Shown: piece by piece, positions 1 to 64,000 of the stretch | Position numbering within the stretch: position 1 is the first letter of the stretch | How the letters are laid out: each line of letters begins with the position of its first letter | Source: Armatimonadota bacterium | GTDB lineage: Bacteria; Armatimonadota; Fimbriimonadia; Fimbriimonadales; Fimbriimonadaceae | Assembly: GCA_020161505.1 (NCBI GenBank) | Contig: JAIUNY010000004.1 | Coordinates: 124,001-188,000, forward strand | Direction: 5' to 3' | Length of the DNA stretch: 64,000 nt | Notes under the pieces: model-generated | What the model saw: only the letters and a program-made list of their open reading frames with translations | What the model was told of the DNA's origin: nothing | The model's database searches: none | Made by a program: the position numbers and the translations under genes

Positions 1-1717
1 TCGGTGCTGTGCTCGTCGCTCCGGTCTTGTCAGCCTCTTCGGCCTTCTTCAGCTCAGCTTCTTCCTTCTTCAGACGCTCAGCTTCTTCCTTCGCGGCGGC
101 ATCGGCAGCCGCCTTGGCTTCGGCTTCCTGCTTTTGATATTCGGCCTTCTCCGTCAACCAGCGATCGAGCTCGGCCTTCACCAGGTCATGCTGCTCTTGC
201 GTGTAGTGCTTTTCCTTCAGCCCGGCCCCGTTGATCTGACTGATTTGGGAATAGAGCGACTCGCCCATCTGGTCGTAATCCGAGTTGAACTGGGCAACCT
301 GGAGCAAGAAGTCGTGGCTGTCTTGATACCGCTTTTGCTCGTACAGGAACTGCGCGGCACTTAGTCGCAACGTGGGATCTTCGTACTCTTCCAGCACCCC
401 ACTGATGGCTTCGAGGCGGGCATCCACCATCTCGATACGTTCGGCTGTGGTGGAAATGGAGTAAAGCTCCTCGGTCAATTTGTAGCGCGTGAGCTTGTTG
501 AACCGAGCATCAATACTCGCGTCTGTAGTGTTGACCTTGTCCAGAAGCTCCGTCACCTTCGTCTTGAAGTCGGCTTGGTTGCTCCGAACTTCCTGGTCGT
601 TGAGCAACCGGGTGGAAGCATAAAGATTCTCAAGGCCAGCATCGGCAAACTTGAGAGCCGCGCTATCAATGGCGGCTTCAATCGCTTCTTGGAGCTTCTG
701 CTGAGCTCGGCCTTGCTGAGCGTTCTTCAGAAGTTCTGCCTTGTTCTTCTCAAAATCCTTCGGGAGATTCGGTGCGGCCTTGGTGAGCTTGAACAGAGCG
801 GGGGAGCCGTTCTGGTTGATGACCTCAGAAACCTCACCCGGCTTCAGGGACAGCAGAGCCTTGAGGTCAGACTGCGATTCCACGGTAGCGCGGGGCAGGG
901 TGACCTGTCGATCTTGCTCGGTCGATTTGGGCCAATACTTCTTTTGGGTGGCACCAAAGTCGGCACCGCCCTTGATCTCATCGAGAGCCTTGATGGCATC
1001 GTCTTCGCGCACCGAGATGTCCTTGGCAAGATCATTGAACCGGATGATCTGGAAGGTGAGATCGGTGTAGGAATTCTTGAGATCTTCTTCGGTGTACTTC
1101 TCTGCGGCTTGGAACTTCTCCAGGGCACCGTACATCAACAGCTGTGGCTCCACGCTTGGGCGCTTGGCGGCATCGTTGTAAGCCTCGACAAACTGGGTGA
1201 CGAGTTCGCCCTTCCACTCTGCCAGAGTCTTTCCACCCAGCATCGGCTTCAAAAGCTCGTCGATCTTCTGGGGCGTGGCGTCCAGCGGGATCATGCCAGA
1301 CATTTGCATCTGCGCAACCTGTCCGCGTGAGAACTCTTCGGCCATCTTTTCCGCGATGGGTTTCACGGTCTCGGCAGTCAGAACAACGCCCTTCTCTTTC
1401 GCGATCTGGCGCATCGCGCTCTCTTGCACCATTTGCACGAGCGTGGAACCGGTGATGGTGTATTCGCCATCCGGAGTTCCGCGCCCGCTGGTGCCTTGCA
1501 TGCGGTCGTGGTTGGTATTCACGCGGTCGTTGAACTCTTCAACTCCCACCTTGCGCCCGTTGATGGTGACCAGCGCGACAACGTCTTGCTTTTCCTGCCC
1601 GGGAGTGAAGAAAGGCATCGAGAAGACCATGCCCAGGATCATGAGAAGCGCGATGACGCCAAGGAAGACTTGGCATCCTTTCTTCTCCATCAATTTACGA
1701 ATACTGACAATATCCAC
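1..1717 (-). CDS. SurA/PpiD-like peptidyl-prolyl isomerase (3' end outside the window)
   Basis: About 572 codons are visible; the C-terminus lies beyond the window. The protein begins with a short basic stretch (IRKLMEKK) and one membrane segment at about residues 16-34, then a SurA_N-like chaperone domain. A weak parvulin-like region follows at about 225-350, with the phrase LKPGEVSEVI that is typical of PpiC domains. Next come a helical, TPR-like part and a charged K/E/A-rich coiled tail. That architecture suggests a membrane-anchored folding factor for exported proteins, like PpiD. I chose GTG 1717 because AAGGA sits 8 nt upstream; ATG 1690 has no ribosome site and would trim only nine residues. 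It is transcribed divergently from lexA. The parvulin domain is degenerate, so chaperone activity is more certain than isomerase activity. The assignment comes from architecture, not a database hit. Confidence 0.75.
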   Translation of the reverse strand, partial: MDIVSIRKLMEKKGCQVFLGVIALLMILGMVFSMPFFTPGQEKQDVVALVTINGRKVGVEEFNDRVNTNHDRMQGTSGRGTPDGEYTITGSTLVQMVQESAMRQIAKEKGVVLTAETVKPIAEKMAEEFSRGQVAQMQMSGMIPLDATPQKIDELLKPMLGGKTLAEWKGELVTQFVEAYNDAAKRPSVEPQLLMYGALEKFQAAEKYTEEDLKNSYTDLTFQIIRFNDLAKDISVREDDAIKALDEIKGGADFGATQKKYWPKSTEQDRQVTLPRATVESQSDLKALLSLKPGEVSEVINQNGSPALFKLTKAAPNLPKDFEKNKAELLKNAQQGRAQQKLQEAIEAAIDSAALKFADAGLENLYASTRLLNDQEVRSNQADFKTKVTELLDKVNTTDASIDARFNKLTRYKLTEELYSISTTAERIEMVDARLEAISGVLEEYEDPTLRLSAAQFLYEQKRYQDSHDFLLQVAQFNSDYDQMGESLYSQISQINGAGLKEKHYTQEQHDLVKAELDRWLTEKAEYQKQEAEAKAAADAAAKEEAERLKKEEAELKKAEEADKTGATSTAP

Positions 1718-1874
1718 CGGTGTTGTCCTTGTAGGTTGGTGAACGATTGTGGCACTAACTCGGTTCCACCGGATTTCTCGTCGGGTCTGTTGATCCTGGC
1801 AAAAGCCGCACGAGACCCTTGACTGGTAGACAGAAGATGTGGTAATTGTGTTGAAAGATAGACGGAAAGGTGAT

Positions 1875-1886
1875 GAACATCTGTCC
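1875..1886 (+). promoter_or_regulatory. candidate SOS box upstream of lexA
   Basis: GAACATCTGTCC resembles the GAAC-N4-GTTC core of Gram-positive-type LexA boxes, with one mismatch in the second half-site. It lies 18 nt before the lexA ATG, where autorepression would be expected. A possible -35 TTGACT lies at 1819-1824. No second box was recognised elsewhere in the window, so the call rests on position and one imperfect match. Confidence 0.35.
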
Positions 1887-1904
1887 GGCTGTCGAGGCTC
1901 CGCT

Positions 1905-2534
1905 ATGGCAAAAGGACTGACGACTCGGCAAGAGGCCATTCTCCGATTTGTGGCAGATTATCAGCAAGAAGCTGGCTATCCGCCTTCGATCCGCGAGATC
2001 GGCAACCATTTCAGCATTGGCTCGCTTCGCGGAGTCACCGTGCACCTCGATGCTCTAGAAAAGAAAGGGTTCATCGAGCGAGCCAACACGCCACGGTCCA
2101 TCAAAATCGTGCACCCCGCATTCCAGACTCAAATGAACGTCACGATGCTGCCCTTGCTCGGCAACATCGCCGCAGGCGTGCCGATTCTCGCGCAGGAACA
2201 CACAGAAGATCTCATTCCGGTTCCGAGCGAGATGGTGCGGAATATTGCCAATGCGTTTATCCTGCGTGTTCGAGGCGATTCCATGTCGGGAGAAGGCATC
2301 AATCCACGCGATCTGGTGGTCATCAAGCCGCAAGCCACCGCCTCCCATGGCGATCTCGTGGCGGTTCTTCTTGGCGAAGAGGCCACGGTCAAGCGGATCC
2401 ATTTCCAAGGTCCGCGCATCCGTCTGATGCCCTCGAACCCGGCGTACGAACCGATTGAAGTCGAGCAAGAGGACGCACGAATCATCGGTCGTGTGGTGGG
2501 CCTCATGCGCGACTACGAAGGCATGGCGTTCTAA
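1905..2534 (+). CDS. lexA: LexA SOS repressor
   Basis: This is a 209-residue protein of normal LexA length. Residues 1-70 form the winged helix-turn-helix (TTRQEAILRF, then YPPSIREIG). Residues 80-205 form the S24 autoprotease domain. The self-cleavage site A90-G91 (NIAAGVPIL), catalytic Ser126 (GDSMSGEGI) and Lys163 (ATVKRI) are all present, so RecA-stimulated autocleavage should work. ATG 1905 is preferred over the upstream GTG/ATG options in the same frame: a GAGG lies 7 nt before it and the protein then starts at the family's usual position. It is divergent from the SurA-like gene and is followed by nrdJ after a structured 260-nt gap. DNA damage control of nucleotide reduction is plausible from this neighbourhood but not shown. 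Confidence 0.95.
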   Translation: MAKGLTTRQEAILRFVADYQQEAGYPPSIREIGNHFSIGSLRGVTVHLDALEKKGFIERANTPRSIKIVHPAFQTQMNVTMLPLLGNIAAGVPILAQEHTEDLIPVPSEMVRNIANAFILRVRGDSMSGEGINPRDLVVIKPQATASHGDLVAVLLGEEATVKRIHFQGPRIRLMPSNPAYEPIEVEQEDARIIGRVVGLMRDYEGMAF

Positions 2535-2567
2535 GGCCCTCGCCCGCCGAAGCGCGCCGATTGAACG

Positions 2568-2625
2568 GGCCACCGGATTTGACTTGTCTTCATCAAAATG
2601 GACAAGTTCGAGCCATCCGGTGGCC
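2568..2625 (+). other. large two-tier hairpin between lexA and nrdJ
   Basis: An 11-bp perfect outer stem (2568-2578 with 2615-2625, GGCCACCGGAT/ATCCGGTGGCC) encloses an internal loop and a 7-bp inner stem (2582-2588 with 2601-2607, ACTTGTC/GACAAGT) with a 12-nt loop. There is no U-tract after it, so it is not a classical intrinsic terminator. It could end lexA transcripts, protect an mRNA end, or be part of the nrdJ leader. Confidence 0.6.
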
Positions 2626-2697
2626 TCGTCTTATGTCGTGCCTCTGACAGAAACCTCTGCCAGTCCGCGCTTCCTTTTGCTCTTCGGAGCAAATCGA

Positions 2698-2791
2698 TTT
2701 GGGCCGGTGGGGGAGCCTGAGCCGTCGCTTCCCAGTCGAGAAAATCCGTCCCCCTGAGCAGCCCCGACCCGACTCCCAAACCGGCCAAGGA
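2698..2791 (+). promoter_or_regulatory. possible structured nrdJ leader that could occlude the ribosome site
   Basis: GGCCGGT at 2702-2708 is an exact complement of ACCGGCC at 2780-2786, which directly abuts the AAGGA ribosome site of nrdJ at 2787-2791. TTTGGG (2698-2703) and CCCAAA (2775-2780) form a competing pairing. Two exclusive folds around a ribosome site suggest leader-mediated control. I could not match it to the cobalamin riboswitch core, and no B12 box is visible. Confidence 0.3.
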
Positions 2792-2801
2792 AATCCACTT
2801 G

Positions 2802-4715
2802 ATGAACCTTGAACTTGGAACTCAACTGCTCTCCGACCTTGTCTGCCACGGCAAGTACGCCCAACATCGACCTGATTTCCAGCGCCGCGAAGTCTACGCG
2901 GAGATCGTGGACCGCAACCGGGAGATGCACCTCCGTCATTTCCCCGATCTTCGCAGGGAGATCGACCGCGCCTATTCCCTGGTGGAGTTGCGCCAAGTCT
3001 TGCCCTCCATGCGATCCATGCAGTTTGCGGGAAGAGGAATCGAAAAGATCCATGCCCGCATGTACAACTGCAGCTACTGCCTGATCGATCACCACGCGGT
3101 GTTTGCGGAAATCATGTTCTTGCTGCTGTGCGGGTGCGGTGTTGGCTATTCGGTGCAACGACACCATGTCACGCATCTGCCGCCCATCCAGCGCCCTGGG
3201 CCGAGCATGAAGTATCTCGTTGGTGACTCCATCGAAGGGTGGGCGGACGCGGTTCGGCATCTGATGAAGGCTTATCTGCAAGGTGCGCCGAGGCCCCGAT
3301 TTGATTTCAGCGACATCCGGGTAAAGGGGACGAAACTCAGCACAGGAGGACTCGCACCTGGCGCGGAGCCGTTGGCGGCTGCCCTGGATGCGGCCGAGGA
3401 GGTGCTTCGACGCAAGGCCCCCGGCGACAAGCTCAGTCCTCTGGACTGCCACGACATCATCTGCCACATCTCCGACGCCGTGCTCAGTGGGGGCATCCGG
3501 CGATCCGCGATGATCGCGCTGTTCGATGCCGACGACCATGAGATGCTCACCTGCAAGTTCCCGCAGAACTTCCAGTATCCGAGCGCAGAGCATCCGAGTG
3601 GGCTCAACCTCCAGCGGGCCCGGGCGAACAATTCCGCCGTGCTGGTTCGATCGGCGGCGAGCGAGGCGATGTTCCGACACATTTGGCACATCGCCCAGGA
3701 GAGTCAGGCGGGAGAGCCCGGCATCTTCTGGACAAACGATCCGACGAAGAACATGGGGACGAACCCTTGCGCGGAGATCGCGCTCAATCCGTTCAGCTTC
3801 TGCAATCTCACTGAGCTCAATGCAGCCAACGTCACCTCCCAGCAAGATTTGGAGGAAAGAGCCTGGGCGGCTGCGCTCCTCGGCACACTCCAGGCGGCGT
3901 ATACCGATTTTCACTATCTGAGACCGATCTGGCGAAATCGGACGGCGGCTGATGCGCTCCTCGGGGTCTCCATGACCGGGATCGCAGCGGGAGGCGTGAT
4001 GGATCTCGACTTACGGGCCGCCGCTGAGGTCGTCCGGCGCACGAACGAGGAATACGCCCCGGCGATCGGGGTGAATGTCGCGGCTCGAACAACCTGTGTC
4101 AAGCCGTCGGGAACGGCCTCGCTGGTGCTCGGGTGCAGCAGCGGGATTCATGCTTGGCACGACGACTTCTACTTGCGCCGCGTCAGGCTGGGGCGCGATG
4201 AGCCGATTGCCCGCTTCTTGGTCGAGCACCATCCAGAGATCATCGAGCGATCCGTCGAGCGACCTGAAAGTGAAGTCATCGTCGCCGTTCCTCTGCGCGC
4301 ACCAGAAGGATCGCAAACCAGACAAGAGAGTCCGCTCGACCTGCTGCACCGGGTGGAGCGAATCAGCAACGAGTGGATCGCACCCGGTCACCGCGAAGGC
4401 CTGAATCGCCACAATGTCTCCTGCACCGTGAATATCAAAGATCACGAGTGGGGTGAGGTGGCTGACTGGCTCTGGGCGCACCGCGATGGCTACTCAGCCA
4501 TGAGCTGCTATCCCTACTACGACTCCTGCTATATTCAGCCTCCCTTTGAAACTCTGCACCAATCGGAGTTTGAAGCCCGGGCGTCCCAGCTCCGTCCGGT
4601 CGATTTCAGTCGGGTCGAGGATTCCACGATGCTGATCATGGAGCAGGAGAGTGCGTGCTCCGGAGGTGCGTGCGAGATCACTTCTCTGGGGAATGGGGTT
4701 GCCTCAGTGATCTGA
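2802..4715 (+). CDS. nrdJ: adenosylcobalamin-dependent (class II) ribonucleotide reductase, monomeric RTPR type
   Basis: This enzyme reduces ribonucleotides to deoxyribonucleotides using a cobalamin-generated thiyl radical, so it does not depend on oxygen. The 637-residue protein follows the Lactobacillus RTPR layout. An early redox cysteine (about C90, in YNCSYC) and the substrate-site motif NPCAEI with the likely radical Cys323 are present. The C-terminal shuttle pair lies in CSGGACE (C619, C624). The phrases DSIEGWADAV and VKPSGTAS also match the family. It is about 100 residues shorter than the Lactobacillus enzyme, mainly in the N-terminal half. TTG 2799 has a slightly better distance from AAGGA (7 nt) than ATG 2802 (10 nt); they differ by one residue. 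It is a single gene with a folded leader, ending at a hairpin shared with the convergent gene. Confidence 0.9.
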   Translation: MNLELGTQLLSDLVCHGKYAQHRPDFQRREVYAEIVDRNREMHLRHFPDLRREIDRAYSLVELRQVLPSMRSMQFAGRGIEKIHARMYNCSYCLIDHHAVFAEIMFLLLCGCGVGYSVQRHHVTHLPPIQRPGPSMKYLVGDSIEGWADAVRHLMKAYLQGAPRPRFDFSDIRVKGTKLSTGGLAPGAEPLAAALDAAEEVLRRKAPGDKLSPLDCHDIICHISDAVLSGGIRRSAMIALFDADDHEMLTCKFPQNFQYPSAEHPSGLNLQRARANNSAVLVRSAASEAMFRHIWHIAQESQAGEPGIFWTNDPTKNMGTNPCAEIALNPFSFCNLTELNAANVTSQQDLEERAWAAALLGTLQAAYTDFHYLRPIWRNRTAADALLGVSMTGIAAGGVMDLDLRAAAEVVRRTNEEYAPAIGVNVAARTTCVKPSGTASLVLGCSSGIHAWHDDFYLRRVRLGRDEPIARFLVEHHPEIIERSVERPESEVIVAVPLRAPEGSQTRQESPLDLLHRVERISNEWIAPGHREGLNRHNVSCTVNIKDHEWGEVADWLWAHRDGYSAMSCYPYYDSCYIQPPFETLHQSEFEARASQLRPVDFSRVEDSTMLIMEQESACSGGACEITSLGNGVASVI

Positions 4716-4732
4716 GCGTATCCCCGGATGAG

Positions 4733-4770
4733 GCGTGGCTTGCCGGAACTGAACTCCCGGCAGGCCACGC
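4733..4770. terminator. hairpin between convergent genes
   Basis: The 14-bp stem (4733-4746 with 4757-4770) has a single G-U pair and a 10-nt loop. It lies in the 64-nt gap between convergent genes, where it could end transcripts from both sides. It lacks a U-tract on either strand, so it is terminator-like rather than classical. Confidence 0.55.
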
Positions 4771-4779
4771 GGAGAAACG

Positions 4780-5274
4780 TTAGGGTTTTACTTGAATATC
4801 ATCCACAAACCAGTCGGATTCCAGGCTGTTGCGCAGAATCGTGAGGTGGATGGTTGCGGGGCGTTTCTCGAATTCGCCTTTGAACTCGATCTCGGCAAGG
4901 ATCACGCCTTTGTCATCAATTTCCCGGGCGCGGGTTTGATTCGCCGTCATGGCCGTATGGCTCCTGAGTTTGCCGAGCGTGGACTTCATTTCTCCGAAGT
5001 CGCCTTTCCTGAGCTCGTCCGCATAGTCAGGAGTAGAGATTTCCAACCACTTCTCCTCGCTCATTTGCTCGAAGGCCAAAATCACTCGCTCTTCGCCAAA
5101 TTCGGCGGCTTCGCCGCGAATTCTGCCGTGTCCGTCCATCCAAAACCAGAGCACTCCGGCGAGCGGAAAGAGCAGGAAAATGCCCATAAACATGAGCTTT
5201 ATGCCCTTGGAGTCGCGGTTCCGGATTTCCGTGACGACCCCTTCTTCGTTGGTGATGAATGACTTTTCTTGCAT
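4780..5274 (-). CDS. small membrane-anchored protein of unknown function
   Basis: I do not recognise this 164-residue protein. A short N-terminal cytoplasmic part is followed by one hydrophobic segment at about residues 28-46 (LMFMGIFLLFPLAGVLWFW). The remaining ~115 residues are soluble and charged, with alternating strands such as WFVDDIQV at the end. The body looks like a small NTF2/DUF4878-like lipoprotein-type domain, but that is a guess. Codon use looks like that of its neighbours. It starts 24 nt after the next membrane protein gene on the same strand, so the two may be co-transcribed. Confidence 0.7.
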   Translation of the reverse strand: MQEKSFITNEEGVVTEIRNRDSKGIKLMFMGIFLLFPLAGVLWFWMDGHGRIRGEAAEFGEERVILAFEQMSEEKWLEISTPDYADELRKGDFGEMKSTLGKLRSHTAMTANQTRAREIDDKGVILAEIEFKGEFEKRPATIHLTILRNSLESDWFVDDIQVKP

Positions 5275-5298
5275 CGTCTTAGTCCGTCGAAAAGTGTG

Positions 5299-5850
5299 TT
5301 ATCGGCCTTGCCAAAGGTCAAACAGAATCAGCTGCCCGCCAAAGATGCCGATCCAGAGAAGGAGCCTCAACCCCACGACGGCGGGCTTGCTCATCCCGGG
5401 CAAGGGAATCTTCATCATCAGATAGCCGAGAAAGATCGCGGATCCGAGCAGGCCCTGGTTGTTGATGGGGTGGTAGGGCAGGGAGTCCAGTCGATACACC
5501 CGGGTGGAGTCAGGCGTCATGGCCCGGATGAGCTCGAACCAGCAAAGGCTTGCCCCGGCCACGCATGCGAGGGCAATGATCGTTGCCCACACACCCGCCT
5601 TGCGCCAGGCGAAAATCCACGAGGCCACACACACCACGATGATGGCATCAATCACCACGCTGATCAAGTGAAGCGTCCGAATCCCCTCGCCTTGCATGTA
5701 GTAGCTCAGGGCTGTTTGAGCCATTGGCTTTGTCGCCAGCGCACGAATTTGGGTCGCGGCGAGCGCCGTACACCCAAATCCCAGCAACCACTCCGCCCAT
5801 CCCGGTCCCTCGTATTTGCCCCGAGTGGATGCGCCGAGTGCGTCGCTCAC
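5299..5850 (-). CDS. multi-pass membrane protein of unknown function
   Basis: This 183-residue protein has about five hydrophobic segments, near residues 19-40, 58-80, 84-107, 134-150 and 158-178, and no recognised motif. The GTG start at 5850 lies one base after the stop of the Gfo/Idh oxidoreductase gene (TAA-C-GTG), so it is almost certainly translated from the same message. The tight spacing links it to sugar or cyclitol metabolism only by association. Confidence 0.7.
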   Translation of the reverse strand: MSDALGASTRGKYEGPGWAEWLLGFGCTALAATQIRALATKPMAQTALSYYMQGEGIRTLHLISVVIDAIIVVCVASWIFAWRKAGVWATIIALACVAGASLCWFELIRAMTPDSTRVYRLDSLPYHPINNQGLLGSAIFLGYLMMKIPLPGMSKPAVVGLRLLLWIGIFGGQLILFDLWQGR

Positions 5851-5851
5851 G

Positions 5852-6946
5852 TTAGTCCTTCAGCTCGGCGGCGGGCATCAGAGCCGGTTGCGCCACGCCC
5901 GAATCCAGAGTGATGTGGCGGCCTTCATCGCTCGATGTGTGGGCGGAGTGCATCACATCCAGCACGTGATAGGCCAGTTCGCCATTCGCTCGGTGAGGCC
6001 GGTTGCTGCGGATCGCCAGGGCCATATCCAGGACGCCGAGTCCTCGAGCATTTTCCGCATAAGGGCGGGTGATTTCAATCTCTTCCCACGTGTCGCTTCC
6101 CACGCGCTTGAGTGAGATCGGGCCGCCGAAGAAGTTCGGATCCGGGACCCGAAGAGTGGCCTTACTTCCGTAGACCTCGATGTGCTTCAGATCGGTGCCC
6201 GCCATGGTGTCAAAGCTCGTGGTGAGCTGACCGATTGGACCTTTCACAAACTCCAAGGTTGAAACGATGTGGGTCGGGGTGTCGACGGTGAGAACCGTGC
6301 CCGCCAAAGGTTGGCTGCTGACTGTTCGAGTGGGGAAGCTGGTGCGCGTGATGCCGCTGACCCGCGAGACCGGGCCAAAAAGCTGCACGAGAGCGGACAC
6401 GTAATACGGCCCCATATCGAAGAGGGGTCCACCGCCGACTTGGTAGTAGAACGTCGGGTTCGGGTGCCAGGCCTCTACGCCGGAGCTCATCATGAAGGCA
6501 TTGAATCCAACCAGTTCGCCGATTTCGCCGCTATCAATGAGCTCGCGACAGGTTTGGATTCCCGCGCCCAGAACCGTGTCCGGCGCGCAGCCGAGTCGGA
6601 CTCCCTTACTCGCGGCGAGCTCCACCAGCTCTCGCCCTTCATAGAGGCCAATGGCCAGCGGTTTTTCGTTGTAGACGTGTTTGCCGGCATTCAAAGCGAG
6701 CTTCGCGACATCAAAGTGAGCGGCTGGAATCGTCAAATCCACGACGATCTCGATCTCCGGATGAGCCAGCATCTCATCGACGGTGAGGACATGGGGAACC
6801 TTGTACTCGTCCGCCTTGGCCTGAGCGCGAGAAGCGTCCAGATCGGCGACGGCAAAGAGGTCAGTCGCATCGTATTTGGAGAGATTCTCGAGGTAGATGC
6901 CGCTGATGTTGCCGCACCCAATGATGCCGACCTTGGTTGCTTCCAT
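5852..6946 (-). CDS. Gfo/Idh/MocA family NAD(P)-dependent oxidoreductase
   Basis: This is a 364-residue cytoplasmic dehydrogenase. Residues 1-120 form a Rossmann domain with the dinucleotide-binding loop GIIGCGNISG near the start. The family signature EKPLA appears around residue 95, where the lysine is part of the active site. The C-terminal alpha/beta dimerisation domain begins near FNAFMMSSG and includes the conserved FDMGPYY. Members act on sugars, cyclitols or their derivatives; the exact substrate cannot be read from the sequence. ATG 6946 gives the normal N-terminus (MEATKVGIIG). It is the first gene of a short minus-strand group whose next member starts one base later, and it is divergent from the J-domain/WD40 gene. 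Confidence 0.9.
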   Translation of the reverse strand: MEATKVGIIGCGNISGIYLENLSKYDATDLFAVADLDASRAQAKADEYKVPHVLTVDEMLAHPEIEIVVDLTIPAAHFDVAKLALNAGKHVYNEKPLAIGLYEGRELVELAASKGVRLGCAPDTVLGAGIQTCRELIDSGEIGELVGFNAFMMSSGVEAWHPNPTFYYQVGGGPLFDMGPYYVSALVQLFGPVSRVSGITRTSFPTRTVSSQPLAGTVLTVDTPTHIVSTLEFVKGPIGQLTTSFDTMAGTDLKHIEVYGSKATLRVPDPNFFGGPISLKRVGSDTWEEIEITRPYAENARGLGVLDMALAIRSNRPHRANGELAYHVLDVMHSAHTSSDEGRHITLDSGVAQPALMPAAELKD

Positions 6947-7034
6947 GGCTCTATTCTGACTGACCGGCTCTCAGTCAATCCAGGCGGAACGGCCCGGAAT
7001 CGACTCTTCCGCGCCTCATAATTGAGAAATCGCT

Positions 7035-8210
7035 TTGGCCACGCATTACGAGACGCTGGGTGTCCGCCCGAAAGCCGCCCTAGAAGAGGTGCGCGATGCC
7101 TACCGTCGGTTGGCCCGCACCTATCACCCCGACGTCAATCCCGATCCGAAAGCCCACGAGCAAATGGCTCAGATCAACGTGGCGTTCGAAGTGCTCAGCG
7201 ATCCTGTACGCCGGATGGAGTACGACGCGACCCTCGGATTTCGATCCGCCGAACGAGAGTCTCGCCAAACCGAAGCTCGCCGACCTGCGGCGGTTCAGGC
7301 GCAGATTTATCGCCGGTTGCGCGATCACGGAACGCCCATCTATGGGCTTGGGTTCGAACCAGGTTCGGGGCGATTGGTCAGCAGCAGCTTCGACAACGAG
7401 GTGTTCTGGTGGGATGATCGATTCGAGCATCCTCGCGCGCGGCATAAGTTCGAAGGCGGAGTCGTGAACACCATTTCCGTTCCACGCCGCGATGCGGTGG
7501 TCGCGGCGGGTAGCAGCGAGCAACTCTTGCACTGTTGGTCGTACGGAATGGACCGTCCCACGAGCTGGCGTCAGGCTCCCAAGAGCTGGGTCTGCAATGT
7601 CGCGCCGAGCCCGGATGGAAAGTTCTTGGCTTACGGCAGTCTCGATCATGGGCTGCGCATCGCGACGGTGCCGCATGGCCGCGAGGTGTACTCCAACTTC
7701 TCACACAAGGAGGCCGTGACCTCGGTGTCGTGGGCGCGGGATTCGCGGACACTTGCCACGGGATCGGCGGATGCGACGGTCAAGGTTTTCGATGCAATCG
7801 CGGGCCGCGAGCTTCACACCTTCCAACAGGTGCGGTCTTTGGTGACCGCTCTGGCGTTTAGTCCGAACGGCAACTGGCTGGCTGTCGCGGCGGTGGATCT
7901 CTCGATTCGCGTGTTCCGGATGCGCGATTTCACTCTGCAGAAGACGTTTTATGGACACGATCGCCCGATCGAGTCGATTGCTTTTCATCCCCGCAACTGG
8001 CTGCTCGCGACGGCAAGCCGAGATGGCTCGCTTGGGCTCTGGAACATCCGGCATGGCATCGGGCATGGTCAGATCGAGGCTTCTCACCAGCCTCTGAGCT
8101 CTGTCGCCTTCGCCCCGGATGGTCGGCATTTGGTGGCAGGGGGGCTGGATAAGATCCTGCGTGTGTGGAGGCTCTCCGCCACCGCCGGCGCGGCTCCGGA
8201 ATCGGAGTAG
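7035..8210 (+). CDS. J-domain/WD40-repeat fusion protein
   Basis: Residues 1-70 are a complete DnaJ J-domain with the HPD triad intact at 31-33 (TYHPDVNPD), so it should stimulate an Hsp70 ATPase. Residues from about 90 onward are WD40-like repeats. The recurring phrases are SVSWARDSRTLATGSADATVKVF, split here only by repeat boundaries, then ALAFSPNGNWLAVA, SIAFHPRNWLLATAS and SVAFAPDGRHLVAGG. About seven repeats can be made out, enough for one propeller. No zinc-finger or client-binding DnaJ C-terminal domain is present. The start is TTG 7035; there is no better codon that preserves the J-domain. A propeller joined to a J-domain suggests a scaffold bringing DnaK to a partner. The partner is unknown. 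Confidence 0.88.
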   Translation: MATHYETLGVRPKAALEEVRDAYRRLARTYHPDVNPDPKAHEQMAQINVAFEVLSDPVRRMEYDATLGFRSAERESRQTEARRPAAVQAQIYRRLRDHGTPIYGLGFEPGSGRLVSSSFDNEVFWWDDRFEHPRARHKFEGGVVNTISVPRRDAVVAAGSSEQLLHCWSYGMDRPTSWRQAPKSWVCNVAPSPDGKFLAYGSLDHGLRIATVPHGREVYSNFSHKEAVTSVSWARDSRTLATGSADATVKVFDAIAGRELHTFQQVRSLVTALAFSPNGNWLAVAAVDLSIRVFRMRDFTLQKTFYGHDRPIESIAFHPRNWLLATASRDGSLGLWNIRHGIGHGQIEASHQPLSSVAFAPDGRHLVAGGLDKILRVWRLSATAGAAPESE

Positions 8211-8341
8211 GCGGCTCGCCGGATCTCCGCCTCTCCGCCTCGTCGATTTGGGACACTTTCCTCTCTCTGAGAGATGGTGGAGATGTCGTCGTTGGGGATT
8301 TGGTGGTCTCCCGACCCTGAAGAGGTCGGGGCACTCGGCGC
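8211..8341. other. intergenic gap with one palindromic repeat
   Basis: This gap separates the convergent J-domain/WD40 and CPBP genes. Its only clear structure is the 26-bp imperfect palindrome at 8309-8334, listed separately. Confidence 0.5.
8309..8334 (+). repeat. 26-bp dispersed palindromic repeat, copy 1
   Basis: TCCCGACC...GGTCGGGGCAC forms a stem of about 7-8 bp. Near-identical copies occur at 39696-39721 (inverted) and 39764-39789. All three lie between genes, like REP-type elements. It sits at the 3' ends of two convergent genes and might also work as a terminator. Confidence 0.6.
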
Positions 8342-8959
8342 TCACCGCATGAACATCGGCGAGACCATCCACACGGCTACCATGCTGAGAATGATGTAGT
8401 TGTACACCACGTGCCACGCCGTGCTGAGCCTCACTCCACCTTTGAGATACACGTAAGTGAACCAGAGACCGGGGATCGTGAGGGCGAGGCCGATGCCGAT
8501 CGGCACCCCCACAATGCAGTGGATCAGCCCAAAGTGAACGCTTCGTCCCAGCGCTTCGGGCAGAGTGCGTGTCCCTTGCCGGAAGGCTCGCTCCTCCCGC
8601 TTGGCCAAACGAGGAACATTCAACACGAGAAGAACCAAGAACGGCAATGCAAACCAGGGGATGCGCAGGCCGCTGGTCATCAGGTTTTGGCCCTGCACCT
8701 TCTCGCCTGGAGTTTGGAGGAGTTTCAGCCAGCTCCAATCCATCACCGGACGACCGATTTGCATCAGGAACAGGCCAAACGAGATCGTGACGGCAAGGAG
8801 AACGAGGGTCACGGGAATCGCGCCGAGCCACTTCCAGCCGCGCAAGGTTCGGAGGGACGAGAAGTCTTTCTTCAGCTCACCCGACCGCAGATACTTGGCC
8901 ATATCCACCGTGATGAACGCGGTGAACCCGATGGCCACGATCTCAAACGGTGAGAGCAC
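8342..8959 (-). CDS. CPBP (Abi/Rce1-like) intramembrane metalloprotease
   Basis: This 205-residue protein has about five or six membrane segments. All three CPBP motifs are visible: E122-E123-x3-R127 (REERAFR), F143-x3-H147 (FGLIH) and H183-x3-N187 (HVVYN). These are the glutamates and histidines that activate water in Rce1-type proteases. Bacterial members have varied roles, including bacteriocin self-immunity and protein processing; none is indicated here. GTG 8959 is the start, 9 nt after the stop of the mini-ferredoxin gene, which suggests one transcript. The protein has the normal size for the family and no missing catalytic residue. Confidence 0.82.
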   Translation of the reverse strand: MLSPFEIVAIGFTAFITVDMAKYLRSGELKKDFSSLRTLRGWKWLGAIPVTLVLLAVTISFGLFLMQIGRPVMDWSWLKLLQTPGEKVQGQNLMTSGLRIPWFALPFLVLLVLNVPRLAKREERAFRQGTRTLPEALGRSVHFGLIHCIVGVPIGIGLALTIPGLWFTYVYLKGGVRLSTAWHVVYNYIILSMVAVWMVSPMFMR

Positions 8960-8968
8960 GGAGAGGAT

Positions 8969-9205
8969 TTACTCCGCCGAAGGGCCATCGGCGAGGGAGT
9001 ACCAGCTCAGGGCACCGCTGGGGCACTTATCGACTTGGGCGGTGATTTCCTCACTTGTTGCCTGATCGACCTTCACCCAGGGCCGATCCTTTGGCTGAAA
9101 CACGGCGGGCAGGCCACGCGCGCAGATCGCGGAGTGGATGCAAAGTTCGCTCTTCCAAACGACAACAATCTCGCCGTTGCTGTATTCCTTCGTGGATTCC
9201 GCCAT
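8969..9205 (-). CDS. divergent [4Fe-4S] mono-cluster protein (YjdI/Fer4_19 family)
   Basis: This is a small 78-residue protein. Spaced cysteines occur in LCIHSAICARGLPAVF and in KCPSGAL, with the family phrase DRPWVKVD between them. These match the Fer4_19 pattern, a single-cluster ferredoxin-like fold. The likely role is a small electron carrier or sensor; no redox partner gene is adjacent. The ATG at 9205 is clear. It precedes the CPBP protease by 9 nt on the same strand. Confidence 0.85.
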   Translation of the reverse strand: MAESTKEYSNGEIVVVWKSELCIHSAICARGLPAVFQPKDRPWVKVDQATSEEITAQVDKCPSGALSWYSLADGPSAE

Positions 9206-9406
9206 AGAGATATTCTACAGTGTCGGGGCCTGGATTGAGGTGAAAGAGGTTTGACCGTGCGAGTTCTGATTTCGGCACGAAAGTGCGATAGAATGGAGGT
9301 ATCCAACTGGTGAGATCGGGTGTCTGTTCCCGGTCCGCCGCAGACCCGCCCGCCGCGAGTCTTTCGACGAACTGAGAACCGACTCCGATCCACTCGGAGG
9401 TGACCT
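9206..9406. other. divergent promoter region
   Basis: This 200-nt gap lies between the mini-ferredoxin gene (minus) and a secreted protein gene (plus). It contains a short hairpin, GCAC-GAAA-GTGC, near 9280, and a very strong ribosome site, GGAGGTGA, just before ATG 9407. No coding frame was recognised in it. Confidence 0.5.
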
Positions 9407-10735
9407 ATGAAACAGTTTGTCTTCTTGAGAACCCTATGCGTTCCGCTTTCGTTGTGGCTGGTCACCGCTCCGGCCTTTGCCCCGACTCGGCTTGATGATG
9501 CGGATGCCGCCAAAACGATCCAGGTCATTGCCCAATCGCTCAAGCGATTTGGAGAGGGTGCCCTTGCAGATCGGTTGATCGCAGACTTCAAGGCCAAGAA
9601 GGTCAGTTTCACCGAAACGGACGCGGGCACCATCGCTTCGGTGGAGGGAACCGGTGAGCCTTCGGCGAACAAGCTGAAGTTCTTGTCGAACTGGGAGAAC
9701 GGCCACCGGACGATTGATCCAGCGCATCCCTACCGGCTCCCACGCGGGCAGGATAAGGCGTTTGATCTGGTTCAGATGAGCCTGACGGTGGTGCACGAAT
9801 ATGTGCACATGGATCAGAAGAGCCCCCAAGGCTCGCCGAAGTTCGAAGATCCGGCCTGGCGACGGACTGAGGAGGCGCTGATCAACTGGTCCTCGCTTGT
9901 GGTTGGTGACGTGAGCACGGCGCTAGATCTCCCCCTGGGGGACGCTCGGAAAGATGCTCTCCGCGATCTCGCCGACACCCTGCGCAGCCTGCGAGAAGCG
10001 GCGCGCGTGATGGCGATTGACGTGGCCAAAGCTGAAAAACCACCGACCTGGTCCGAAGCTGACACTTGGAAGACCTGGTTGTTTGGTCACACCGTGGTGA
10101 CTCCCGGACAGACCTGGAGCGTGGTGAGTGTGGCGGAACTGTGCGAGCGACAGCTGCGAGTGATCCAAGAGGCCGATCCTGATGCGGTTCCGGCAAAACT
10201 GATCGGTGCGCTTGTGGTTCCTCCCGGAGGGGCTTGGGTTCAAACACGAACCGGTGTCTGGACGGACAACGCGGGTCTTGCAACTTACATCGCTGAGGTG
10301 GCGGCGGGCCCCTATCAGGTGCGTCAGGTGGTGTCTCCGGGACTCACGCGACTCTTCTCGGTGAATCCTTTTCAGCCTGGCTCGCCGCGCGATGCCCTGC
10401 AGATTTCCTGGCAGATTCCTGCAATGGTGAAGAAGGGTGAATCCTTGCAAGTCGTCGCCATGGGGGCGGATGTGGGCTCGAGCGGAGATCCTCGGGGAGG
10501 TTTCGTGAACTTCCAGCCTTCGATGTGGTCATCGGTGGATCGCACGAACTGGTCGGGCGATCATCTCAACCTTGAATCCCTCACCCAAAACCCCAAAGGT
10601 GAAAAGCAAACGAAGACCTGGAATCTGGCCATGCCCGCGCCCGCGAAAGGAAAGGTCGCCATCTTGCGCATGGCCACCGGCTCCGGCTTCTGGGGCAAGT
10701 ACGTGGACTACTGGTACGAGTGGCGCGAGAAGTAG
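9407..10735 (+). CDS. secreted protein of unknown function with an HExxH-like motif
   Basis: This 442-residue protein begins with a clear signal peptide (FLRTLCVPLSLWLVTAPAFA), so it is exported. Around residue 130 the phrase VVHEYVHMD resembles a zinc-protease HExxH motif (HEYVH), and helices rich in E and W follow. The second half (from about 260) is beta-rich, with a carboxypeptidase-regulatory-like stretch VVPPGGAWVQTRTG that often marks an accessory surface domain. I cannot place it in a family. A putative metallopeptidase is possible, but the downstream third zinc ligand is not obvious. Translation should be efficient because GGAGGTGA lies right before the ATG. It converges on the three-paralog operon. 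Confidence 0.75.
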   Translation: MKQFVFLRTLCVPLSLWLVTAPAFAPTRLDDADAAKTIQVIAQSLKRFGEGALADRLIADFKAKKVSFTETDAGTIASVEGTGEPSANKLKFLSNWENGHRTIDPAHPYRLPRGQDKAFDLVQMSLTVVHEYVHMDQKSPQGSPKFEDPAWRRTEEALINWSSLVVGDVSTALDLPLGDARKDALRDLADTLRSLREAARVMAIDVAKAEKPPTWSEADTWKTWLFGHTVVTPGQTWSVVSVAELCERQLRVIQEADPDAVPAKLIGALVVPPGGAWVQTRTGVWTDNAGLATYIAEVAAGPYQVRQVVSPGLTRLFSVNPFQPGSPRDALQISWQIPAMVKKGESLQVVAMGADVGSSGDPRGGFVNFQPSMWSSVDRTNWSGDHLNLESLTQNPKGEKQTKTWNLAMPAPAKGKVAILRMATGSGFWGKYVDYWYEWREK

Positions 10736-10742
10736 CTCCGGC

Positions 10743-12047
10743 TCATTTCGGCGGCGGGTAGATCGCCACGATATCGCCCTTCTCCTCCAAGGAAGTAGGA
10801 GAGGGGCGATTTCTCGCTTTGATCTCATCCAAGAATTGTCCGTCATCATCGTCTCGGTCCGCTCCGATTGACCAGATCCGCATCCCGCTTACATCGGTGC
10901 GGTAGTTGAGAGGCTTTCCGTTGAACGGATCCGCTTCAGTGATTCCGACCTCCTGCAGGTTTCTCGGCCAGCGCTGAGTTTTCGCTTTGTGGATCAGGAT
11001 TTGAATGTAAGCCCGGGTGACGACTTGGTCAGCCTGAGACTGCACCTGGGCTAGTCCAAGTCCGCCGAAAAGCGGCCGGATGATGGTGAAGAGCACAATG
11101 CCAGGGTCGGGAATCAAGCTCGCTTCGACTTTCTCGCTCCGGGCATCCATCTCTTCCGTGGCGGAAATCACGTCGTTTCCTGAACGTCGCAGACTCTCGA
11201 CATCTTTCACGGTCTCTTGGAGCAAGAGAGTCAGACCGCGCTGCCCTGTCCTGATTTGGTTGAACGTGCCTCCCCTGCCAATCTGAAATTCGCGTTCGAT
11301 CGTGCTTTGAGCCAGGAGCGAGTCGGTCTTGATCGCCCGTTCTATGGAGGGCTGCTCCGGCGGATCAAAGGAGGCGAGGAGCGCCTCAAGCTGCTCAACT
11401 TGTCCTTCCGACGCCACAGCCACTTGACGGTATCCCCGGTTCGTGATTCTGTGCAGGGAATGAGTGACCAGGAAGCCGATGATTGTGTATTCATCCCGAT
11501 GGAGGCTTTCGAGCTTGTGGCCTAACTTGAGGTACTCGATGGCCTTTGCGTGATCATTCTGTGCTTTGGCGATGCGGGCGCGATGCACGGTGATCTGCGT
11601 GAGTGCCTTCATCGATGCGAGTTCAGGAAACTTCACATCGACTCCGCGGGAGTAGTCTCGATCAAAGTCCAGTCGCGTTTTCGCAAGCCCGGGCTTGGCC
11701 CCCTCGAGAAGAGCAAAGAGCTCCTCACATTCCTTCAAAGCAAGTTCATAGTTGCCCGCTTCCATGAGCTCCTGCAGGCGAGCGGAAGACTTCCGCTCCA
11801 GTTCCAGTTTATTCAGCACTGGTTTGAGGAGTGGCGCGGCGTTGTCGCCAGGGTTGATCGGCGGCTGGGGCCTTGCTTCTTCCACGCTCATCGGAATCCC
11901 AGCGGCTCGAGCGGCAGACTTGGCTTGTTCATAGGGCCCAGCGGTGTCTGCACTTCGCCATAACGCCATCGTCCCAAACCCAATGAGGATTGCGATCCCC
12001 ACCCCGAGGAACGAGAAGATGATGATTTTTCGGCTGGTTGGGTTCAA
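10743..12047 (-). CDS. membrane-anchored paralog 3 of a tandem trio
   Basis: This 434-residue protein has an N-terminal membrane segment at about residues 8-28 and a long helical, TPR-like body (for example, HAKAIEYLKLGHKLESL). The C-terminal cap reads DPFNGKPLNYRTDVSG, then MRIWSIGADRDDDDG. That cap resembles the end of GspG-type pseudopilins (DPxGxPY...GxxxxSxGxDxxxGG). It is clearly related to the two genes upstream on the same strand, 7 nt apart each. It has no known enzymatic motif. The protein probably sits in the inner membrane with most of its mass outside the cytoplasm. Its function is unknown. Confidence 0.8.
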   Translation of the reverse strand: MNPTSRKIIIFSFLGVGIAILIGFGTMALWRSADTAGPYEQAKSAARAAGIPMSVEEARPQPPINPGDNAAPLLKPVLNKLELERKSSARLQELMEAGNYELALKECEELFALLEGAKPGLAKTRLDFDRDYSRGVDVKFPELASMKALTQITVHRARIAKAQNDHAKAIEYLKLGHKLESLHRDEYTIIGFLVTHSLHRITNRGYRQVAVASEGQVEQLEALLASFDPPEQPSIERAIKTDSLLAQSTIEREFQIGRGGTFNQIRTGQRGLTLLLQETVKDVESLRRSGNDVISATEEMDARSEKVEASLIPDPGIVLFTIIRPLFGGLGLAQVQSQADQVVTRAYIQILIHKAKTQRWPRNLQEVGITEADPFNGKPLNYRTDVSGMRIWSIGADRDDDDGQFLDEIKARNRPSPTSLEEKGDIVAIYPPPK

Positions 12048-12054
12048 TTTGTCC

Positions 12055-13308
12055 TCACTTGGGCCGCCAGCTCGCGACTATATCGCCCCGTTTGGAATCG
12101 GGCGGAGCCCCTTGTTTTCGCAGTTCCTGTCGGCTCAGGCCTTTGTCGTCCAGGCCGTCGCCGTCCACTGACCAGACCTTGAATCCCCCTTCAAATCGGG
12201 AGTAGCCCAGGGGGTTGCCGGAGAAGGGATCGGTACGATCCCCCCCAAGCTCGGTGAGGTCATTGGGGAATCGTCCCTTTTGGGCCGCGAACGCCAGGAT
12301 ATCAAGGTATGCCCCCGCGACCTGCCGACTCGCCACACTGCGGAGGCTTGCTCGGGCGAGATCATCAAAGGATGTGCGCGAGTTGCTGTACAACAGGTTG
12401 CCAGGCGAAAGATTGAGGCCTCCCGTGACTCTTGCAAATCGAGCATCGATCTCCTTTGCTGCCTTCAGAACGTCGTCTGGGTTCTTGTTGAGCGATTCGA
12501 GGTCTTTGATCGCCTCCAACAGATAAAGTCTCCGGAAGTCTTCGAACCCCAAGCCGCCACCCAGCGGGGGGCGCAAGGACTCGGTGAAAGAAATCAGGTA
12601 GGCCTCGGTTTTGACCGCTCGAGCGAGGCTCGGGAATTTCTCCCGGTCGAGCAGTCGCTGGAGACCTTCGACGCTTTGTCCTTTGGAGCGCAGCGTGGTG
12701 GCTACATCCATGACCGCCACATCCTTGATTCGGTGGACGGCCACCGCCACAAGATGCCCGATGATGCCAACATCGTCGTGCACGAGATGGGCTATATGCT
12801 GAGCGACTTCCAAGTCCTTCAGCGCCTCAGACGTTCGGCCTTGCTGAGCGTGGAGCTTCGCCCGTTCCGTGAGATCCTTGATCAGACTTTTGATTACCGG
12901 GCCCTCATGGAAAAGGGATTCCATGTGCTGTGTCCAGTCGCGATTGAAGTCCAGGTAAGTCTTGTCCAAAACCGCCCGGAGCGCGTCCAATTTGGTAACT
13001 GCCGGGGCCATCATGCGCTCCTTCTCGGCGGGCGATGCCTTGGCCCACGACTGATTGCTGACTATTTCAAGATCATAGGAGAGGAGGAGATCGGCGGCAT
13101 TTTCTTCGGCGGGGGCTCCGGGCTTCGGGTTGAGTTCGGCGGATGTTGTCGGGATGCCCGCAGCCTTGGCTTTTTGCTGTGCCTCCTTGAGCCCGCCCCG
13201 CGACGTGATGGCCCACAATCCGGCCGCCAACAGTGCCGCCATCACGAGCACGATTCCGGCCGTTTTGAGCGGATTTTTAGGGTACGTGCTTGATCTCATC
13301 GTTTTCAC
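12055..13308 (-). CDS. membrane-anchored paralog 2 of a tandem trio
   Basis: This 417-residue protein shares the plan of its neighbours: a membrane segment at about residues 15-35, and helices with the phrase GRTSEALKDLEVAQHIAHL. The cap reads DPFSGNPLGYSRFEGG and FKVWSVDGDGLDDKG. The proline-rich phrase after the membrane segment (ELNPKPGAPAEENAADLL) matches PQPPINPGDNAAPLL in paralog 3, which supports homology. The stop of paralog 1 lies 7 nt upstream, and paralog 3 starts 7 nt downstream, so it is the middle gene of one operon. Confidence 0.8.
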   Translation of the reverse strand: MKTMRSSTYPKNPLKTAGIVLVMAALLAAGLWAITSRGGLKEAQQKAKAAGIPTTSAELNPKPGAPAEENAADLLLSYDLEIVSNQSWAKASPAEKERMMAPAVTKLDALRAVLDKTYLDFNRDWTQHMESLFHEGPVIKSLIKDLTERAKLHAQQGRTSEALKDLEVAQHIAHLVHDDVGIIGHLVAVAVHRIKDVAVMDVATTLRSKGQSVEGLQRLLDREKFPSLARAVKTEAYLISFTESLRPPLGGGLGFEDFRRLYLLEAIKDLESLNKNPDDVLKAAKEIDARFARVTGGLNLSPGNLLYSNSRTSFDDLARASLRSVASRQVAGAYLDILAFAAQKGRFPNDLTELGGDRTDPFSGNPLGYSRFEGGFKVWSVDGDGLDDKGLSRQELRKQGAPPDSKRGDIVASWRPK

Positions 13309-13315
13309 TCAGCCT

Positions 13316-14626
13316 TCAAAGTCTCTCCGGGAATGTTCGGACGATATCTCCTTGTTCGAGCGGATCATCCAGCGCATCTGCCCCTGGTCCACGGACCTCT
13401 TCGCGCGATCTTCCGCCGTCGTCATTGAAGTCCACGCCGACCGAGTAGATCACGAACCCGTCTGGCGTGGAGATGCTTCGGAGAAGCTCTCCGGAATACA
13501 CGTCTTTCGCGGAGGGGGCGACCTGAGTCGGATACTTGCCGGTCTCGTGCTTCACCAGATGCCAGCGCATGGTTTCGGTGCCGAGGATTTCAACCTGCTG
13601 GTCAAATGCCACGGAAGGAAGGAAGACGAAAATCGGCGCCGTGTTGTACGCCATTCGGCCACCGCCAAAGAGATCGTAGCGGCCCTCCTCCACCATCTTT
13701 TCGGCCTTTGGAACGAAGGTCTTCCAGTCCTTCGATTTCCATTCCGGCAGTTCGAGAAGAGTGTTCATGATCTGGAGCGTGCGCACCATTCCGGTTCGCT
13801 GGCGATTCCGGCGGGGGATCCCGGTTTTCGGATCGGCCGCTCCATCGAGGCGGTATGAGGTGAGGGATGCATAGGTTTCAGCCGCGATCAGCGTGCTGAT
13901 CTCCGCTTTGGCGAAAGGCCGGGGTTCACGGGCAAATTGCTCCCGGATGGAGCGATTGGCGATCCACTTTTGAAATCCACGAATCCGCGCCGTGGTGAGA
14001 GCGGTTCGACCGCTGACCTGAGACATTGCCGCCAACAGATGATCGTTCGGATCGATGAGGCGAATGAGATTCTCTGCTCGCTTGAGACCCTCGATCGCCG
14101 CTTTGTGATCGCCTTGCTTGGTGGCGAGATCCGCTTCTGCGGTGCTCAGAAGAAGCAGGATTCGGAATGCGCTGATCATTCCCGTCTCCGAATCTCGCCC
14201 CAGCGAGAGGTCGGGGCGCAGATTCACGTGGCCCGCGCGGGCAAGCTCACGAGAATCTTTGAGGATTGCTTGGTAAGGGGCGATCAGAGCTTCGGCCGCC
14301 TTCGCATCCGCTCGCGCAAACTCCTTCCGCCACTCGACGACGTCCGGGGCGAGGGCGAGAAGCTGGCCTTCGTGCTTCATCAGAATCGGGAGGCCATCTT
14401 TTCCAGGCCGCTGAACGGCCGGGATGTCGCTGGCTTCCGTCCAGAGTCCATTGGACTTGGCCCGAGCAAGCTCCTTCGGGAGATCGCGGGCGGCGGTGGC
14501 TCCGGTGAACTGGAGGATGAATCCGCCAAAAGCGCAGATGGAGAAGACGATGGAAAGAAACCCACCGATGAGCTTCCAAACGGTTCGTTTGGGCTTGCTG
14601 GGGGCATAGGGTGGCGGTTGTCTCAT
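13316..14626 (-). CDS. membrane-anchored paralog 1 of a tandem trio
   Basis: This is the first gene of the three-paralog operon, about 436 residues from ATG 14626. An upstream TTG at 14731 would add 35 basic residues, but ATG 14626 puts the membrane segment (about residues 17-37) directly after a short basic leader. The body is helical with TPR-like periodicity (GDHKAAIEGLKRAENLIRL). The cap is DVYSGELLRS, then FVIYSVGVDFNDDGG. It is the most diverged of the three in the cap, having lost the DPF. It is transcribed divergently from recQ, with 236 nt between the two starts. Confidence 0.78.
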   Translation of the reverse strand: MRQPPPYAPSKPKRTVWKLIGGFLSIVFSICAFGGFILQFTGATAARDLPKELARAKSNGLWTEASDIPAVQRPGKDGLPILMKHEGQLLALAPDVVEWRKEFARADAKAAEALIAPYQAILKDSRELARAGHVNLRPDLSLGRDSETGMISAFRILLLLSTAEADLATKQGDHKAAIEGLKRAENLIRLIDPNDHLLAAMSQVSGRTALTTARIRGFQKWIANRSIREQFAREPRPFAKAEISTLIAAETYASLTSYRLDGAADPKTGIPRRNRQRTGMVRTLQIMNTLLELPEWKSKDWKTFVPKAEKMVEEGRYDLFGGGRMAYNTAPIFVFLPSVAFDQQVEILGTETMRWHLVKHETGKYPTQVAPSAKDVYSGELLRSISTPDGFVIYSVGVDFNDDGGRSREEVRGPGADALDDPLEQGDIVRTFPERL

Positions 14627-14809
14627 CGGTGGCTGCCTTGGTTGTGAGGGAGGGCTCGCTTTCCGGCCTCGCGTCGCGCGTCGGCTCCGAGGGCTGCACC
14701 CTGCGTTCTTCCCTTGATTTTTCTGAACCAATCTACGAGGGTCTGTCCTGCTTTCGTGACCGGTTCTTTTTGCATTTTACAACGATTGCGCGAAAACGCG
14801 ACATCTTTC

Positions 14810-14838
14810 TTGACATTATGTAGAATAATGTCTATACT
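14810..14838 (+). promoter_or_regulatory. recQ promoter with a palindrome inside the spacer
   Basis: The -35 TTGACA (14810-14815) and -10 TATACT (14833-14838) are separated by exactly 17 nt, which is close to the sigma-70 ideal. Within it, GACATTA (14812-14818) and TAATGTC (14826-14832) form a perfect 7-bp inverted repeat with a 7-nt centre. A repressor bound there would block polymerase. The mRNA start would lie about 18 nt before the recQ ATG. Confidence 0.8.
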
Positions 14839-14862
14839 AATCACTGCGGGACGGAGAGCACC

Positions 14863-17145
14863 ATGATCGCCGAACAACCGAAATCTGATTCACAATCCAC
14901 CTCGATGAACATCCTGGAGACGCTGCGCACGGTCTGGGGGTTCGATTCGCTGAGGCCGGTTCAGCAAGAAGTCGTGGAGGCCTCGCTGGTCGGACGCGAC
15001 GCCGTGGTGGTGATGCCGACCGGCGGGGGGAAGAGTCTTTGCTACCAGCTTCCCGCATTGGTGACTCAGTCGCTCACCGTCGTGGTTTCGCCCTTGATTG
15101 CCTTGATGAAAGACCAGGTTGATGCCCTGCGGCTCGTTGGGGTCGAGGCGGCGGCTCTGAACTCCAGCCTCCCCGATTTCGAGATTGCGGAAATCGAGGA
15201 GGCCCTGCGCGCGGGGCAGATCCGCTTGCTTTATATCAGTCCGGAGCGGCTGGTTACGCAAGGCATGATTGCGTTGCTGAAGCAGTCCCGGGTTGCAAGG
15301 TTCGCCATCGACGAGGCGCATTGTATCAGCGCGTGGGGTCACGATTTTCGGCCGGAGTATCGCCAAATGAGCCTGATCCGGGAGCATTTCCCCGAGACGC
15401 CGATCATGGCGTTCACCGCTACCGCCACCCCGCGCGTTCAGCGCGATATCGCGATCCAGCTCCGCCTGACCAAGCCGAAGCTGTTTGTCGGCACCTTCGA
15501 CCGGCCGAATCTCACCTACCGGATTCAATCGAAGGACGACAAGCTGGCCAAGATGATCCAGGCCATCCGGAGGCATCCAGGCGAGGGGACGATCGTGTAC
15601 GCCTTGTCGCGCGCGGATACCGAGTCGATTGCCGAGGATCTGTGCGCGGAGGGTGTGCAGGCGCAGGCCTATCATGCGGGGCTTGATGCGGCGGTTCGCT
15701 CAAGGATCAGCGAGGAGTTTGCCCAGGAAAAACTCCACGTGGTCGTTGCGACGATCGCGTTTGGTATGGGGATCGACCGAGCGAACGTGCGGTGCGTGAT
15801 GCACGATTGCATTCCCAAAAGCATGGAAGCCTATCAGCAGGAAACCGGACGCGCGGGCCGCGATGGGCTCCCTGCCGAATGCGTGCTTTTCTTTAGCCTC
15901 GGCGATGTCGAACGGGTGCGGCGGCTCATGGCCCTTGATCCCAAGAGCGATCCGGGGCACCAGGGGGCATTGCTGGAGGAGGTGCGCAATTTCGCCATGG
16001 CGCGGTCGTGTCGGCACAAAGCCCTCAGCGAGCACTTTGGCCAATCCTACGAGGTTCCGGAAGGCGGGTGCGGGGCATGCGACGTCTGCCTGGAAGGATT
16101 GATTCCACTTGCGAACGCGGATGAGGTCGGGGCGAAGATTCGGGATGCGGTGCTCGAGTTGCAGGGCCTGCTGGGAGCCTCACGTTCGGGTGAAGCTCGC
16201 GGGTTTGGGCTCAGCTACGTTGCCCGCGTCCTGCGGGGGGAGAACAAAAAGGAGATCCGCGAGCGGGGGGCTCACGAAATTCCTCACTACGGCATCTTCA
16301 AAGGTCAGAGTACCGAGCGGGTCACCAGCTGGATTCGTCAACTTGTGGATCAAGGCGTCTTAGCGCAGTCGATGCCGCCCTATCCGGTCGTCACGGTGAC
16401 GGAGTCGGGTCGGGAGGCGAGCCAGTTTGAAATTTATGAGCATGGGGCGATTGAAACGAAGTCGTCCCGACGAAGTAAGAGCGTTCCGGCGATCCAGGAA
16501 GCCTACGATGAAGGGCTTTTCGAGATGTTCCGCGAATGGCGCAAGCGTGTGGCGGACGATCGCGGGGTGCCTCCGTACGTCGTCTTTCATGATGCAACCC
16601 TCATGCGGGTGGCGGCTGTCATGCCGTCGAGCTTGGCGCGCCTCGGATCCGTTCCCGGATTTGGGGAGAAGCGTCTTGCGGACTTTGGCGACGACCTTCT
16701 GAGAATCATCGAGGAGTATGTTGCGGGCAAGGAAGTCACCCGAGATCAGCCTCTCCACGGTGCACCACCGGTGGAACGCCCCAAACCGAAGTCAACGAGC
16801 AATCAGAAGCAAACGCAGGAACTCTTCGCACGAAGCGAGAGCGTCGAGGCGGTCGCCGAAGCCCTCGGTATCCAACTCCGCAGTGCGTGGAACAACCTAG
16901 AGCGATTTGTTGAAACGTATCCCAGCAGCGACCTTTCCCCCTGGATTGCCCCGGAACTGGAGTCGCGGATTCGGGCGGCGGCGCAGGAAGTTGGCCTGGG
17001 TTATCGCAAACCAATCTTCGAAGCTCTCGGCGGCGAGGTGGACTACGGGCCGATCAGCGTGGTGCGGGCTAAGATGATCGCCGAAAGCGAGGGCAACGGA
17101 GCCACGGAAATCCGGGAGGGAGGTGATCCGGAACACGCAATGTGA
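14863..17145 (+). CDS. recQ: RecQ-family ATP-dependent DNA helicase
   Basis: This 760-residue enzyme unwinds DNA 3'-5' in recombination and fork repair. Residues 20-350 hold the two RecA-like helicase lobes, with Walker A MPTGGGKS (51-58) and DEAH box (150-153, IDEAHCISAWGHDFRPEY). The RecQ zinc site follows at about 384-411 (C near ARSCRHKA, then GGCGACDVC). A winged helix comes next, then an HRDC-like domain (VPPYVVFHDATLMRVAA, PGFGEKR). The C-terminal ~90 residues form a helix-turn-helix module with SVEAVAEALGIQ, as in RecQ proteins of several phyla. GGAG lies 6 nt before ATG 14863. The strong promoter with a palindrome suggests regulated expression. Its stop overlaps a possible GTG of the next gene by four bases. 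Confidence 0.95.
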   Translation: MIAEQPKSDSQSTSMNILETLRTVWGFDSLRPVQQEVVEASLVGRDAVVVMPTGGGKSLCYQLPALVTQSLTVVVSPLIALMKDQVDALRLVGVEAAALNSSLPDFEIAEIEEALRAGQIRLLYISPERLVTQGMIALLKQSRVARFAIDEAHCISAWGHDFRPEYRQMSLIREHFPETPIMAFTATATPRVQRDIAIQLRLTKPKLFVGTFDRPNLTYRIQSKDDKLAKMIQAIRRHPGEGTIVYALSRADTESIAEDLCAEGVQAQAYHAGLDAAVRSRISEEFAQEKLHVVVATIAFGMGIDRANVRCVMHDCIPKSMEAYQQETGRAGRDGLPAECVLFFSLGDVERVRRLMALDPKSDPGHQGALLEEVRNFAMARSCRHKALSEHFGQSYEVPEGGCGACDVCLEGLIPLANADEVGAKIRDAVLELQGLLGASRSGEARGFGLSYVARVLRGENKKEIRERGAHEIPHYGIFKGQSTERVTSWIRQLVDQGVLAQSMPPYPVVTVTESGREASQFEIYEHGAIETKSSRRSKSVPAIQEAYDEGLFEMFREWRKRVADDRGVPPYVVFHDATLMRVAAVMPSSLARLGSVPGFGEKRLADFGDDLLRIIEEYVAGKEVTRDQPLHGAPPVERPKPKSTSNQKQTQELFARSESVEAVAEALGIQLRSAWNNLERFVETYPSSDLSPWIAPELESRIRAAAQEVGLGYRKPIFEALGGEVDYGPISVVRAKMIAESEGNGATEIREGGDPEHAM

Positions 17146-17453
17146 GTTACACTTCATCCATGGGGAACCTTGAAATGAATCCAGCCGCAGAGCCCGTGAC
17201 GGTGGATCCTTGGGAGTGCCACAGCTGTCGGAGACTCACCGACAAGCCGTACTGCCCGGAGTGTTTTGCCCCGGCGCCGATCCCCATTGAGCCTACGAGG
17301 TCGAACACGGAATACGGGACGCTCACGACGAGGGGTCTCGCACGAAGCAATCTTGCGGTCTCCAAGGTCGTCGTGGCGATCATTGGTGTTCCGCTCATCA
17401 TCGTGACCATTGTGGAGCTGTTCAACTTGGTTCAGCAAAATGTCGGAAGGTAG
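17142..17453 (+). CDS. small zinc-ribbon protein with a C-terminal membrane segment
   Basis: This protein has up to 103 residues. A rubredoxin-like zinc ribbon is visible as WECHSCRRLTDKPYCPECF. A linker follows, then one hydrophobic helix near the end (VVVAIIGVPLIIVTIVELF). The start is uncertain: GTG 17142 overlaps the recQ stop as GTGA, whereas ATG 17160 and ATG 17175 also preserve the zinc ribbon. The function is unknown. A tail-anchored zinc ribbon could recruit a partner to the membrane. Its position directly behind recQ suggests co-transcription, not shared function. Confidence 0.7.
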   Translation: MSYTSSMGNLEMNPAAEPVTVDPWECHSCRRLTDKPYCPECFAPAPIPIEPTRSNTEYGTLTTRGLARSNLAVSKVVVAIIGVPLIIVTIVELFNLVQQNVGR

Positions 17454-17459
17454 ATCAAC

Positions 17460-17804
17460 GTGCCCCTCACCGTCACCCTCTACCGCCCCACCGGGCCAGA
17501 AGAATTTGCCCTCATCGAAGCCAACGGATTCACTGCCTGGCCGCCACGACTCCCCGAGCAACCGATTTTCTACCCCGTCACCAACGAGGCTTACGCGGTC
17601 GAAATCGCCACCAAGTGGAATGTCCGCGATTCCGGCGTAGGCTATGTCACCCGATTCGAGGTCGATGCGGAGTTCATGGCTCGCTATGAAATCCAGCAAG
17701 TCGGCGCGAGCCATCACACCGAGTGGTGGGTGCCTGCCGAGGAACTCGATGATCTCAATCGCCATATCGTCGGCAAGATTGAGGTCATCGGGAAGTATGA
17801 GTAG
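17460..17804 (+). CDS. small conserved protein, 'ADP-ribosylation/crystallin J1'-type annotation family
   Basis: This 114-residue protein starts at GTG 17460, with GGAAGG 9 nt upstream and only 6 nt after the previous stop. It matches a widespread short family remembered by the phrases FPPRLPEQPIFYPV, DSGVGYVTRFEVD and NRHIVGKIEVI. Databases often carry the label ADP-ribosylation/crystallin J1 for this family, but no ADP-ribosyl chemistry is evident from the sequence. It is probably a small beta-rich cytoplasmic protein. Family recognition is from memory of the pattern; the function is unknown. Confidence 0.75.
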   Translation: MPLTVTLYRPTGPEEFALIEANGFTAWPPRLPEQPIFYPVTNEAYAVEIATKWNVRDSGVGYVTRFEVDAEFMARYEIQQVGASHHTEWWVPAEELDDLNRHIVGKIEVIGKYE

Positions 17805-17813
17805 CGGCTCAGA

Positions 17814-18299
17814 CTAGCCCGTCGCTTGCTCGACCACCCAGAACAGGAGATCGGTGTCGGGGAAGTCATGCCCGGCGGTGCGCAAGAGCGCCGCCACCTG
17901 GCCTCGGTGGTACGTGCCGTGGTTCAGCACGTGCCGGACGGTCTCCTCGACGGTCATCCGATACACCCCGACGCGCGTGGCATGGTCAACCACTCGGGTC
18001 CGTTCACTTTCGGGCATTTCCCCCACCATCAGCTCGAATCGGAAGATCAAAGGCGCGGCCCAATCTTGCACGTCTTTCGCTGATTCAAACGCGTTGAGAT
18101 CGTAGTCCGGCACCGGCTCGCCCAGAATCCGCGCCCGGTATCGATCCATCGCGGAAATCGGATGAGCCAGGTGGAAACGCACCGAGCTCCCCTTCCCAAA
18201 CGGTTCCGCCGCGAACTCGTCGGGCGAGAGTCCATTGCAGGCAGAGGTCAACTTCTCAAGTGCCCAGGCGTCGTAGCGGCACAGATCGATGAGGGTCAT
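17814..18299 (-). CDS. DinB-fold protein
   Basis: This 161-residue four-helix-bundle protein has DinB/DUF664 hallmarks: an early histidine in HLAHPISAMDRYRARILG and the paired histidines of HVLNHGTYHRGQVAALL. These three histidines normally bind a metal ion. Members act as thiol S-transferases or have no known role. The ATG overlaps the stop of the upstream lyase gene as ATGA, so translation is coupled to it. The link to amino-acid cleavage is by association only. Confidence 0.85.
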   Translation of the reverse strand: MTLIDLCRYDAWALEKLTSACNGLSPDEFAAEPFGKGSSVRFHLAHPISAMDRYRARILGEPVPDYDLNAFESAKDVQDWAAPLIFRFELMVGEMPESERTRVVDHATRVGVYRMTVEETVRHVLNHGTYHRGQVAALLRTAGHDFPDTDLLFWVVEQATG

Positions 18300-19735
18300 G
18301 CGGTCTCCAGAGGCCGGAACCGTGCTTGGAAGAACCGCAAGTACTCCGGCTCGTACACCATCTCCAGACCCTTCGGTTTCTGCGATTGGGTGAACACGCT
18401 CAGTACGCTTTCTGCAGTCACGTCCATGTGAGCCTGGGTGTAAACCCGGCGAGGGATGGTCAGCCGAACCAGCTCCAGCTTGGGCTGATGATTCTCGCCC
18501 GTCACGACATCGCGCCCGGCGGAGACAATTCCGCGCTCCATGCTGCGCACGCCGCTATCGAGGTAGAGCTCGGCGGCAAGAGTCTGGGCGGGGAAGCACT
18601 CCTGCGGCATGTCGGGATAGAACCGGCGGGCGTCGAGATACACAGCGTGTCCACCGATCGGCTGGACAATCGGGATTCCCCACTCCATCAAAAGCTCGCC
18701 GAGATATTCCACCTGACCGACCCGGGCGCGCATATGGTCGTCCTGCACCGATTCCTCGATGCCGCGCGCCATCGCTTCCATGTCGCGGCCGCTCATTCCG
18801 CCGTAAGTGTGCAGCCCTTCGTAGACCACCACCATGTTTCGCGCCTTCTCCGCGAGGGCGTCGTCATTCAGGCTCAGCCAGCCGCCGATGTTGACCAAGG
18901 GATCCTTCTTGCCGCTCATCGTGCCGCCATCGGTGAGCCGGCAGAACTCGAGCAGGATTTCGCTCACCGATTTGTCGGAATAGCCCGGCTCTCGTTGTTG
19001 GATGAAGTAGGCATTCTCCACCGCTCGGGTGGCATCCAGCATCACGGGAACGCCGTGGCGGTTGCAGAGTTCGCGCACTTGGCGCATGTTTTCCATCGAA
19101 ACCGGCTGACCTCCCGCCATGTTCACCGTCGCCGCCATGGAGACATAGGGAATGCGCGCTGTGCCGTATTCCTTTAACACTGACTCCAACTTGTCTAGAT
19201 CGACATTGCCCTTGAATGGATGGATAAAGGTAGGGTCGTGAGCTTCCGGCATGATGATATCAATGAACTTGGCTCCCGCGTGCTCTTGGTGGTAGCGCGT
19301 GGTCGTAAAGTACATGTTTCCGGGCACAACATCACCACCTTTGGTGGTGATTTGACTCAGGATATGCTCAGCCCCTCGCCCTTGGTGGGTGGGAATCAGA
19401 TGCTTGTAGCCGTAGTGTTTGGCCACCGTCGCTTCCAGGTTGTAGTAGTTCTTGCTCCCCGCGTAAGCCTCGTCGCCGAGCATCATGCCCGCCCATTGCC
19501 AATCGCTCATCGCGCTGGTGCCGGAGTCGGTCAGGAGGTCGATATAGACGTCCTCGCTGCGAATGAGGAAGGTGTTGTAGCCCGCTTCTTCGAGCGCGCG
19601 TTGCCGTTGCTCCCGGGTCGTCATCCGGATCGGCTCGACCATTTTGATCTTGTAGGGTTCGGCCCACGATCGGCGCTTGTGTTGCTGGCCAGCGGTCGTC
19701 AGTTTGTCGTGATCAACGTCATTGTTGGGTGCCAC
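18296..19735 (-). CDS. tpl: tyrosine phenol-lyase-like PLP enzyme (beta-eliminating lyase)
   Basis: This 479-residue PLP enzyme belongs to the tryptophanase/tyrosine phenol-lyase family. The Schiff-base lysine is K277 in TMSGKKDPLVNIGG. Features that separate TPL from tryptophanase are present: YFTTTRYHQ (TPL Thr124), the RSMERG loop with R401 (TPL Arg381) and the C-terminal LRFFQARF (TPL Phe448). So tyrosine cleavage to phenol, pyruvate and ammonia is the best guess; related lyases act on other aromatic amino acids. The N-terminus is about 20 residues longer than in the Citrobacter enzyme. GTG 19735 is the most upstream workable start. The next gene, a DinB-fold protein, overlaps its stop. 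Confidence 0.88.
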   Translation of the reverse strand: MAPNNDVDHDKLTTAGQQHKRRSWAEPYKIKMVEPIRMTTREQRQRALEEAGYNTFLIRSEDVYIDLLTDSGTSAMSDWQWAGMMLGDEAYAGSKNYYNLEATVAKHYGYKHLIPTHQGRGAEHILSQITTKGGDVVPGNMYFTTTRYHQEHAGAKFIDIIMPEAHDPTFIHPFKGNVDLDKLESVLKEYGTARIPYVSMAATVNMAGGQPVSMENMRQVRELCNRHGVPVMLDATRAVENAYFIQQREPGYSDKSVSEILLEFCRLTDGGTMSGKKDPLVNIGGWLSLNDDALAEKARNMVVVYEGLHTYGGMSGRDMEAMARGIEESVQDDHMRARVGQVEYLGELLMEWGIPIVQPIGGHAVYLDARRFYPDMPQECFPAQTLAAELYLDSGVRSMERGIVSAGRDVVTGENHQPKLELVRLTIPRRVYTQAHMDVTAESVLSVFTQSQKPKGLEMVYEPEYLRFFQARFRPLETA

Positions 19736-19745
19736 GATTCTCAGT

Positions 19746-20396
19746 CTAGTCGGGCGTTGAGGGAGTCCCAGGGGCGAGGCTCATGAACCTGCTAGCAGCG
19801 GCAGAGTAGTGGGGAGGTGCGAAGCCCGGCACATTAGCTGCTGCTATATTGAATAGCTGCGTCAGGCTGTTCTCCAAGCATCTCCTTGAGTCATCTGCAA
19901 AGTCACGCTGCGTGAATATCACTGACTCATTCTTGATGAAATCTGCAAGTGTGAATTTGGTGCCGCTCATCGACACCCGCGAGATACCCGAGCTACCTGC
20001 TTTTCTTTTCTTTGCTGGTATTCGAAATATTGGATGCCCTGCAACCAGTATTCTTAGATCTCTCAAGTATTGAGATTCCCTAAGAATGTTATCGCTTCGT
20101 TCGTATGTGAAATGGGCAGAGAGTAGATCCAGTGCCGAAATTTGCAGTTCGATTGCTTGGTACACACCGTACAAGTGAATATAGCTAGCCCCAGCTCTCT
20201 TCCAACTGATCGAGAGACTAGATGCAGCACTCAGTGCTAGGGTTGTGTCTCCCAGGACATCTAGAGCCGAAAGCAGAGCCTGGAATGACACAGAAGAATC
20301 GGTATCGAGTGGCTCTTCCCCATCAACGTTGATATAGTCTCTAATCTCCGATTGAATTTGAATGATCGCATCAGCGATCTCGGATATGCTAGCCAT
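19746..20396 (-). CDS. hypothetical protein in an AT-rich island
   Basis: I do not recognise this 216-residue protein. It is mostly helical in its first 120 residues (for example, AIELQISALDLLSAHF) and Ser/Ala-rich, with no signal peptide or membrane segment. The base composition is visibly AT-richer than the genes on both sides, and codons such as AGA, ATA and TTA are common, so recent acquisition is likely. Its ATG overlaps the stop of the upstream membrane-protein gene by 8 bases. That tight pairing suggests a two-gene cassette. Confidence 0.65.
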   Translation of the reverse strand: MASISEIADAIIQIQSEIRDYINVDGEEPLDTDSSVSFQALLSALDVLGDTTLALSAASSLSISWKRAGASYIHLYGVYQAIELQISALDLLSAHFTYERSDNILRESQYLRDLRILVAGHPIFRIPAKKRKAGSSGISRVSMSGTKFTLADFIKNESVIFTQRDFADDSRRCLENSLTQLFNIAAANVPGFAPPHYSAAASRFMSLAPGTPSTPD

Positions 20397-20730
20397 TCCT
20401 TTCGATCCCCACTCGATTCTTTGCGAAAATAAACCACACTAGGAATGGAATCTGTAAAGTTACCAAACCGACGACAGAAGCTAGAGTCACCCACTTGCCC
20501 GCATGCCCTTTCGAGTGAGCCAAGAGAAGACATCCAGTTACTTGCAGGCCAACAATTGTTATCCCTAGCGCGATTCTAAATAGCTCCGGAATATTCTCGA
20601 CTCCTCCCAAAGCGGGGCCCACCCAAGGCAAGATGAGGCCAGTTATGAGTGATATCCAACCGACTACTTTGTTTCGCGACTTCACAGATGTCAGCGTACC
20701 CGGACTCAGAGATGGAAGAGGTTTTGTCAT
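20389..20730 (-). CDS. small three-helix membrane protein in an AT-rich island
   Basis: This 113-residue protein starts at ATG 20730; longer starts in the frame run into the divergent cupin gene. Three hydrophobic segments are visible (VVGWISLITGLILPWVG, IALGITIVGLQVTGCLLL, VTLASVVGLVTLQIPFLVWF). It has no known motif. Like its partner 19746-20396, it is AT-rich relative to the surrounding genome, and their ends overlap by 8 nt. The pair may be an acquired module, perhaps a membrane protein with a cytoplasmic partner. I see no toxin or immunity hallmark. Confidence 0.65.
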   Translation of the reverse strand: MTKPLPSLSPGTLTSVKSRNKVVGWISLITGLILPWVGPALGGVENIPELFRIALGITIVGLQVTGCLLLAHSKGHAGKWVTLASVVGLVTLQIPFLVWFIFAKNRVGIERNG

Positions 20731-20794
20731 AGACCAGGCTCTAGGGAAAGTTCTGCGCAGGCTGCGGAAGCAAGCGGTGTAAGATGGCGACGCG

Positions 20795-21268
20795 ATGTCT
20801 GCACCTTTTGTCCGTCCACCCGCTGCGGGTTCCACGCCCGGAGTGCTTCAAATCTTCACCGATCAGGTCACGATCAAGCTCTCCAGTGCCGAAACCGGAG
20901 GCACTTACACGATGCTTACCGGCCTGACTCCACCCCAAGGAGGTCCGCCACTCCACAAGCATCTGGCTGATTCCGAGACCTTCTATGTTCTCAGCGGAGA
21001 GTTTGTTTTTGAGCTCGACGGCGTGATCCATCAAGCCGGGCCAGGCTCGACGGTGCACATCCCGGCGGGAGTGGCGCACCTCTATCAGTGCGTCAGCGAA
21101 GAGCCGGGTGAAGTGCTCCTCGTGGTTCAGCCCGGCGGGCTCGACGACTTCTTCATTGAGCTGGATGCGCTTCTCAAAGCTCACTCCGAACCTCCCATGC
21201 CTGCCATTGCGGCCCTGCATGAGAAGTTCGGGATGGAGTTGCTGGGGCCGCCGCTGGCGGCACGCTAA
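20795..21268 (+). CDS. cupin-domain protein
   Basis: This 157-residue single-domain cupin has motif 1 in GGPPLHKHLADSETFYVLSG (metal-binding His, His and Glu) and motif 2 in PGSTVHIPAGVAHLYQ. The fold binds one metal ion; family members include quercetinase-like dioxygenases and sugar-modifying enzymes, and the substrate cannot be inferred. The ATG at 20795 is 64 nt from the divergent membrane protein gene. The composition is back to the genome's normal GC, so the AT-rich island ends here. It converges on the OsmC gene, 6 nt away. Confidence 0.88.
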   Translation: MSAPFVRPPAAGSTPGVLQIFTDQVTIKLSSAETGGTYTMLTGLTPPQGGPPLHKHLADSETFYVLSGEFVFELDGVIHQAGPGSTVHIPAGVAHLYQCVSEEPGEVLLVVQPGGLDDFFIELDALLKAHSEPPMPAIAALHEKFGMELLGPPLAAR

Positions 21269-21274
21269 GACAAC

Positions 21275-21697
21275 TTACGCAGTGGTCCGCGTCACGCGGT
21301 ACTCCGAGATCACCTCGGGGGCCGCGCGGTGCGTGGCGGCGACAGCGCAGTACTTCTCATCGCTCAGCTGAACCGCACGCGCGACGGCGGCTTCATCCAG
21401 ATCCGGGCCTTCCACGATGTGAGTGACCTTGAGCCACTTGAAAGGGCGCGGGTAGACACCTTCCTCCGTGCGTTCGCCTGTGACTTCCAGGCGGTAGCTG
21501 GTCACGGTTTGTTGCTTCTTGCGCAGAATCGAAATCACATCCATGGCTGAGCATGCGGCGAGGGATCCCATCAGGGCTTCGACCGGGGTCGGGCCGAGGC
21601 CATCGCCGCCGCTTTCCGGGTAGGCATCCATCACAAAGGGGTTGCCGGTATCGCCTTTGGCTTCGAAAGCCATGCCGCCTTTCCAGGTTACGTTCAT
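21275..21697 (-). CDS. OsmC/Ohr-family protein
   Basis: This 140-residue protein starts at ATG 21697; the frame stays open further upstream only because it crosses the tRNA-Sec gene antisense. OsmC features are present: GGDGLGPTPVEALMGSLAACSAMDV holds the first peroxidatic cysteine region (LAACSA). The second expected cysteine is in SDEKYCAVAATH. It resembles the YhfA/OsmC subgroup that reduces organic peroxides. The gene lies 82 nt from selC. Some OsmC-like proteins are selenoproteins, but here the active positions are encoded as Cys, so this one does not need selenium. Confidence 0.88.
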   Translation of the reverse strand: MNVTWKGGMAFEAKGDTGNPFVMDAYPESGGDGLGPTPVEALMGSLAACSAMDVISILRKKQQTVTSYRLEVTGERTEEGVYPRPFKWLKVTHIVEGPDLDEAAVARAVQLSDEKYCAVAATHRAAPEVISEYRVTRTTA

Positions 21698-21779
21698 CTT
21701 CTTGTTGATACTCCAACCAGGCAGAAGCCGCTTGGGGAAGAAAGGATTCCCTGGGTCCCGGTATTGTAGAGGTTCAGCT

Positions 21780-21874
21780 GGGAGCGGATGGGTGCCGGTG
21801 TGCCCCCCGGTCTTCAAAACCGCGTGTGACGCTTTTGGGCGTCGGGAAGGTTCGACTCCTTCGCGCTCCCGCCA
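21780..21874 (+). tRNA. selC: tRNA-Sec (anticodon UCA)
   Basis: This 95-nt gene has CCA encoded. The acceptor arm is GGGAGCG/CGCTCCC plus an eighth G-G mismatch, and the discriminator is G. The D arm has a 6-bp stem with a 4-nt loop CGGT, as in E. coli selC. The anticodon loop is CTTCAAA, giving UCA. The long variable arm is GACGC/GCGTC, and the T stem GAAGG/CCTTC carries the loop TTCGACT. The direct joining of T stem to an 8-bp acceptor is specific to selenocysteine tRNA. It means the genome very likely inserts selenocysteine at some UGA codons. No selA, selB or selD is in the window. Confidence 0.95.
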
Positions 21875-22157
21875 GCCTCTGATTCCGCGTTCGCCTGAGC
21901 GATGGACAGGCCGAATGCCCGCCCCTCCCGGCCTTCGGCCACCCTCCCCGAGTCGAGCTCGGAGAGGGCGAGTCCAGGAGTCGGCACTAGCGGCCAAGCT
22001 CAGTCAAAGCGAGCAAACCCTCAGTCATGATTCCTCCCCCAGAAATGGGGGAGGGCAGGGAGGGGGCCACTCTCGCGGAAGACGTCGAAAAGGCAGCCCC
22101 TGAATGGATCGGCGCACCCGAAGGTTGCAGGCGAACCGGGTTCGGATCGCGTGAAAC
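21875..22157. repeat. hairpin-rich spacer after selC
   Basis: This stretch has no credible gene. It holds GGCC-TTC-GGCC at 21930-21940 and an 11-bp stem with one mismatch at 21942-21968. It also holds a perfect 9-bp stem with a GAAA tetraloop at 22033-22054 (CCTCCCCCA/TGGGGGAGG), followed by a further G-rich run. Such C/G-rich palindromes look like dispersed intergenic repeats. One of them may end the selC transcript. Confidence 0.6.
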
Positions 22158-22595
22158 CTACAGCCGCAAGTCCACGATGCCGCTCACCCCGACACCTTCC
22201 ACCGCGCGGACTTTGCTCTTGTCGGTGATGTTCTCGGCTTCGACCGGGATAAGGGCGCGGATTTTGACTTCTTTGCCCAGAATATCGGCCTCCAGGGCGG
22301 CAATGGCCTTCACCTTCTCGACCTGCTTGCGCGTGCCCATCACTTGGGCGGCCCCGATGGCTCCACGGCTATTGACGCCCACCGTGATGATCGGCACCAC
22401 CTTGGTCGTCGCGGCGTCGCGGTCTTTGTGGCCGGAGAGGCTGTTAAACCCCTTGTTGATATCACCACCGAACTGAGTCACCAGCGCACCCACACCCATG
22501 ATCTTGATGATCTCGCGCACCTGGGTAGCGCCAATCGCGGTCAGGCCGAGCACTCCGGCAACAATCAAACTAGTCTTCAACGACGGCTTCTTCAT
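22158..22595 (-). CDS. exported or membrane-anchored hypothetical protein
   Basis: This 145-residue protein starts at ATG 22595 (MKKPSLKTSLIVAGVLGL). A basic start plus a hydrophobic run makes a signal peptide or anchor. The mature part contains VVPIITVGVNSRGAIGAAQV and ends in beta-type segments (VEKVKAIAALEADILGKEVKIRALIPVEAENI). It has no cysteines and no known motif. It is divergent from the M48-like gene, with about 150 nt between starts. Confidence 0.7.
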   Translation of the reverse strand: MKKPSLKTSLIVAGVLGLTAIGATQVREIIKIMGVGALVTQFGGDINKGFNSLSGHKDRDAATTKVVPIITVGVNSRGAIGAAQVMGTRKQVEKVKAIAALEADILGKEVKIRALIPVEAENITDKSKVRAVEGVGVSGIVDLRL

Positions 22596-22749
22596 CTTTG
22601 TCAATCCTGTGGGGGCTCGCCGTGGCGAAGCCCTCTCCTTTCTTTGGACGCGCCGAACGATCCGAGATGACGGCATTTTTGCGAGAATCCCCCACGAAAT
22701 CCAGGGAATGCCCAGCCATTTCCGAAGAATTCGGCGGAATACTGCAGGG

Positions 22750-24486
22750 ATGGAGAACAGAGGGGCGGAGAAACAACCTCAGGGGTGGGGAAGCAAGGCG
22801 GTGGGCTTCTGCATCCTGCTGACGGCGATGCTGATGCTGTGGGTGGCTTTGCCCAGTGTCACCCGGCTCGGCAACTCGCCCCTGGATCAAGCCATCCGCA
22901 ACGTTCGCGACGAAGGCAAGCCGGTGGTCGTGCTGTCGCTGCAGGACTTCTTTGTGAGGGCGCAGTTCTTCAATATTCCGGGAATCAGCAGGGATGAAGC
23001 GGGTGTTCTCGCCCAAGAGTGGCTTGTGTCCCAAGGCTTTGCGGCGAAGGAAGTCGAAGATGCGTCCTGGGGAGCGCGACACCAGATCTTTCAGCCGGGA
23101 ATCCGGGAGAGCGAAAGGATCTATGACTTGGCGTCCCTCCTCAAGCTTGCTCAGGATGCCGAGCCCTCGGCGGAACTCGTGGTGCTGGCAAAAACCTCCT
23201 ACCTTGCTGTCCCGGGTTCGAAAACCTCATCCGGATTCATTTCGGTTCAGGAGAATCGGTTTGCCCAGTTTCGCCAGGGCCAAGCCGAGGCGAGGCATGA
23301 GTCCAGAGCCGATCCGTTTTTGCTCGTAACGCAGCTCGCGATCCTCGGGATCGGCGCCTTGATCGGTGGATTTGGGCTTCTTCGTTTGCAATCGGCGGTG
23401 GCGCGCGTCGATTTGCCGCTCGCGGATCGCCGACGGTTGGCTTGGCGACGCGACCTCGGAAGCTATCCCGCGCTGATGCTCTTTGCCCTGTCCCCTGGCG
23501 CTTCCACGTCAGGAATCATTGAGCAATCGATCGGTAAGGCTTGGTTCGGGAGCGATTTCATACAAATCGCTGCCATGATTGGCCTCGCGGTATTCTGCAC
23601 GTTCGTCTTGCTTCAGTGGCGGAGCCGAGTTACCGCGCCGCTTCTGCAAGAGGGCGGCCTGGAGGATGATGCCGGGAAACCTATCTCCGCGCTTCTCATC
23701 AAGCGAACCGGAGGCGTGACGGTTGCCTTGTTTTTGTGCATGATTGTCGGCCTCTCGCAGTTGCCTTTCGTGATCCTCGCTTTGAGCAACCGCCAGGCCC
23801 CATCGCCGCTGCTCTTTGCCATCATTCTCAGCCTTGTCTTGATGCCTGGTCTAGCGGCTTTTCTGCATGCCAAGTCGCGTGCGCAGGCAGAGATTCGGCA
23901 AGAAGTCGCTGATGCGACCGCGGAGTTGCCTGCCGCGATTGAGGGGCTCGAGCTTCCGGCAAACCTGAGCGTTAAGCTGATGACGGGCACACCGCTTGCC
24001 TACGCCTCCGTCGTCCGCCGCGGGGACTCGATCTACGTACTGCCTGATGCGATCTTGCGGATGCCCCGAGAAGAACTTCATTTCTGGATCCTTCGGGCGT
24101 CTTTGCCTTCCAATATTTGGACATTGAACCGAGCTTTGGTCGCATACCTGCCGATGATCCTGGCTCTCGGGGGATTTGTGGCGGCGTTTGTCTGGATGTT
24201 TGGGCAGCGGCTCGATCTCTCGCGTCCTGCTTGGATGATGTTCGCCCCGTCGATTGGCGGTGCCCTCTGGATGTTGCTGTCTTTCACACCAGTGATGAGG
24301 CGGCTCATGCAGCGCGAGATCGAGATCGACGAGGAAGCGGCCATGCTCTTTCCCCAACCTGGTGTTGTGTTGGACGCCTACCGCCGCAATGTCGCCACTG
24401 TGCGAAACCATCCGCTCACTCAAGATGGCGATCTCAGCCAACTCCTCCGGCTTGATGCCGTGCGGGCTAAGCTGTTGACAGACTGA
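22750..24486 (+). CDS. polytopic membrane protein with a degenerate M48-like domain (paralog A)
   Basis: This protein has about 578 residues from ATG 22750; ATG 22708 is an alternative. The first part is one membrane helix and an extracytoplasmic region of ~170 residues. Then come paired helices, a cytoplasmic stretch, and further helices near the end. The C-terminal third follows the layout of M48/HtpX peptidases, with LPDAILRMPREELHFWILRA where an active enzyme would have HExxH. The zinc motif is missing, so it is probably not a protease. The related gene 24911-26677 shares the same plan, and only a small minus-strand gene lies between them. Confidence 0.72.
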   Translation: MENRGAEKQPQGWGSKAVGFCILLTAMLMLWVALPSVTRLGNSPLDQAIRNVRDEGKPVVVLSLQDFFVRAQFFNIPGISRDEAGVLAQEWLVSQGFAAKEVEDASWGARHQIFQPGIRESERIYDLASLLKLAQDAEPSAELVVLAKTSYLAVPGSKTSSGFISVQENRFAQFRQGQAEARHESRADPFLLVTQLAILGIGALIGGFGLLRLQSAVARVDLPLADRRRLAWRRDLGSYPALMLFALSPGASTSGIIEQSIGKAWFGSDFIQIAAMIGLAVFCTFVLLQWRSRVTAPLLQEGGLEDDAGKPISALLIKRTGGVTVALFLCMIVGLSQLPFVILALSNRQAPSPLLFAIILSLVLMPGLAAFLHAKSRAQAEIRQEVADATAELPAAIEGLELPANLSVKLMTGTPLAYASVVRRGDSIYVLPDAILRMPREELHFWILRASLPSNIWTLNRALVAYLPMILALGGFVAAFVWMFGQRLDLSRPAWMMFAPSIGGALWMLLSFTPVMRRLMQREIEIDEEAAMLFPQPGVVLDAYRRNVATVRNHPLTQDGDLSQLLRLDAVRAKLLTD

Positions 24487-24518
24487 AACGGTGGGTGCCG
24501 ACGAAGAGTCAGGACTTA

Positions 24519-24833
24519 TCATCGAACCTTGGACACGTAGTGAGCGAAATCGCTGGCCAAGCCCGCTGACGCAATGATCGTCCCCACGAGAAGAAATCGG
24601 AGGCGGTGGGTGGCGATGCGGCGGGAGGCCATGGCGAACACCCTGCCGCACGCCGCAGCGGAAAGGAGGCTGGCTTCCGAAAGGTACATCGAAACTGAAA
24701 CCAGCCCGGCCATGAATCCCAGCAATCCTCCCGCGAGTGCCGCGACGAACGGGCCGATCTTGGGGCGGGTCTCATCGGAGAGAGGCAATGCAGCCACCGC
24801 GATGGCCAGAATCAGCCAGAGAATCACCCACAT
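24519..24833 (-). CDS. small three-helix membrane protein
   Basis: This protein has about 104 residues from ATG 24833, which has AAAGG 9 nt upstream; ATG 24851 is the alternative. Three hydrophobic segments are visible (MWVILWLILAIAVAALPL, IGPFVAALAGGLLGFMAGL, FLLVGTIIASAGLASDF). It has no motif of known function. It lies on the minus strand between the two plus-strand M48-like paralogs, and its 5' end is only 78 nt from the start of paralog B. That placement suggests a shared divergent control region. Confidence 0.6.
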   Translation of the reverse strand: MWVILWLILAIAVAALPLSDETRPKIGPFVAALAGGLLGFMAGLVSVSMYLSEASLLSAAACGRVFAMASRRIATHRLRFLLVGTIIASAGLASDFAHYVSKVR

Positions 24834-24910
24834 TTGCGCACGCCTTTGCATCCAACCAACGATCAGCAGGCGTGGGAAGTTGCGCAAGCCAGCGAGTATC
24901 CTTGGCCTCA

Positions 24911-26677
24911 ATGGTGAGATGGAAGGGGATCGTGCTTGGCTTAATGCTGATCGTTGCCGCACTGGGCCGCGCCGAAGTCCGGAAGGCTTCGGAGCCGTTG
25001 CTCGATGACGCTCGGCGCCAGGCTCTTGAATCCTCGGCGAAGCGGTTGGGGACACCCGAGAGCATCGCTGCCGCCGACTCCGTTTTTCTCACCATCATGA
25101 CGAACGGGGCGATGATCGAGGTCTTCGCGATGGCCCCTCGGTCTCTCCCCCGAGAGCCGCTCGCCCGGGCGATTGATGGTTGGGCAAAAGAACAGGGATT
25201 CGATGGCGAGACGCGTTGGGATGATGATGCGGTGCTTTTCAGACACACCGATCAAAAGCCCGGAGCAGCGAGCACCCAAAAGTCGATTGACCTAGAAGCA
25301 CTCAGGATCGCTCTGGGGGATCAGACTCCGTCGGCGATTGGACGCCTCTCGGTACACCGCGCTGCCGACCACAACCTTGCCCGCAAGCCGGACTTTGTGT
25401 CTCGGGGTGCTTCGTTTTGGCTGCTTCCGCGTGGCCAGAGTTGGGGTGCGGTGGAAGCAGGCTTTACCCTTCCTTTTTACGCGATCCCGCTGCTCACCTT
25501 TGCCGCGCTCTGGCTGATCGCTGGGCCATTGCTGATTCTGGCGTTTGGTACTCTCCGGGATCACCGCTCGACCAAAACTCTAAGCGACCGAGCAAGCGAC
25601 TATGAGCGATTGATCAAGCACCTGCCAGCTTGGTGCATTGGCCTCCATGCCCCGGTGTTTGGGCTGCTGGTTCTGGACAACACCCTGCAACGGGTGCTGA
25701 TCCTGTGGATCGGAGGAAGTCTTGCGTCGCGTGCCTGGCCTTTGATTCTCGGGGGTGTTGCGATGATGATTTGTGTGACGGTGGTCTTGGGCCGACGTGC
25801 GGACAAGCTTCGAGGTCAGATGGCGGAAGCCGATGATTCTCTCGCGGGAACCGTCAATTCCTTGGGGATTCATGACTACGAACGGCGTCGAAACCCAAGC
25901 CCGTGGAAGTCCCGACTGGTTCATATTCCTCCCGTTGCCGCGTCGCTCGTCTATGGTTTTCTTTCGCCAGGGACACCGATGGGGAGCGTTGCTCTGGTGG
26001 CAGGAGGTCTTGGGGCGATGTATGTTTTCTTCTATCCCGGGTGGACATATCATTGGAAATTCGGTCTGGAGGAAGGCGCGCGATTGGAGCTGGACATGCA
26101 GGCCTTGGTGGATCGGGAGGCGGCTGACCTCGGTGTGGAGGCTCCGGAGGCCAAGATTGAATCGCGCGTCGAGTGGACGGCGCGCTACGCCGAGTTGGTG
26201 ACCGATCCTGCTTCTGGGAGAGAGGAATTCCGATTCGGCATTCTCTTCGACAAGCCGCTCTCCGAAGGCGAAAAACGCTTCCTTGTTCATCGAGAGCTGT
26301 GTCAGAAGAGGGAAACAGCCTCGAGTCGTCGCGCCGAGCTGGGCGGATACTTGTGGCTGATTCCGGCGATCGCGATTCCCCTTGCCCTCTTTTTGATTCC
26401 GGCAGCCTTTCCCAGCTTCCGGTTTCCCTTGGGCACGGTGATGCTGGTGGCTGTGCTCACCCTTTCGATGGTGCCGAGATTGCAGAACTACTTGCGGCAG
26501 CAAGTGGTGATCCGCGCCGACCAGGCGGCCATCGGTTCATTCGATTCGCCTGACGACGCCCGGGCATTCTTTGCGAACGGCCTGGCGGAAGAGCTGCTCC
26601 CAAGCGCCCTCACCGTTCCGAATCATGCCCGGTTCGAACCACGCGTTGCCGCGCTTAAGAAAGTCGGCCTGCTCTAG
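24911..26677 (+). CDS. polytopic membrane protein with a degenerate M48-like domain (paralog B)
   Basis: This 588-residue protein has a signal-like N-terminus (WKGIVLGLMLIVAALGRA). An extracytoplasmic domain includes VFLTIMTNGAMIEVFAMAP. Four to six membrane helices follow, with a cytoplasmic loop between them. The C-terminal part reads LFDKPLSEGEKRFLVHREL in the place where M48 enzymes have the HExxH helix. Only one histidine remains, so catalysis is unlikely. The order of segments mirrors paralog A, 430 nt upstream. ATG 24911 gives the cleanest signal sequence; the frame is open further upstream but antisense to the small membrane gene. The biological role is unknown. Confidence 0.72.
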   Translation: MVRWKGIVLGLMLIVAALGRAEVRKASEPLLDDARRQALESSAKRLGTPESIAAADSVFLTIMTNGAMIEVFAMAPRSLPREPLARAIDGWAKEQGFDGETRWDDDAVLFRHTDQKPGAASTQKSIDLEALRIALGDQTPSAIGRLSVHRAADHNLARKPDFVSRGASFWLLPRGQSWGAVEAGFTLPFYAIPLLTFAALWLIAGPLLILAFGTLRDHRSTKTLSDRASDYERLIKHLPAWCIGLHAPVFGLLVLDNTLQRVLILWIGGSLASRAWPLILGGVAMMICVTVVLGRRADKLRGQMAEADDSLAGTVNSLGIHDYERRRNPSPWKSRLVHIPPVAASLVYGFLSPGTPMGSVALVAGGLGAMYVFFYPGWTYHWKFGLEEGARLELDMQALVDREAADLGVEAPEAKIESRVEWTARYAELVTDPASGREEFRFGILFDKPLSEGEKRFLVHRELCQKRETASSRRAELGGYLWLIPAIAIPLALFLIPAAFPSFRFPLGTVMLVAVLTLSMVPRLQNYLRQQVVIRADQAAIGSFDSPDDARAFFANGLAEELLPSALTVPNHARFEPRVAALKKVGLL

Positions 26678-26684
26678 GCTTCAC

Positions 26685-27518
26685 TCACAAGGCCACGAGC
26701 ATGGCAAAGGACATCGCCCGGCGCATGCCGATGTGGGCGGAAGGCCAATCGGGGAAGGTTTGCTCGATGGTGTAGGCATCCAAGCGATTCCATCCTGCGA
26801 GCTGGGAGGCTTCATCAACTTCCTCGCTCCGGTTGAATTCCAGCCGCGCGGTACATTCGCCCTCTAAGGTGTAAGGCGGAATGCTGCTCGCCTTCTCCAC
26901 GCCCCGGCGGGCGGCTTCGTGGATCATGCCCACCGTTTCGCTGGGATGGAGAAGATGGCTCATGAACCGGCCCATTCCGACTTTGACCTGCGCAGCTTCG
27001 ATGGTTGGGATGAAGGATTTGGCCTCATGGCAACCCTTGTCGTCACTGCTCACCATGACCAGGGGAACCCCATAGTGACCCGCCGTAGCGGCGGACATCC
27101 CCATCTCGCCGATCGGTTGACCGTTGACGCTCACCCGGTGGATGCGCCCGGTGATCGTGTGCTCCATCACCCCTTCAGTGGCTCCGGCCATGCCGTGGTA
27201 GCCAATGAGAAAGCACGCATCGAAGTCCCGGCTGATGCCCTGCATCATTCCATCCGGGCAAGCTCGGGAGCCGGAGATCAGTTCCACTCCCGGCTCCAGT
27301 TGGTCGATCAGCAGGTTCAGCCCGACGTTGTGGCTGTCCTTGATCACGATCCTTGTGGCCCCGGCATCGCGCGCGCCGCGGATGGCGGCGTTGACATCAT
27401 GGGTCATCATCCGGCGGGCAAAGGCGTAGTCGTAGTGGTCGCTGCTCGGCGTCCCGGCTTGTTTCCAATTCACCACCCCCGTGATCCCTTCGATATCCGC
27501 CGAAATATAGATGCGCAT
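26685..27518 (-). CDS. M55-family D-aminopeptidase (DppA-like)
   Basis: This 277-residue zinc aminopeptidase is related to Bacillus DppA, which trims D-amino-acid peptides in the cytoplasm. The metal ligands are visible: D8 and E10 (SADIEG), H63 (KDSHN), H108 (GYHGMAG) and E138 (PIGEMG). H120 (VMEHTITG) takes the place of the proposed nucleophile. The length is normal for the family and ATG 27518 is unambiguous. It stands alone, convergent with M48-like paralog B, with no peptide transporter beside it. Peptidoglycan peptide recycling is one likely use, by family analogy. Confidence 0.92.
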   Translation of the reverse strand: MRIYISADIEGITGVVNWKQAGTPSSDHYDYAFARRMMTHDVNAAIRGARDAGATRIVIKDSHNVGLNLLIDQLEPGVELISGSRACPDGMMQGISRDFDACFLIGYHGMAGATEGVMEHTITGRIHRVSVNGQPIGEMGMSAATAGHYGVPLVMVSSDDKGCHEAKSFIPTIEAAQVKVGMGRFMSHLLHPSETVGMIHEAARRGVEKASSIPPYTLEGECTARLEFNRSEEVDEASQLAGWNRLDAYTIEQTFPDWPSAHIGMRRAMSFAMLVAL

Positions 27519-27540
27519 GGGGTGATTCTAGCTGATGAAT

Positions 27541-29106
27541 CTACTGGGGAACATCGGAGGCAAACGCGCGCCTCACAGCTCGAATAACCGAATCGGCAGT
27601 TTCGGCATCCTGGAGCAGCGGGATCTCCTCCGCAAGCTTTCCGCTGACGAGCCATCCATTCTCGCGCACGGATCGAATGATGCGATCAAGCGTTTCGTCT
27701 GGGCCTTCAATGATCTCATTCACCGCGCTTCTTGCTCGCCACATCGATCGAATCATCACCGCTTCGGCACGGAGTTCGACCTCAATCGTTTCCCGAATGA
27801 CGCTCGCCATATAAGCAACGTGCTCAGTCAGATCGGGAAATCTCCATACGTAAGCAGCATCTTCATAGCACTCGAACTCGAGATCTGAACTAAGCCCGTC
27901 GTCGAATCTCTTCCGCTTTCCAAGTCGATATTGACCCTCATACCGTCGCATCAGCGGGCGAGATATCAGCTCGAGGATACGGTCGTACTCTCGCATCGCC
28001 CTCGCGATGACCGCCGAAATCGGGAGCAAGAAAGGCTCCGGAATTGCGCCATCCTTGCGCAGGATATCGTTCACCAAGAACCGCGACACTCGTCCGTTGC
28101 CATCTGTCAGAGGGTGAATATAGACGAAACCGAAGGAAGCCGTCGCCGCTCGGATGATCGCGCTTCGCCCGCGGGTTTTTCTCTCGTGCTTCGCGAGTCC
28201 CTCCAGCATCGAGGAGAGAGCATCCCAGTGTGGGCCGATGTAGTGAATGATTTCACGCTCCCGTAAGGTTTGACCAACAAAAATCGGTGATTTCCTGATT
28301 CCGTACCCCACACTACGATCTCCCAAGATCTCGCGCTGAAGGAAAGCAAGGGTTTCCTCCGAGAGCACCTCCGTGTGCCGACCCAGCTCCGACTCCATCA
28401 CACTGGCAAATCGTCTGATCCGGGCGAGCTGTTTGGTTTCTCCTTCGATCGCGAACGAGGCTTTGCTCTCCTTGGTGGTCAACCAGACTGCGCTTCTCCG
28501 GAGTAACTCCTCGCCAAAGTCAGCTTCCAATGAATTCCATGCCTGACGCACGTCAAAATCTAGGGTGGACGGAACCGAGTCGGTGAGGACAACGAGAGGG
28601 CAAAAATCCCGCGACCCCGGCATGTTGTCCCGCAATCGCCATCGACGATTCACCACTGGGTCGGATGCGGCGAGGTACCGCTTGGAATCCAGAACATCGT
28701 GGTAACCGCCACTCGCTGAACCATTGCAAGCAAGCTGCTTTCCGGTGAACCATTCGTAGAGGAAGCATGTCCGACGGCTATACTGACCTGTCGGCTCGCT
28801 CGTCACCCACTGCAGCAGATCTTCCGGAGCAATTCGATCGAAGAGCCGGGCGAGAAACTCAAAACTCACGGCCTCGTGCTTCAGCATGAACTCGAAGTGA
28901 CCTCGAAGGCTTGGCTCGGGAACATACTGCTTGGTAAATGTTTGCATCCAACCGTTCTCTCGTGAACGAACGACTCTAGTCTTGCCCAGCCGACTGAGAA
29001 CCCGGAGGGGCTGAACTGGCTCGATTTCGTAGTGTAGTGCTAACCAAGATGCCCCCAATGCATCTTCTTTTGACCAGCCTTGGAGGGAGTTATCCATTTT
29101 GATCAC
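27541..29106 (-). CDS. Fic-domain protein with its own inhibitory helix
   Basis: This 521-residue protein carries the catalytic Fic loop at 331-342 (HPLTDGNGRVSR), nearly the full HPFxxGNGRxxR consensus, so it should transfer AMP from ATP to a target protein. An inhibitory motif of the [S/T]xxxE[G/N] type is present at S217-G222 (SFAIEG) on the N-terminal side. That makes it a self-restrained class II Fic enzyme. Residues 1-180 are an unusual extension. The C-terminal ~110 residues look like a winged-helix region, as in other large Fic proteins. The start is GTG 29106 or ATG 29097. A TATAAC -10 element lies just upstream, so the message would have almost no leader. Confidence 0.88.
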   Translation of the reverse strand: MIKMDNSLQGWSKEDALGASWLALHYEIEPVQPLRVLSRLGKTRVVRSRENGWMQTFTKQYVPEPSLRGHFEFMLKHEAVSFEFLARLFDRIAPEDLLQWVTSEPTGQYSRRTCFLYEWFTGKQLACNGSASGGYHDVLDSKRYLAASDPVVNRRWRLRDNMPGSRDFCPLVVLTDSVPSTLDFDVRQAWNSLEADFGEELLRRSAVWLTTKESKASFAIEGETKQLARIRRFASVMESELGRHTEVLSEETLAFLQREILGDRSVGYGIRKSPIFVGQTLREREIIHYIGPHWDALSSMLEGLAKHERKTRGRSAIIRAATASFGFVYIHPLTDGNGRVSRFLVNDILRKDGAIPEPFLLPISAVIARAMREYDRILELISRPLMRRYEGQYRLGKRKRFDDGLSSDLEFECYEDAAYVWRFPDLTEHVAYMASVIRETIEVELRAEAVMIRSMWRARSAVNEIIEGPDETLDRIIRSVRENGWLVSGKLAEEIPLLQDAETADSVIRAVRRAFASDVPQ

Positions 29107-29117
29107 GAAGCAGCGAA

Positions 29118-29123
29118 GTTATA
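29118..29123 (-). promoter_or_regulatory. candidate -10 element of the Fic gene
   Basis: TATAAC on the minus strand lies 11 nt upstream of the GTG 29106 start. The matching -35 is weak. If it is used, transcription would begin about 5 nt before GTG 29106 or 14 nt before ATG 29097, making a nearly leaderless mRNA. Confidence 0.3.
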
Positions 29124-29286
29124 CCATTTCGATCTCAGGCCTGAAAAAATCGTAACAAACAGAGAAGTTTTACCTAAAATGATTCTTAGCGAGAAATTCT
29201 CTTGAAATTCAATCGCGAGCCGGACAGCTTAGGGAACGGTACGCACCCGCGGAGGAAATCCTCAAGCGCCTCTGCATCGATCAAAT

Positions 29287-29940
29287 TCAGAACTTCACGC
29301 CCCAGCTGGTGCCCCAGTAGCGACCTTTGACCAGCAGCAGACTCAGGTTGCCGTTCGATTGCTTGTAGGTGAGCAACCAGTGGGTGTTGCGTCCATCGTG
29401 CTGCACCATGAGATCCCAAGCGGGAGCAAGAGGGGCGTTGACACCGAAGGGGATCAGGAACTGATCCTCCCACTCCGACCAACTCAGCGACACGTAGGGC
29501 GAGAGGTTGGTTCCGTGCACCTTCTTCCCAACGGTGAGGAAATAGGCACGCGTGCCCTCCGGCGAAAAGATCCGGTCGCTGGATGATCCGAAGTTCACCA
29601 GTGGATGCTTCTCGTCTTCGAACTGGAGCGTGTAGTTCAGCGTTGGCACGAACTCTTCGACCACGGGGTTGAACTCAAGTCCAACCAACAAGCGATCTGT
29701 GACGCCGTAAGCCGCATTGAACCTCCACCGAGGGCGCTCTTCGCGCAGGCCCGCCCACCGCAAAGTGAGCTGGGTTTGATTTTTGATGCTCCCCGACCCG
29801 AGGAACTGACCTTCACCCGGTCATCCGGTTCACGTGGGGACAGCGGTGGGGGGCTCGTCTTCGTCGCCGACCGCCAACGGGAGAGCCAGCCCGGCTTGCA
29901 CATTCGCCAGCAGGGCCAGAGAGAGGAGGGAAAGCTTCAT
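29287..29940 (-). CDS. secreted beta-barrel protein with two in-frame UGA codons (candidate selenoprotein)
   Basis: ATG 29940 starts a good signal peptide (MKLSLLSLALLANVQAGLA) and a short acidic/proline linker. The frame then meets UGA at 29830-29832 and UGA at 29821-29823, separated by Thr-Gly, and runs open to a stop at 29287. The ~178 residues after the second UGA read as an outer-membrane beta-barrel: amphipathic strands such as RWRFNAAYGVTDRLLVGLEF and YVSLSWSEWEDQFLIPFG, ending in a C-terminal aromatic (WGVKF). Read through as selenocysteine, the segment is PT-U-TG-U-PGEG, a U-x-x-U redox-type spacing. A hairpin with a G-rich loop follows at 29788-29806, and selC is in the window. The alternatives are two nonsense mutations (CGA or TGG to TGA) or internal re-initiation, which would lose the signal peptide. 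The start overlaps the stop of the Cys-rich gene by one base. Confidence 0.6.
29788..29806 (-). promoter_or_regulatory. possible bacterial SECIS hairpin
   Basis: On the minus strand, GTTCCTC and GGGGAGC pair over 7 bp (two G-U) around the loop GGGTC. The loop begins 21 nt after the second UGA and 30 nt after the first. Both distances fall in the range expected of bacterial SECIS elements, which usually have a G early in the loop. A competing hairpin at 29807-29823 includes the second UGA itself (TGACC/GGTCA). Confidence 0.4.
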
Positions 29941-30080
29941 CAGCAGCAGTCGCAGTTCGGGCAGTTTTCGGGGCACGGGCAGTTGCCATTCGCGCAGCAC
30001 GGGCACTTGCACTCACCGTCTTGACATGGCGGACACGCGCACTTTCCGTTAGAGCAGCAGGGGCAGGATTTTTCTTCCAT
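29940..30080 (-). CDS. 46-residue Cys-rich metallothionein-like protein
   Basis: Sixteen of 46 residues are cysteine, arranged as repeats CPCCSNGKCACPPC, CKCPCCANGNCPCPENC and PNCDCC. There are no aromatic residues and no histidine. This is the composition of a metallothionein-type metal-binding peptide, though it matches no subfamily I can name. There is no signal peptide, so it should act in the cytoplasm. A GGAG lies 10 nt before ATG 30080. The stop TGA shares one base with the ATG of the downstream barrel gene (TGATG), so translation is coupled. Upstream, the 8-mer GTTGAAAA occurs twice exactly 30 bp apart (30130-30137 and 30100-30107, minus strand), a possible regulator site. Metal storage or sensing is an inference from composition. 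Confidence 0.75.
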   Translation of the reverse strand: MEEKSCPCCSNGKCACPPCQDGECKCPCCANGNCPCPENCPNCDCC

Positions 30081-30237
30081 GACGGGCATTCTCCCGATGT
30101 TTTCAACCTGTTAAGGCGGGAAAGTTGCATTTTCAACACTATTGCAGTGGCCCCGCACAGCCTCGGCTTCGCGCACCACCTCTCTTCGCCTTCAATCGAC
30201 GATTCTTCGGAAGGCTGTCTTCCGGTACGATGCACCC

Positions 30238-30723
30238 ATGCAGCCGCTCTCGGAGAAGTTCTGGCAGACGATTTCCGCATCCAAGGGAGACCCCGACCAA
30301 CTCAAAGACATCCTGGACGCCCAAGCCACGCCGGATGTGATGGCGTTCGGCCGGGAGTTCAACCAGGCCCTCATCAACCTGAATCAGTGGAAGATTTGGG
30401 GCGCGGGCTATGTGATGACGGGAGGCATGAGCGACGACAGCTTCCACTACTTCCGCTCGTGGATCATTGGGCGAGGCCAAGACGCCTACGAAACAGCCCT
30501 CGCTTGGCCCGACGACCTCGGCTCCTTCGCGGAGGAAGACGAGGAAGAGTTTGAAAACGAGGGGCTCGAATATGTGTGGATGGAAATCTTGGAGAGCCGG
30601 GGCATCGAAGAAGATCCGCGCAGCAACACCGAAGCCACCCCCGACGACGACCCGGCCGGACAAGAATGGGACGAGGACTCCGTCTACGATCTCTTCCCGA
30701 AGCTCGCGAAGCAGTTTGGTTGA
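30238..30723 (+). CDS. DUF4240-domain protein
   Basis: This 161-residue cytoplasmic protein matches the DUF4240 pattern: an FW pair near the start (SEKFWQTI), an aspartate/leucine-rich helix, then GGMSDDSFHYFRSWIIGRG and AYETALAWPDDL. The acidic C-terminal tail (EEDEEEFENEG) is typical. The function of the family is unknown. ATG 30238 is chosen because it starts the family's usual N-terminus; the longer frame overlaps the divergent promoter. It is divergent from the Cys-rich gene. Confidence 0.85.
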   Translation: MQPLSEKFWQTISASKGDPDQLKDILDAQATPDVMAFGREFNQALINLNQWKIWGAGYVMTGGMSDDSFHYFRSWIIGRGQDAYETALAWPDDLGSFAEEDEEEFENEGLEYVWMEILESRGIEEDPRSNTEATPDDDPAGQEWDEDSVYDLFPKLAKQFG

Positions 30724-30791
30724 GAGCAGGCCGTTCTGTAAGGAATCTTTAAGAGCAAACTCTGTTCCGGCAGATAAAATAGCGACTTGCT

Positions 30792-32219
30792 ATGAAGTGT
30801 GTTCGCTCCCTTTCTGCATTGGTCGTGGCGATGGCGGCTTTCGCTTCCGTTGCCGCGCAGACGCGACAAGATCCTGTGCCCGCAGAGGATCGGGCGAAGG
30901 CGGAGCCTCCGGCCCTCGCTTGGTTCCAGAAGAACGTCTCTCCGTTTGCCAGCGATGTCCCTTCCTCCTCGGAAATCAAGGCATTTGTTGAGAAGCTGGG
31001 CGACGCGCGGCTCTTTGGACTGGGCGAACCCACCCATGGTGACCACCAGAGTCAACTCTTCAAGAATCACGCGATTCGAGAGTTGGTTCGGCAAGGCAAG
31101 ATCGACTCCCTGATGCTGGAGATCAATCGCACGCCCGGAGCAGAAATTGATGCCTACGTGAACGAAGGGAAGGGTGATCTGGTGAAGCTGATGCTGGACT
31201 CCGGCATCTTTTCGATCTGGCGTACCGATGACTTTGCGAACATGATTCTGTGGCTTCGCGCCCATGTGATCCGCACCGGCAAGCCGTTCCGAATCTACGG
31301 AATTGATTGCCAGGAAACCGGTATCGACTTCCGCGATGCGCTGGATTATCTGGCGAAGCACGATCCCGAGGTAGCGAAGAAGCTGCGTTCCCCTCTCCAA
31401 CCGATTATCACGGCCGAGGATAGCCCTCTCACCTTCGTGGCTTGGTGGAAATCCCAGCCGGAGGCGAACTACGCACTCTACGAGAAAGCGGCCCTCGATT
31501 TACTTGCTGCGCTCAAGGCGCACAAGGAATCTGGCAAAGCCGACGAAGGATTTGACGAGGCCCTTTACGCGGCCAATGCTGGTCTGCAAGGTCTGAGAGC
31601 GTTTGAGTTTGAAATCGGCCCGAACGAGATGGACATGACCAAAATCCCCGGCGACTACTTTTCGCGCCGGGATGTCTCCATGGCGCAAAACACCGTCGCT
31701 CGAATTGGTACGGAGCGGCGGGCCGCTCTGTGGGCGCACGACATGCACGTCATCGCTGAGATTCCGCAGTTCATTTACGACATGGGTCTCCGCACTGTCG
31801 GCTCGGAGTTGCGCCGCGCGCTGGGAGCGAAGTATGTATCGGTCGGCTTTGCCTGGACAGTGGGGAGCTTCCACGCCAAAGAGTTCAAGCCGGGAGACTC
31901 GATCGCCGAGGCGCAACTGCGCCCGGTGATTGAGCACGAACTTTCCTGCGACCTGCCTGGCGACCTGGGCGAGTTCCTCTCCCGAGTCGGCCCCGAGCGA
32001 TTCTGGGTGGATCTGCGCGATGCCGATGAGGCCACGAAAGCCTGGGGGGCTCTGCCCTATTATCGAGGCTGGGCGGGTTGGGGAATGAGCGAGGAGCTCT
32101 GGCACAAAAACCCGATGTCCGATGCCGTCACGCTCATTCCGACGTTCGATTTCTTGGTCTACACCAAACGCATCAGCCCGTCGACGACGTTCAAGCTACC
32201 GGCGAAGGCAGGGAGCTGA
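30792..32219 (+). CDS. secreted erythromycin-esterase-family hydrolase
   Basis: This 475-residue protein has a signal peptide at 1-22 (ALVVAMAAFASVAAQ). The erythromycin esterase-like fold is visible from about residue 60: LFGLGEPTHGDHQSQLFK carries the ExTH motif. Later come RDVSMAQNTV and ALWAHDMHV, the other two conserved blocks. Family members act as esterases or have succinoglycan-related roles. Macrolide resistance cannot be assumed, and export to the periplasm would be unusual for a resistance enzyme. ATG 30792 is clear. It is a single gene. Confidence 0.85.
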   Translation: MKCVRSLSALVVAMAAFASVAAQTRQDPVPAEDRAKAEPPALAWFQKNVSPFASDVPSSSEIKAFVEKLGDARLFGLGEPTHGDHQSQLFKNHAIRELVRQGKIDSLMLEINRTPGAEIDAYVNEGKGDLVKLMLDSGIFSIWRTDDFANMILWLRAHVIRTGKPFRIYGIDCQETGIDFRDALDYLAKHDPEVAKKLRSPLQPIITAEDSPLTFVAWWKSQPEANYALYEKAALDLLAALKAHKESGKADEGFDEALYAANAGLQGLRAFEFEIGPNEMDMTKIPGDYFSRRDVSMAQNTVARIGTERRAALWAHDMHVIAEIPQFIYDMGLRTVGSELRRALGAKYVSVGFAWTVGSFHAKEFKPGDSIAEAQLRPVIEHELSCDLPGDLGEFLSRVGPERFWVDLRDADEATKAWGALPYYRGWAGWGMSEELWHKNPMSDAVTLIPTFDFLVYTKRISPSTTFKLPAKAGS

Positions 32220-32300
32220 GATTGCGCTCGCGAGCCGGGATTTGTGATCGGCGATCTTCTCGAGGTAACAAATCCCGGTTCGCTGGCATAATATGAATAG

Positions 32301-32528
32301 ATGGAAACGAAGCTGACGATCCTCTACTTACCGGCTGAAGAAGGCGGTTTCACGGCTTCGATTGTCGAAGTTCCAGGTGCGATTTCGGAGGGGGACACGA
32401 TCGAGGAGGCTCGGGAGATGGTGCTTGATGCACTGAACGAGCTGACGCTTGCGCGAAGGGAGCTTGCCGCTACCGCCGTGCAGCAGGGAGCGACGGTCGA
32501 GTACGTGAGCGCCGTCGGTTTCTCATAG
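32301..32528 (+). CDS. hicB: HicB-like antitoxin
   Basis: This 75-residue protein has the HicB partial RNase H fold: a beta start (KLTILYLPAEEGGFTASIVEVPGAISEGDTIEEA), then the helix REMVLDALNEL. It has no C-terminal DNA-binding domain, so it belongs to the short HicB type. It would neutralise the HicA-like toxin encoded on the opposite strand, with which its 3' end overlaps by six bases (32523-32528). HicA and HicB are normally in tandem; the convergent arrangement is odd. ATG 32301 has no clear ribosome site. Confidence 0.78.
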   Translation: METKLTILYLPAEEGGFTASIVEVPGAISEGDTIEEAREMVLDALNELTLARRELAATAVQQGATVEYVSAVGFS

Positions 32529-32717
32529 GCTTGGGGCGGGTTTTACTCTCAGGGCTTGGCAGATCTGCCGCGCCGTGTTCTTTTTGATCGTGTTGTGTCG
32601 CGGGATTGCCGCTGTCTCGCCGGTCGCAGGATTGATCCAAATTGAGTGTCGCTTGCCCTCGCGGAGGAGTGTGCAACCTTCGCTTGAGAGGTGTCTGACG
32701 AGATCCCCTTTGTTCAC
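32523..32717 (-). CDS. hicA: HicA-like mRNA interferase toxin
   Basis: This 64-residue protein starts at GTG 32717, with GAGG 4-5 nt upstream. It has the small dsRBD-like HicA fold: KGDLVRHLSSEGCTLLREGKRHSIW, where the histidine of GKRHSIW is the catalytic position, then IPRHNTIKKNTARQI. It should cleave mRNA when free. The partner HicB gene is convergent rather than adjacent in the same operon, with overlapping 3' ends. It has no obvious promoter. A decayed PEP-CTERM gene tail lies just upstream, so this spot looks like an insertion site for small elements. Confidence 0.8.
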   Translation of the reverse strand: MNKGDLVRHLSSEGCTLLREGKRHSIWINPATGETAAIPRHNTIKKNTARQICQALRVKPAPSL

Positions 32718-32819
32718 GTTTCCTCTGGGGTTCTTCAGGCAAGTGCGCTGTCGGCGCCACCTCGCTGCCGTTTCCCAACAGGACAATACCTTGTATGGAT
32801 CTGCCTTGGCTCTCGTAAC

Positions 32820-32933
32820 TTAGGCTCGCCGGCGACGCCTCACCGCCGCCAATCCAAGAAAGCAGAGTAGGGCTGGCTCCGGAAGGGCCTCCACACTGAC
32901 GGAGTCCAGGAAAATGTCGCCGGAGTTTCCCCC
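32820..32933 (-). pseudogene. remnant of a PEP-CTERM protein gene (last ~37 codons)
   Basis: The frame reads GNSGDIFLDSVSVEALPEPA, then a hydrophobic stretch LLCFLGLAAV and RRRRRA before a stop. That is the exact end of a PEP-CTERM surface protein with a preceding beta-strand. Upstream the frame dissolves into arginine-rich non-coding-like sequence with no signal peptide. So the 5' part has been lost, probably when the HicA/HicB region or the plus-strand gene at 33014 arrived. Confidence 0.7.
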
Positions 32934-33013
32934 GATCCGCTTGCGGGGAACAGGAGCTCCCTTGCCCTGTCTCCGGTGAGTTGGCCTCGGGGCGTGGCAA
33001 GTAGAATGCAGTC

Positions 33014-33874
33014 GTGCAGCCCGCCGACGCCCGATTCGACCCCAGACATGCACTCGACAAGCGAGCGATGGCGGCCCTGGATCAGGCGTGGGAGGCGTGG
33101 CTGGATGACCAAGCCAACCATGGGGTCGATCCCGCTGACGTGGAGTATGCCCAGTCAGCAGGTTACTGGCAGGACGACGCGCTTCTGCCGCACGATGAGA
33201 TCATTGCCCGGTGTCTCGCCGCCCGGGATGCGCTCGATGCTCGCCAGCTTGCGAAGGGCTTCATTCATGGTCTGGCCCAGAATCGTCCGGATTGGTGGAG
33301 CGCGTTGGCATCGTTTGGATACGTGCAGCATCTGCAGACCCATGTGGGGGCCGAAGGCGAGCTCTCCCGATCGTGCGGGATCTGCGGCCTGTCGCTCTGG
33401 CCGACGGACGAGGGCTTCGAGCCGATTGCCTGGCAGATGAACCCACAGCTTTCCGGCATCATCGAAACGGGATCGCGGCCGAGCATTTCGAGTGCCACAG
33501 CGTCGCTCTTGTTCGCTGCGTCATTCCCGCCTTTCCCTGAACCGAATCAGGATGACCTCGCACCGCTCCGAGGCTTGCTTGCGCAATTGAAAGACCTTCC
33601 CGCGAAAACCACCGCACCGAAACTGGCCAAGCTCCTGAAGCCGATTTTCGGCAAGAATAGCGACCAGCGGCTTAACCTGGTGGAGGCCCTCTCCATCCTC
33701 GGGATCTTGACGCCGGAGGGCAGTGCCACGTACTTCGACCGATTCGTCTCGTTCGACGAAACGCAGGTAGGGAGCCCGCGTAACGACACGGAATATCCCG
33801 CCCGTGCCTGGCGATCGGAGCATGGGGTCAACGAGGCCGCGCTGGCGCATTGGTTCGGCGAGTGGCTCGATTGA
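33014..33874 (+). CDS. hypothetical cytoplasmic protein
   Basis: I do not recognise this 286-residue protein. The first 110 residues are helical and Trp-rich (ALDQAWEAWLDD, NRPDWWSALASFGYVQHL). A CGICG pair at about residue 121-125 could bind a metal but has no second pair nearby. The C-terminal half contains helices around a LKPIFGKNSDQRLN segment. There is no signal peptide or membrane segment. GTG 33014 is the start with the longest frame; no ribosome site is evident. It is followed 55 nt later by a PI-PLC-like gene on the same strand. Confidence 0.7.
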   Translation: MQPADARFDPRHALDKRAMAALDQAWEAWLDDQANHGVDPADVEYAQSAGYWQDDALLPHDEIIARCLAARDALDARQLAKGFIHGLAQNRPDWWSALASFGYVQHLQTHVGAEGELSRSCGICGLSLWPTDEGFEPIAWQMNPQLSGIIETGSRPSISSATASLLFAASFPPFPEPNQDDLAPLRGLLAQLKDLPAKTTAPKLAKLLKPIFGKNSDQRLNLVEALSILGILTPEGSATYFDRFVSFDETQVGSPRNDTEYPARAWRSEHGVNEAALAHWFGEWLD

Positions 33875-33928
33875 GCGTGGTTCGAGTTCGAGGCGAGGCA
33901 TTTAACGAAATCGCGATACACTGACCAC

Positions 33929-34666
33929 GTGCTGGTTGCGCTGATTTCCACTTTCGTCCTCATTCCCCGGGGGCATTCGCACAACGACTACCTGCGCGAG
34001 AGGCCGCTGTTTGAAGCCCTCGAGGCGGGGCTGTGCAGCGTGGAAGCGGATGTCTTCCTCGTTGAGGGGCGGCTTCTGGTGGCCCACGAACGGCGCACGT
34101 TGAACCAGGATCGCACCCTGCAAAAGCTCTACCTGGAGCCTCTGGCCAAGCAAATTCGGGAAAACAAGGGCTGGGTGTATGAGGGGCAGGAGCAGACTTT
34201 TTGGGTGCTCACCGACATCAAAGCTGAGGGAGCGGCGGCCTATGCGCAGCTACGACGGGAGATGCAGCAACACCCGGAACTCGCCTGGAATCCTGGTCAG
34301 CCCGCGGTGCGATTCGTCATCAGCGGCGACCGACCGATTGCTGATCTCGTGAAGGATGAAGGCAAGTTCGCGGCGCTCGATGGTCGGTGGGGCGATTTGG
34401 AGCGAGGGTTTTCTCCGGAGTTCATGCCTTGGGTTAGCGAGGCGTGGTTCAGCCACTTCAAGTGGGCCGGGGGAGGCAATTTCGAGGAGGCGGCGAAGCT
34501 GAACTCGATGGTCGAGAAGGTTCATTCCCAAGCCCGCAAAATCCGCTTCTGGGGCGCCCCCGACGGCCCCGGAATCTGGCGTGCTCACTGGGAGGCCGGG
34601 GTTGATTTCATCAACACAGATCGGCCAGCGGCGCTGCGCGAGTTTGTCCTCGGACGGCGCGACTGA
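33929..34666 (+). CDS. PI-PLC/GDPD-like phosphodiesterase domain protein
   Basis: This 245-residue protein has the TIM-barrel opening of the PI-PLC/glycerophosphodiesterase superfamily: a hydrophobic start (LVALISTFVLIP), then RGHSHNDYLRERPLFEAL, GLCSVEADVFLVEG and LLVAHE. Histidines and acids at the first two strands match the metal and phosphate site. It ends with the usual DFINTDRP. It resembles the AIM6-like group of these enzymes, whose substrate is not known. The N-terminal hydrophobic run suggests export or membrane attachment. It starts at GTG 33929. Confidence 0.82.
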   Translation: MLVALISTFVLIPRGHSHNDYLRERPLFEALEAGLCSVEADVFLVEGRLLVAHERRTLNQDRTLQKLYLEPLAKQIRENKGWVYEGQEQTFWVLTDIKAEGAAAYAQLRREMQQHPELAWNPGQPAVRFVISGDRPIADLVKDEGKFAALDGRWGDLERGFSPEFMPWVSEAWFSHFKWAGGGNFEEAAKLNSMVEKVHSQARKIRFWGAPDGPGIWRAHWEAGVDFINTDRPAALREFVLGRRD

Positions 34667-34842
34667 CCGGTCGAAGCCTATGGGTTCAGCCCCACTCATG
34701 GCCCCGGCCCTGGGCTCCGACATCATCCAAAGATCGGGAACTTTCTGACTGGTGATTCCCGTTTAGTGCCTGAGCTGAGAGCCGGGATCGTCAAGTTCGT
34801 AACGGTTTCGGAGGGACCGCGAAGGTCGTTGTCTCGCTCAGG
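34667..34842. other. intergenic gap
   Basis: This 176-nt gap lies before the beta-lactamase-fold gene. I see no gene, repeat or clear promoter in it. Confidence 0.4.
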
Positions 34843-36060
34843 ATGACCTTCCCCATGCTCCCTCGATTCCTCGGTTTCATCTCTCTTCTCTGCGCAGCTT
34901 CCGTGGCCCTTGGACACATGACTTCGTCGCAAAGTGACATAGACTCGGCCGCCCTGGATGCGACCATTCGAGAGCGGATGGAGGAAGCCGGAATCGTCGG
35001 GGTCGGAGCGGCGGTGATCGTGGACAAACAGCTCGTATGGTCGAAGGGCTATGGCTTTGCCTCTCGTGAGAAAGGAACGCCTTTCACGACAGATACAATG
35101 ATGAACATTGGCTCGATCAGCAAAACCGTAACCGGGGTCGCCATGATGAGAGCCGTGCAGGACAAAAAGGCTTCACTGGATGAGGATATTAACCGTTTCT
35201 TGCCTTTCAGAGTTGTAAATCCTCATACTGCGTCTCGCGCGATTACGTTGCGCCACCTAGCGACCCACACCTCTGGTATCCAGGATCGATGGCCCGTCTA
35301 TGAAGCAAGCTATCGCTTTGGCGGAGATTCTCCTCAGAGCTTAGGTGACTTTTTGGCAGGCTATCTCAAGAGCTCCGGGCGCGCCTATTCGAGAGACAAC
35401 TTTCTCGTTGCTCAGCCGGGTGAGCAGCGGAGCTACTCCAATATTGGTGCTGGCCTCGCCGGATTCGTGGTCGAAAGAGCGGTGGGAGAGAAATTGAATC
35501 GTTACACCAATCGACACATTTTTCAGCCCCTTAAAATGAAGAACACTGGCTGGTTTCTCTCGGAGATCAAGTTGGCAAACCACTCTCAGCTTTACGTAGC
35601 ACAAGGCGGCATTACTTTCCCGATTCAAAACTATGGCTTGCCGACCTATCCTGATGGAGGTGTGCGGACATCCGTTTCCGACCTTTCCAAGCTATTTATC
35701 ACTCTCCTCAATGGAGGAGAGTATCAGGGAACCAGAATCCTGGACAAGGAAATGGCGGAAGAAATGTTGAAGTTTCAATTCACCGAAGACAAGAAGCCTC
35801 AGAATGTGGAGGTCAGTGGTGACAATGCATCGAATTCTGGTCTTTTCTGGACCACGAAGTTTAACGGAACCCGCATGGGGCACAATGGCTCCGACCCGGG
35901 GGTTCGCACCATGATGCTGTGCAGCCTCGATCGAAAGATCGGAGTGATCCTCTTCAGCAACACCTCTCTCGGCGATGAGGCCATGGGAAGCTTTGTCATG
36001 ATCTTTGAGGAGCTTTGGAAGCACGCCGAGGCGCTTCGAGACAGCACATCGGGCTCTTGA
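34843..36060 (+). CDS. secreted serine hydrolase of the class C beta-lactamase fold
   Basis: This 405-residue protein has a signal peptide at about 1-24 (GFISLLCAASVALG). The catalytic SxxK is S91-K94 (GSISKTVTG) and the YxN is Y198-N200 (RSYSNIGAG). The third motif is HNG in MGHNGSDPG, which replaces the KTG of true beta-lactamases and suggests an esterase or peptidase role. It is a single domain with no C-terminal lipocalin. ATG 34843 is used; a second ATG (M5) would work too. The middle part of the gene (35.1-35.8 kb) is somewhat AT-richer than its neighbours, a mild hint of transfer. Confidence 0.88.
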   Translation: MTFPMLPRFLGFISLLCAASVALGHMTSSQSDIDSAALDATIRERMEEAGIVGVGAAVIVDKQLVWSKGYGFASREKGTPFTTDTMMNIGSISKTVTGVAMMRAVQDKKASLDEDINRFLPFRVVNPHTASRAITLRHLATHTSGIQDRWPVYEASYRFGGDSPQSLGDFLAGYLKSSGRAYSRDNFLVAQPGEQRSYSNIGAGLAGFVVERAVGEKLNRYTNRHIFQPLKMKNTGWFLSEIKLANHSQLYVAQGGITFPIQNYGLPTYPDGGVRTSVSDLSKLFITLLNGGEYQGTRILDKEMAEEMLKFQFTEDKKPQNVEVSGDNASNSGLFWTTKFNGTRMGHNGSDPGVRTMMLCSLDRKIGVILFSNTSLGDEAMGSFVMIFEELWKHAEALRDSTSGS

Positions 36061-36232
36061 AATCGGGTTGGCGTTTGAGGCGAATTCTCACCAGCATGCC
36101 CGATCCTTCGCGCCTCACGCGCGAAGCGCGCCGAAGATAAACGCACTTGCTCCCCTACTCAAATCGGCACCGCCGCAAAAGTTTGGGTGAACCAGCACAC
36201 ATCCCCGACGGGATTTGTTAAGATGGCCCTTG

Positions 36233-36838
36233 ATGAGACAGTTCTTTGCTCTTGCTCTCTTTTTGCCTGTGCTTGCGTCCGCTCAAACTCTCGCCACGTT
36301 GCCGCCGAACAACGGCGCGGGGGGGACGTTCATGACCTTGACCCCAGCCACTCAGTCGCTGTTCCTCACCGGCCTGTCCACCTTCTTCAGCGGTACCGCC
36401 GGAGCGACCGCAACGGTCGAGGTCTGGACGCGTTCTGGTGCCTATGCTGGATTCACGGCGAGCAACGCCGGATGGACGCTCCATGACACCATCACGATGA
36501 CCGCCGCCGGAACCACCACGGAGACGGCGATCACCGCGCTCAATTCTCCTCTCCTCCTCGCGTTCGGATCGGCTACTTCCGTTTACGTCCACTCGACGAC
36601 GGCTGGAAATGGACTTCGGTATCAAGGTACGGGCACGACGTCCACCTCGACCTTCACCAACGCTGACCTCACCCTCTTCTCGGATATCGCCCGAACGGGG
36701 AATGTAGCTTTCGGCGGCAGCCAGTTCACTCCCCGCGCCTTTGCCGGAACGGTTCAGTATCAACCTGTTCCCGAGCCTGCCACGATGGCTCTCCTTGGAC
36801 TCGGAGTGGCCGCTCTGGCCCGCCGTCGCCGCGCCTGA
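36233..36838 (+). CDS. PEP-CTERM-sorted surface protein
   Basis: This 201-residue protein starts at ATG 36233 with a signal peptide (MRQFFALALFLPVLASAQ). A Thr/Ala/Gly-rich beta body follows. The PEP-CTERM tail is VPEPATMALLGLG, a hydrophobic stretch, and RRRRA. The tail is normally recognised by an exosortase. No exosortase gene is in the window. The gene is closed by a strong terminator 8 nt after its stop. Its role is probably structural on the surface; the substrate is unknown. Confidence 0.88.
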   Translation: MRQFFALALFLPVLASAQTLATLPPNNGAGGTFMTLTPATQSLFLTGLSTFFSGTAGATATVEVWTRSGAYAGFTASNAGWTLHDTITMTAAGTTTETAITALNSPLLLAFGSATSVYVHSTTAGNGLRYQGTGTTSTSTFTNADLTLFSDIARTGNVAFGGSQFTPRAFAGTVQYQPVPEPATMALLGLGVAALARRRRA

Positions 36839-36845
36839 TCGTTAG

Positions 36846-36884
36846 AAAAAGCCGGCGAAGCACACGGCTTCGCCGGCTTTTTTT
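36846..36884 (+). terminator. rho-independent terminator of the PEP-CTERM gene
   Basis: The perfect 11-bp stem GCCGGCGAAGC/GCTTCGCCGGC (36851-36861 with 36867-36877) has a 5-nt loop. It is flanked by five A upstream and seven T downstream, so it can work in both directions. Confidence 0.95.
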
Positions 36885-37160
36885 CTTTTGTAAGTCAGTT
36901 GAGCGGTAACCAAATCGGCATGGGTCGGCTCTTGAATGCGACCCGTCAGGATCCGTTTTGGCGAATACTCTGTTCCAAGGATTGCCTCGATGACCTCTCC
37001 GAAAACTCGAGGGATGTGCCGCGATTTCGATTTGCCGTGGCAATCTGCGCGGTAAGCTCCTCGCGCTCCGGACGCCATTTGATCCGCCTTGTTTGCCTGG
37101 GTGTTCGCGGATAGATGCTATGAGCGTTCCGCCGGGGCTCACGGTTGCCCGAAAAAAACC

Positions 37161-37850
37161 ATGCGCCTCTCCCAGACCAAGGAAGCCACCAAGGAGTTCA
37201 TTGCCTTCATGAACTCCCACATGCCGACGATTCATCCCGACTACAAGCGGAGCCGGGGGGCGAAGGGGATTCGGTATGAATCCATCCGTGAGGTCGAGGA
37301 CGGGCTCTATGCGGTCCACAGCACGCTGTGCAAGCAGGGCGTGTACCACCATTGCTTTTGCCTTTCGATGCATGCCGCCCACCCCGGGTCGAATCTCCAC
37401 AGCCCCTTCACCATCGGCGGGCGCAGCGACCACAACTATTCGATCTTGGAGGGGTGTCGCCGCGATCTGGGGCTCGTCGGGGCCGAGCCGGGTCACCCGT
37501 ATCGGCTCAGCACATCCCACCAGTGGCGGAAAGGGGCAGATGACATCATCCGCCGCTGCACCTCCGAAGCCGAGCGACTGCTCCTGCCGTACTACCGCTC
37601 GGTCTGGCTCGAAACGCACCCTATTCTCCAGGCGATGATTGTCTACGCCCAGTCGACGTCGCTGGAGCAACTGGCGGAAGTTGCCTCCACTTACACCGGC
37701 AGTCGATTCGGTATGGCCTGCCACATGCTGGAGTTCCGAGAGCTCTATCGCTCGGTGCCCCAGAATCAGCGGGAAGCATTCGTCGCCGCCATGGTGCTCC
37801 ATCTCCCCGAGACGTTCCAGGATCTCACCGAGCCGAAAGCCCAGAAGTAG
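37161..37850 (+). CDS. hypothetical cytoplasmic protein
   Basis: I do not recognise this 229-residue protein. It starts at ATG 37161 (MRLSQTKEATKEFIAF). The central part contains several histidines and cysteines (STLCKQGVYHHCFCLSMHAA). The second half is helical (ERLLLPYYRSVWLETHPILQAMI). It has no signal peptide or membrane segment. The layout loosely recalls DUF4304-type small proteins, but I would not assign it. It lies between the terminator at 36.85 kb and tRNA-Ala on the other strand. Confidence 0.7.
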   Translation: MRLSQTKEATKEFIAFMNSHMPTIHPDYKRSRGAKGIRYESIREVEDGLYAVHSTLCKQGVYHHCFCLSMHAAHPGSNLHSPFTIGGRSDHNYSILEGCRRDLGLVGAEPGHPYRLSTSHQWRKGADDIIRRCTSEAERLLLPYYRSVWLETHPILQAMIVYAQSTSLEQLAEVASTYTGSRFGMACHMLEFRELYRSVPQNQREAFVAAMVLHLPETFQDLTEPKAQK

Positions 37851-37907
37851 GGAGAAAGGAGTGACCCATGTCTCCGGAACGAAATCCGGCTTGGGCAAGG
37901 GGAAAAG

Positions 37908-37983
37908 TGGTGGAGATGATGGGATTCGAACCCACGACCTCTGCAGTGCGATTGCAGCGCTCTCCCAGCTGAGCTACATCCCC
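37908..37983 (-). tRNA. tRNA-Ala (anticodon CGC)
   Basis: This 76-nt cloverleaf has CCA encoded. The acceptor GGGGATG/CATCTCC contains the G3-U70 pair that defines alanine tRNAs. The anticodon arm is CTGCA-ATCGCAC-TGCAG, giving CGC, which reads GCG codons. The T arm has GTGGG-TTCGAAT-CCCAT. Confidence 0.95.
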
Positions 37984-38032
37984 ACCCGGACTTCTGAGTA
38001 TATCCTGATCCTGGTGCGAACGTGGGACGGGG

Positions 38033-38422
38033 CTAGTGACCTCCGCGCACTGATGCGCGACCAAGCCTCGCTGCGTAAGATGAGGAGAACGAGAAGGCGG
38101 CCCAACTCGACGCACACAGCAGCACAGCGAGGATCAGCCAGCGAAGCCACGAACGAGGATCAACGCGGCCAATTTGCATCAAAAACCAACCCGCATATGC
38201 GGCGGTCAGAATGGCGGGGATGTGGAAAGCGTTCGGCGGAAAGAGGTCAAAGAATGCCGGAGAGATCGGGATCCAGGCCAGCCAAAACGCCACGATGAAC
38301 CAGGGGGTGCTGCCACCAATCGGGATCTCCCAGTTCGTGCGACAACGTGGGGCCATCCCCGATGGTGAGGCGATCCGCTCTTGGCGTGAAAACAGGTGCA
38401 AGAGGTACGTGCTAAAGTCCAA
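38033..38422 (-). CDS. small membrane protein, second of an overlapping pair
   Basis: This 129-residue protein has three hydrophobic segments (WFIVAFWLAWIPISPAFF, IPAILTAAYAGWFLMQIG, WLILAVLLCASSWAAFSF) and no known motif. The TTG start at 38422 lies inside the end of the upstream gene, an 11-nt overlap in another frame. The pair may descend from one longer membrane protein, or be two subunits made from one message. The function is unknown. Confidence 0.6.
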   Translation of the reverse strand: MDFSTYLLHLFSRQERIASPSGMAPRCRTNWEIPIGGSTPWFIVAFWLAWIPISPAFFDLFPPNAFHIPAILTAAYAGWFLMQIGRVDPRSWLRWLILAVLLCASSWAAFSFSSSYAARLGRASVRGGH

Positions 38423-38750
38423 GCCGCCCTCCTGCCCGAGAGCCTTCCCGCTCCACCGATTGGTACGTCAGCTCCCACGTCCACGTGCAAACAATCAACA
38501 TTCCGAGGAGGCACATCACCCAGATCGGGAGCACATTCTCGACCGCGCGTCGGTATTGCATCCCGTACCATGTGGTGATCGCCACAAGAGCGGCGAAGAA
38601 CGTGAAATTCTGCCCGAATGGCTCTGAACCGGCGTGGACGGGCGTCAGTGCCGCAACTCCAAACACGAGTAGGAACAGACCAGGGGCTCTCAAAACCTCT
38701 TGCCACGTCGCATAGGGGCGAACTTCGTTGAGTGGTCTGCCGGCGGACAT
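38412..38750 (-). CDS. small membrane protein, first of an overlapping pair
   Basis: This 112-residue protein has about three hydrophobic segments (APGLFLLVFGVAALTPV, FTFFAALVAITTWYGM, VLPIWVMCLLGMLIVCTWTWEL). ATG 38750 is 65 nt from the divergent mutM start. It ends in a TAG that overlaps the next gene by 11 nt, so translation of the two is probably linked. No family was recognised. Confidence 0.62.
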   Translation of the reverse strand: MSAGRPLNEVRPYATWQEVLRAPGLFLLVFGVAALTPVHAGSEPFGQNFTFFAALVAITTWYGMQYRRAVENVLPIWVMCLLGMLIVCTWTWELTYQSVEREGSRAGGRLGL

Positions 38751-38814
38751 GCTCTTCTCCCTAGGACGGGGCGACCACTGGGCGGGCGCACCCCGTAGAC
38801 TCCACTACCATTCT

Positions 38815-39657
38815 ATGCCAGAACTGCCAGAAGTCGAAACCGTGCGCCGGATACTTGATCGCGTGCTCACCGGACGCAAGCTCGCGGAAGTCGAAGTTGC
38901 GCCGGATGAAATTGTTCTCCAAGGAGTGCCCAGCGAGGTTGTGGCGGCGCATCTCGGCGGACGGACGGTGACGGGCACCGGTCGAAAAGGTAAATATTGG
39001 TGGATCGAACTTGACGAAAAGCCGATGCTCTTCGGCCATCTGGGCATGGCCGGATGGGTGCGTGAGATTGGGGCGGACACCATCCGGCTCCGCGAGCACG
39101 GCCAGGCCCCGCTCGATGAGCCGAGCGGACGGCCGAAATTTCTGAAGCTGCGCCTCCAAACCGAAGAGGGCAGGGAAGTCGTGATGACCGACGGTCGGCG
39201 CCTTGCCCGCCTGTGGCTCGGTGCGAGTCCCGAAGAAGATCCTCGCGTGTCAGCTTTAGGCCCGGATTCTTGGACAGAACTACCAGAGGCCGATGATCTT
39301 CACCGGATGCTGGTGAAACGCAAGGCACCGCTTAAGGCGATCTTGCTCGATCAGAAGGTTTTCGCTGGGGTCGGGAACTGGATTGCTGATGAGGCGATGT
39401 ATCACGCCAGGCTGGCCCCGGGGCGGCTCGGCACCAGTCTCAGCCTCTCTGAAGTGGAGGTTCTGCGCGAAAAACTGTGGCAAATCGTCGATTTGGCGGT
39501 GTCGGTTGGTGCGAATTCCGAGCAGTTTCCAGAGTCTTGGATGTTTCACCACCGCTGGGGTGGGGGCAAGGGTGTCGATCTCATCGAAGGTGAAGCCATC
39601 CGTCGAGACACGATCGGAGGCCGGACGACGGCATGGGTTCCGACGCGACAAAAGTAA
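38815..39657 (+). CDS. mutM: formamidopyrimidine-DNA glycosylase (MutM/Fpg) with a zincless finger
   Basis: This 280-residue enzyme removes 8-oxoguanine and opened purines, then cuts the strand. The N-terminal proline nucleophile and glutamate (PELPEVETVRRIL) are present, as are the lysine of GRKGKYWW (about K60) and the helix-two-turn-helix segment KVFAGVGNWIADEAMY. The C-terminus differs from standard bacterial Fpg: there is no C-x2-C-x16-C-x2-C zinc finger. Instead FHHRWGGGKGV...IGGRTTAWVPTRQK forms a zincless finger, as in plant Fpg and NEIL1, and keeps the key arginine of GGRTT. ATG 38815 is required for the proline at position 2. Confidence 0.92.
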   Translation: MPELPEVETVRRILDRVLTGRKLAEVEVAPDEIVLQGVPSEVVAAHLGGRTVTGTGRKGKYWWIELDEKPMLFGHLGMAGWVREIGADTIRLREHGQAPLDEPSGRPKFLKLRLQTEEGREVVMTDGRRLARLWLGASPEEDPRVSALGPDSWTELPEADDLHRMLVKRKAPLKAILLDQKVFAGVGNWIADEAMYHARLAPGRLGTSLSLSEVEVLREKLWQIVDLAVSVGANSEQFPESWMFHHRWGGGKGVDLIEGEAIRRDTIGGRTTAWVPTRQK

Positions 39658-39695
39658 GTTCAATGGCTTAGACATTCATACATCTCGAAGGATGG

Positions 39696-39721
39696 GTGCC
39701 CCGATCGCTTCAGGGTCGGGA
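39696..39721 (-). repeat. 26-bp dispersed palindromic repeat, copy 2 (inverted)
   Basis: Read on the minus strand, this copy is TCCCGACCCTGAAG, then CGATCGGGGCAC, which differs from copy 1 at only a few middle positions. It is inverted relative to copy 3, so 39696-39789 can fold as one long hairpin. Confidence 0.65.
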
Positions 39722-39763
39722 CACCGAGGTCTCTCACCTCTGGATGACTGAACGGTTTGACAG

Positions 39764-39789
39764 TCCCGACCCGGAAGGGATCGGGGCAC
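39764..39789 (+). repeat. 26-bp dispersed palindromic repeat, copy 3
   Basis: TCCCGACCCGGAAG, then GGATCGGGGCAC; it shares its arms with copies 1 and 2. The pair with copy 2 resembles REP-pair (BIME-like) structures found downstream of convergent genes. Confidence 0.65.
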
Positions 39790-39864
39790 GCAATGAGTGA
39801 GTGGAATTGTGCAGGAATGCGAGCCTAACTACCACTAGCAATCCGAATTTCGATGCCTCAGCAA

Positions 39865-40695
39865 TCATCGGTCGAGCACATCGCTCGGCTGAGCTGGGTT
39901 GACCACGTCGGGCCAGTGAATCTCCTCGAGCAGCCCCAAGGAAACCAGTTTTTCCCCATAGAGTTCCCACCCCTGAAATTCAAGATCACCCAACGAAAAT
40001 TGTACACAGTCGCGTAGATAGCGGTCGATCATCGTGGTGTCCCACTTCACCTTTTGCGCGGCGTATTCCAGCACCGATGACCAATTCGGGCCATCCGGGC
40101 GACCCTGGTCGTACGAATGGTTCAGCCAGTAGGTGAGCTCTGGGGTCAAGCCACTGAGACCCGTCCACATCGCCCATACAAACGGTAATCCTGTGGCATC
40201 CGTCCAGGCTTGACCAAGGTCCATCATGCGGGCGCCGGGGTACTGGGCGGTCATGCCGTTGTCCCCGATCACCACGCAGGCTTCGCAGACATCCAACATC
40301 ACGGGGAGATCGGGCGGCATCGCGAGGGTCGCGGGTCGCGCGCCGAAGCCCTCTTGCAGAAGAACGCGAGCCAAGGCATTGCTCGTCATGGAGCTTTGAT
40401 CCAGGGCCAAGGTTTGAATGAGGCCAAAAGGAACGCGGCTCAGAAGCCGAACGCTTTCCACCGGGCCATGGCTACCAATGCACACGCCATCGGCAATCTT
40501 CCGCCCAGAATGCCGCAAGGCGTCGATGCTGCTGACCAAAATGGCATCAACCTCGCCTCCCTCCAACAGCCGAGGAAGCTGACTCGGGACATCGAAAACA
40601 ACCTCGACCGGCGAGTTCTGACCCTGATTCACGAACCACCAAACAAGGGGGCTCGCATTCACATAGGGGACGCATCCGACGCGGAATCTGGCCAT
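39865..40695 (-). CDS. mqnA: chorismate dehydratase MqnA (futalosine pathway of menaquinone synthesis)
   Basis: This 276-residue periplasmic-binding-protein-fold enzyme removes water from chorismate in the first step of the futalosine route to menaquinone. Family phrases include RVGCVPYVNASPLVWWF at the start, LLEGGEVDAILVSSIDAL, VESVRLLSR, SMTSNALARVLLQE and CVVIGDNGM. The length is normal. Menaquinone is the substrate expected for the alternative complex III encoded 5 kb away, so the pathway fits. AAGGA lies 8 nt before ATG 40695. It is probably transcribed together with the upstream methyltransferase and glycosyltransferase genes. Confidence 0.92.
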   Translation of the reverse strand: MARFRVGCVPYVNASPLVWWFVNQGQNSPVEVVFDVPSQLPRLLEGGEVDAILVSSIDALRHSGRKIADGVCIGSHGPVESVRLLSRVPFGLIQTLALDQSSMTSNALARVLLQEGFGARPATLAMPPDLPVMLDVCEACVVIGDNGMTAQYPGARMMDLGQAWTDATGLPFVWAMWTGLSGLTPELTYWLNHSYDQGRPDGPNWSSVLEYAAQKVKWDTTMIDRYLRDCVQFSLGDLEFQGWELYGEKLVSLGLLEEIHWPDVVNPAQPSDVLDR

Positions 40696-40699
40696 TTCT

Positions 40700-40771
40700 T
40701 CAATCCTTCACAGGGAGATCGTCATCTTTGACTTCGTTCTTCAGGCGAAGTTCCTCAGCAAGAACTTCCAT
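40700..40771 (-). CDS. possible 23-codon leader ORF before mqnA
   Basis: A short frame MEVLAEELRLKNEVKDDDLP...KD fills the 83-nt gap between the methyltransferase stop and mqnA. Its stop lies 4 nt before the mqnA ATG, and the mqnA ribosome site sits inside it. No good ribosome site precedes its own ATG. It could be a coupling peptide or chance. Confidence 0.25.
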   Translation of the reverse strand: MEVLAEELRLKNEVKDDDLPVKD

Positions 40772-40778
40772 TTTGGAA

Positions 40779-41519
40779 TCATGGCGAGCCTTTTGGCTTG
40801 CGCGCCACCGCCACCACGCTCGATCCCCACGGGAGATTCATCCGGCGGAAAAGCGCCGCCTCTTTATCCATCAATCGAATCAGGCGCGTTTGAGTTCCCT
40901 CCGAGACTTCCGGGAGCTTGACTTGCGCCGGACCATGGTGGAATTTCTCGAAGAATCGGCGTACCGCCACCACCGGAAACAGGAAAAATACGCTGTAGGA
41001 GAGCTTTTCCAGCCGAAATCCCGCGTTTTCGAGGAGTGTTCTCACCTCGCGCGTGGTGTACCGCCTCTGATGCATCAGGGCAATGTCATGCGGGCCCCAC
41101 AGCCACTTGTACGCAGGAACGTTCATCACAAACACCCCGCCGGGCTTCAGCACGCGATAGATCTCGCTTGCTGCGGCGGCATCGCCGGGCACGTGCTCGA
41201 TCGTATCGAGGCTCACCACCGCATCAAATTGGTTCGACGCAAGCGGAATCTGCTCGGCGTTCCCGTCGATCAGATGATTCAAACCCCGCTCCCGACAGTA
41301 CCGCAGGGCATCTTCGGAGAAGTCGAGGCCGGTCGCCTCACATTGACCGTCGAGGGCTTGCAGCATCGCCCCCGTTCCGCAACCGACATCAAGAACCTTG
41401 GCGGCTGGATTCTGGTTAAGTACAGGATCCAGCAACGCAAGTGCTAGTTTACGTCGAGAAATGAACCACCAATAGTGATCCTCCTGATCGCGCATCTTGC
41501 CGTACTCTTCTTGCTTCAT
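40779..41519 (-). CDS. class I SAM-dependent methyltransferase
   Basis: This 246-residue protein has the Rossmann methyltransferase core. Motif I is VLDVGCGTGAML, then GLDFSEDALRYCRERG, FDAVVSLDTIEHV and the post-motif VLKPGGVFVMNVPAY. The C-terminal lid has a hydrophobic run near SYSVFFLFPVVAV, which may let it touch the membrane. Its substrate is unknown. The gene follows a dolichyl-phosphate-sugar type glycosyltransferase by 11 nt, which suggests modification of a lipid-linked or cell-surface sugar. Confidence 0.88.
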   Translation of the reverse strand: MKQEEYGKMRDQEDHYWWFISRRKLALALLDPVLNQNPAAKVLDVGCGTGAMLQALDGQCEATGLDFSEDALRYCRERGLNHLIDGNAEQIPLASNQFDAVVSLDTIEHVPGDAAAASEIYRVLKPGGVFVMNVPAYKWLWGPHDIALMHQRRYTTREVRTLLENAGFRLEKLSYSVFFLFPVVAVRRFFEKFHHGPAQVKLPEVSEGTQTRLIRLMDKEAALFRRMNLPWGSSVVAVARKPKGSP

Positions 41520-41530
41520 GGCGCGACTCC

Positions 41531-42292
41531 TCAGGCGGTGGGATCAGGGGAGGCTTGGAGCCGTTTGCGCTTGCCCCAGAGTCGGAGCTTCACCAGGTCA
41601 CGCAGCATCCGGGGGCCGTCGCGCATCAAAACGACCTTCGATCCCTCTTGGTGCGACCAGCGAATCGGCACCTCGGCAATTGGGTGCCCGAGGTCGCGCG
41701 CGATGATGAGGCTTTCAAAGTCGAAGCCGAATCCGTCCAACTTACACCGAGAAAAGATGTCGCGAGCAACATCTTGCCGGAACAACTTGAACCCACATTG
41801 GGTGTCATCGATCCCCCGAACCGCGAGCATCTGGACCAGTTTGTTGAACAAGCGACCGAGCATCTCACGATGCCAAGGCTGACGGATCTCCAGCGTGCTT
41901 TCTTTCAGCGGCCGGGAGCCAATCGCCACCACGGCTCCCTTCTGAACCGCGGCCCAGAGTTTGTCGATTTCTTCAATCGGCGCAGCGAGATCGGCGTCGG
42001 AAAAGAGAAGGTATTCCGCCTCAACCTCCATCATTCCTCGGCGAACCACGAAGCCTTTGCCTCGATTTGGTCGAGAAGCGATCAGCGAGAACTCGGGGTG
42101 CGATTGAGCGAACTCTTGAACCAGAGCCTCGGTGCCGTCTGAGCTGCCATCGCTGATCACCACGACCGACCAGGTCATCGGCCACTGCGGTTCTCGGGAC
42201 GAAAAGAATTCGTTGATCCGCTCGAGGGTGGGCCGAAGCCGGGCTTCTTCGTTATAGGCCGGGATGATCACGGCAAGGTTCGGCCGGTTCAA
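41531..42292 (-). CDS. GT2 family glycosyltransferase (dolichyl/undecaprenyl-phosphate glucosyltransferase-like)
   Basis: This 253-residue GT-A enzyme starts with AVIIPAYNEEARLRPTLE. The donor site is VVVISDGSSDGTEALV, the DxD-like motif is LLFSDADLAAPIEEID, and the ALG5-like region reads GIDDTQCGFKLFRQDVA and GFGFDFESLIIARDLG. It probably transfers a sugar from a nucleotide donor to a polyprenyl phosphate at the inner face of the membrane. There is no C-terminal membrane segment, but the basic tail (KLRLWGKRKRL) could bind lipid. The next gene, a methyltransferase, follows by 11 nt. Confidence 0.9.
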   Translation of the reverse strand: MNRPNLAVIIPAYNEEARLRPTLERINEFFSSREPQWPMTWSVVVISDGSSDGTEALVQEFAQSHPEFSLIASRPNRGKGFVVRRGMMEVEAEYLLFSDADLAAPIEEIDKLWAAVQKGAVVAIGSRPLKESTLEIRQPWHREMLGRLFNKLVQMLAVRGIDDTQCGFKLFRQDVARDIFSRCKLDGFGFDFESLIIARDLGHPIAEVPIRWSHQEGSKVVLMRDGPRMLRDLVKLRLWGKRKRLQASPDPTA

Positions 42293-42329
42293 TGCGGGGC
42301 GATTCTACCCGGCGCGCTGGCCGCGCGGC

Positions 42330-43190
42330 TCACTTACCCCGAGCGTTCAGGTCTTGCAAAACACCTTGCAAGGCGCCGCTCGACTGATTCCATCCAATCC
42401 GCTGCATGTGCTTGGTGTAAAGCTCGTCGTAGACGTTCTTTTTCTCGATCATGAACACGGTTGAGAGGGGTCGCGTGGTTGAAACCTTGTACTTGCCTCG
42501 GTAATAGAGCATCGTCGATCCGCCGCCATCCAGCGAAACCGCATCGACCGCGCCGCGCGACTTCAGCGCGCCGGCGAGCTGGCTCAGAGTCACGGAACTC
42601 GTGGTCGCGACCATCACGAGCTTGCCCTTCTCGGTCAGACCCACAGCGGTTCGGGCTGCGCTCCCCCAGATCCGGGAGTCGCGGAAGCCTTGAGATCGTG
42701 GGTCGGGGCAGACTTTGCCCTTCCGCAGAATCCGAACCATGCCGCGCAGGGCGTGGCGGTATGGGAAGTAGTCGACGGCTTTCTTGACCGGCGCATCGAA
42801 TATTGAGACCTTGCCGAACCAGTCCACCGCCAGCACCGAGCCTCGGTATCCAGTAGCTTCCTTCTGACCGTTCACGATCACATCGGCCACTGGCTGCTGA
42901 TTCTCCCAAGCGAAAAAGGTGCCGGTGATCGCGGCAATCGGCTGGACTTCCTGGGCCGTCGCGCTGAAGGATCGAAGGCGGGGGTTGTAGTAGGTGGTCG
43001 CGGCGATATCGCTGCGGCTCATATCCACATGGATGGCGTGGTAGTAAGCCTTGCCGCTCTTGAACGTCGTGTGGGCGGTCGGCCCGGTCGGGGCCTGGGC
43101 CACCGTTGAGGATGCAGCTGCCATGCCTAGCACCAACGTGCCGAGGGCGACGAGCCCTTTTGAGTGCGAATAGCTTTGCGTACGATCCAT
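42330..43190 (-). CDS. secreted phosphodiester glycosidase (NAGPA-like) domain protein
   Basis: This 286-residue protein starts at ATG 43190, with AAGGTG about 6 nt upstream, and has a signal peptide (GLVALGTLVLGMAAASSTVA). The NAGPA-type domain shows IAAITGTFFAWENQQPVADVIV, ARTAVGLTEKGKLVMVAT and the hallmark AVDAVSLDGGGSTMLYY. Family members hydrolyse sugar phosphodiester bonds, for example in wall or spore polymers. It lies just downstream of a 285-nt divergent region and upstream of the glycosyltransferase group, in agreement with an envelope-glycan role. Confidence 0.88.
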   Translation of the reverse strand: MDRTQSYSHSKGLVALGTLVLGMAAASSTVAQAPTGPTAHTTFKSGKAYYHAIHVDMSRSDIAATTYYNPRLRSFSATAQEVQPIAAITGTFFAWENQQPVADVIVNGQKEATGYRGSVLAVDWFGKVSIFDAPVKKAVDYFPYRHALRGMVRILRKGKVCPDPRSQGFRDSRIWGSAARTAVGLTEKGKLVMVATTSSVTLSQLAGALKSRGAVDAVSLDGGGSTMLYYRGKYKVSTTRPLSTVFMIEKKNVYDELYTKHMQRIGWNQSSGALQGVLQDLNARGK

Positions 43191-43434
43191 CACGGTCACC
43201 TTAAGTAAAAAGAAGTCCCAACGTACCCGTTTGACGGCAGAAAGGCAACCCTCGCACCTGGTTATTGTGCGTGTTCTCCTCTTGATCATCGGGCGCGAGA
43301 AAACGACTCTCTACCGCCCGACCAACTTCGCAGGTTCCCAAAGTATACAAAAAAGTCATTATTTTGGGAGATACAGTTTTGCGGGGTTTTTCGCGCAATT
43401 TGCCTGAAATTGACCCGGAATCCGGCCTTTTGAG
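43191..43434. other. divergent control region between phosphodiester glycosidase and respiratory locus
   Basis: About 245 nt with no recognised gene. It should hold the promoter of the minus-strand glycosidase. The promoter of the respiratory locus begins at its right edge. Confidence 0.5.
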
Positions 43435-43464
43435 TTGACAGCGGTGCTTCGGACCGCCTATCTT
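43435..43464 (+). promoter_or_regulatory. promoter of the ctaA-ctaB/act/cox locus with a palindrome in the spacer
   Basis: -35 TTGACA (43435-43440) and -10 TATCTT (43459-43464) have an 18-nt spacer. The spacer holds GCGGT-GCTTCGG-ACCGC (43441-43457), a 5-bp inverted repeat that could be an operator. Transcription would start near 43471, just before ATG 43477. Confidence 0.55.
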
Positions 43465-43476
43465 AACCAGACGTCT

Positions 43477-45438
43477 ATGACGACCGACCCTCCTGAATGT
43501 ACGGAGACCCTGACTCGGCAGCCCGATATGCCGCCATCCGATAGGAACAGCGCCTCGCCCGGAGGCGTGGTCGTCCCCAATCTTTTTAAGAAGCTTGCCG
43601 TCGCTTCGCTCCTCTATACGATCTTTGTCGTGATCTTCGGCGCGTTCGTTCGGGCAGGCCTCCACGGCGATGGATGCGGAACTTCCTGGCCGATCTGCAA
43701 CGGTCAAGTTGTCCCGCTCAACGCTGGTCTGACTACTTACGTCGAATTTACGCACCGTGTTACAAGCGGCTTGCTTTTGCTGGGTGTCATGGGAATGGCG
43801 TTCTGGGCGCGCAAACTCTTTCCCCACGCCCATGAGATCGCTCAGCACAAGGCGATCCGCCAGGCCACGGCCTGGACAATGATCTTCGTGTTCGTCTCCG
43901 CCATCATCGGGGCGATTCTGGTTATCAACTCGTTTGTGACGCAGGATAAATCGCTCGGACGGGCGATCACGATGCCTCTTCACCTGGTCAACACGTTCCT
44001 GTTGATCGGCGCACAGGGCTTGTTGGTTTTCTTCACCCGGGGCGGATCGAAACCGACCTTCGCCGGGCAAGGCGGCACTGGTACCGCGATCAAGGTTGCC
44101 ATGGGCGGCCTGTTCCTTCTCGGAATGACCGGGGCGATCTCCGCGATGGGCAAGACCGCGTTCGCCGGTGAGCTCGCGGTGACGAATGGGTTGCTCGACC
44201 GCGTGAACATGCACGTCGGCGAGTCCGCTCACTGGATTTTGCGCGGTGGTGTTCTCCACCCGCTGATGGCGATGTCGGTCGGGTTGCTGGTCGTGTTCTG
44301 CTGCCGACTGGTTTCGGAACGACGCCCGAAAGCCGAGGTCAAGTATTGGTCGAACATGGTGCTCGGCCTCTACGTCGTGCAAATGGTCTTCGGGGTGGCC
44401 AACCTAGTTCTCAGCGCGCCGCTTTGGATGCAGCTCGTACACCTTGCGCTGGCTCTGGCAAACTGGCTCAGCCTGGTGATGCTTGCCGCGGTGGCTCTCC
44501 ACCGAGACTACGCCGTTTTTGCGGATGATGCCGAAGCAAATGCTCGGTCGCTCTCTGCCCCCAAGCTTGGCCCGATGGCGACGGTGAAGGCGTATATTGC
44601 TCTCACCAAGCCCCGCGTGATTTCTCTCCTCCTGTTCACCACGGTTGCGGCGATGTTCATTGCCACTGGCACGGCGCCGTCTCTGGGATTGGTTCTGCTC
44701 GTCTGTCTGGGCGGATACATGTCGGCAGGAGCGGCGAACACCTACAACATGGTCATCGAGCGCGACCTCGATGTCGCCATGGAGCGCACGGCGAGCCGCC
44801 CGACGGTGACCCACGCGATCTCCAACCGCGCTGCGCTCACTTTCGCCACCATCATGGCGGTCGGGAGCTTTGCGATGCTCTGGATCGGGGCGCACCCTCT
44901 CGCGGCCTGGATGGCTCTGTGTGGTCTGCTGTGCTACGTGTTCGTGTACACCCTGTGGCTCAAGCGACGCACTTGGCACAACATCGTCATCGGTGGCGCT
45001 GCGGGTGCCTTCCCGCCGCTGGTGGGATATGCCGCCGTCACGGGCGAGCTGAGTCCGCTGGCGTGGTTCCTTTTTGCTCTCATCTTCACCTGGACTCCGG
45101 TTCACTTCTGGGCTTTGGCGCTGCTGATCAAAGATGATTACGCCAAGGCAGGAGTGCCGATGCTCCCTGTGGTCAAGGGCGAGCAGGTCACGGTCGTGCA
45201 GATCACGCTGTATGCGGTCATCACGACCCTGCTCTGCTTCCTCCCGGTCGTCCAGCGCGAGGCCGGACTTGTGTACCTATTGGGCTCCGTGATCCTTAAT
45301 GCAGGATTGCTCGCCCAAAGTGCTGCACTCATGCGCAATACGAGCCGCGAGAAAGCGCGCTCTCTGTTCAAGTTTTCAATGGTCTACCTTGCTCTGATCT
45401 TTGTGGTCATCGCAGTAGACCGGGTCTGGACCGCATGA
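43477..45438 (+). CDS. fused heme A synthase (CtaA/COX15) and protoheme farnesyltransferase (CtaB/COX10)
   Basis: This protein has about 653 residues. The N-terminal half is an eight-helix heme A synthase, with conserved histidines in EFTHRVTSGLLLLG, MPLHLVNTFLLIG, NMHVGESAHWIL and LVHLALALANWL. The C-terminal half is a UbiA-type prenyltransferase, with NTYNMVIERDLDVAMERTASRP (the farnesyl-diphosphate DxxxD) and LKRRTWHNIVIGGAAGAFP. Together they turn heme B into heme O and then heme A for the oxidase encoded 10 kb downstream. Order in the fusion (A then B) is the reverse of the pathway. ATG 43477 follows the promoter; a later ATG (43528) is an alternative. The next gene starts 77 nt on. Confidence 0.95.
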   Translation: MTTDPPECTETLTRQPDMPPSDRNSASPGGVVVPNLFKKLAVASLLYTIFVVIFGAFVRAGLHGDGCGTSWPICNGQVVPLNAGLTTYVEFTHRVTSGLLLLGVMGMAFWARKLFPHAHEIAQHKAIRQATAWTMIFVFVSAIIGAILVINSFVTQDKSLGRAITMPLHLVNTFLLIGAQGLLVFFTRGGSKPTFAGQGGTGTAIKVAMGGLFLLGMTGAISAMGKTAFAGELAVTNGLLDRVNMHVGESAHWILRGGVLHPLMAMSVGLLVVFCCRLVSERRPKAEVKYWSNMVLGLYVVQMVFGVANLVLSAPLWMQLVHLALALANWLSLVMLAAVALHRDYAVFADDAEANARSLSAPKLGPMATVKAYIALTKPRVISLLLFTTVAAMFIATGTAPSLGLVLLVCLGGYMSAGAANTYNMVIERDLDVAMERTASRPTVTHAISNRAALTFATIMAVGSFAMLWIGAHPLAAWMALCGLLCYVFVYTLWLKRRTWHNIVIGGAAGAFPPLVGYAAVTGELSPLAWFLFALIFTWTPVHFWALALLIKDDYAKAGVPMLPVVKGEQVTVVQITLYAVITTLLCFLPVVQREAGLVYLLGSVILNAGLLAQSAALMRNTSREKARSLFKFSMVYLALIFVVIAVDRVWTA

Positions 45439-45515
45439 AATCTCTACGAAAGTTTCAAGTTTCCGAGCCTGACAAACTCGGACACAATATGCAACCATTT
45501 GAGGCCAAGTAAGGT

Positions 45516-46292
45516 ATGGGACAACTTTTTAAGCCGTACGCCAATACGATCGCGAGCGCCAGTCTTTTTCTGGGGGCTGCGCTGCCGCTCGTTGCCATCG
45601 TGACCGGGTCGCTCATCACGCGCGGACCCGCAAACACGAAGACGCACGTGCCGATCGATCAGCCTGTGCCGTTTAGCCACAAGCACCACGTCAAGGAGCT
45701 CGGAATCGACTGCCGCTACTGCCACACCACCGTGGAAGAGCAAGCGCATGCTTCCGTGCCTTCGACCGAAGTGTGTATGTCGTGCCACTCGCAGATCTGG
45801 ACAAACTCACCCATGATCGAGCCGGTGCGCGATAGCTACAAGACCGGCAAGCCGATCAAGTGGGCCAAGGTCAACGCGATCCCCGACTTCGTTTACTTCG
45901 ACCACTCGATCCACATTGATCGAGGAATCAGCTGCAACACCTGCCACGGCGCCGTGCAGGAAATGCCGATCACGTGGAAGGGTCAAGCCTTCAGCATGGC
46001 GTGGTGTCTCGACTGCCACAAGAACCCGGGCAAGTACTCGCTGGACGTGAAGCCCCGAGGCGCAGAGGATCACGACCACGATCATGCCAACACCCTCACC
46101 CCGCGCGAACAGATCTTTGAACTCTACAAGAAGATTGCTGCCGGAGCCCCCCTGACGCCGACGGAGCACGAGATCGCCAAGGGCGGCACTCAGCACCTTC
46201 CCGATGACGAAATCCACGCTGGCGTGAAGCGCATGAAGGAAGAAGGGGTCAACGTGTCACAGCTCGCCGACTGCTGGGTGTGCCACCGCTAA
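45516..46292 (+). CDS. actA: alternative complex III subunit A, pentaheme cytochrome c (ActA)
   Basis: This 258-residue protein has an N-terminal membrane helix (ASASLFLGAALPLVAIVTG) and five CxxCH heme sites: CRYCH, CMSCH, CNTCH, CLDCH and CWVCH. It belongs to the periplasmic electron chain of alternative complex III, taking electrons from the FeS subunit toward cytochrome c. Heme spacing and length are normal for ActA. It opens the act gene run; actB starts 41 nt after its stop. Confidence 0.95.
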   Translation: MGQLFKPYANTIASASLFLGAALPLVAIVTGSLITRGPANTKTHVPIDQPVPFSHKHHVKELGIDCRYCHTTVEEQAHASVPSTEVCMSCHSQIWTNSPMIEPVRDSYKTGKPIKWAKVNAIPDFVYFDHSIHIDRGISCNTCHGAVQEMPITWKGQAFSMAWCLDCHKNPGKYSLDVKPRGAEDHDHDHANTLTPREQIFELYKKIAAGAPLTPTEHEIAKGGTQHLPDDEIHAGVKRMKEEGVNVSQLADCWVCHR

Positions 46293-46333
46293 GTTCACGA
46301 TTTACACGACCGAGAGGATCCGCAGAGAGATAC

Positions 46334-49300
46334 ATGGGACAAGACGCAAAGAACGGCCTGGCACCTGAAGCAGGTACCAGTAACGTACGGTTTTACAAGA
46401 GCCCGGAGCATTTTGCCGCTCCGGAGATTGTCGAGCCGTGGATTGAAGACGAATTCCCCCATCGCAAGAGCATTCCGGAGGTCAACCGCCGGGACATGCT
46501 CAAAATGATGGGCGGAGCCGCGCTCCTGGCAGGCCTGGGAGGCTGCCGATTCCAGCCGCAGCGCAAGATTGTCCCGTTTGTGCAGCAGCCGGAAGATGCG
46601 GTCTCGGGCGCCCACAAGCTCTTTGCGAGCTCCACCGTGAAGGATGGCTTCCATATCGGCGTTCTCGTCGATCAAGTCGATGGTCGTCCGGTGCGTGTGG
46701 ACGGAAACCCTCTGCACGCCGCCAGCGGCGGTCGTCTGGATTCCCGCACCATGGCGGAGATCCTGAACCTCTACGATCCGGATCGTCTCAAGACTCCCGA
46801 GTACCGTGGCACTCCGTTTAGCTGGAACCGCGCCCTCACCGAAATCGAGGCGACTCTTGCCGCTTCGGTGAACGGAACCGGTGTCCGGGTGCTTTCCGAA
46901 ACGGTGAACTCGCCGACGCTTGCCCGGCTCATCACCAAGCTCAAGGCAAAGTATCCCGAGCTTCAATGGCATCAATATGAGCCGGTGAATGGCGACAACG
47001 CCCGCGAGGGTGCGATTCTTGCTTACGGCGAGGATCGTCTGACGCGCTACGATTTCACCAAGGCGGATGTGGTGGTTTCGCTCGACGCCGACTTCCTCCA
47101 AGAAGGCCCGATGAGCGTGGCTTACAGCCAAGCCATCGCAAGCCGACGAATCCCGACGGATGCGGCTGAGATGTCGCGCATCTATGCGGTGGAATCCCGG
47201 CCGACGACCATTGGAATCTCTGCTGACCATCGCGCGCGGATCAAACCGAGCGAAGCATTCGCCTTCGTGATGGCTCTCGCCGCAAAGCTCGGTGTTCCTG
47301 GTCCGGTGACCGCGAGCCTTCCCGCTTCGGTCGACCAGAAGTTCTTCGAGGCGCTGGCTTCGGACATGGCGGAAAAGCGCACTGGCGCGGTCATCGTTCC
47401 GGGCGATCACCTGCCTGCTGCTGTACATGCCGCGTGCCATGCGGTCAATGCCTTCCTTGGCGGCCCGGTGATGGCGTCGGCGAATCCTCTGCCGATGCCG
47501 GTCAACCACGGCAAGAGCCTCAAGGATCTCGTGGATGCGATGAGCGCAGGCACCGTGGAAATGGTGCTGATCCTCGGCGGGAACCCGGTCTACACCGCTC
47601 CTGCGGATCTCAAGTTTGCTGAGGCGCTGGCCAAGGTCAAAGGGGCTAAGGTCAGCCTGAGCACTCACTTTGACGAGACCTGCGAAGTCACGGACTACCA
47701 ACTCCCGATGGCCCACTTCTTGGAAGCCTGGGGAGACGGCATCGCGTACGACGGCACGATTTCGATCACCCAGCCGCTCATCGAGCCCCTCTACGAAGGT
47801 CGCTCGGTGCTGGAAGTGATGGACAAGCTGGTCGGCGAGGATGGCGAAACCCGCCGCCTCGTCATGGAAACCCACGCGGGATCCAACACGAAGCGCTGGA
47901 AGGAACTCGTCGCGAGAGGTGTCGTTCCGCCAGCCCAGGTGGCTCAGATGGCCCAAGAGGAAGCGCCTGCTCTCACGGCCAATCTCCTCGGCTCGCTGAG
48001 CGTGCCTCAAGCGGGATCGGGCCTCGAACTCCTCGTTCTCCCCGACCCGTGCGTCCACGACGGTCGCCACGCCAACAACAACTGGCTGCAAGAAACGCCG
48101 AAGCCGATCACCAATCTCACCTGGGACAACGCGCTCCTGGTGAGCAAGGCCACGGCGGACAAGCTTGGCGTCGTGGCTCCCTACGACAAGAAGTTCGGCC
48201 CGACTCCGATCCCCTACTACGGCAAGGCCGACATGGTCGAGGTGACGGCGAACGGTCAAACCCTTGAGGTTCCCGTCTGGGTCAACATGGGCCAGGCCGA
48301 TGATGTTCTCATTCTCACGATGGGCTACGGTCGATCCCGAGGCGGCGAATTCGCCACTAAGCGAGATGAGGCCTCCGGCGGCGGATTCAACGCCAACGTG
48401 CTCCGCAGCTCGGCGAACCCGGTCTGGATCAGTGGCGTGCAGGTGAAGAAAACCGGCAAGGAATACGTCCTCGCCAACACCCAGCACCACAACACCATCG
48501 ACTTCAAGGTCGAAGACCGAGATCGTCACTTGCTCAAAGAGACCACGCCGGAAATGCTTGCGAAGGGTCTGCCATTCGGTGAGCATGGCGATGGTCACTA
48601 CGATCCCTACAAGGACGATCCGAAGGCCGCCCAGAAGAAGGACTTCGGTGAGTTCGGCAAGAAGCCGGATATCACCATGTATCCGGGCCAAGACTTCGCC
48701 GCGAATCCGGAAGCCAACTATCAATGGGCGATGACCATCGACCTGAGCCTCTGCACGGGATGCAACGCCTGTGTCACGGCTTGCCAGGCCGAAAACAACA
48801 TCCCGACGGTCGGCAAGGATCAAGTTCAGCGAGGCCGCGAGCTTCACTGGATGCGAGTGGATCGCTACTACAAGGGCGACGGCCAGAACCTGGATATGGA
48901 CAATCCTCCGATCTATGTTCAGCCTGTGACCTGTATGCACTGCGAACAAGCCCCGTGCGAACCGGTTTGCCCAGTCGCGGCGACCGTTCACAGCCACGAA
49001 GGCCTGAACCAAATGGTCTACAACCGCTGTGTCGGAACCCGCTACTGCAGCAACAACTGCCCGTACAAGGTTCGACGCTATAACTTCTTCCACTACAGCC
49101 AACGCGCCGACCAAATCCCGGTGCTCAAGATGCTCCAGAACCCCGAGGTGACGGTGCGCTATCGCGGCGTGATGGAGAAGTGCACTTACTGCGTGCAGCG
49201 CATCAACAAGGCGCGCATCACGGCGAAGAAGCAAGACCGCGAGATCGCCGACGGCGAAGTCGTGGTGGCATGCCAAAGCGCTTGCCCCAGCAATGCCATC

Positions 49301-49468
49301 GTTTTCGGCGACATGCGACGACCGGCCAATGCGGTCGCGAAGAGCCGAGCCGATCAACGCAACTATCTGTTGCTCGAAGAACTCAACACCCGGCCGAGAA
49401 CCACGTATCTCAGCCGCGTCCGCAATCCCCATCCGAGTCTGGCTGCAGCTCACAAGGAGGGTCACTAA
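46334..49468 (+). CDS. actB: alternative complex III subunit B, molybdopterin-like/iron-sulfur protein (ActB)
   Basis: This 1044-residue protein starts at ATG 46334. The segment NRRDMLKMMGGAALLAGLGGC is a twin-arginine-type signal with a lipobox Cys, so it is exported folded and probably lipid-anchored. The first ~700 residues have the molybdopterin oxidoreductase fold, usually without cofactor in this family. The last ~250 residues hold four FeS-binding cysteine clusters: LCTGCNACVTACQ, CMHCEQAPCEPVCPVA, CVGTRYCSNNCPYKVRRY and KCTYCVQRI with ACPSNA. It relays electrons between menaquinol oxidation in ActC and the hemes. It is followed by actC after 3 nt. Confidence 0.95.
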   Translation: MGQDAKNGLAPEAGTSNVRFYKSPEHFAAPEIVEPWIEDEFPHRKSIPEVNRRDMLKMMGGAALLAGLGGCRFQPQRKIVPFVQQPEDAVSGAHKLFASSTVKDGFHIGVLVDQVDGRPVRVDGNPLHAASGGRLDSRTMAEILNLYDPDRLKTPEYRGTPFSWNRALTEIEATLAASVNGTGVRVLSETVNSPTLARLITKLKAKYPELQWHQYEPVNGDNAREGAILAYGEDRLTRYDFTKADVVVSLDADFLQEGPMSVAYSQAIASRRIPTDAAEMSRIYAVESRPTTIGISADHRARIKPSEAFAFVMALAAKLGVPGPVTASLPASVDQKFFEALASDMAEKRTGAVIVPGDHLPAAVHAACHAVNAFLGGPVMASANPLPMPVNHGKSLKDLVDAMSAGTVEMVLILGGNPVYTAPADLKFAEALAKVKGAKVSLSTHFDETCEVTDYQLPMAHFLEAWGDGIAYDGTISITQPLIEPLYEGRSVLEVMDKLVGEDGETRRLVMETHAGSNTKRWKELVARGVVPPAQVAQMAQEEAPALTANLLGSLSVPQAGSGLELLVLPDPCVHDGRHANNNWLQETPKPITNLTWDNALLVSKATADKLGVVAPYDKKFGPTPIPYYGKADMVEVTANGQTLEVPVWVNMGQADDVLILTMGYGRSRGGEFATKRDEASGGGFNANVLRSSANPVWISGVQVKKTGKEYVLANTQHHNTIDFKVEDRDRHLLKETTPEMLAKGLPFGEHGDGHYDPYKDDPKAAQKKDFGEFGKKPDITMYPGQDFAANPEANYQWAMTIDLSLCTGCNACVTACQAENNIPTVGKDQVQRGRELHWMRVDRYYKGDGQNLDMDNPPIYVQPVTCMHCEQAPCEPVCPVAATVHSHEGLNQMVYNRCVGTRYCSNNCPYKVRRYNFFHYSQRADQIPVLKMLQNPEVTVRYRGVMEKCTYCVQRINKARITAKKQDREIADGEVVVACQSACPSNAIVFGDMRRPANAVAKSRADQRNYLLLEELNTRPRTTYLSRVRNPHPSLAAAHKEGH

Positions 49469-49471
49469 TCC

Positions 49472-50953
49472 ATGGCTGATACGCGCATCGATCCTGATCT
49501 TCTGATTGGGGAACATACCAACCGCTCGCTGGATGCCACGATCGGCGACATCGTGCTGGATCAATCCACGCACAACTATCCTCAGGTGAAGACTCCGGTC
49601 AAAGGCTTCTTCACCAGCCCGTGGCAGATCATGTTCGGCGTCGGCTTCTTGCTGCTGAACGTGCTGCTTCTCTCGCTCACCATGCTCATCTGGAATGGCA
49701 TCGGTGTGTGGGGGAACAACCAACCGGTCGGCTGGGGCTTCGACATTGTCAACTTCGTTTGGTGGATCGGTATCGGCCACGCGGGAACCCTGATCTCAGC
49801 GGTTCTGCTGCTGCTGCGTCAAAAGTGGCGCAACTCAATCAACCGATTTGCCGAAGCGATGACGATCTTCGCCGTCATGTGCGCGGGTCTCTATCCGCTT
49901 CTGCACACGGGCCGACCTTGGGTCGCCTACTGGCTGTTCCCGTATCCGAACTGGCTCGCCATGTGGCCCCAGTTCCGCAGCCCGCTGGTGTGGGACGTCT
50001 TTGCCGTCAGCACCTACATGACCGTCTCGATCCTGTTCTGGTACGTCGGTCTGGTTCCTGACTTCGCGACTCTGCGCGACCGAGCTAAGAGCCGCACCGC
50101 GCAGGTGATCTACGGTGGACTCAGCATGGGATGGCGCGGGAGTGCCAAGCACTGGCACCGGTACGAGCATGCCTCGCTGATCCTCGCCGGTCTCTCGACC
50201 CCGCTCGTTCTCTCGGTCCACACCATCGTGTCTTATGACTTTGCGATGGGTATCGTGCCGGGCTGGAACGTCACGGTCTTCCCGCCATACTTCGTCGCTG
50301 GCGCCGTGTTCGCCGGATTTGCGATGGTCATCACCTTCGCGATTCCTCTGCGCAAGTGGTACAAGCTCGAGAACCTCATCACGATGAAGCACTTCGACTG
50401 GATGGCGAAAGTCATGCTGGCGACAGGCCTCATCGTGTTCTACGGCTACTGCCTGGAAGTCTTCTACGCTTACTACAGCGGAGTTCCGTTCGAGACGGCT
50501 CTGCTCCACAACCGGATTGCACTCACCGAGGCTCCGTATAGCTGGGCGTTCTGGCTGCTGATCATCTTCAACGGCATCATTCCACAGGTTCTGTGGTCGC
50601 CGAAGTTGCGTGGCAACCTCACGGTTCTCATGCTGGTCTCCACGAGCATCAGCATTGGTATGTGGTTCGAGCGGTACGTGATCATCCCGATCTCGCTGAC
50701 CCGCGACTATGTGCCGGGAGCCTTCGGCTTCTACTCGCCGACCCTGTGGGACTTCGGATTCTTCCTGGGCACCATCGGACTGTTCATCTTCCTGATGTTC
50801 CTCTTCGTCCGATTCCTGCCTCTGATCAACATCTTTGAAATGAAGGAGTTGCTGCACCAAATGCACGATTCGAATGGCCACACAAATGGTCATGCGGCTC
50901 ATGCCACCGCATCTGCCACGTCGGCTCATGCTGACGAGGAGGAGAAGAACTGA
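49472..50953 (+). CDS. actC: alternative complex III subunit C, NrfD-like quinol-oxidising membrane subunit (ActC)
   Basis: This 493-residue NrfD/PsrC-type protein has about ten membrane helices. WWIGIGHAGTLISAVLLLLRQ holds the conserved histidine at the quinol site, and later FNGIIPQVLWSPKLRGN is typical of ActC. The N-terminal ~40 residues are soluble. The histidine-rich, low-complexity C-terminus (HDSNGHTNGHAAHATA) is an unusual feature. It oxidises menaquinol and may move protons. Its stop overlaps the actD ATG by one base. Confidence 0.95.
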   Translation: MADTRIDPDLLIGEHTNRSLDATIGDIVLDQSTHNYPQVKTPVKGFFTSPWQIMFGVGFLLLNVLLLSLTMLIWNGIGVWGNNQPVGWGFDIVNFVWWIGIGHAGTLISAVLLLLRQKWRNSINRFAEAMTIFAVMCAGLYPLLHTGRPWVAYWLFPYPNWLAMWPQFRSPLVWDVFAVSTYMTVSILFWYVGLVPDFATLRDRAKSRTAQVIYGGLSMGWRGSAKHWHRYEHASLILAGLSTPLVLSVHTIVSYDFAMGIVPGWNVTVFPPYFVAGAVFAGFAMVITFAIPLRKWYKLENLITMKHFDWMAKVMLATGLIVFYGYCLEVFYAYYSGVPFETALLHNRIALTEAPYSWAFWLLIIFNGIIPQVLWSPKLRGNLTVLMLVSTSISIGMWFERYVIIPISLTRDYVPGAFGFYSPTLWDFGFFLGTIGLFIFLMFLFVRFLPLINIFEMKELLHQMHDSNGHTNGHAAHATASATSAHADEEEKN

Positions 50954-51558
50954 TGTCGCACGGACGAGACAATTCATCCAAGCCTTACGGCGTCGTCGCG
51001 GAATTCGAGACGTCCGAAGAGCTGATCGAAGCCGCGAAGGCGGCGCGAGCTGCCGGATACAAGGACATCGACGGCTATTCACCGATTCCTGTGCACGGTC
51101 TGACCGATGCCATGGAATGGAAAGACGACAAGCTTGGCTGGGTGGTCTTCATCCACGGCGTCGGAGGGTTCCTTGCGGGCTATCTGCTCCAATGGTGGAC
51201 GAGCCAAGGCATCAACGTGAGCAACACGGCGCTGCAAGTCAACGGATTGCTGCCGTATCCGCACAACGTGGGCGGCAAGCCGCTGTTCAGCATCCCCGCG
51301 TTCTTCCCACCGGCTTATGAGCTGACGATCCTGTTCGCGGCGTTCGGCGCAGTGTTCGGAATGTTCGCATTCAACGGTCTGCCGAAGCCGCACCACCCGA
51401 TCTTCAACGCCGCCGCGATGACTCGGGCGAGCAGTGATCGCTATGTGCTCTGCGTCGAAGCGACCGATCCACGCTACGACGAGGATGCGATCGAGACCTT
51501 CCTTCACTCGCTCAAACCCCTGAGTGTCGAGCGTGTGATGACCTCGGAGGGCTACTAA
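50953..51558 (+). CDS. actD: alternative complex III subunit D (ActD, DUF3341)
   Basis: This 201-residue protein is of the DUF3341 type. A ferredoxin-like soluble start (YGVVAEFETSEELIEAAKAAR, GYKDIDGYSPIPVHGL) is followed by two membrane helices (WVVFIHGVGGFLAGYLLQW and ELTILFAAFGAVFGMFAF) and a soluble tail with YVLCVEATDPRYDE. It stabilises the membrane part of alternative complex III. The start overlaps the actC stop by one base (TGATG). actE follows after 4 nt. Confidence 0.93.
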   Translation: MSHGRDNSSKPYGVVAEFETSEELIEAAKAARAAGYKDIDGYSPIPVHGLTDAMEWKDDKLGWVVFIHGVGGFLAGYLLQWWTSQGINVSNTALQVNGLLPYPHNVGGKPLFSIPAFFPPAYELTILFAAFGAVFGMFAFNGLPKPHHPIFNAAAMTRASSDRYVLCVEATDPRYDEDAIETFLHSLKPLSVERVMTSEGY

Positions 51559-51562
51559 TCTT

Positions 51563-52255
51563 ATGAAATCGACTCAAGTACTCATGGTGCTCGGAGCCGG
51601 ACTCCTGATGAGTGGATGCCACCTCGATATGGTCATCCAGCCGAAGGTGAAGTCTCAAAGCGAAAACGATTTCTTCGCCGACGGCAAGGGCACGCGGCTT
51701 CCCGTTGAGGGCGCGGTGGAATACGGCAAGCCGAAGACGGACTCTGCCTTCTATACCGGCTACAACGAATCCGGACAGCTCGTGAGCGAGATGCCGGTGA
51801 AGGTCGATGAGCGATTGATCAAGCGCGGCAAGGAGCGATTCGAAATCTTCTGCTCCCACTGCCACGGCGATCTCGGCGATGGTCAAGGCATGATCGCTCA
51901 ACGCGGTTTTGCGCTTGCGCGACCGGTGGGGAACTATCACACCCAGCGGCTTCGCGATATGCCCGTCGGACACTACTTTGATGTCATCACCAACGGCTAC
52001 GGCACGATGTACGGACACGCTTCGCGCATCAAGCCGCTCGACCGCTGGGCGATTGCCAGCTACATTCGCGTGTTGCAGTTCAGCCAAGCCGCCAACCCCA
52101 ACGATCTCGATGCCGACACCCGCAAGGCGCTCGGTTTGAGCGGATCGGGGACGGGCAGCGGGGTGCTCTTCAAGACCGCGACCTCTGCTCCGGCAGCTCC
52201 GGCACAGGTGCCAGCGCAACCGGCTCCGGCCACGACTCAGGAGGAATCCCGATGA
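51563..52255 (+). CDS. actE: alternative complex III subunit E, monoheme cytochrome c (ActE)
   Basis: This 230-residue lipoprotein has the signal QVLMVLGAGLLMSGC with a lipobox Cys, so it is anchored on the outer face of the membrane. One heme site is seen as FCSHCHGDLGDGQG, and a distal methionine is likely in RDMPVGHYF. The Ala/Pro-rich C-terminal tail (APAAPAQVPAQPAPATTQ) looks like a flexible tether. It should hand electrons to the next carrier. Its end overlaps the ActF start by four bases. Confidence 0.93.
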   Translation: MKSTQVLMVLGAGLLMSGCHLDMVIQPKVKSQSENDFFADGKGTRLPVEGAVEYGKPKTDSAFYTGYNESGQLVSEMPVKVDERLIKRGKERFEIFCSHCHGDLGDGQGMIAQRGFALARPVGNYHTQRLRDMPVGHYFDVITNGYGTMYGHASRIKPLDRWAIASYIRVLQFSQAANPNDLDADTRKALGLSGSGTGSGVLFKTATSAPAAPAQVPAQPAPATTQEESR

Positions 52256-53466
52256 GCCACGAATCCACGACGATGAACCACGACGCGCCGATGACGAAGA
52301 TCAACACGACCTTCGCCACCCTCGGCGGGGTCTGCTTGGTTGCCGGTGGCGGTGCTCTGGCAGCGGGGCTTTCCGGAGGTTTTGATCTCAAAACCCTCGG
52401 CCCCTCGTTCCTCTACGGTCTGATGTTCTGGCTGCTTCTCACCATCGGATGCTTCGGTCTGATGCTCCTGTTCCACACGACTCGTGGACGCTGGGGTACC
52501 CCGATCCTGCGTGTGTTTGAAGCAGGTTCGAACCCGATCATGATGGTCTTTATGTTCGCGCTCGTGATGATCGCGGCGACGATCTTCAAGGATCCTCTCT
52601 ACGGCAAGTGGATCAACGCGAGCCCGATGGACTTGATCGTTCAGCGCAAGGCTGCGTACCTGAACTATAACTTTTTCCTCGTTCGACAAGTGATCTACTT
52701 CGTGGTACTGGCGTTGATCGGTCACCTGCTGATCACCTGGACGAAGCGAGAAGAGGCGACCGGTGACAAAGCCTGGAGCGACAAGCGAAACAATCTCGCT
52801 GCGCCGGGGCTCGTGATCTTCTTTTTGATCTTCACTTTCATGATCACGGACGTGCTCATGTCGGTCGATCCTCACTGGTATTCAACGGTCTGGGGCGTGC
52901 TCTTCGCGGTTGGTGGCGCTCTCGGAGCGATGGCTCTGGCGACAATCATCGCGGTGAGTCAGCGCAACAAGGCTCCTTATGCCGGCAAGATCGACAACTT
53001 GATGACGAAGGACTTCGGCAACTTCCTGCTGATGCTGACCATGCTGTGGGCGTACCTCAGCTTCAGCCAACTCCTCATCATCTGGTCTGGCAACCTCAAG
53101 GAGTTCATTCCTTACTACCTCGCCCGTATCCGAGGCGGATGGAGCACGATCGGCGGCGTTCTCATCGTCACCCAGTTCCTCCTGCCGTTCCTGCTTCTTC
53201 TCTCGCCGAGGCTGAAGCGGACGCCGAGCCTGCTCATCACGATCTGTATCGTGATCCTGGCAAGCCGCGTGCTGGATATGCACTGGTTGGTGTCGCCTTA
53301 CTTCAACATTAACTTCGCGCCGACGCTCAGCGATGTCGGATTCCTCCTGGCGATTGGGGGTCTCTGGATGCTGATCTTCAGCGCGGGTCTCAAGTCTTCG
53401 AAGCTGGTGGTCGCAAGCCACCCCTACGAAACCTTCTCCGGAAAGGAGGCAGAAGCCCATGTCTGA
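52252..53466 (+). CDS. actF: alternative complex III subunit F, membrane subunit (ActF)
   Basis: This 404-residue polytopic protein has about ten helices and is a shorter relative of ActC. Conserved phrases include FWLLLTIGCFGLMLLFHTTRG, FTFMITDVLMSVDPHWYSTVWG and LWAYLSFSQLLIIWSGNLK. It lacks the quinol-site histidine block of ActC and is thought to hold a proton path. The start overlaps actE by four bases and the stop overlaps the next gene by eight, so the genes are tightly coupled. Confidence 0.93.
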   Translation: MSHESTTMNHDAPMTKINTTFATLGGVCLVAGGGALAAGLSGGFDLKTLGPSFLYGLMFWLLLTIGCFGLMLLFHTTRGRWGTPILRVFEAGSNPIMMVFMFALVMIAATIFKDPLYGKWINASPMDLIVQRKAAYLNYNFFLVRQVIYFVVLALIGHLLITWTKREEATGDKAWSDKRNNLAAPGLVIFFLIFTFMITDVLMSVDPHWYSTVWGVLFAVGGALGAMALATIIAVSQRNKAPYAGKIDNLMTKDFGNFLLMLTMLWAYLSFSQLLIIWSGNLKEFIPYYLARIRGGWSTIGGVLIVTQFLLPFLLLLSPRLKRTPSLLITICIVILASRVLDMHWLVSPYFNINFAPTLSDVGFLLAIGGLWMLIFSAGLKSSKLVVASHPYETFSGKEAEAHV

Positions 53467-53905
53467 TCACCACGACGAGAATCCGATGGAAGGGCGCGAC
53501 CTCGACGTCCTTCAGGAACTTGGATACGAACCCACTGACCAGACGGCGGAAAGCCCGGTTGGTAAGTTCACCCTTTGGTTCTTCGGCTTTGTGTTTGTCA
53601 TGGCGGGCCTGGCCTTCCTCTTCCAAACCGCCGTTGACCGCGTGCCCGGGCTCAAGTTCAATCAAGAGCGGCCCGTCCGCCGGGTGCTACCGCCGGAGGG
53701 AACTCCTCTTCTGCAATCCAACGCGACGGCGCAGAAGGATATGATCAACTTGAAGAAGGAGAACTGGGAGAAAATGCACAAGACCGAACTTCAGCGAGGC
53801 GGAGCCAGTGCCGTGATTCCTGTGGATAAGGCTCTGGAGATCGTGGCTCAACGCGGGCTTCCGACCGCCGCCAACGCCAAGTCCATGGAGGAGCTCTCGA
53901 AGTAA
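53459..53905 (+). CDS. small membrane-anchored protein of the act/SCO/cox locus
   Basis: This 148-residue protein has an acidic start, one membrane helix at about residues 38-56 (FTLWFFGFVFVMAGLAFLF) and a soluble tail. The tail ends with AVIPVDKALEIVAQRGLP. The pattern IPIDRAM-x-LxxxRGLP recurs in small unnamed proteins next to SCO and oxidase genes in other phyla, where an upstream Tyr-Gly-Trp segment is usual; that segment is altered here (LQRGGAS). It may be an assembly factor or an accessory subunit of the oxidase or complex III. It overlaps actF by 8 nt and SCO by one. Confidence 0.8.
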   Translation: MSDHHDENPMEGRDLDVLQELGYEPTDQTAESPVGKFTLWFFGFVFVMAGLAFLFQTAVDRVPGLKFNQERPVRRVLPPEGTPLLQSNATAQKDMINLKKENWEKMHKTELQRGGASAVIPVDKALEIVAQRGLPTAANAKSMEELSK

Positions 53906-54804
53906 TGCGAAAGCTTCTTGGCACTCTCCTGGCGACCCTCAGCCTGGTTGCCCTCGGAACGGCGCAGTTCTACTCGCCGCCGAAGGGGGTCGTGCCTGGA
54001 TCTGGACGAATTCCGTCCGCCGCCCCTGCGTCGATCCGAATCGACCAACGCCTCGGAATGGTGGTGAGCCCGGACATCGAATTCACCGACTCCTCAGGGC
54101 AAAAGAAGACCACCGGAGAACTCTTCTCCAAGCGCCCGGCTATCCTGCTGATGGTGTTCTATAAGTGCACGGGTGTGTGCACGATTGAACTCCAAAACCT
54201 GCAAAAAACCCTGCGCGGGCTGAAGAAGGACGACGTTGGCGAACTCTACGATCTCGTTGTGGTCTCCATCGACCCGGACGAGACTCCTGAACTTGCCACG
54301 ATCAAGAAGGAAGAGTTCTTGAAAGTCTATGACCGAGAGGGCGCCGAGAAAGGCATGCACTTCATGGTCGGCGACAAGAAGAATATCGACCGTCTGGCCG
54401 ACGAAGTCGGATTCCGGTTCTACCAGGATCCGGAGAGCCTGGCGATCACCCACCCGGCCGGAATCATGGTGATTTCGCCGCAACGCATGGTCACCCGATA
54501 TTTCCTCGATCAGGAATATCAGGCGCGCCCCCTGCTCGAATCTTTGAAAGATGCTCGCGATGAGAAAGTCGGCGTTCGAGATGATCGCCCCTTCTTTATG
54601 GCCTGCATCAACGTCGATCCTCTGACCGGTCAACGGTCTCTGAACGTGATGAACACGGTGAAAACGGGCTTCGTGGCCACCGTGATCGTGCTGCTTGCCT
54701 CCATCATCCTGATGAACCGCAATCCTAAATACAAGCGTGTGCCGCTCAACAAAGAGACGGCCGACCTCGATCCGAATGGCCAAGCCACGGAGGAGAAGAA
54801 CTAA
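53905..54804 (+). CDS. SCO1/SenC/PrrC-family copper chaperone
   Basis: This 299-residue protein has an N-terminal signal (LLGTLLATLSLVALGTAQ). Its thioredoxin-like domain has the copper motif C88-x3-C92 (FYKCTGVCTIE) and H183 (AITHPAG), the three ligands that load CuA of oxidase subunit II. Unlike many SCO proteins, it has a C-terminal membrane helix (TGFVATVIVLLASIILM), so it is held on the outer face of the membrane at its C-terminus. Placement directly before coxB is the expected one. It shares one base with each neighbour. Confidence 0.93.
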   Translation: MRKLLGTLLATLSLVALGTAQFYSPPKGVVPGSGRIPSAAPASIRIDQRLGMVVSPDIEFTDSSGQKKTTGELFSKRPAILLMVFYKCTGVCTIELQNLQKTLRGLKKDDVGELYDLVVVSIDPDETPELATIKKEEFLKVYDREGAEKGMHFMVGDKKNIDRLADEVGFRFYQDPESLAITHPAGIMVISPQRMVTRYFLDQEYQARPLLESLKDARDEKVGVRDDRPFFMACINVDPLTGQRSLNVMNTVKTGFVATVIVLLASIILMNRNPKYKRVPLNKETADLDPNGQATEEKN

Positions 54805-55895
54805 TGGGCTGGGGTCCTTTCCAATTCCAATTCATGCCGGATCAGGCGTCTGAGCACGCCGCTCGGTATGACCTGCTGTTCGGAACCATTACCCTGCTGA
54901 CCCTGATCTTCACGGTTGTGGTGTCGACCATGGTCATCTTCTTCGCCTATCGCTACAAGCGCGGGACGAAGCGCGATCGACGCAACATCGTGACCCACAA
55001 CACCGCCATGGAGCTGGTGTGGATGGGCGTGCCGCTCGTCCTCGCTCTCGGCATCTTCGCCTGGAGCGCCAAGAACTTCATCGACGTCCGCACGATGCCG
55101 AAGGATGGGCTCGAGATCTTTGTGATCGGGAAGCAGTGGATGTGGCACTTCCAGCACCCAGATGGGACACGCGAGAACAACGAACTTCACGTTCCCGTCG
55201 GGCGACCGGTCAAGCTGACGATGATCAGCCAAGACGTGATCCACGCGATGTATCTGCCGGAAATGCGCGCGCAGTACCACGTGGTTCCCGGACGCTATAC
55301 CGAACTCCAATTCACCCCGACCAAGCCAGGGAAGTACAAGATTCTCTGCGGGATGCACTGCGGAACGCAGCACTCCGAAATGGTCGGTCAACTCATCGTG
55401 CTCAACGATCGCGAATGGGCTCAGTGGCTGGAGAAGGACGGCAACCGATTCAAAGATACGCCGCTCAACATGGTCGAAGCGGGTGCGCAGATTTGGCAAG
55501 ACAAAGCTTGCTTCAACTGCCACACCGGAGTGGACAATCCTCGCGCACCAACGCTCGTCGGCTTGATGGGTAAGACCCGCAAGATGAGCGATGGCAGCAG
55601 CGTGGTTGCCGACCGCGACTACGTCCGCGAATCGATCGTGATGCCCCACAACCGAACCACGGCTGGCTACAAACAAACGATGCCGATCTACGGTGGTCAC
55701 CTGACGGAGATCCAAGTTCTCCAGTTGGCGGAATACATCAAGACTCTGACCGCAAGCACCGGTGAGTATCAACGCACCGATGTGAAGCGCAATGAGGTCG
55801 GCAGCAACGCCAACAAATCCAATGTCGATATCGCGAACACCAGCGAAAGTGCTGGCAACGCGCAGTTCCGATCCTCGGAGGTTCCAGCTCGATGA
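54804..55895 (+). CDS. coxB: caa3 oxidase subunit II fused to cytochrome c
   Basis: This 363-residue protein has two N-terminal helices (near residues 25-50 and 72-92), then the CuA cupredoxin domain with [13 protein letters not shown] and [14 protein letters not shown]-terminal class I cytochrome c domain carries ACFNCHTG, with the distal methionine probably in [10 protein letters not shown]. The fused heme defines a caa3-type oxidase, which takes electrons directly from alternative complex III. There is no cleavable signal; the start [15 protein letters not shown] is soluble. The stop overlaps coxA by four bases. Confidence 0.95.
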
Positions 55896-57574
55896 GCGCA
55901 ACACTGATTGAACAGGGCACGCAAGAGCCCGGGTTCAAGAGAAATTATCTCAATACTGATCACACCATTAAGTCGTGGCTGCTGACGGTCGACCACAAGC
56001 GAATCGGGGTGCTCTACCTCATCGCGGTCACCTTCTTCTTCTTCCTCGGATCCATTGCTGCCGCGATGATCCGATACGAACTCACCAGCCCGCACGGAAT
56101 CCTGCTCAGCTCAGAGGTCTACAACAAGACCTTCTCGGCTCACGGAATCCTGATGGTGTTCCAGTTCCTTGTTGTCGCGATTCCTGCGGTGCTCGGAAAC
56201 TTCCTCCTGCCGATCATGATCGGGGCCAGGGATATGGCCTTCCCCCGACTCAACTTGTTGAGTTGGTACATGTTCATGGTGGGCGGCTCGCTCATCCTGC
56301 TCTCGTTCGCGATGGGCGGTGTGGATGCCGGCTGGACGTTCTACGTGCCCCTTTCGACGATTAGCCAGACCCAGATCTCGATCTGCTTGGTCGGCATCTT
56401 CATCACGGGCTTCTCCTCCATCTTCACGGCGGTGAACTTCATCGCCACGATCCACAAGATGCGGGCACCGGGCATGACCTGGTTCCGACTTCCGCTCTAC
56501 GTGTGGTCGCACTATTCCACCGCGCTGGTCATCCTGCTCGGTACCCCAGTTGTCGCCATCACCCTCTTCCTTGTTGTTGTCGAACGAACCTTCGGATTCG
56601 GCGTCTTCAGCGCGGAACTGGGCGGAGACCCGGTGCTCTTCCAGCACCTTTTCTGGTTCTATAGCCACCCGGCGGTCTACATCATGATCCTGCCGGCGTT
56701 TGGTGTCATCAGCGAAATCATCACGTGCTTCAGCCGACGACCGATCTTCGGCTACAAGTTCATCGCGTTCAGCTCGCTGGCGATTGCCTTCCTTGGCTTC
56801 TTGGTCTGGGGACACCACATGTTCATCTCCAGCCAGTCGGTGTTCCAGGGCGTGATCTTCTCGCTCATCAGCTTCATCTTGGCCGTGCCCAGCGCGATCA
56901 AGGTGTTCAACTGGACGGCGACGATGTATAAGGGCTCCGTACACTTCAGCACGCCGATGCTTTATGCACTCGGCTTCCTCGGGCTGTTCATCATTGGTGG
57001 TCTCACCGGTCTGTTCCTCGCCTCGCTGGATACCGACGTTCACCTCACGGGCACCTACTTCATCGTGGCCCACTTCCACTACGTCATGGTCGGCGGAACG
57101 ATCTTGGCGTACCTGGGAGGCATCCACTTCTGGTGGCCCAAGATGTTCGGCCGAACCTACTCGGAAACGTGGGGTCGCCTCAGCGCGATCGTCATTTTCG
57201 CCGGGTTTAACATCACGTTCTTCCCGCAGTTCATGGTGGGCTATCTCGGCATGCCGCGACGCTACCACTACTACTACACCGAACCCTCGTGGCAGTTCTA
57301 TCACATCCTGTCCACGGCGGGATCGACGGTGCTGGGCGTTGGCTTCTTGATGCCGGCGATCTATCTGACCTACAGTCTGTTCAAGGGCAAGCCGTGCGGG
57401 CCGAACCCCTGGGGAGCGAAGGGTCTGGAGTGGGAGCACTGCGATTCGCCGCCCATCACGGAAAACTTTGCCGAGCCGATTCTGGTGATGGACAACGTTT
57501 ACAACTACGATCCGGCTGCGGACAGCGCGAAGTACGAAAACGAGGAAGTTGACATGCTCGGAGGTCGAAGCTAA
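55892..57574 (+). CDS. coxA: caa3 oxidase subunit I
   Basis: This 560-residue, 12-helix subunit contains heme a and the heme a3-CuB site. The first heme ligand is in [14 protein letters not shown]. The CuB histidine and tyrosine lie in [17 protein letters not shown]. CuB histidines appear in WGHHMF, and the last heme ligands in [13 protein letters not shown]. The YSHPAVY signature, with Ala in place of the Glu of A1 enzymes and a Tyr-Ser pair before His, marks an A2-type heme-copper oxidase. The C-terminus is short and soluble. It overlaps coxB by four bases and coxC by one. Confidence 0.96.
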
Positions 57575-58314
57575 TGGCGCACGCACATCCCGCCCACGAA
57601 GGGCCGGAAGTCTACTTCCAGTACGAATCGCTGGATCAGCAGCAGGAAAGCTACACCCTCGGGATGTGGGCGTTCCTGGTCACCGAAGTCATGTTCTTCG
57701 GAGCGCTGTTCCTCATCTACACGCTTTACCGGATGAAGTTCCACGAAGACTTCTTCCTGGCCCACGAGCAGTTGAACTGGAAGATGGGCGGCCTCAACAC
57801 GGTCATCCTGCTCACCAGTTCGATGACGGTCGCCCTGGCGGTGCACTTTGCTCAAAAGGGCAAGAAGGCCGCCCAGTTGACATGCCTCGGCGTGACCTTG
57901 CTCTGCGCGTTCGGATTCCTTGTCGTGAAGACTTGGGAGTACGGTGCAAAGGGCGACCACCACCTCTATCCAAACTGGACGTTTAGCTACGGCCACGAAG
58001 AAGGGAAGGAGCATAAGGTGAAGAGCTTCTGGGACGACACCCTGCCGCAAGCCCTCCACATCGAGAAGAAGGAGATGCACGGCAACCCTGAGCGGGCGAA
58101 GCTGTTCTTCAGCATTTACTTCACCCTCACCGGTCTCCACGGGCTCCACGTGGTCATTGGCATCATCGCGATCACCAGCCTGATGATTTTAATCTGGCGG
58201 AATTCGTCGCTCATCACTGACTATGTGCCGACCGAGCTTGTTGGGCTCTACTGGCACTTTGTTGACTTAGTCTGGATATTCCTGTATCCCCTGCTCTATT
58301 TGATCCCGCGATAA
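57574..58314 (+). CDS. coxC: caa3 oxidase subunit III
   Basis: This 246-residue membrane subunit has the family features YTLGMWAFLVTEVMFFGALFL in the first helix, AVHFAQKGKKAAQL in the middle and FFSIYFTLTGLHGLHVVIGI near the end. It closes with YWHFVDLVWIFLYPLLYL. An insertion of about 60 polar residues between helices (near FSYGHEEGKEHKV) is longer than usual. It has no redox centre and stabilises subunit I. It is followed by coxD after 13 nt. Confidence 0.94.
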   Translation: MAHAHPAHEGPEVYFQYESLDQQQESYTLGMWAFLVTEVMFFGALFLIYTLYRMKFHEDFFLAHEQLNWKMGGLNTVILLTSSMTVALAVHFAQKGKKAAQLTCLGVTLLCAFGFLVVKTWEYGAKGDHHLYPNWTFSYGHEEGKEHKVKSFWDDTLPQALHIEKKEMHGNPERAKLFFSIYFTLTGLHGLHVVIGIIAITSLMILIWRNSSLITDYVPTELVGLYWHFVDLVWIFLYPLLYLIPR

Positions 58315-58327
58315 AGGCACCTGAACG

Positions 58328-58741
58328 ATGGCTCACGATACTACACACGATCACGACCTGAGTCCCGGCGGGGCTCACTCGCATCACATCCTGCCGCAGG
58401 GCACGATTTTCCTCGTGTTCGGCGCGCTGATGACCCTGATGGTCATCACGATTGGTGCCGCCTTCTTGGTGCCGGAACCGTTGCACAGCAACACGTTCTT
58501 CATGCAAACCTTGGCCATCGGCATTGCCGTGATCAAGGCGTACCTGGTTGTCACGTACTTCATGGGAGTCAAGATGGCTACGCGACTTGTCAAGATCTTC
58601 GCGATCGGTGGGTTCGTGTGGTTCTTCACGCTCTTCATCATGTTTGCTGACTACCTCACGCGGCCCTACGAGCCGGTTCCCGGTTGGGAAAACGTGCCCA
58701 GCTCCGCTCTCCCGCGCGCTACGGTGAAGGATCCCGAGTAA
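58328..58741 (+). CDS. coxD: caa3 oxidase subunit IV
   Basis: This 137-residue protein begins with a His-rich soluble start (HDTTHDHDLSPGGAHSHH). Three helices follow (TIFLVFGALMTLMVITIGAA, TLAIGIAVIKAYLVVTYFMG, IFAIGGFVWFFTLFIMF), matching prokaryotic COX4. It is the last gene of the locus; a perfect terminator starts 25 nt after its stop. Confidence 0.92.
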   Translation: MAHDTTHDHDLSPGGAHSHHILPQGTIFLVFGALMTLMVITIGAAFLVPEPLHSNTFFMQTLAIGIAVIKAYLVVTYFMGVKMATRLVKIFAIGGFVWFFTLFIMFADYLTRPYEPVPGWENVPSSALPRATVKDPE

Positions 58742-58764
58742 GGCTCCCCGGGTTCAGGGCCTTA

Positions 58765-58802
58765 GCCGCCTCCACTGGCTCAGTGGAGGCGGTTTGTTTT
58801 TT
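58765..58802 (+). terminator. rho-independent terminator of the respiratory locus
   Basis: The perfect 12-bp stem CCGCCTCCACTG/CAGTGGAGGCGG (58766-58777 with 58781-58792) has a 3-nt loop and is followed by TTTGTTTTTT. It is the only strong terminator seen after 43.4 kb, which supports one long message. Confidence 0.96.
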
Positions 58803-58872
58803 AGAAGGCGCTCTTCAGAACTCGAAAGGGCAAAATCGTGGGCATGCATCCTTCAGAGTTTGGGAGTGAGAA

Positions 58873-59553
58873 TTAAGCCTTCGGCGGCTGATCGCTGAGC
58901 CGCCGGAGTTCGGACTCGATCCAGGCGAGCATTTCCTCACTGGTGGCATCGGGGCCGAATTGGCGGACGGTGCCCCAGCGGGCGGTGAGCCAAACAAACC
59001 CCGCCCACTTGGGCTTCATCAGGGGGTGGGGCATGAGCTTGTTTGTATTCTTGAGCCCGACGCAAATACAGGGCACCCCGGTTCGGCGAAGTAGCAACGT
59101 GGCACCCGGGCGGATCTCGATGAGGTTGCCATCGGGAGAGAGTTTGCCTTCGGGGAACATCATCACGGCATGGCCTCTTTCTAGGAGGTCGATTCCCGTG
59201 CGCAGGGCTTCTTTGTCCGAGCTCTCCTGACTCACCGGGAAGGCGCGAAACCACTTGAGAAACGGGCCGAGAACCGGCCAGTCGAACAGCTCGCGACGGG
59301 CCATGAAGTTGAGCAATCGTGGGCTCGCGACCTGGACTAAAACCGGATCCGTGTTCGACATGTGGTTGGCAAACACGAGCAAAGCCCCCTTTCTCGGCAC
59401 GTTTTGGATGTCTTTTCGGCGCATAAACGCGCCAAAACACGCGAAAATCAGCCAGAAAATTGTCCGCAGCAGGGGATAAAGCACGCGCAGGCCGAGCGTG
59501 TGCTCAGGATCTGGCAGGCTGGTTCTGCGGGGGAGAGGCGCGGGCGAACTCAT
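58873..59553 (-). CDS. plsC: 1-acyl-sn-glycerol-3-phosphate acyltransferase (PlsC-like)
   Basis: This 226-residue membrane-associated enzyme has one hydrophobic segment at about 26-44 and the acyltransferase motif H64-x4-D69 (FANHMSNTDP). The substrate-binding motif is FPEGKLSPDG, followed by ATLLLRRTGVPCICVGL. It adds the second acyl chain in phospholipid synthesis. The length is normal. The start overlaps the purN stop by four bases, so the two genes share a message although their pathways differ. Confidence 0.9.
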   Translation of the reverse strand: MSSPAPLPRRTSLPDPEHTLGLRVLYPLLRTIFWLIFACFGAFMRRKDIQNVPRKGALLVFANHMSNTDPVLVQVASPRLLNFMARRELFDWPVLGPFLKWFRAFPVSQESSDKEALRTGIDLLERGHAVMMFPEGKLSPDGNLIEIRPGATLLLRRTGVPCICVGLKNTNKLMPHPLMKPKWAGFVWLTARWGTVRQFGPDATSEEMLAWIESELRRLSDQPPKA

Positions 59554-60143
59554 GGGGCGCGGTCTTCGTGGAGCTTCTTGATCGCGGCAGGATAGGCCTT
59601 CATCTCCAGCTCAATCACGCGCTGAGCCAAGCTGGCGGGGGTGTCATCGGGCCAAACAGGGCAGGGATACTGCAAGACCGGCGCCCCTTCGTCGTAATGC
59701 TCCGTCACAAAATGGACGGTGCAACCGCTTTCGGTTTCGCCCGCCGCGATCACAGCCTCGTGGACATGAGATCCGTACATGCCTTTGCCTCCAAACTTCG
59801 GCAGAAGCGCGGGATGAATGTTCAGAACGCGGTTCGGAAATGCATCAAGGACGAGGGTTGGCAGAAGGGTCATGTAGCCTGCGAGGCAGATGAGAGTGAT
59901 CTTGTGTTCGACCAGGGTCTCCATGAGGTCCTCGGCGTAGGTTTCAGATTTGTACGGGAGAATCACGACGGGCACGTTGAGCGACCGCGCGGTCTCAACC
60001 GCCTGGGTGCCATTTTTGGGAGAGATCACGAGGTTCACGTCGGCGGGAATTTCCCCGCGCTGGGCGTGGTGGATCAGGGAGGTCAGGTTCGAGCCTCGGC
60101 CCTTGCTTCCGGTGAGGATTGCGACCGAGAACCGTGCAGACAT
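59550..60143 (-). CDS. purN: phosphoribosylglycinamide formyltransferase (GART)
   Basis: This 197-residue enzyme uses 10-formyl-THF to formylate GAR in purine synthesis. The catalytic triad is complete: N108 and H110 (VLNIHPALLPKFGGKG) and D151 (HYDEGAPV). The phosphate loop near the start is degenerate but recognisable (LTGSKGRGSNL). The length is normal. It is the first gene of a short minus-strand pair with plsC. A hairpin at 60204-60232 separates it from the PEP-CTERM gene upstream. Confidence 0.95.
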   Translation of the reverse strand: MSARFSVAILTGSKGRGSNLTSLIHHAQRGEIPADVNLVISPKNGTQAVETARSLNVPVVILPYKSETYAEDLMETLVEHKITLICLAGYMTLLPTLVLDAFPNRVLNIHPALLPKFGGKGMYGSHVHEAVIAAGETESGCTVHFVTEHYDEGAPVLQYPCPVWPDDTPASLAQRVIELEMKAYPAAIKKLHEDRAP

Positions 60144-60203
60144 GATCTCTCCAGTTTGACGTGTGGGGAGGCTTCCTCGCCAGGCGGGCCGGTGATAAAC
60201 AGG

Positions 60204-60232
60204 AACCCCCGACTCGGAGAGAGTCGGGGGTT
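60204..60232 (-). terminator. terminator-like hairpin after the PEP-CTERM gene
   Basis: AACCCCCGACTC pairs with GAGTCGGGGGTT over 12 bp around a 5-nt loop. It lies 27 nt downstream of the minus-strand PEP-CTERM gene stop. The U-rich part after it is weak. Confidence 0.75.
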
Positions 60233-60258
60233 GATGAACGATCCGAAGGATCGAGCGA

Positions 60259-60933
60259 TTACTTCTTGCGTCGCTTCAGAGCTGCGAGAGCGCCGAGGCC
60301 GAGCAGGGTCATCGTTGCCGGTTCCGGAACGACTTGGTAGTCCAGGCCGCTCAGGGTAGCGGTGTCGCCCCAGTTGGCGATGCTGCCGGTGAGGCTGTCG
60401 ACTGCGCTATCGCTGCCGCCGCCACCGGTGGTGATGGCGTCGAACTTGAAGGTGTCGCCGACCGAGAGGCCGAGGCTCGCCAGACTCAGGGTGTAGCTAT
60501 AGCTCTTGTTCGGGCCATCGATGACGAGGCCGGTTCCGGTTTGGGAAACTTGGCCCCAAGCCGTGCCGTTGTAGCTGTGCAGCTGGAACTCCGAAGAAGC
60601 GCCTGCATCAGCCCATCCAGCGATCCAGTGGCTTGCGCCGCCGGTCAGTTCGATCGGGCGAGCCCAGCCGTTGCCCGCGCCAGCGGTGCCGGTCGGGGTG
60701 CGGAGGATCACGCCATACTTGCCCCAGTTGGTGGCAACCGGATCGCCATCAAGCGTGAACTTGAAGGTGATGTCGGTGAGGGTGTTGGTGATCTGGAACG
60801 AAGTGATGTCGATGTGCGGGAACGGGTTGCCCGGCACGGCGACGTCGCCTTGAGGATCAGCGTAAATGGTGGCTTGGGCGGCGATCGCCATCAGCGAAAG
60901 AGAGAGAAGGCCGAGGCCCTTGAGGTTAACCAT
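60259..60933 (-). CDS. PEP-CTERM-sorted surface protein
   Basis: This 224-residue protein has a signal peptide (LGLLSLSLMAIAAQA). The beta-rich body reads DITFKFTLDGDPVATNWGKY and VILRTPTG, similar to families that bind sugars or lie in surface layers. The tail is VPEPATMTLLGLG, a hydrophobic stretch, and RRKK. GGAG lies about 10 nt before ATG 60933. A candidate promoter (TTGGAT, 17 nt, TACATT) lies about 80 nt upstream on the minus strand, and a tandem palindrome lies further up at 61067-61086. It is closed by the hairpin at 60204-60232. Confidence 0.88.
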   Translation of the reverse strand: MVNLKGLGLLSLSLMAIAAQATIYADPQGDVAVPGNPFPHIDITSFQITNTLTDITFKFTLDGDPVATNWGKYGVILRTPTGTAGAGNGWARPIELTGGASHWIAGWADAGASSEFQLHSYNGTAWGQVSQTGTGLVIDGPNKSYSYTLSLASLGLSVGDTFKFDAITTGGGGSDSAVDSLTGSIANWGDTATLSGLDYQVVPEPATMTLLGLGALAALKRRKK

Positions 60934-61066
60934 GTTTTTTGTTCTCCAATGAACGACTCGTGAGTAAGTCTTGTAAGGGCTCTACACGAGACCTATACAG
61001 TTGAGATTAATGTATCAGGTCCTGCAACCAAATCCAAGGGGTTCGGGACTGTAAAATTGCTAGATT

Positions 61067-61086
61067 GAATACGTATTCACGTATTC
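61067..61086. promoter_or_regulatory. possible operator: palindrome plus tandem 8-mer
   Basis: GAATACGTATTC (61067-61078) is a perfect 12-bp palindrome. Its right half, ACGTATTC, is repeated directly at 61079-61086. It lies about 135 nt upstream of the minus-strand PEP-CTERM gene start, in the only AT-rich part of this gap. Confidence 0.35.
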
Positions 61087-61131
61087 ACGGCATCCATCAC
61101 CCATATTCCTATCAGGAAGCCGCTGGTAAGG

Positions 61132-62271
61132 CTACCGGCGACCCTCCGAGCCCCATACACTTCCGCCTCCGTGGCTGGTGACAAAGGCATCGCGCCAGCG
61201 ATGAATATCGCTCACCGTCGGGAGTTCGCGCGGTTTGCGGGCGTCTCGAGTTGGAAGAGCGGGGAAGGGTTTCCCAGGCAGGGTCTGATACCAATAGGCC
61301 ACGCTCGCCATCTCCATGGTGAGGCAGTTGGCGTGACCATGCTCGATACTGGCCCGCAGTGATTCCTGGAATCGGATGGGATCGAGGTGATGGAATCGGT
61401 AGCAGTGGGTTCGACCGAACCAGCCCCACTTCGGTTCGTCGTTGTCGATTCCCGGGATTCGCGCCGTCCCGAAGCAGGGATGATCAAAACGCTCGTCAGG
61501 CGACCAGCTCTGATTGAAGTAGTCTTCGCTGCCTGTGCCGTGAAGCCCGGGCCAGTTTTCGCCATCAATCAAGAACATATCGTCGCCTTCGCCCCACCAC
61601 ATCGGGCCGGGATTAGCGTAGTAGGCGTTCACTCCTAGGAACTGGCCCTGACCGGTGGTGTCCATCCACAGATAGTTGTGGGCGTCGGTGGGATTCACCT
61701 CGTAGTCGTGGAGGAGTGACCACTCGTTCTCGCGCCCGCTCGGGTTGTCGGGGGAGGTGAGTTCTTGGTTGTACCAAGCATGGAAGAGCCCGGTCTCCTC
61801 GGGGAGGCTTGGAACCTCGTCGTAATCGACGTAAAAGTAGTAGCTCTTCACCGGATACTCGCTTTGGTTTTCGAGCGTGATGCGCGCATGTCGGAAAAAG
61901 GGCATGGGGAAGTAACTCACCAGGGCCTTGCCGCTGCGTGGCGCACACGCGAGCCACGGGCTGGAGAAGTTGTAGTTGAGTCCCCATCCATTTCCGAAGA
62001 AGTCTCCGACCGGGGCTTCGACACTGGGGTGTTCTTGCCCGTCCCAGTGAGCGCGCAGGATGAGATTGCGCTTCGTCAGGGGGTCATCGCAGTTGATCGT
62101 CATCCAGATATGGCGGATGACGCCGGGGCCGTCGGCATCGAGGAGCGTGAGGGTTTCACCTGGCGCAATCGACACCCAGTCGGCGTTTCCACCGGTGCGG
62201 TCGTAGCTCGAAGCGCGACGATTTCGGGAGGGGCGCAGGGTGGCAATCTCAAGGCCGTGAGGGGTGGACAT
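61132..62271 (-). CDS. DUF2961/GH172-like enzyme
   Basis: This 379-residue protein matches the DUF2961 family, now known to include GH172 fructose-processing enzymes. Recognisable phrases are DRTGGNADWVSIAPGETL at the start, ADGPGVIRHIWMTI, PVGDFFGNGWGLNYNF and GTGSEDYFNQSW, which holds a conserved glutamate. It ends with YRFHHLDPIRFQESL and ASVAYWYQ. No signal peptide is visible, so it acts in the cytoplasm unless the start is wrong. Its substrate is unknown. It stands alone, downstream of the cyclase gene on the same strand, 38 nt away. Confidence 0.88.
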   Translation of the reverse strand: MSTPHGLEIATLRPSRNRRASSYDRTGGNADWVSIAPGETLTLLDADGPGVIRHIWMTINCDDPLTKRNLILRAHWDGQEHPSVEAPVGDFFGNGWGLNYNFSSPWLACAPRSGKALVSYFPMPFFRHARITLENQSEYPVKSYYFYVDYDEVPSLPEETGLFHAWYNQELTSPDNPSGRENEWSLLHDYEVNPTDAHNYLWMDTTGQGQFLGVNAYYANPGPMWWGEGDDMFLIDGENWPGLHGTGSEDYFNQSWSPDERFDHPCFGTARIPGIDNDEPKWGWFGRTHCYRFHHLDPIRFQESLRASIEHGHANCLTMEMASVAYWYQTLPGKPFPALPTRDARKPRELPTVSDIHRWRDAFVTSHGGGSVWGSEGRR

Positions 62272-62309
62272 GAAGTCAGTTTAGTCCGGCGGGCGGACAA
62301 AAGTGACCC

Positions 62310-64000
62310 TCATTTCAGCATCATTTCAAACGAACCGTCCCAGTTTTCGGCGGGAGGGTCTTGGGTGTATTTGAGACACCTGGCATGGAGGATCGATGCC
62401 GGGCCGTCATTAGGTCGCAGGGCCAGGACATCGTCGTAAATCTGAGCGGCGCGGACGAACTGTCGCTTGACATAGGTTCGGAAAGCGAGCTCGGTGAGCT
62501 CGGCGGCTTTGAGTTCATCTGGCGAGGCGCGGTCGAGCAAGCAGAGGGGCTCGTAGATCGCGACGGGCTCATCGCGGTTGACAACCTCGACAAGATCCAC
62601 GATCCGCCAGAGGAAGACTTCGCCACTCTCGACCTTGGTTTGATCGCTTGCGAGGATGTGGGTGCGATAGAACTTATTGAGGCTCTGGAGACGGCTCGCC
62701 AGGTTCACCGAGTCGCCGATGACGGTGTAGTTCATCCGCTTGCGGCTGCCAACATTCCCGACCATGACGTCCCCGGTGGCGATGCCAAAGGAGGCACTCA
62801 GGACAGGCCGGCCTTGCTCCCGCCATTCGCTGTGGAGAGTTTCCAAGGCACCGATGCTTTGGAGAGCCGAGCGAACCGCCATGGTTGCATGGTCGGTGGT
62901 GATGATCGGGGCACCCCAGAAGGCCATGACATCGTCGCCGTTAAACTTGTCGAGAGTTCCTCCGTATTCGAGGACTTGAGCGCTCAGAACGTCGAGATAT
63001 TCGGTGAGAACTTCGACGAGTTCCTCAGGCGGAAGCTGGTGGCTGAGACGGGTGAATCCGACGATGTCGCCGAAATAGGTGGTGATATGGCGTCTTTCTC
63101 CACCGAGCTTTGCCTCTTGTCCCGTGGAGATGAGGCTCCGTGCGTAGTCGGTGGGCACGAGTTTTTCCATGGACCGCAGCCCTGCTTTCAACGATTCAAA
63201 GGAGTCGCTGAGGATATCAATCTCTTGGATGTTGCTGCGTGGAACCTGACGTTCCTCGAAATCCAGAGCCCGGATGCGGTCGGTTTCTTGAGCGAGTTCT
63301 TGAAGCGGTTTCGCGACTCGGTTCGCAAGGAGCCAGGCGACCCCCACTCCCGTACCGATGGCGATGGCGGCAAAGCTGACGAAGAACAGCATCGTCTCGC
63401 GCGACCAATCGAGGAAGTCGCTTTGGGGAACAACCACGGCTAGGGCCCACATGGGGCGGCTCTCCCCGCTGACGGATCCGATTCCCATCAGGTAGGTCTC
63501 ATTCTCGATCTTCCTGCGCGCTACCTGGAAGTCGGCAGGCTGCATGCGCGGCACGCTCGCGACCTCGATGGCAATGGATCGGAGAAGGAGGTCGCTTGAT
63601 TTACTCAGCTCGACCATTTGTTCCTCGCCGGAGGTGAGAGTGAACATTCGATCCGGGTTGGGGTCGGCGATCAGGCTGGGCTCGCCGTCTTTGTTCTGCT
63701 CGAAGATGGAGGCAAAGCCTCGGTCGCTGACCTTTATCGAGCGGAGGAATAGGCTGAGATCGTTGAGGGTGAGGGTGACCGAGACCACACCGAGGAATTC
63801 CCCCTCGGCGTTGAGGATGGGGGTGGAGCAGATCGTGCCTGCGGTGGGTCCCGTGGGGAGGTTGCGGACAATGCGCGTTGCTGACCAGGTGGTTTTGCGG
63901 GCGCCTGCTGTTGCTTGGTAGGGTTGTTCGTCGCGCGGATCGAGTACGTCACCCGTGGTTTGGGCGGTCTCGCGAAGGCGATTGCCGAACGGAACCCAAT
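62310..64000 (-). CDS. membrane-bound class III adenylate/guanylate cyclase (5' end outside the window)
   Basis: The frame is open to the window edge, so the N-terminus is missing. About 562 residues are visible. In order, they are an extracytoplasmic dCache-like sensor (GTICSTPILNAEGEFLGVVS), a membrane helix (TMLFFVSFAAIAIGTGVGVAW) and a HAMP segment (LANRVAKPLQELAQETDRI). The class III cyclase domain follows, with the metal aspartates in YFGDIVGFTRLS and NGDDVMAFW and a VIGDSVNLASRLQ block. A short TPR-like tail ends it. It should turn an outside signal into cAMP or cGMP. No cAMP receptor gene is nearby. Confidence 0.92.
   Translation of the reverse strand, partial: WVPFGNRLRETAQTTGDVLDPRDEQPYQATAGARKTTWSATRIVRNLPTGPTAGTICSTPILNAEGEFLGVVSVTLTLNDLSLFLRSIKVSDRGFASIFEQNKDGEPSLIADPNPDRMFTLTSGEEQMVELSKSSDLLLRSIAIEVASVPRMQPADFQVARRKIENETYLMGIGSVSGESRPMWALAVVVPQSDFLDWSRETMLFFVSFAAIAIGTGVGVAWLLANRVAKPLQELAQETDRIRALDFEERQVPRSNIQEIDILSDSFESLKAGLRSMEKLVPTDYARSLISTGQEAKLGGERRHITTYFGDIVGFTRLSHQLPPEELVEVLTEYLDVLSAQVLEYGGTLDKFNGDDVMAFWGAPIITTDHATMAVRSALQSIGALETLHSEWREQGRPVLSASFGIATGDVMVGNVGSRKRMNYTVIGDSVNLASRLQSLNKFYRTHILASDQTKVESGEVFLWRIVDLVEVVNRDEPVAIYEPLCLLDRASPDELKAAELTELAFRTYVKRQFVRAAQIYDDVLALRPNDGPASILHARCLKYTQDPPAENWDGSFEMMLK

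Follow-up and report, generated by a model that had tools for sequence, protein, structure and literature searches.

The window analysed here, a 64,000-nucleotide stretch of DNA taken at its full length, carries on its minus strand (29287..29940) a secreted barrel gene whose product is almost certainly a selenoprotein, with both of its in-frame UGA codons read as selenocysteine (Sec). The best overall explanation of our observations is a double-Sec outer-membrane barrel that would handle soft metal(loid)s and be reset by a redoxin, to which we assign a probability of roughly 0.65. A more detailed proposal, for which we see about even odds, is a new class of outer-membrane barrel selenoprotein where one SECIS serves to decode a pair of UGAs spaced three codons apart, the Sec pair acts as a periplasmic soft-metal or redox gate on a small barrel linked to ArsR, a metallothionein-like peptide and a YHS-redoxin, and a sister family with C-P-L-U or U-P-x-U motifs forms the second branch. 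These findings add, for Armatimonadota and, from single records, for other phyla, a large unannotated double-Sec selenoprotein family together with its sister family; they place a paired-Sec motif on a predicted outer-membrane barrel and may connect Sec with the handling of metals in the cell envelope.

Two UGA codons in an intact and constrained reading frame

The gene begins at ATG 29940(-), and its 217-aa product comprises a signal peptide (recognised by eye on the N-terminus), a short linker, the motif P-T-U-T-G-U-P-G-E-G and a barrel. Translation of 29287-29940(-) gives MKLSLLSLALLANVQAGLALPLAVGDEDEPPTAVPT*TG*PGEGQFLG...GVKF*, in which the in-frame UGAs are codon 37 (29830..29832, minus strand) and codon 40 (29821..29823, minus strand), the first and second Sec of U-T-G-U. 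This re-translation bears out the original prediction of two in-frame UGAs in U-x-x-U spacing within an intact barrel frame; the clean frame to a normal stop (TGA, 29289-29287) that had been put at about 178 codons after the second UGA is likewise present, its exact length being 177 sense codons. Standard gene calling, with UGA taken as a stop, leaves genes of this family truncated or missed.

A search of 60 relatives returned homologues of 39-66% identity, nearly all of which carry two in-frame TGAs, and among relatives the UGA/UGA state is kept at 28-69% identity. The homologues have the consensus PT-U-x-G-U-PGEG-x-x-LGSG directly past the signal peptide, and the motif shared by Armatimonadota and the single records of other phyla is PT-U-x-x-U-PGEG. 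When 291 genomes of the phylum were searched with a profile, the matches listed included 55 with two in-frame TGAs and five with a single one, and a 23-base double-TGA DNA pattern matched 25 of 61 family genomes against 0 for the reversed control, which together place the double-UGA motif far beyond chance. Scanning 84,980 species genomes recovered U-x-x-U members in Fimbriimonadaceae and other Armatimonadota, along with one record labelled Krumholzibacteriota, one Calditrichaceae and one Actinomycetota, these labels being metagenome-bin labels for which mis-binning is possible. The Actinomycetota-labelled record (L108, SYKE01000119.1) has the motif U-P-S-U. A further record (L078, JADZEW010000026.1) is labelled as a Methanoregulaceae archaeon; its protein is 66% identical to that of the window and its operon is of the Fimbriimonadales (Fimbriimonadaceae) type, and the bin label looks wrong.

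By the standard code, two in-frame stops could also mark a decaying barrel gene hit by two nearby nonsense changes, the alternative that had been raised beside the Sec reading. Both stops are, however, always UGA and always at the same two codons across dozens of genera and records of several phyla, and dN/dS past the UGAs lies far below 1 (two close pairs gave 0.13 and 0.046), which indicates that this region is translated and constrained. Pseudogene decay is excluded by this conservation and by dN/dS, and the likelihood left to it is negligible.

Exchange of Sec and Cys and the selenocysteine machinery

The Sec reading had been expected to gain support if relatives carried UGA or Cys at both positions, and this is what the homologues display. 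Besides UGA/UGA in dozens, they include Cys/UGA (CAGU in L046, with TGC at the place of the first UGA, and CPGU in L129), UGA/Cys (UAGC in L061, L127 and L128, with Cys at the place of the second) and Cys/Cys (CAGC in L062, L063, L065-L067, L071 and L130). In the homologues the in-frame UGA is either retained or replaced by Cys, the pattern by which a bacterial selenoprotein is recognised. Neither Trp nor Arg stands at either UGA position in the intact homologues read, so the finding that would have spoken against Sec, Arg (CGA) or Trp (TGG) at both positions, did not appear. N-terminal YHS/TRASH metal-binding modules were detected in the two all-Cys proteins scanned, and the others share this layout by sequence. 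One all-Cys paralogue lies in the window's own genome (L063 4991-6226, G000:C30) and combines two YHS/TRASH-like modules, C-A-G-C and the same barrel, with a small Cys-rich secreted protein encoded upstream and a ResA-like gene downstream.

The UGAs might instead serve mainly for selenium-dependent attenuation, with a stop at codon 37 without selenium and the long form made only if selenium and SelB suffice. Such an effect is inherent in SelB decoding, and coupling could matter given that the start overlaps a Cys-rich ORF (described below), but the occurrence of Cys forms at both positions, including the all-Cys paralogue in the same genome, indicates that the residue itself is used, and we consider attenuation as the main function very improbable.

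For the reading of both UGAs as Sec, the required machinery is complete. The intact tRNA-Sec gene claimed for the window was recovered by both ARAGORN and Rfam (selC, UCA anticodon, 21780..21874, plus strand), and the same genome encodes selB (G000:C33), selA (G000:C10) and selD (G000:C6), so that SelA, SelB, SelC and SelD are all accounted for and the objection of a missing selC or a genome lacking selA/selB/selD does not apply. The selD gene of this genome (L074, G000:C6:62822-63739) has one in-frame TGA and probably encodes a selenoprotein itself. The SelB cut-off was passed in 36 of 61 genomes, and a fragment was found in a 37th (G054, 73% complete); these 37 include every one of the 24 UGA-bearing genomes among the 61, with 0 among those lacking selB, a co-occurrence with P about 6e-8 when relatedness is ignored. 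That UGA is reassigned or suppressed to give Trp or some other amino acid has a vanishingly small likelihood: this ORF already uses TGG for Trp and itself ends in TGA, while the alternative residue in homologues is Cys and UGA genes track selB.

A single SECIS hairpin within range of both UGAs

Covariation and folding reveal a bacterial SECIS hairpin at 29788..29806 on the minus strand, with a 7-bp stem (GUUCCUC/GGGGAGC, arms 29806-29800 and 29794-29788) and the 5-nt loop GGGUC (29799-29795). The hairpin with a G-rich loop originally reported 21 nt after the second UGA is real, although that distance runs to the loop start and not to the stem base; the loop begins 21 nt past the second UGA and 30 nt past the first. 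The published bSECIS limits, namely a stem of 4-16 bp, a loop of 3-9 nt with G in its first two bases, a distance of 16-37 nt to the UGA and MFE <= -7.5 kcal/mol (PMC13188914), all hold for this hairpin with respect to both UGAs. Folded alone it reaches -10.9 kcal/mol, and 0 of 200 shuffles were as stable; a longer 56-nt stretch gave z = -1.06 only, its signal being diluted by a second upstream hairpin and by stretch composition.

These observations were further strengthened by comparison across the family, where 98.0% of the stem cells are paired (28 distinct sequences) versus 48-61% in slid versions. Four pairs change on both sides, and there are 25 both-sides-changed cells versus 5.6 +/- 2.4 in shuffles (0/500), and the codons past the second UGA are unusually base-conserved (CTC-GGT-TCG-GGG). 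The Krumholzibacteriota and Calditrichaceae members have the stem rebuilt at the same place with GC-rich arms (GCCGCUC..GAGCGGC or near), and the Actinomycetota-labelled member has an equivalent hairpin 4 nt nearer the UGAs.

Because the loop lies at 21 and 30 nt, within the range of 16-37 nt, one bacterial SECIS could serve both UGAs and is probably responsible for both Sec insertions. The E. coli system is strict about the distance from UGA to SECIS, so that one hairpin for two UGAs needs a tolerant SelB. The hairpin is kept in L046, which has the second UGA only, and in L061, which has the first UGA only, at the respective distances, which suggests that SelB tolerates both. The family offers a natural setting in which to ask if a lone bacterial SECIS serves two UGAs at differing distances, with the single-UGA relatives as built-in controls for each of the two.

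A predicted outer-membrane barrel outside the catalogued families

AlphaFold2 (32 sequences) predicts a barrel of 12 strands with pLDDT 88.2 and pTM 0.82, in which the N-terminal stretch is poorly defined and the motif falls in blocks of pLDDT about 64-73. Foldseek matches were outer-membrane barrels (FapF, NanC and KdgM, TM 0.53-0.61) and a designed 12-strand barrel (TM 0.59/0.64), and PF13505 was matched by 5 of 26 family members. A signal peptide recognised by eye and a predicted barrel that closes with 12 antiparallel strands, an even number, are the marks of an outer-membrane beta-barrel, and the model makes it very likely that the product resides there. The initial description of a secreted beta-barrel with the motif in its N-terminus agrees with this outer-membrane-type model, where the motif sits in the N-terminal arm. 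By analogy with general outer-membrane barrel topology, the Sec pair in this arm would face the periplasm.

Pfam and NCBIfam scans of the window protein and 26 members found no specific family, and a PDB sequence search returned nothing meaningful. The small 12-strand porins KdgM and NanC have the same strand number and size (TM about 0.5-0.6) and are not known to carry a Cys/Sec arm; membership in this porin family was rejected, the PDB sequence search and Pfam scan giving no sequence match. The SelL and Prx-like U-x-x-U proteins likewise have a redox-type motif that contains two Sec two residues apart, and Cys-containing homologues, but theirs is a thioredoxin/peroxiredoxin fold, whereas in the window protein the motif sits in the N-terminal arm of an outer-membrane-type barrel; the structure model and Pfam scan gave no thioredoxin-like fold, and membership was rejected here as well. 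The YHS-domain (seleno)protein NF041384 and the Sao and Tso systems are also selenoproteins in metal- or ArsR-linked contexts, yet they are different proteins, and in the present family YHS lies in the neighbouring redoxin or in the all-Cys paralogues.

Of the 119 prokaryotic selenoprotein families inventoried in 2026, two are outer-membrane barrels and several are of UxxU type (PMC13188914), and none matches the double-Sec barrels. The earlier statement that no outer-membrane barrel selenoprotein of this kind was known thus needs narrowing: the GSU2204 family (MtrB-PioB-like, NF041027) and the TonB-dependent receptor of FCYXU type (NF049945) are already listed as Sec-bearing outer-membrane barrels (PMC13188914), but these are different families with one Sec each, and none listed has the paired-Sec motif. 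No match to NF041027 or NF049945 was found among the members of alignment A1. Among open-licence papers, none relevant to a double-Sec barrel family in Armatimonadota/Fimbriimonadia was found, and the deep-Sep paper makes no mention of UxxU, barrels or Armatimonadota (PMC12013277). Within Pfam, NCBIfam, the 119-family inventory and the open-licence literature, the family was previously uncatalogued.

Metal-linked gene neighbours and a proposed role

Directly upstream, a 46-aa ORF with 16 Cys (MEEKSCPCCSNGK...CPNCDCC) occupies 29940..30080 on the minus strand, and its TGA stop overlaps the selenoprotein ATG (TGATG). Neither this ORF nor the metal-linked operon of relatives had been noted in the initial description. 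The peptide had no Pfam match, and no family model for such peptides was found; its composition of 16 Cys in 46 aa points to a metallothionein-like peptide with putative metal binding. A similar Cys-rich peptide precedes the barrel gene in four relatives (L076, L077, L078 and L095), with shorter forms in three others (L079, L100 and L101). An ArsR-type regulator with LCVCE lies upstream in eight loci of relatives and is first in the cluster in several; the two that were scanned both exceeded the ArsR/SmtB cut-off of NF033788. A secreted fusion of YHS with a ResA/TlpA redoxin bearing a WCxPC-type site occurs in 16 loci, including all three other-phylum records, and is encoded downstream of the barrel gene except in L108 (upstream). 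At the Krumholzibacteriota locus (L106 1-5193), the barrel gene adjoins a divergent CusA/CzcA-type heavy-metal efflux set. Within the window, only the Cys-rich peptide adjoins the selenoprotein gene, the ArsR and YHS-redoxin genes not being adjacent; when unlinked copies were sought in the same genome, the best redoxin adjoined the all-Cys paralogue and the ArsR match was weak only.

These several kinds of neighbour, namely regulator, Cys-rich peptide, YHS and efflux genes, argue for a metal role, and on this gene context we lean towards a Sec pair that handles soft metal(loid)s on an outer-membrane barrel. The proposed mechanism would begin with one SECIS hairpin, within SelB range of both UGAs, directing both Sec insertions, after which the product would be exported and its barrel would enter the outer membrane with the Sec pair facing the periplasm. 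There the pair would cycle between two selenolates and a diselenide and may capture or reduce a soft metal or metalloid, thiophilic in character, that comes in through the barrel or close to it. A periplasmic ResA/TlpA-type redoxin, encoded next door and YHS-fused in many relatives, would reset the pair, a partnership suggested by gene order, while cytoplasmic buffering of this metal would fall to the co-encoded Cys-rich peptide. In several relatives the first gene of the cluster encodes an ArsR/SmtB repressor that has a C-x-C metal box.

The main rival takes the same double-Sec barrel as a redox protein of general envelope function, with thiol-disulfide or peroxide chemistry, that is reset by the YHS-redoxin and has no metal substrate, its metal-linked neighbours reflecting shared stress regulation. 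Motifs of the [UC]xx[UC] type are typical of redox proteins, the likely partner is ResA/TlpA-like with CxxC, and UxxC/UxxU families are listed as probable redox proteins (PMC13188914). Metals are nevertheless indicated by the ArsR/SmtB regulators with their C-x-C box, by Cys-rich peptides beside both barrel families, by the YHS/TRASH fusions and by the CusA/CzcA cluster, and we regard a pure redox role as unlikely.

A sister barrel family with related motifs

The second of these barrel families comprises secreted barrels of Fimbriimonadales genomes (L134-L151, L068, L069 and L122) with the motif C-P-L-U-[VIAT]-A-G-G or, in some, U-P-I-U or U-P-L-U. Profile comparison supports homology to the double-Sec barrels (probability 99.6%, E 4e-24), and no NCBIfam model covers the family. 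A C-P-L-C form occurs in two genomes (G010 and G158), the former without SelB above the cut-off. Most members have a SECIS-like hairpin with the loop 21 nt past the UGA, and several have Cys-rich genes upstream.
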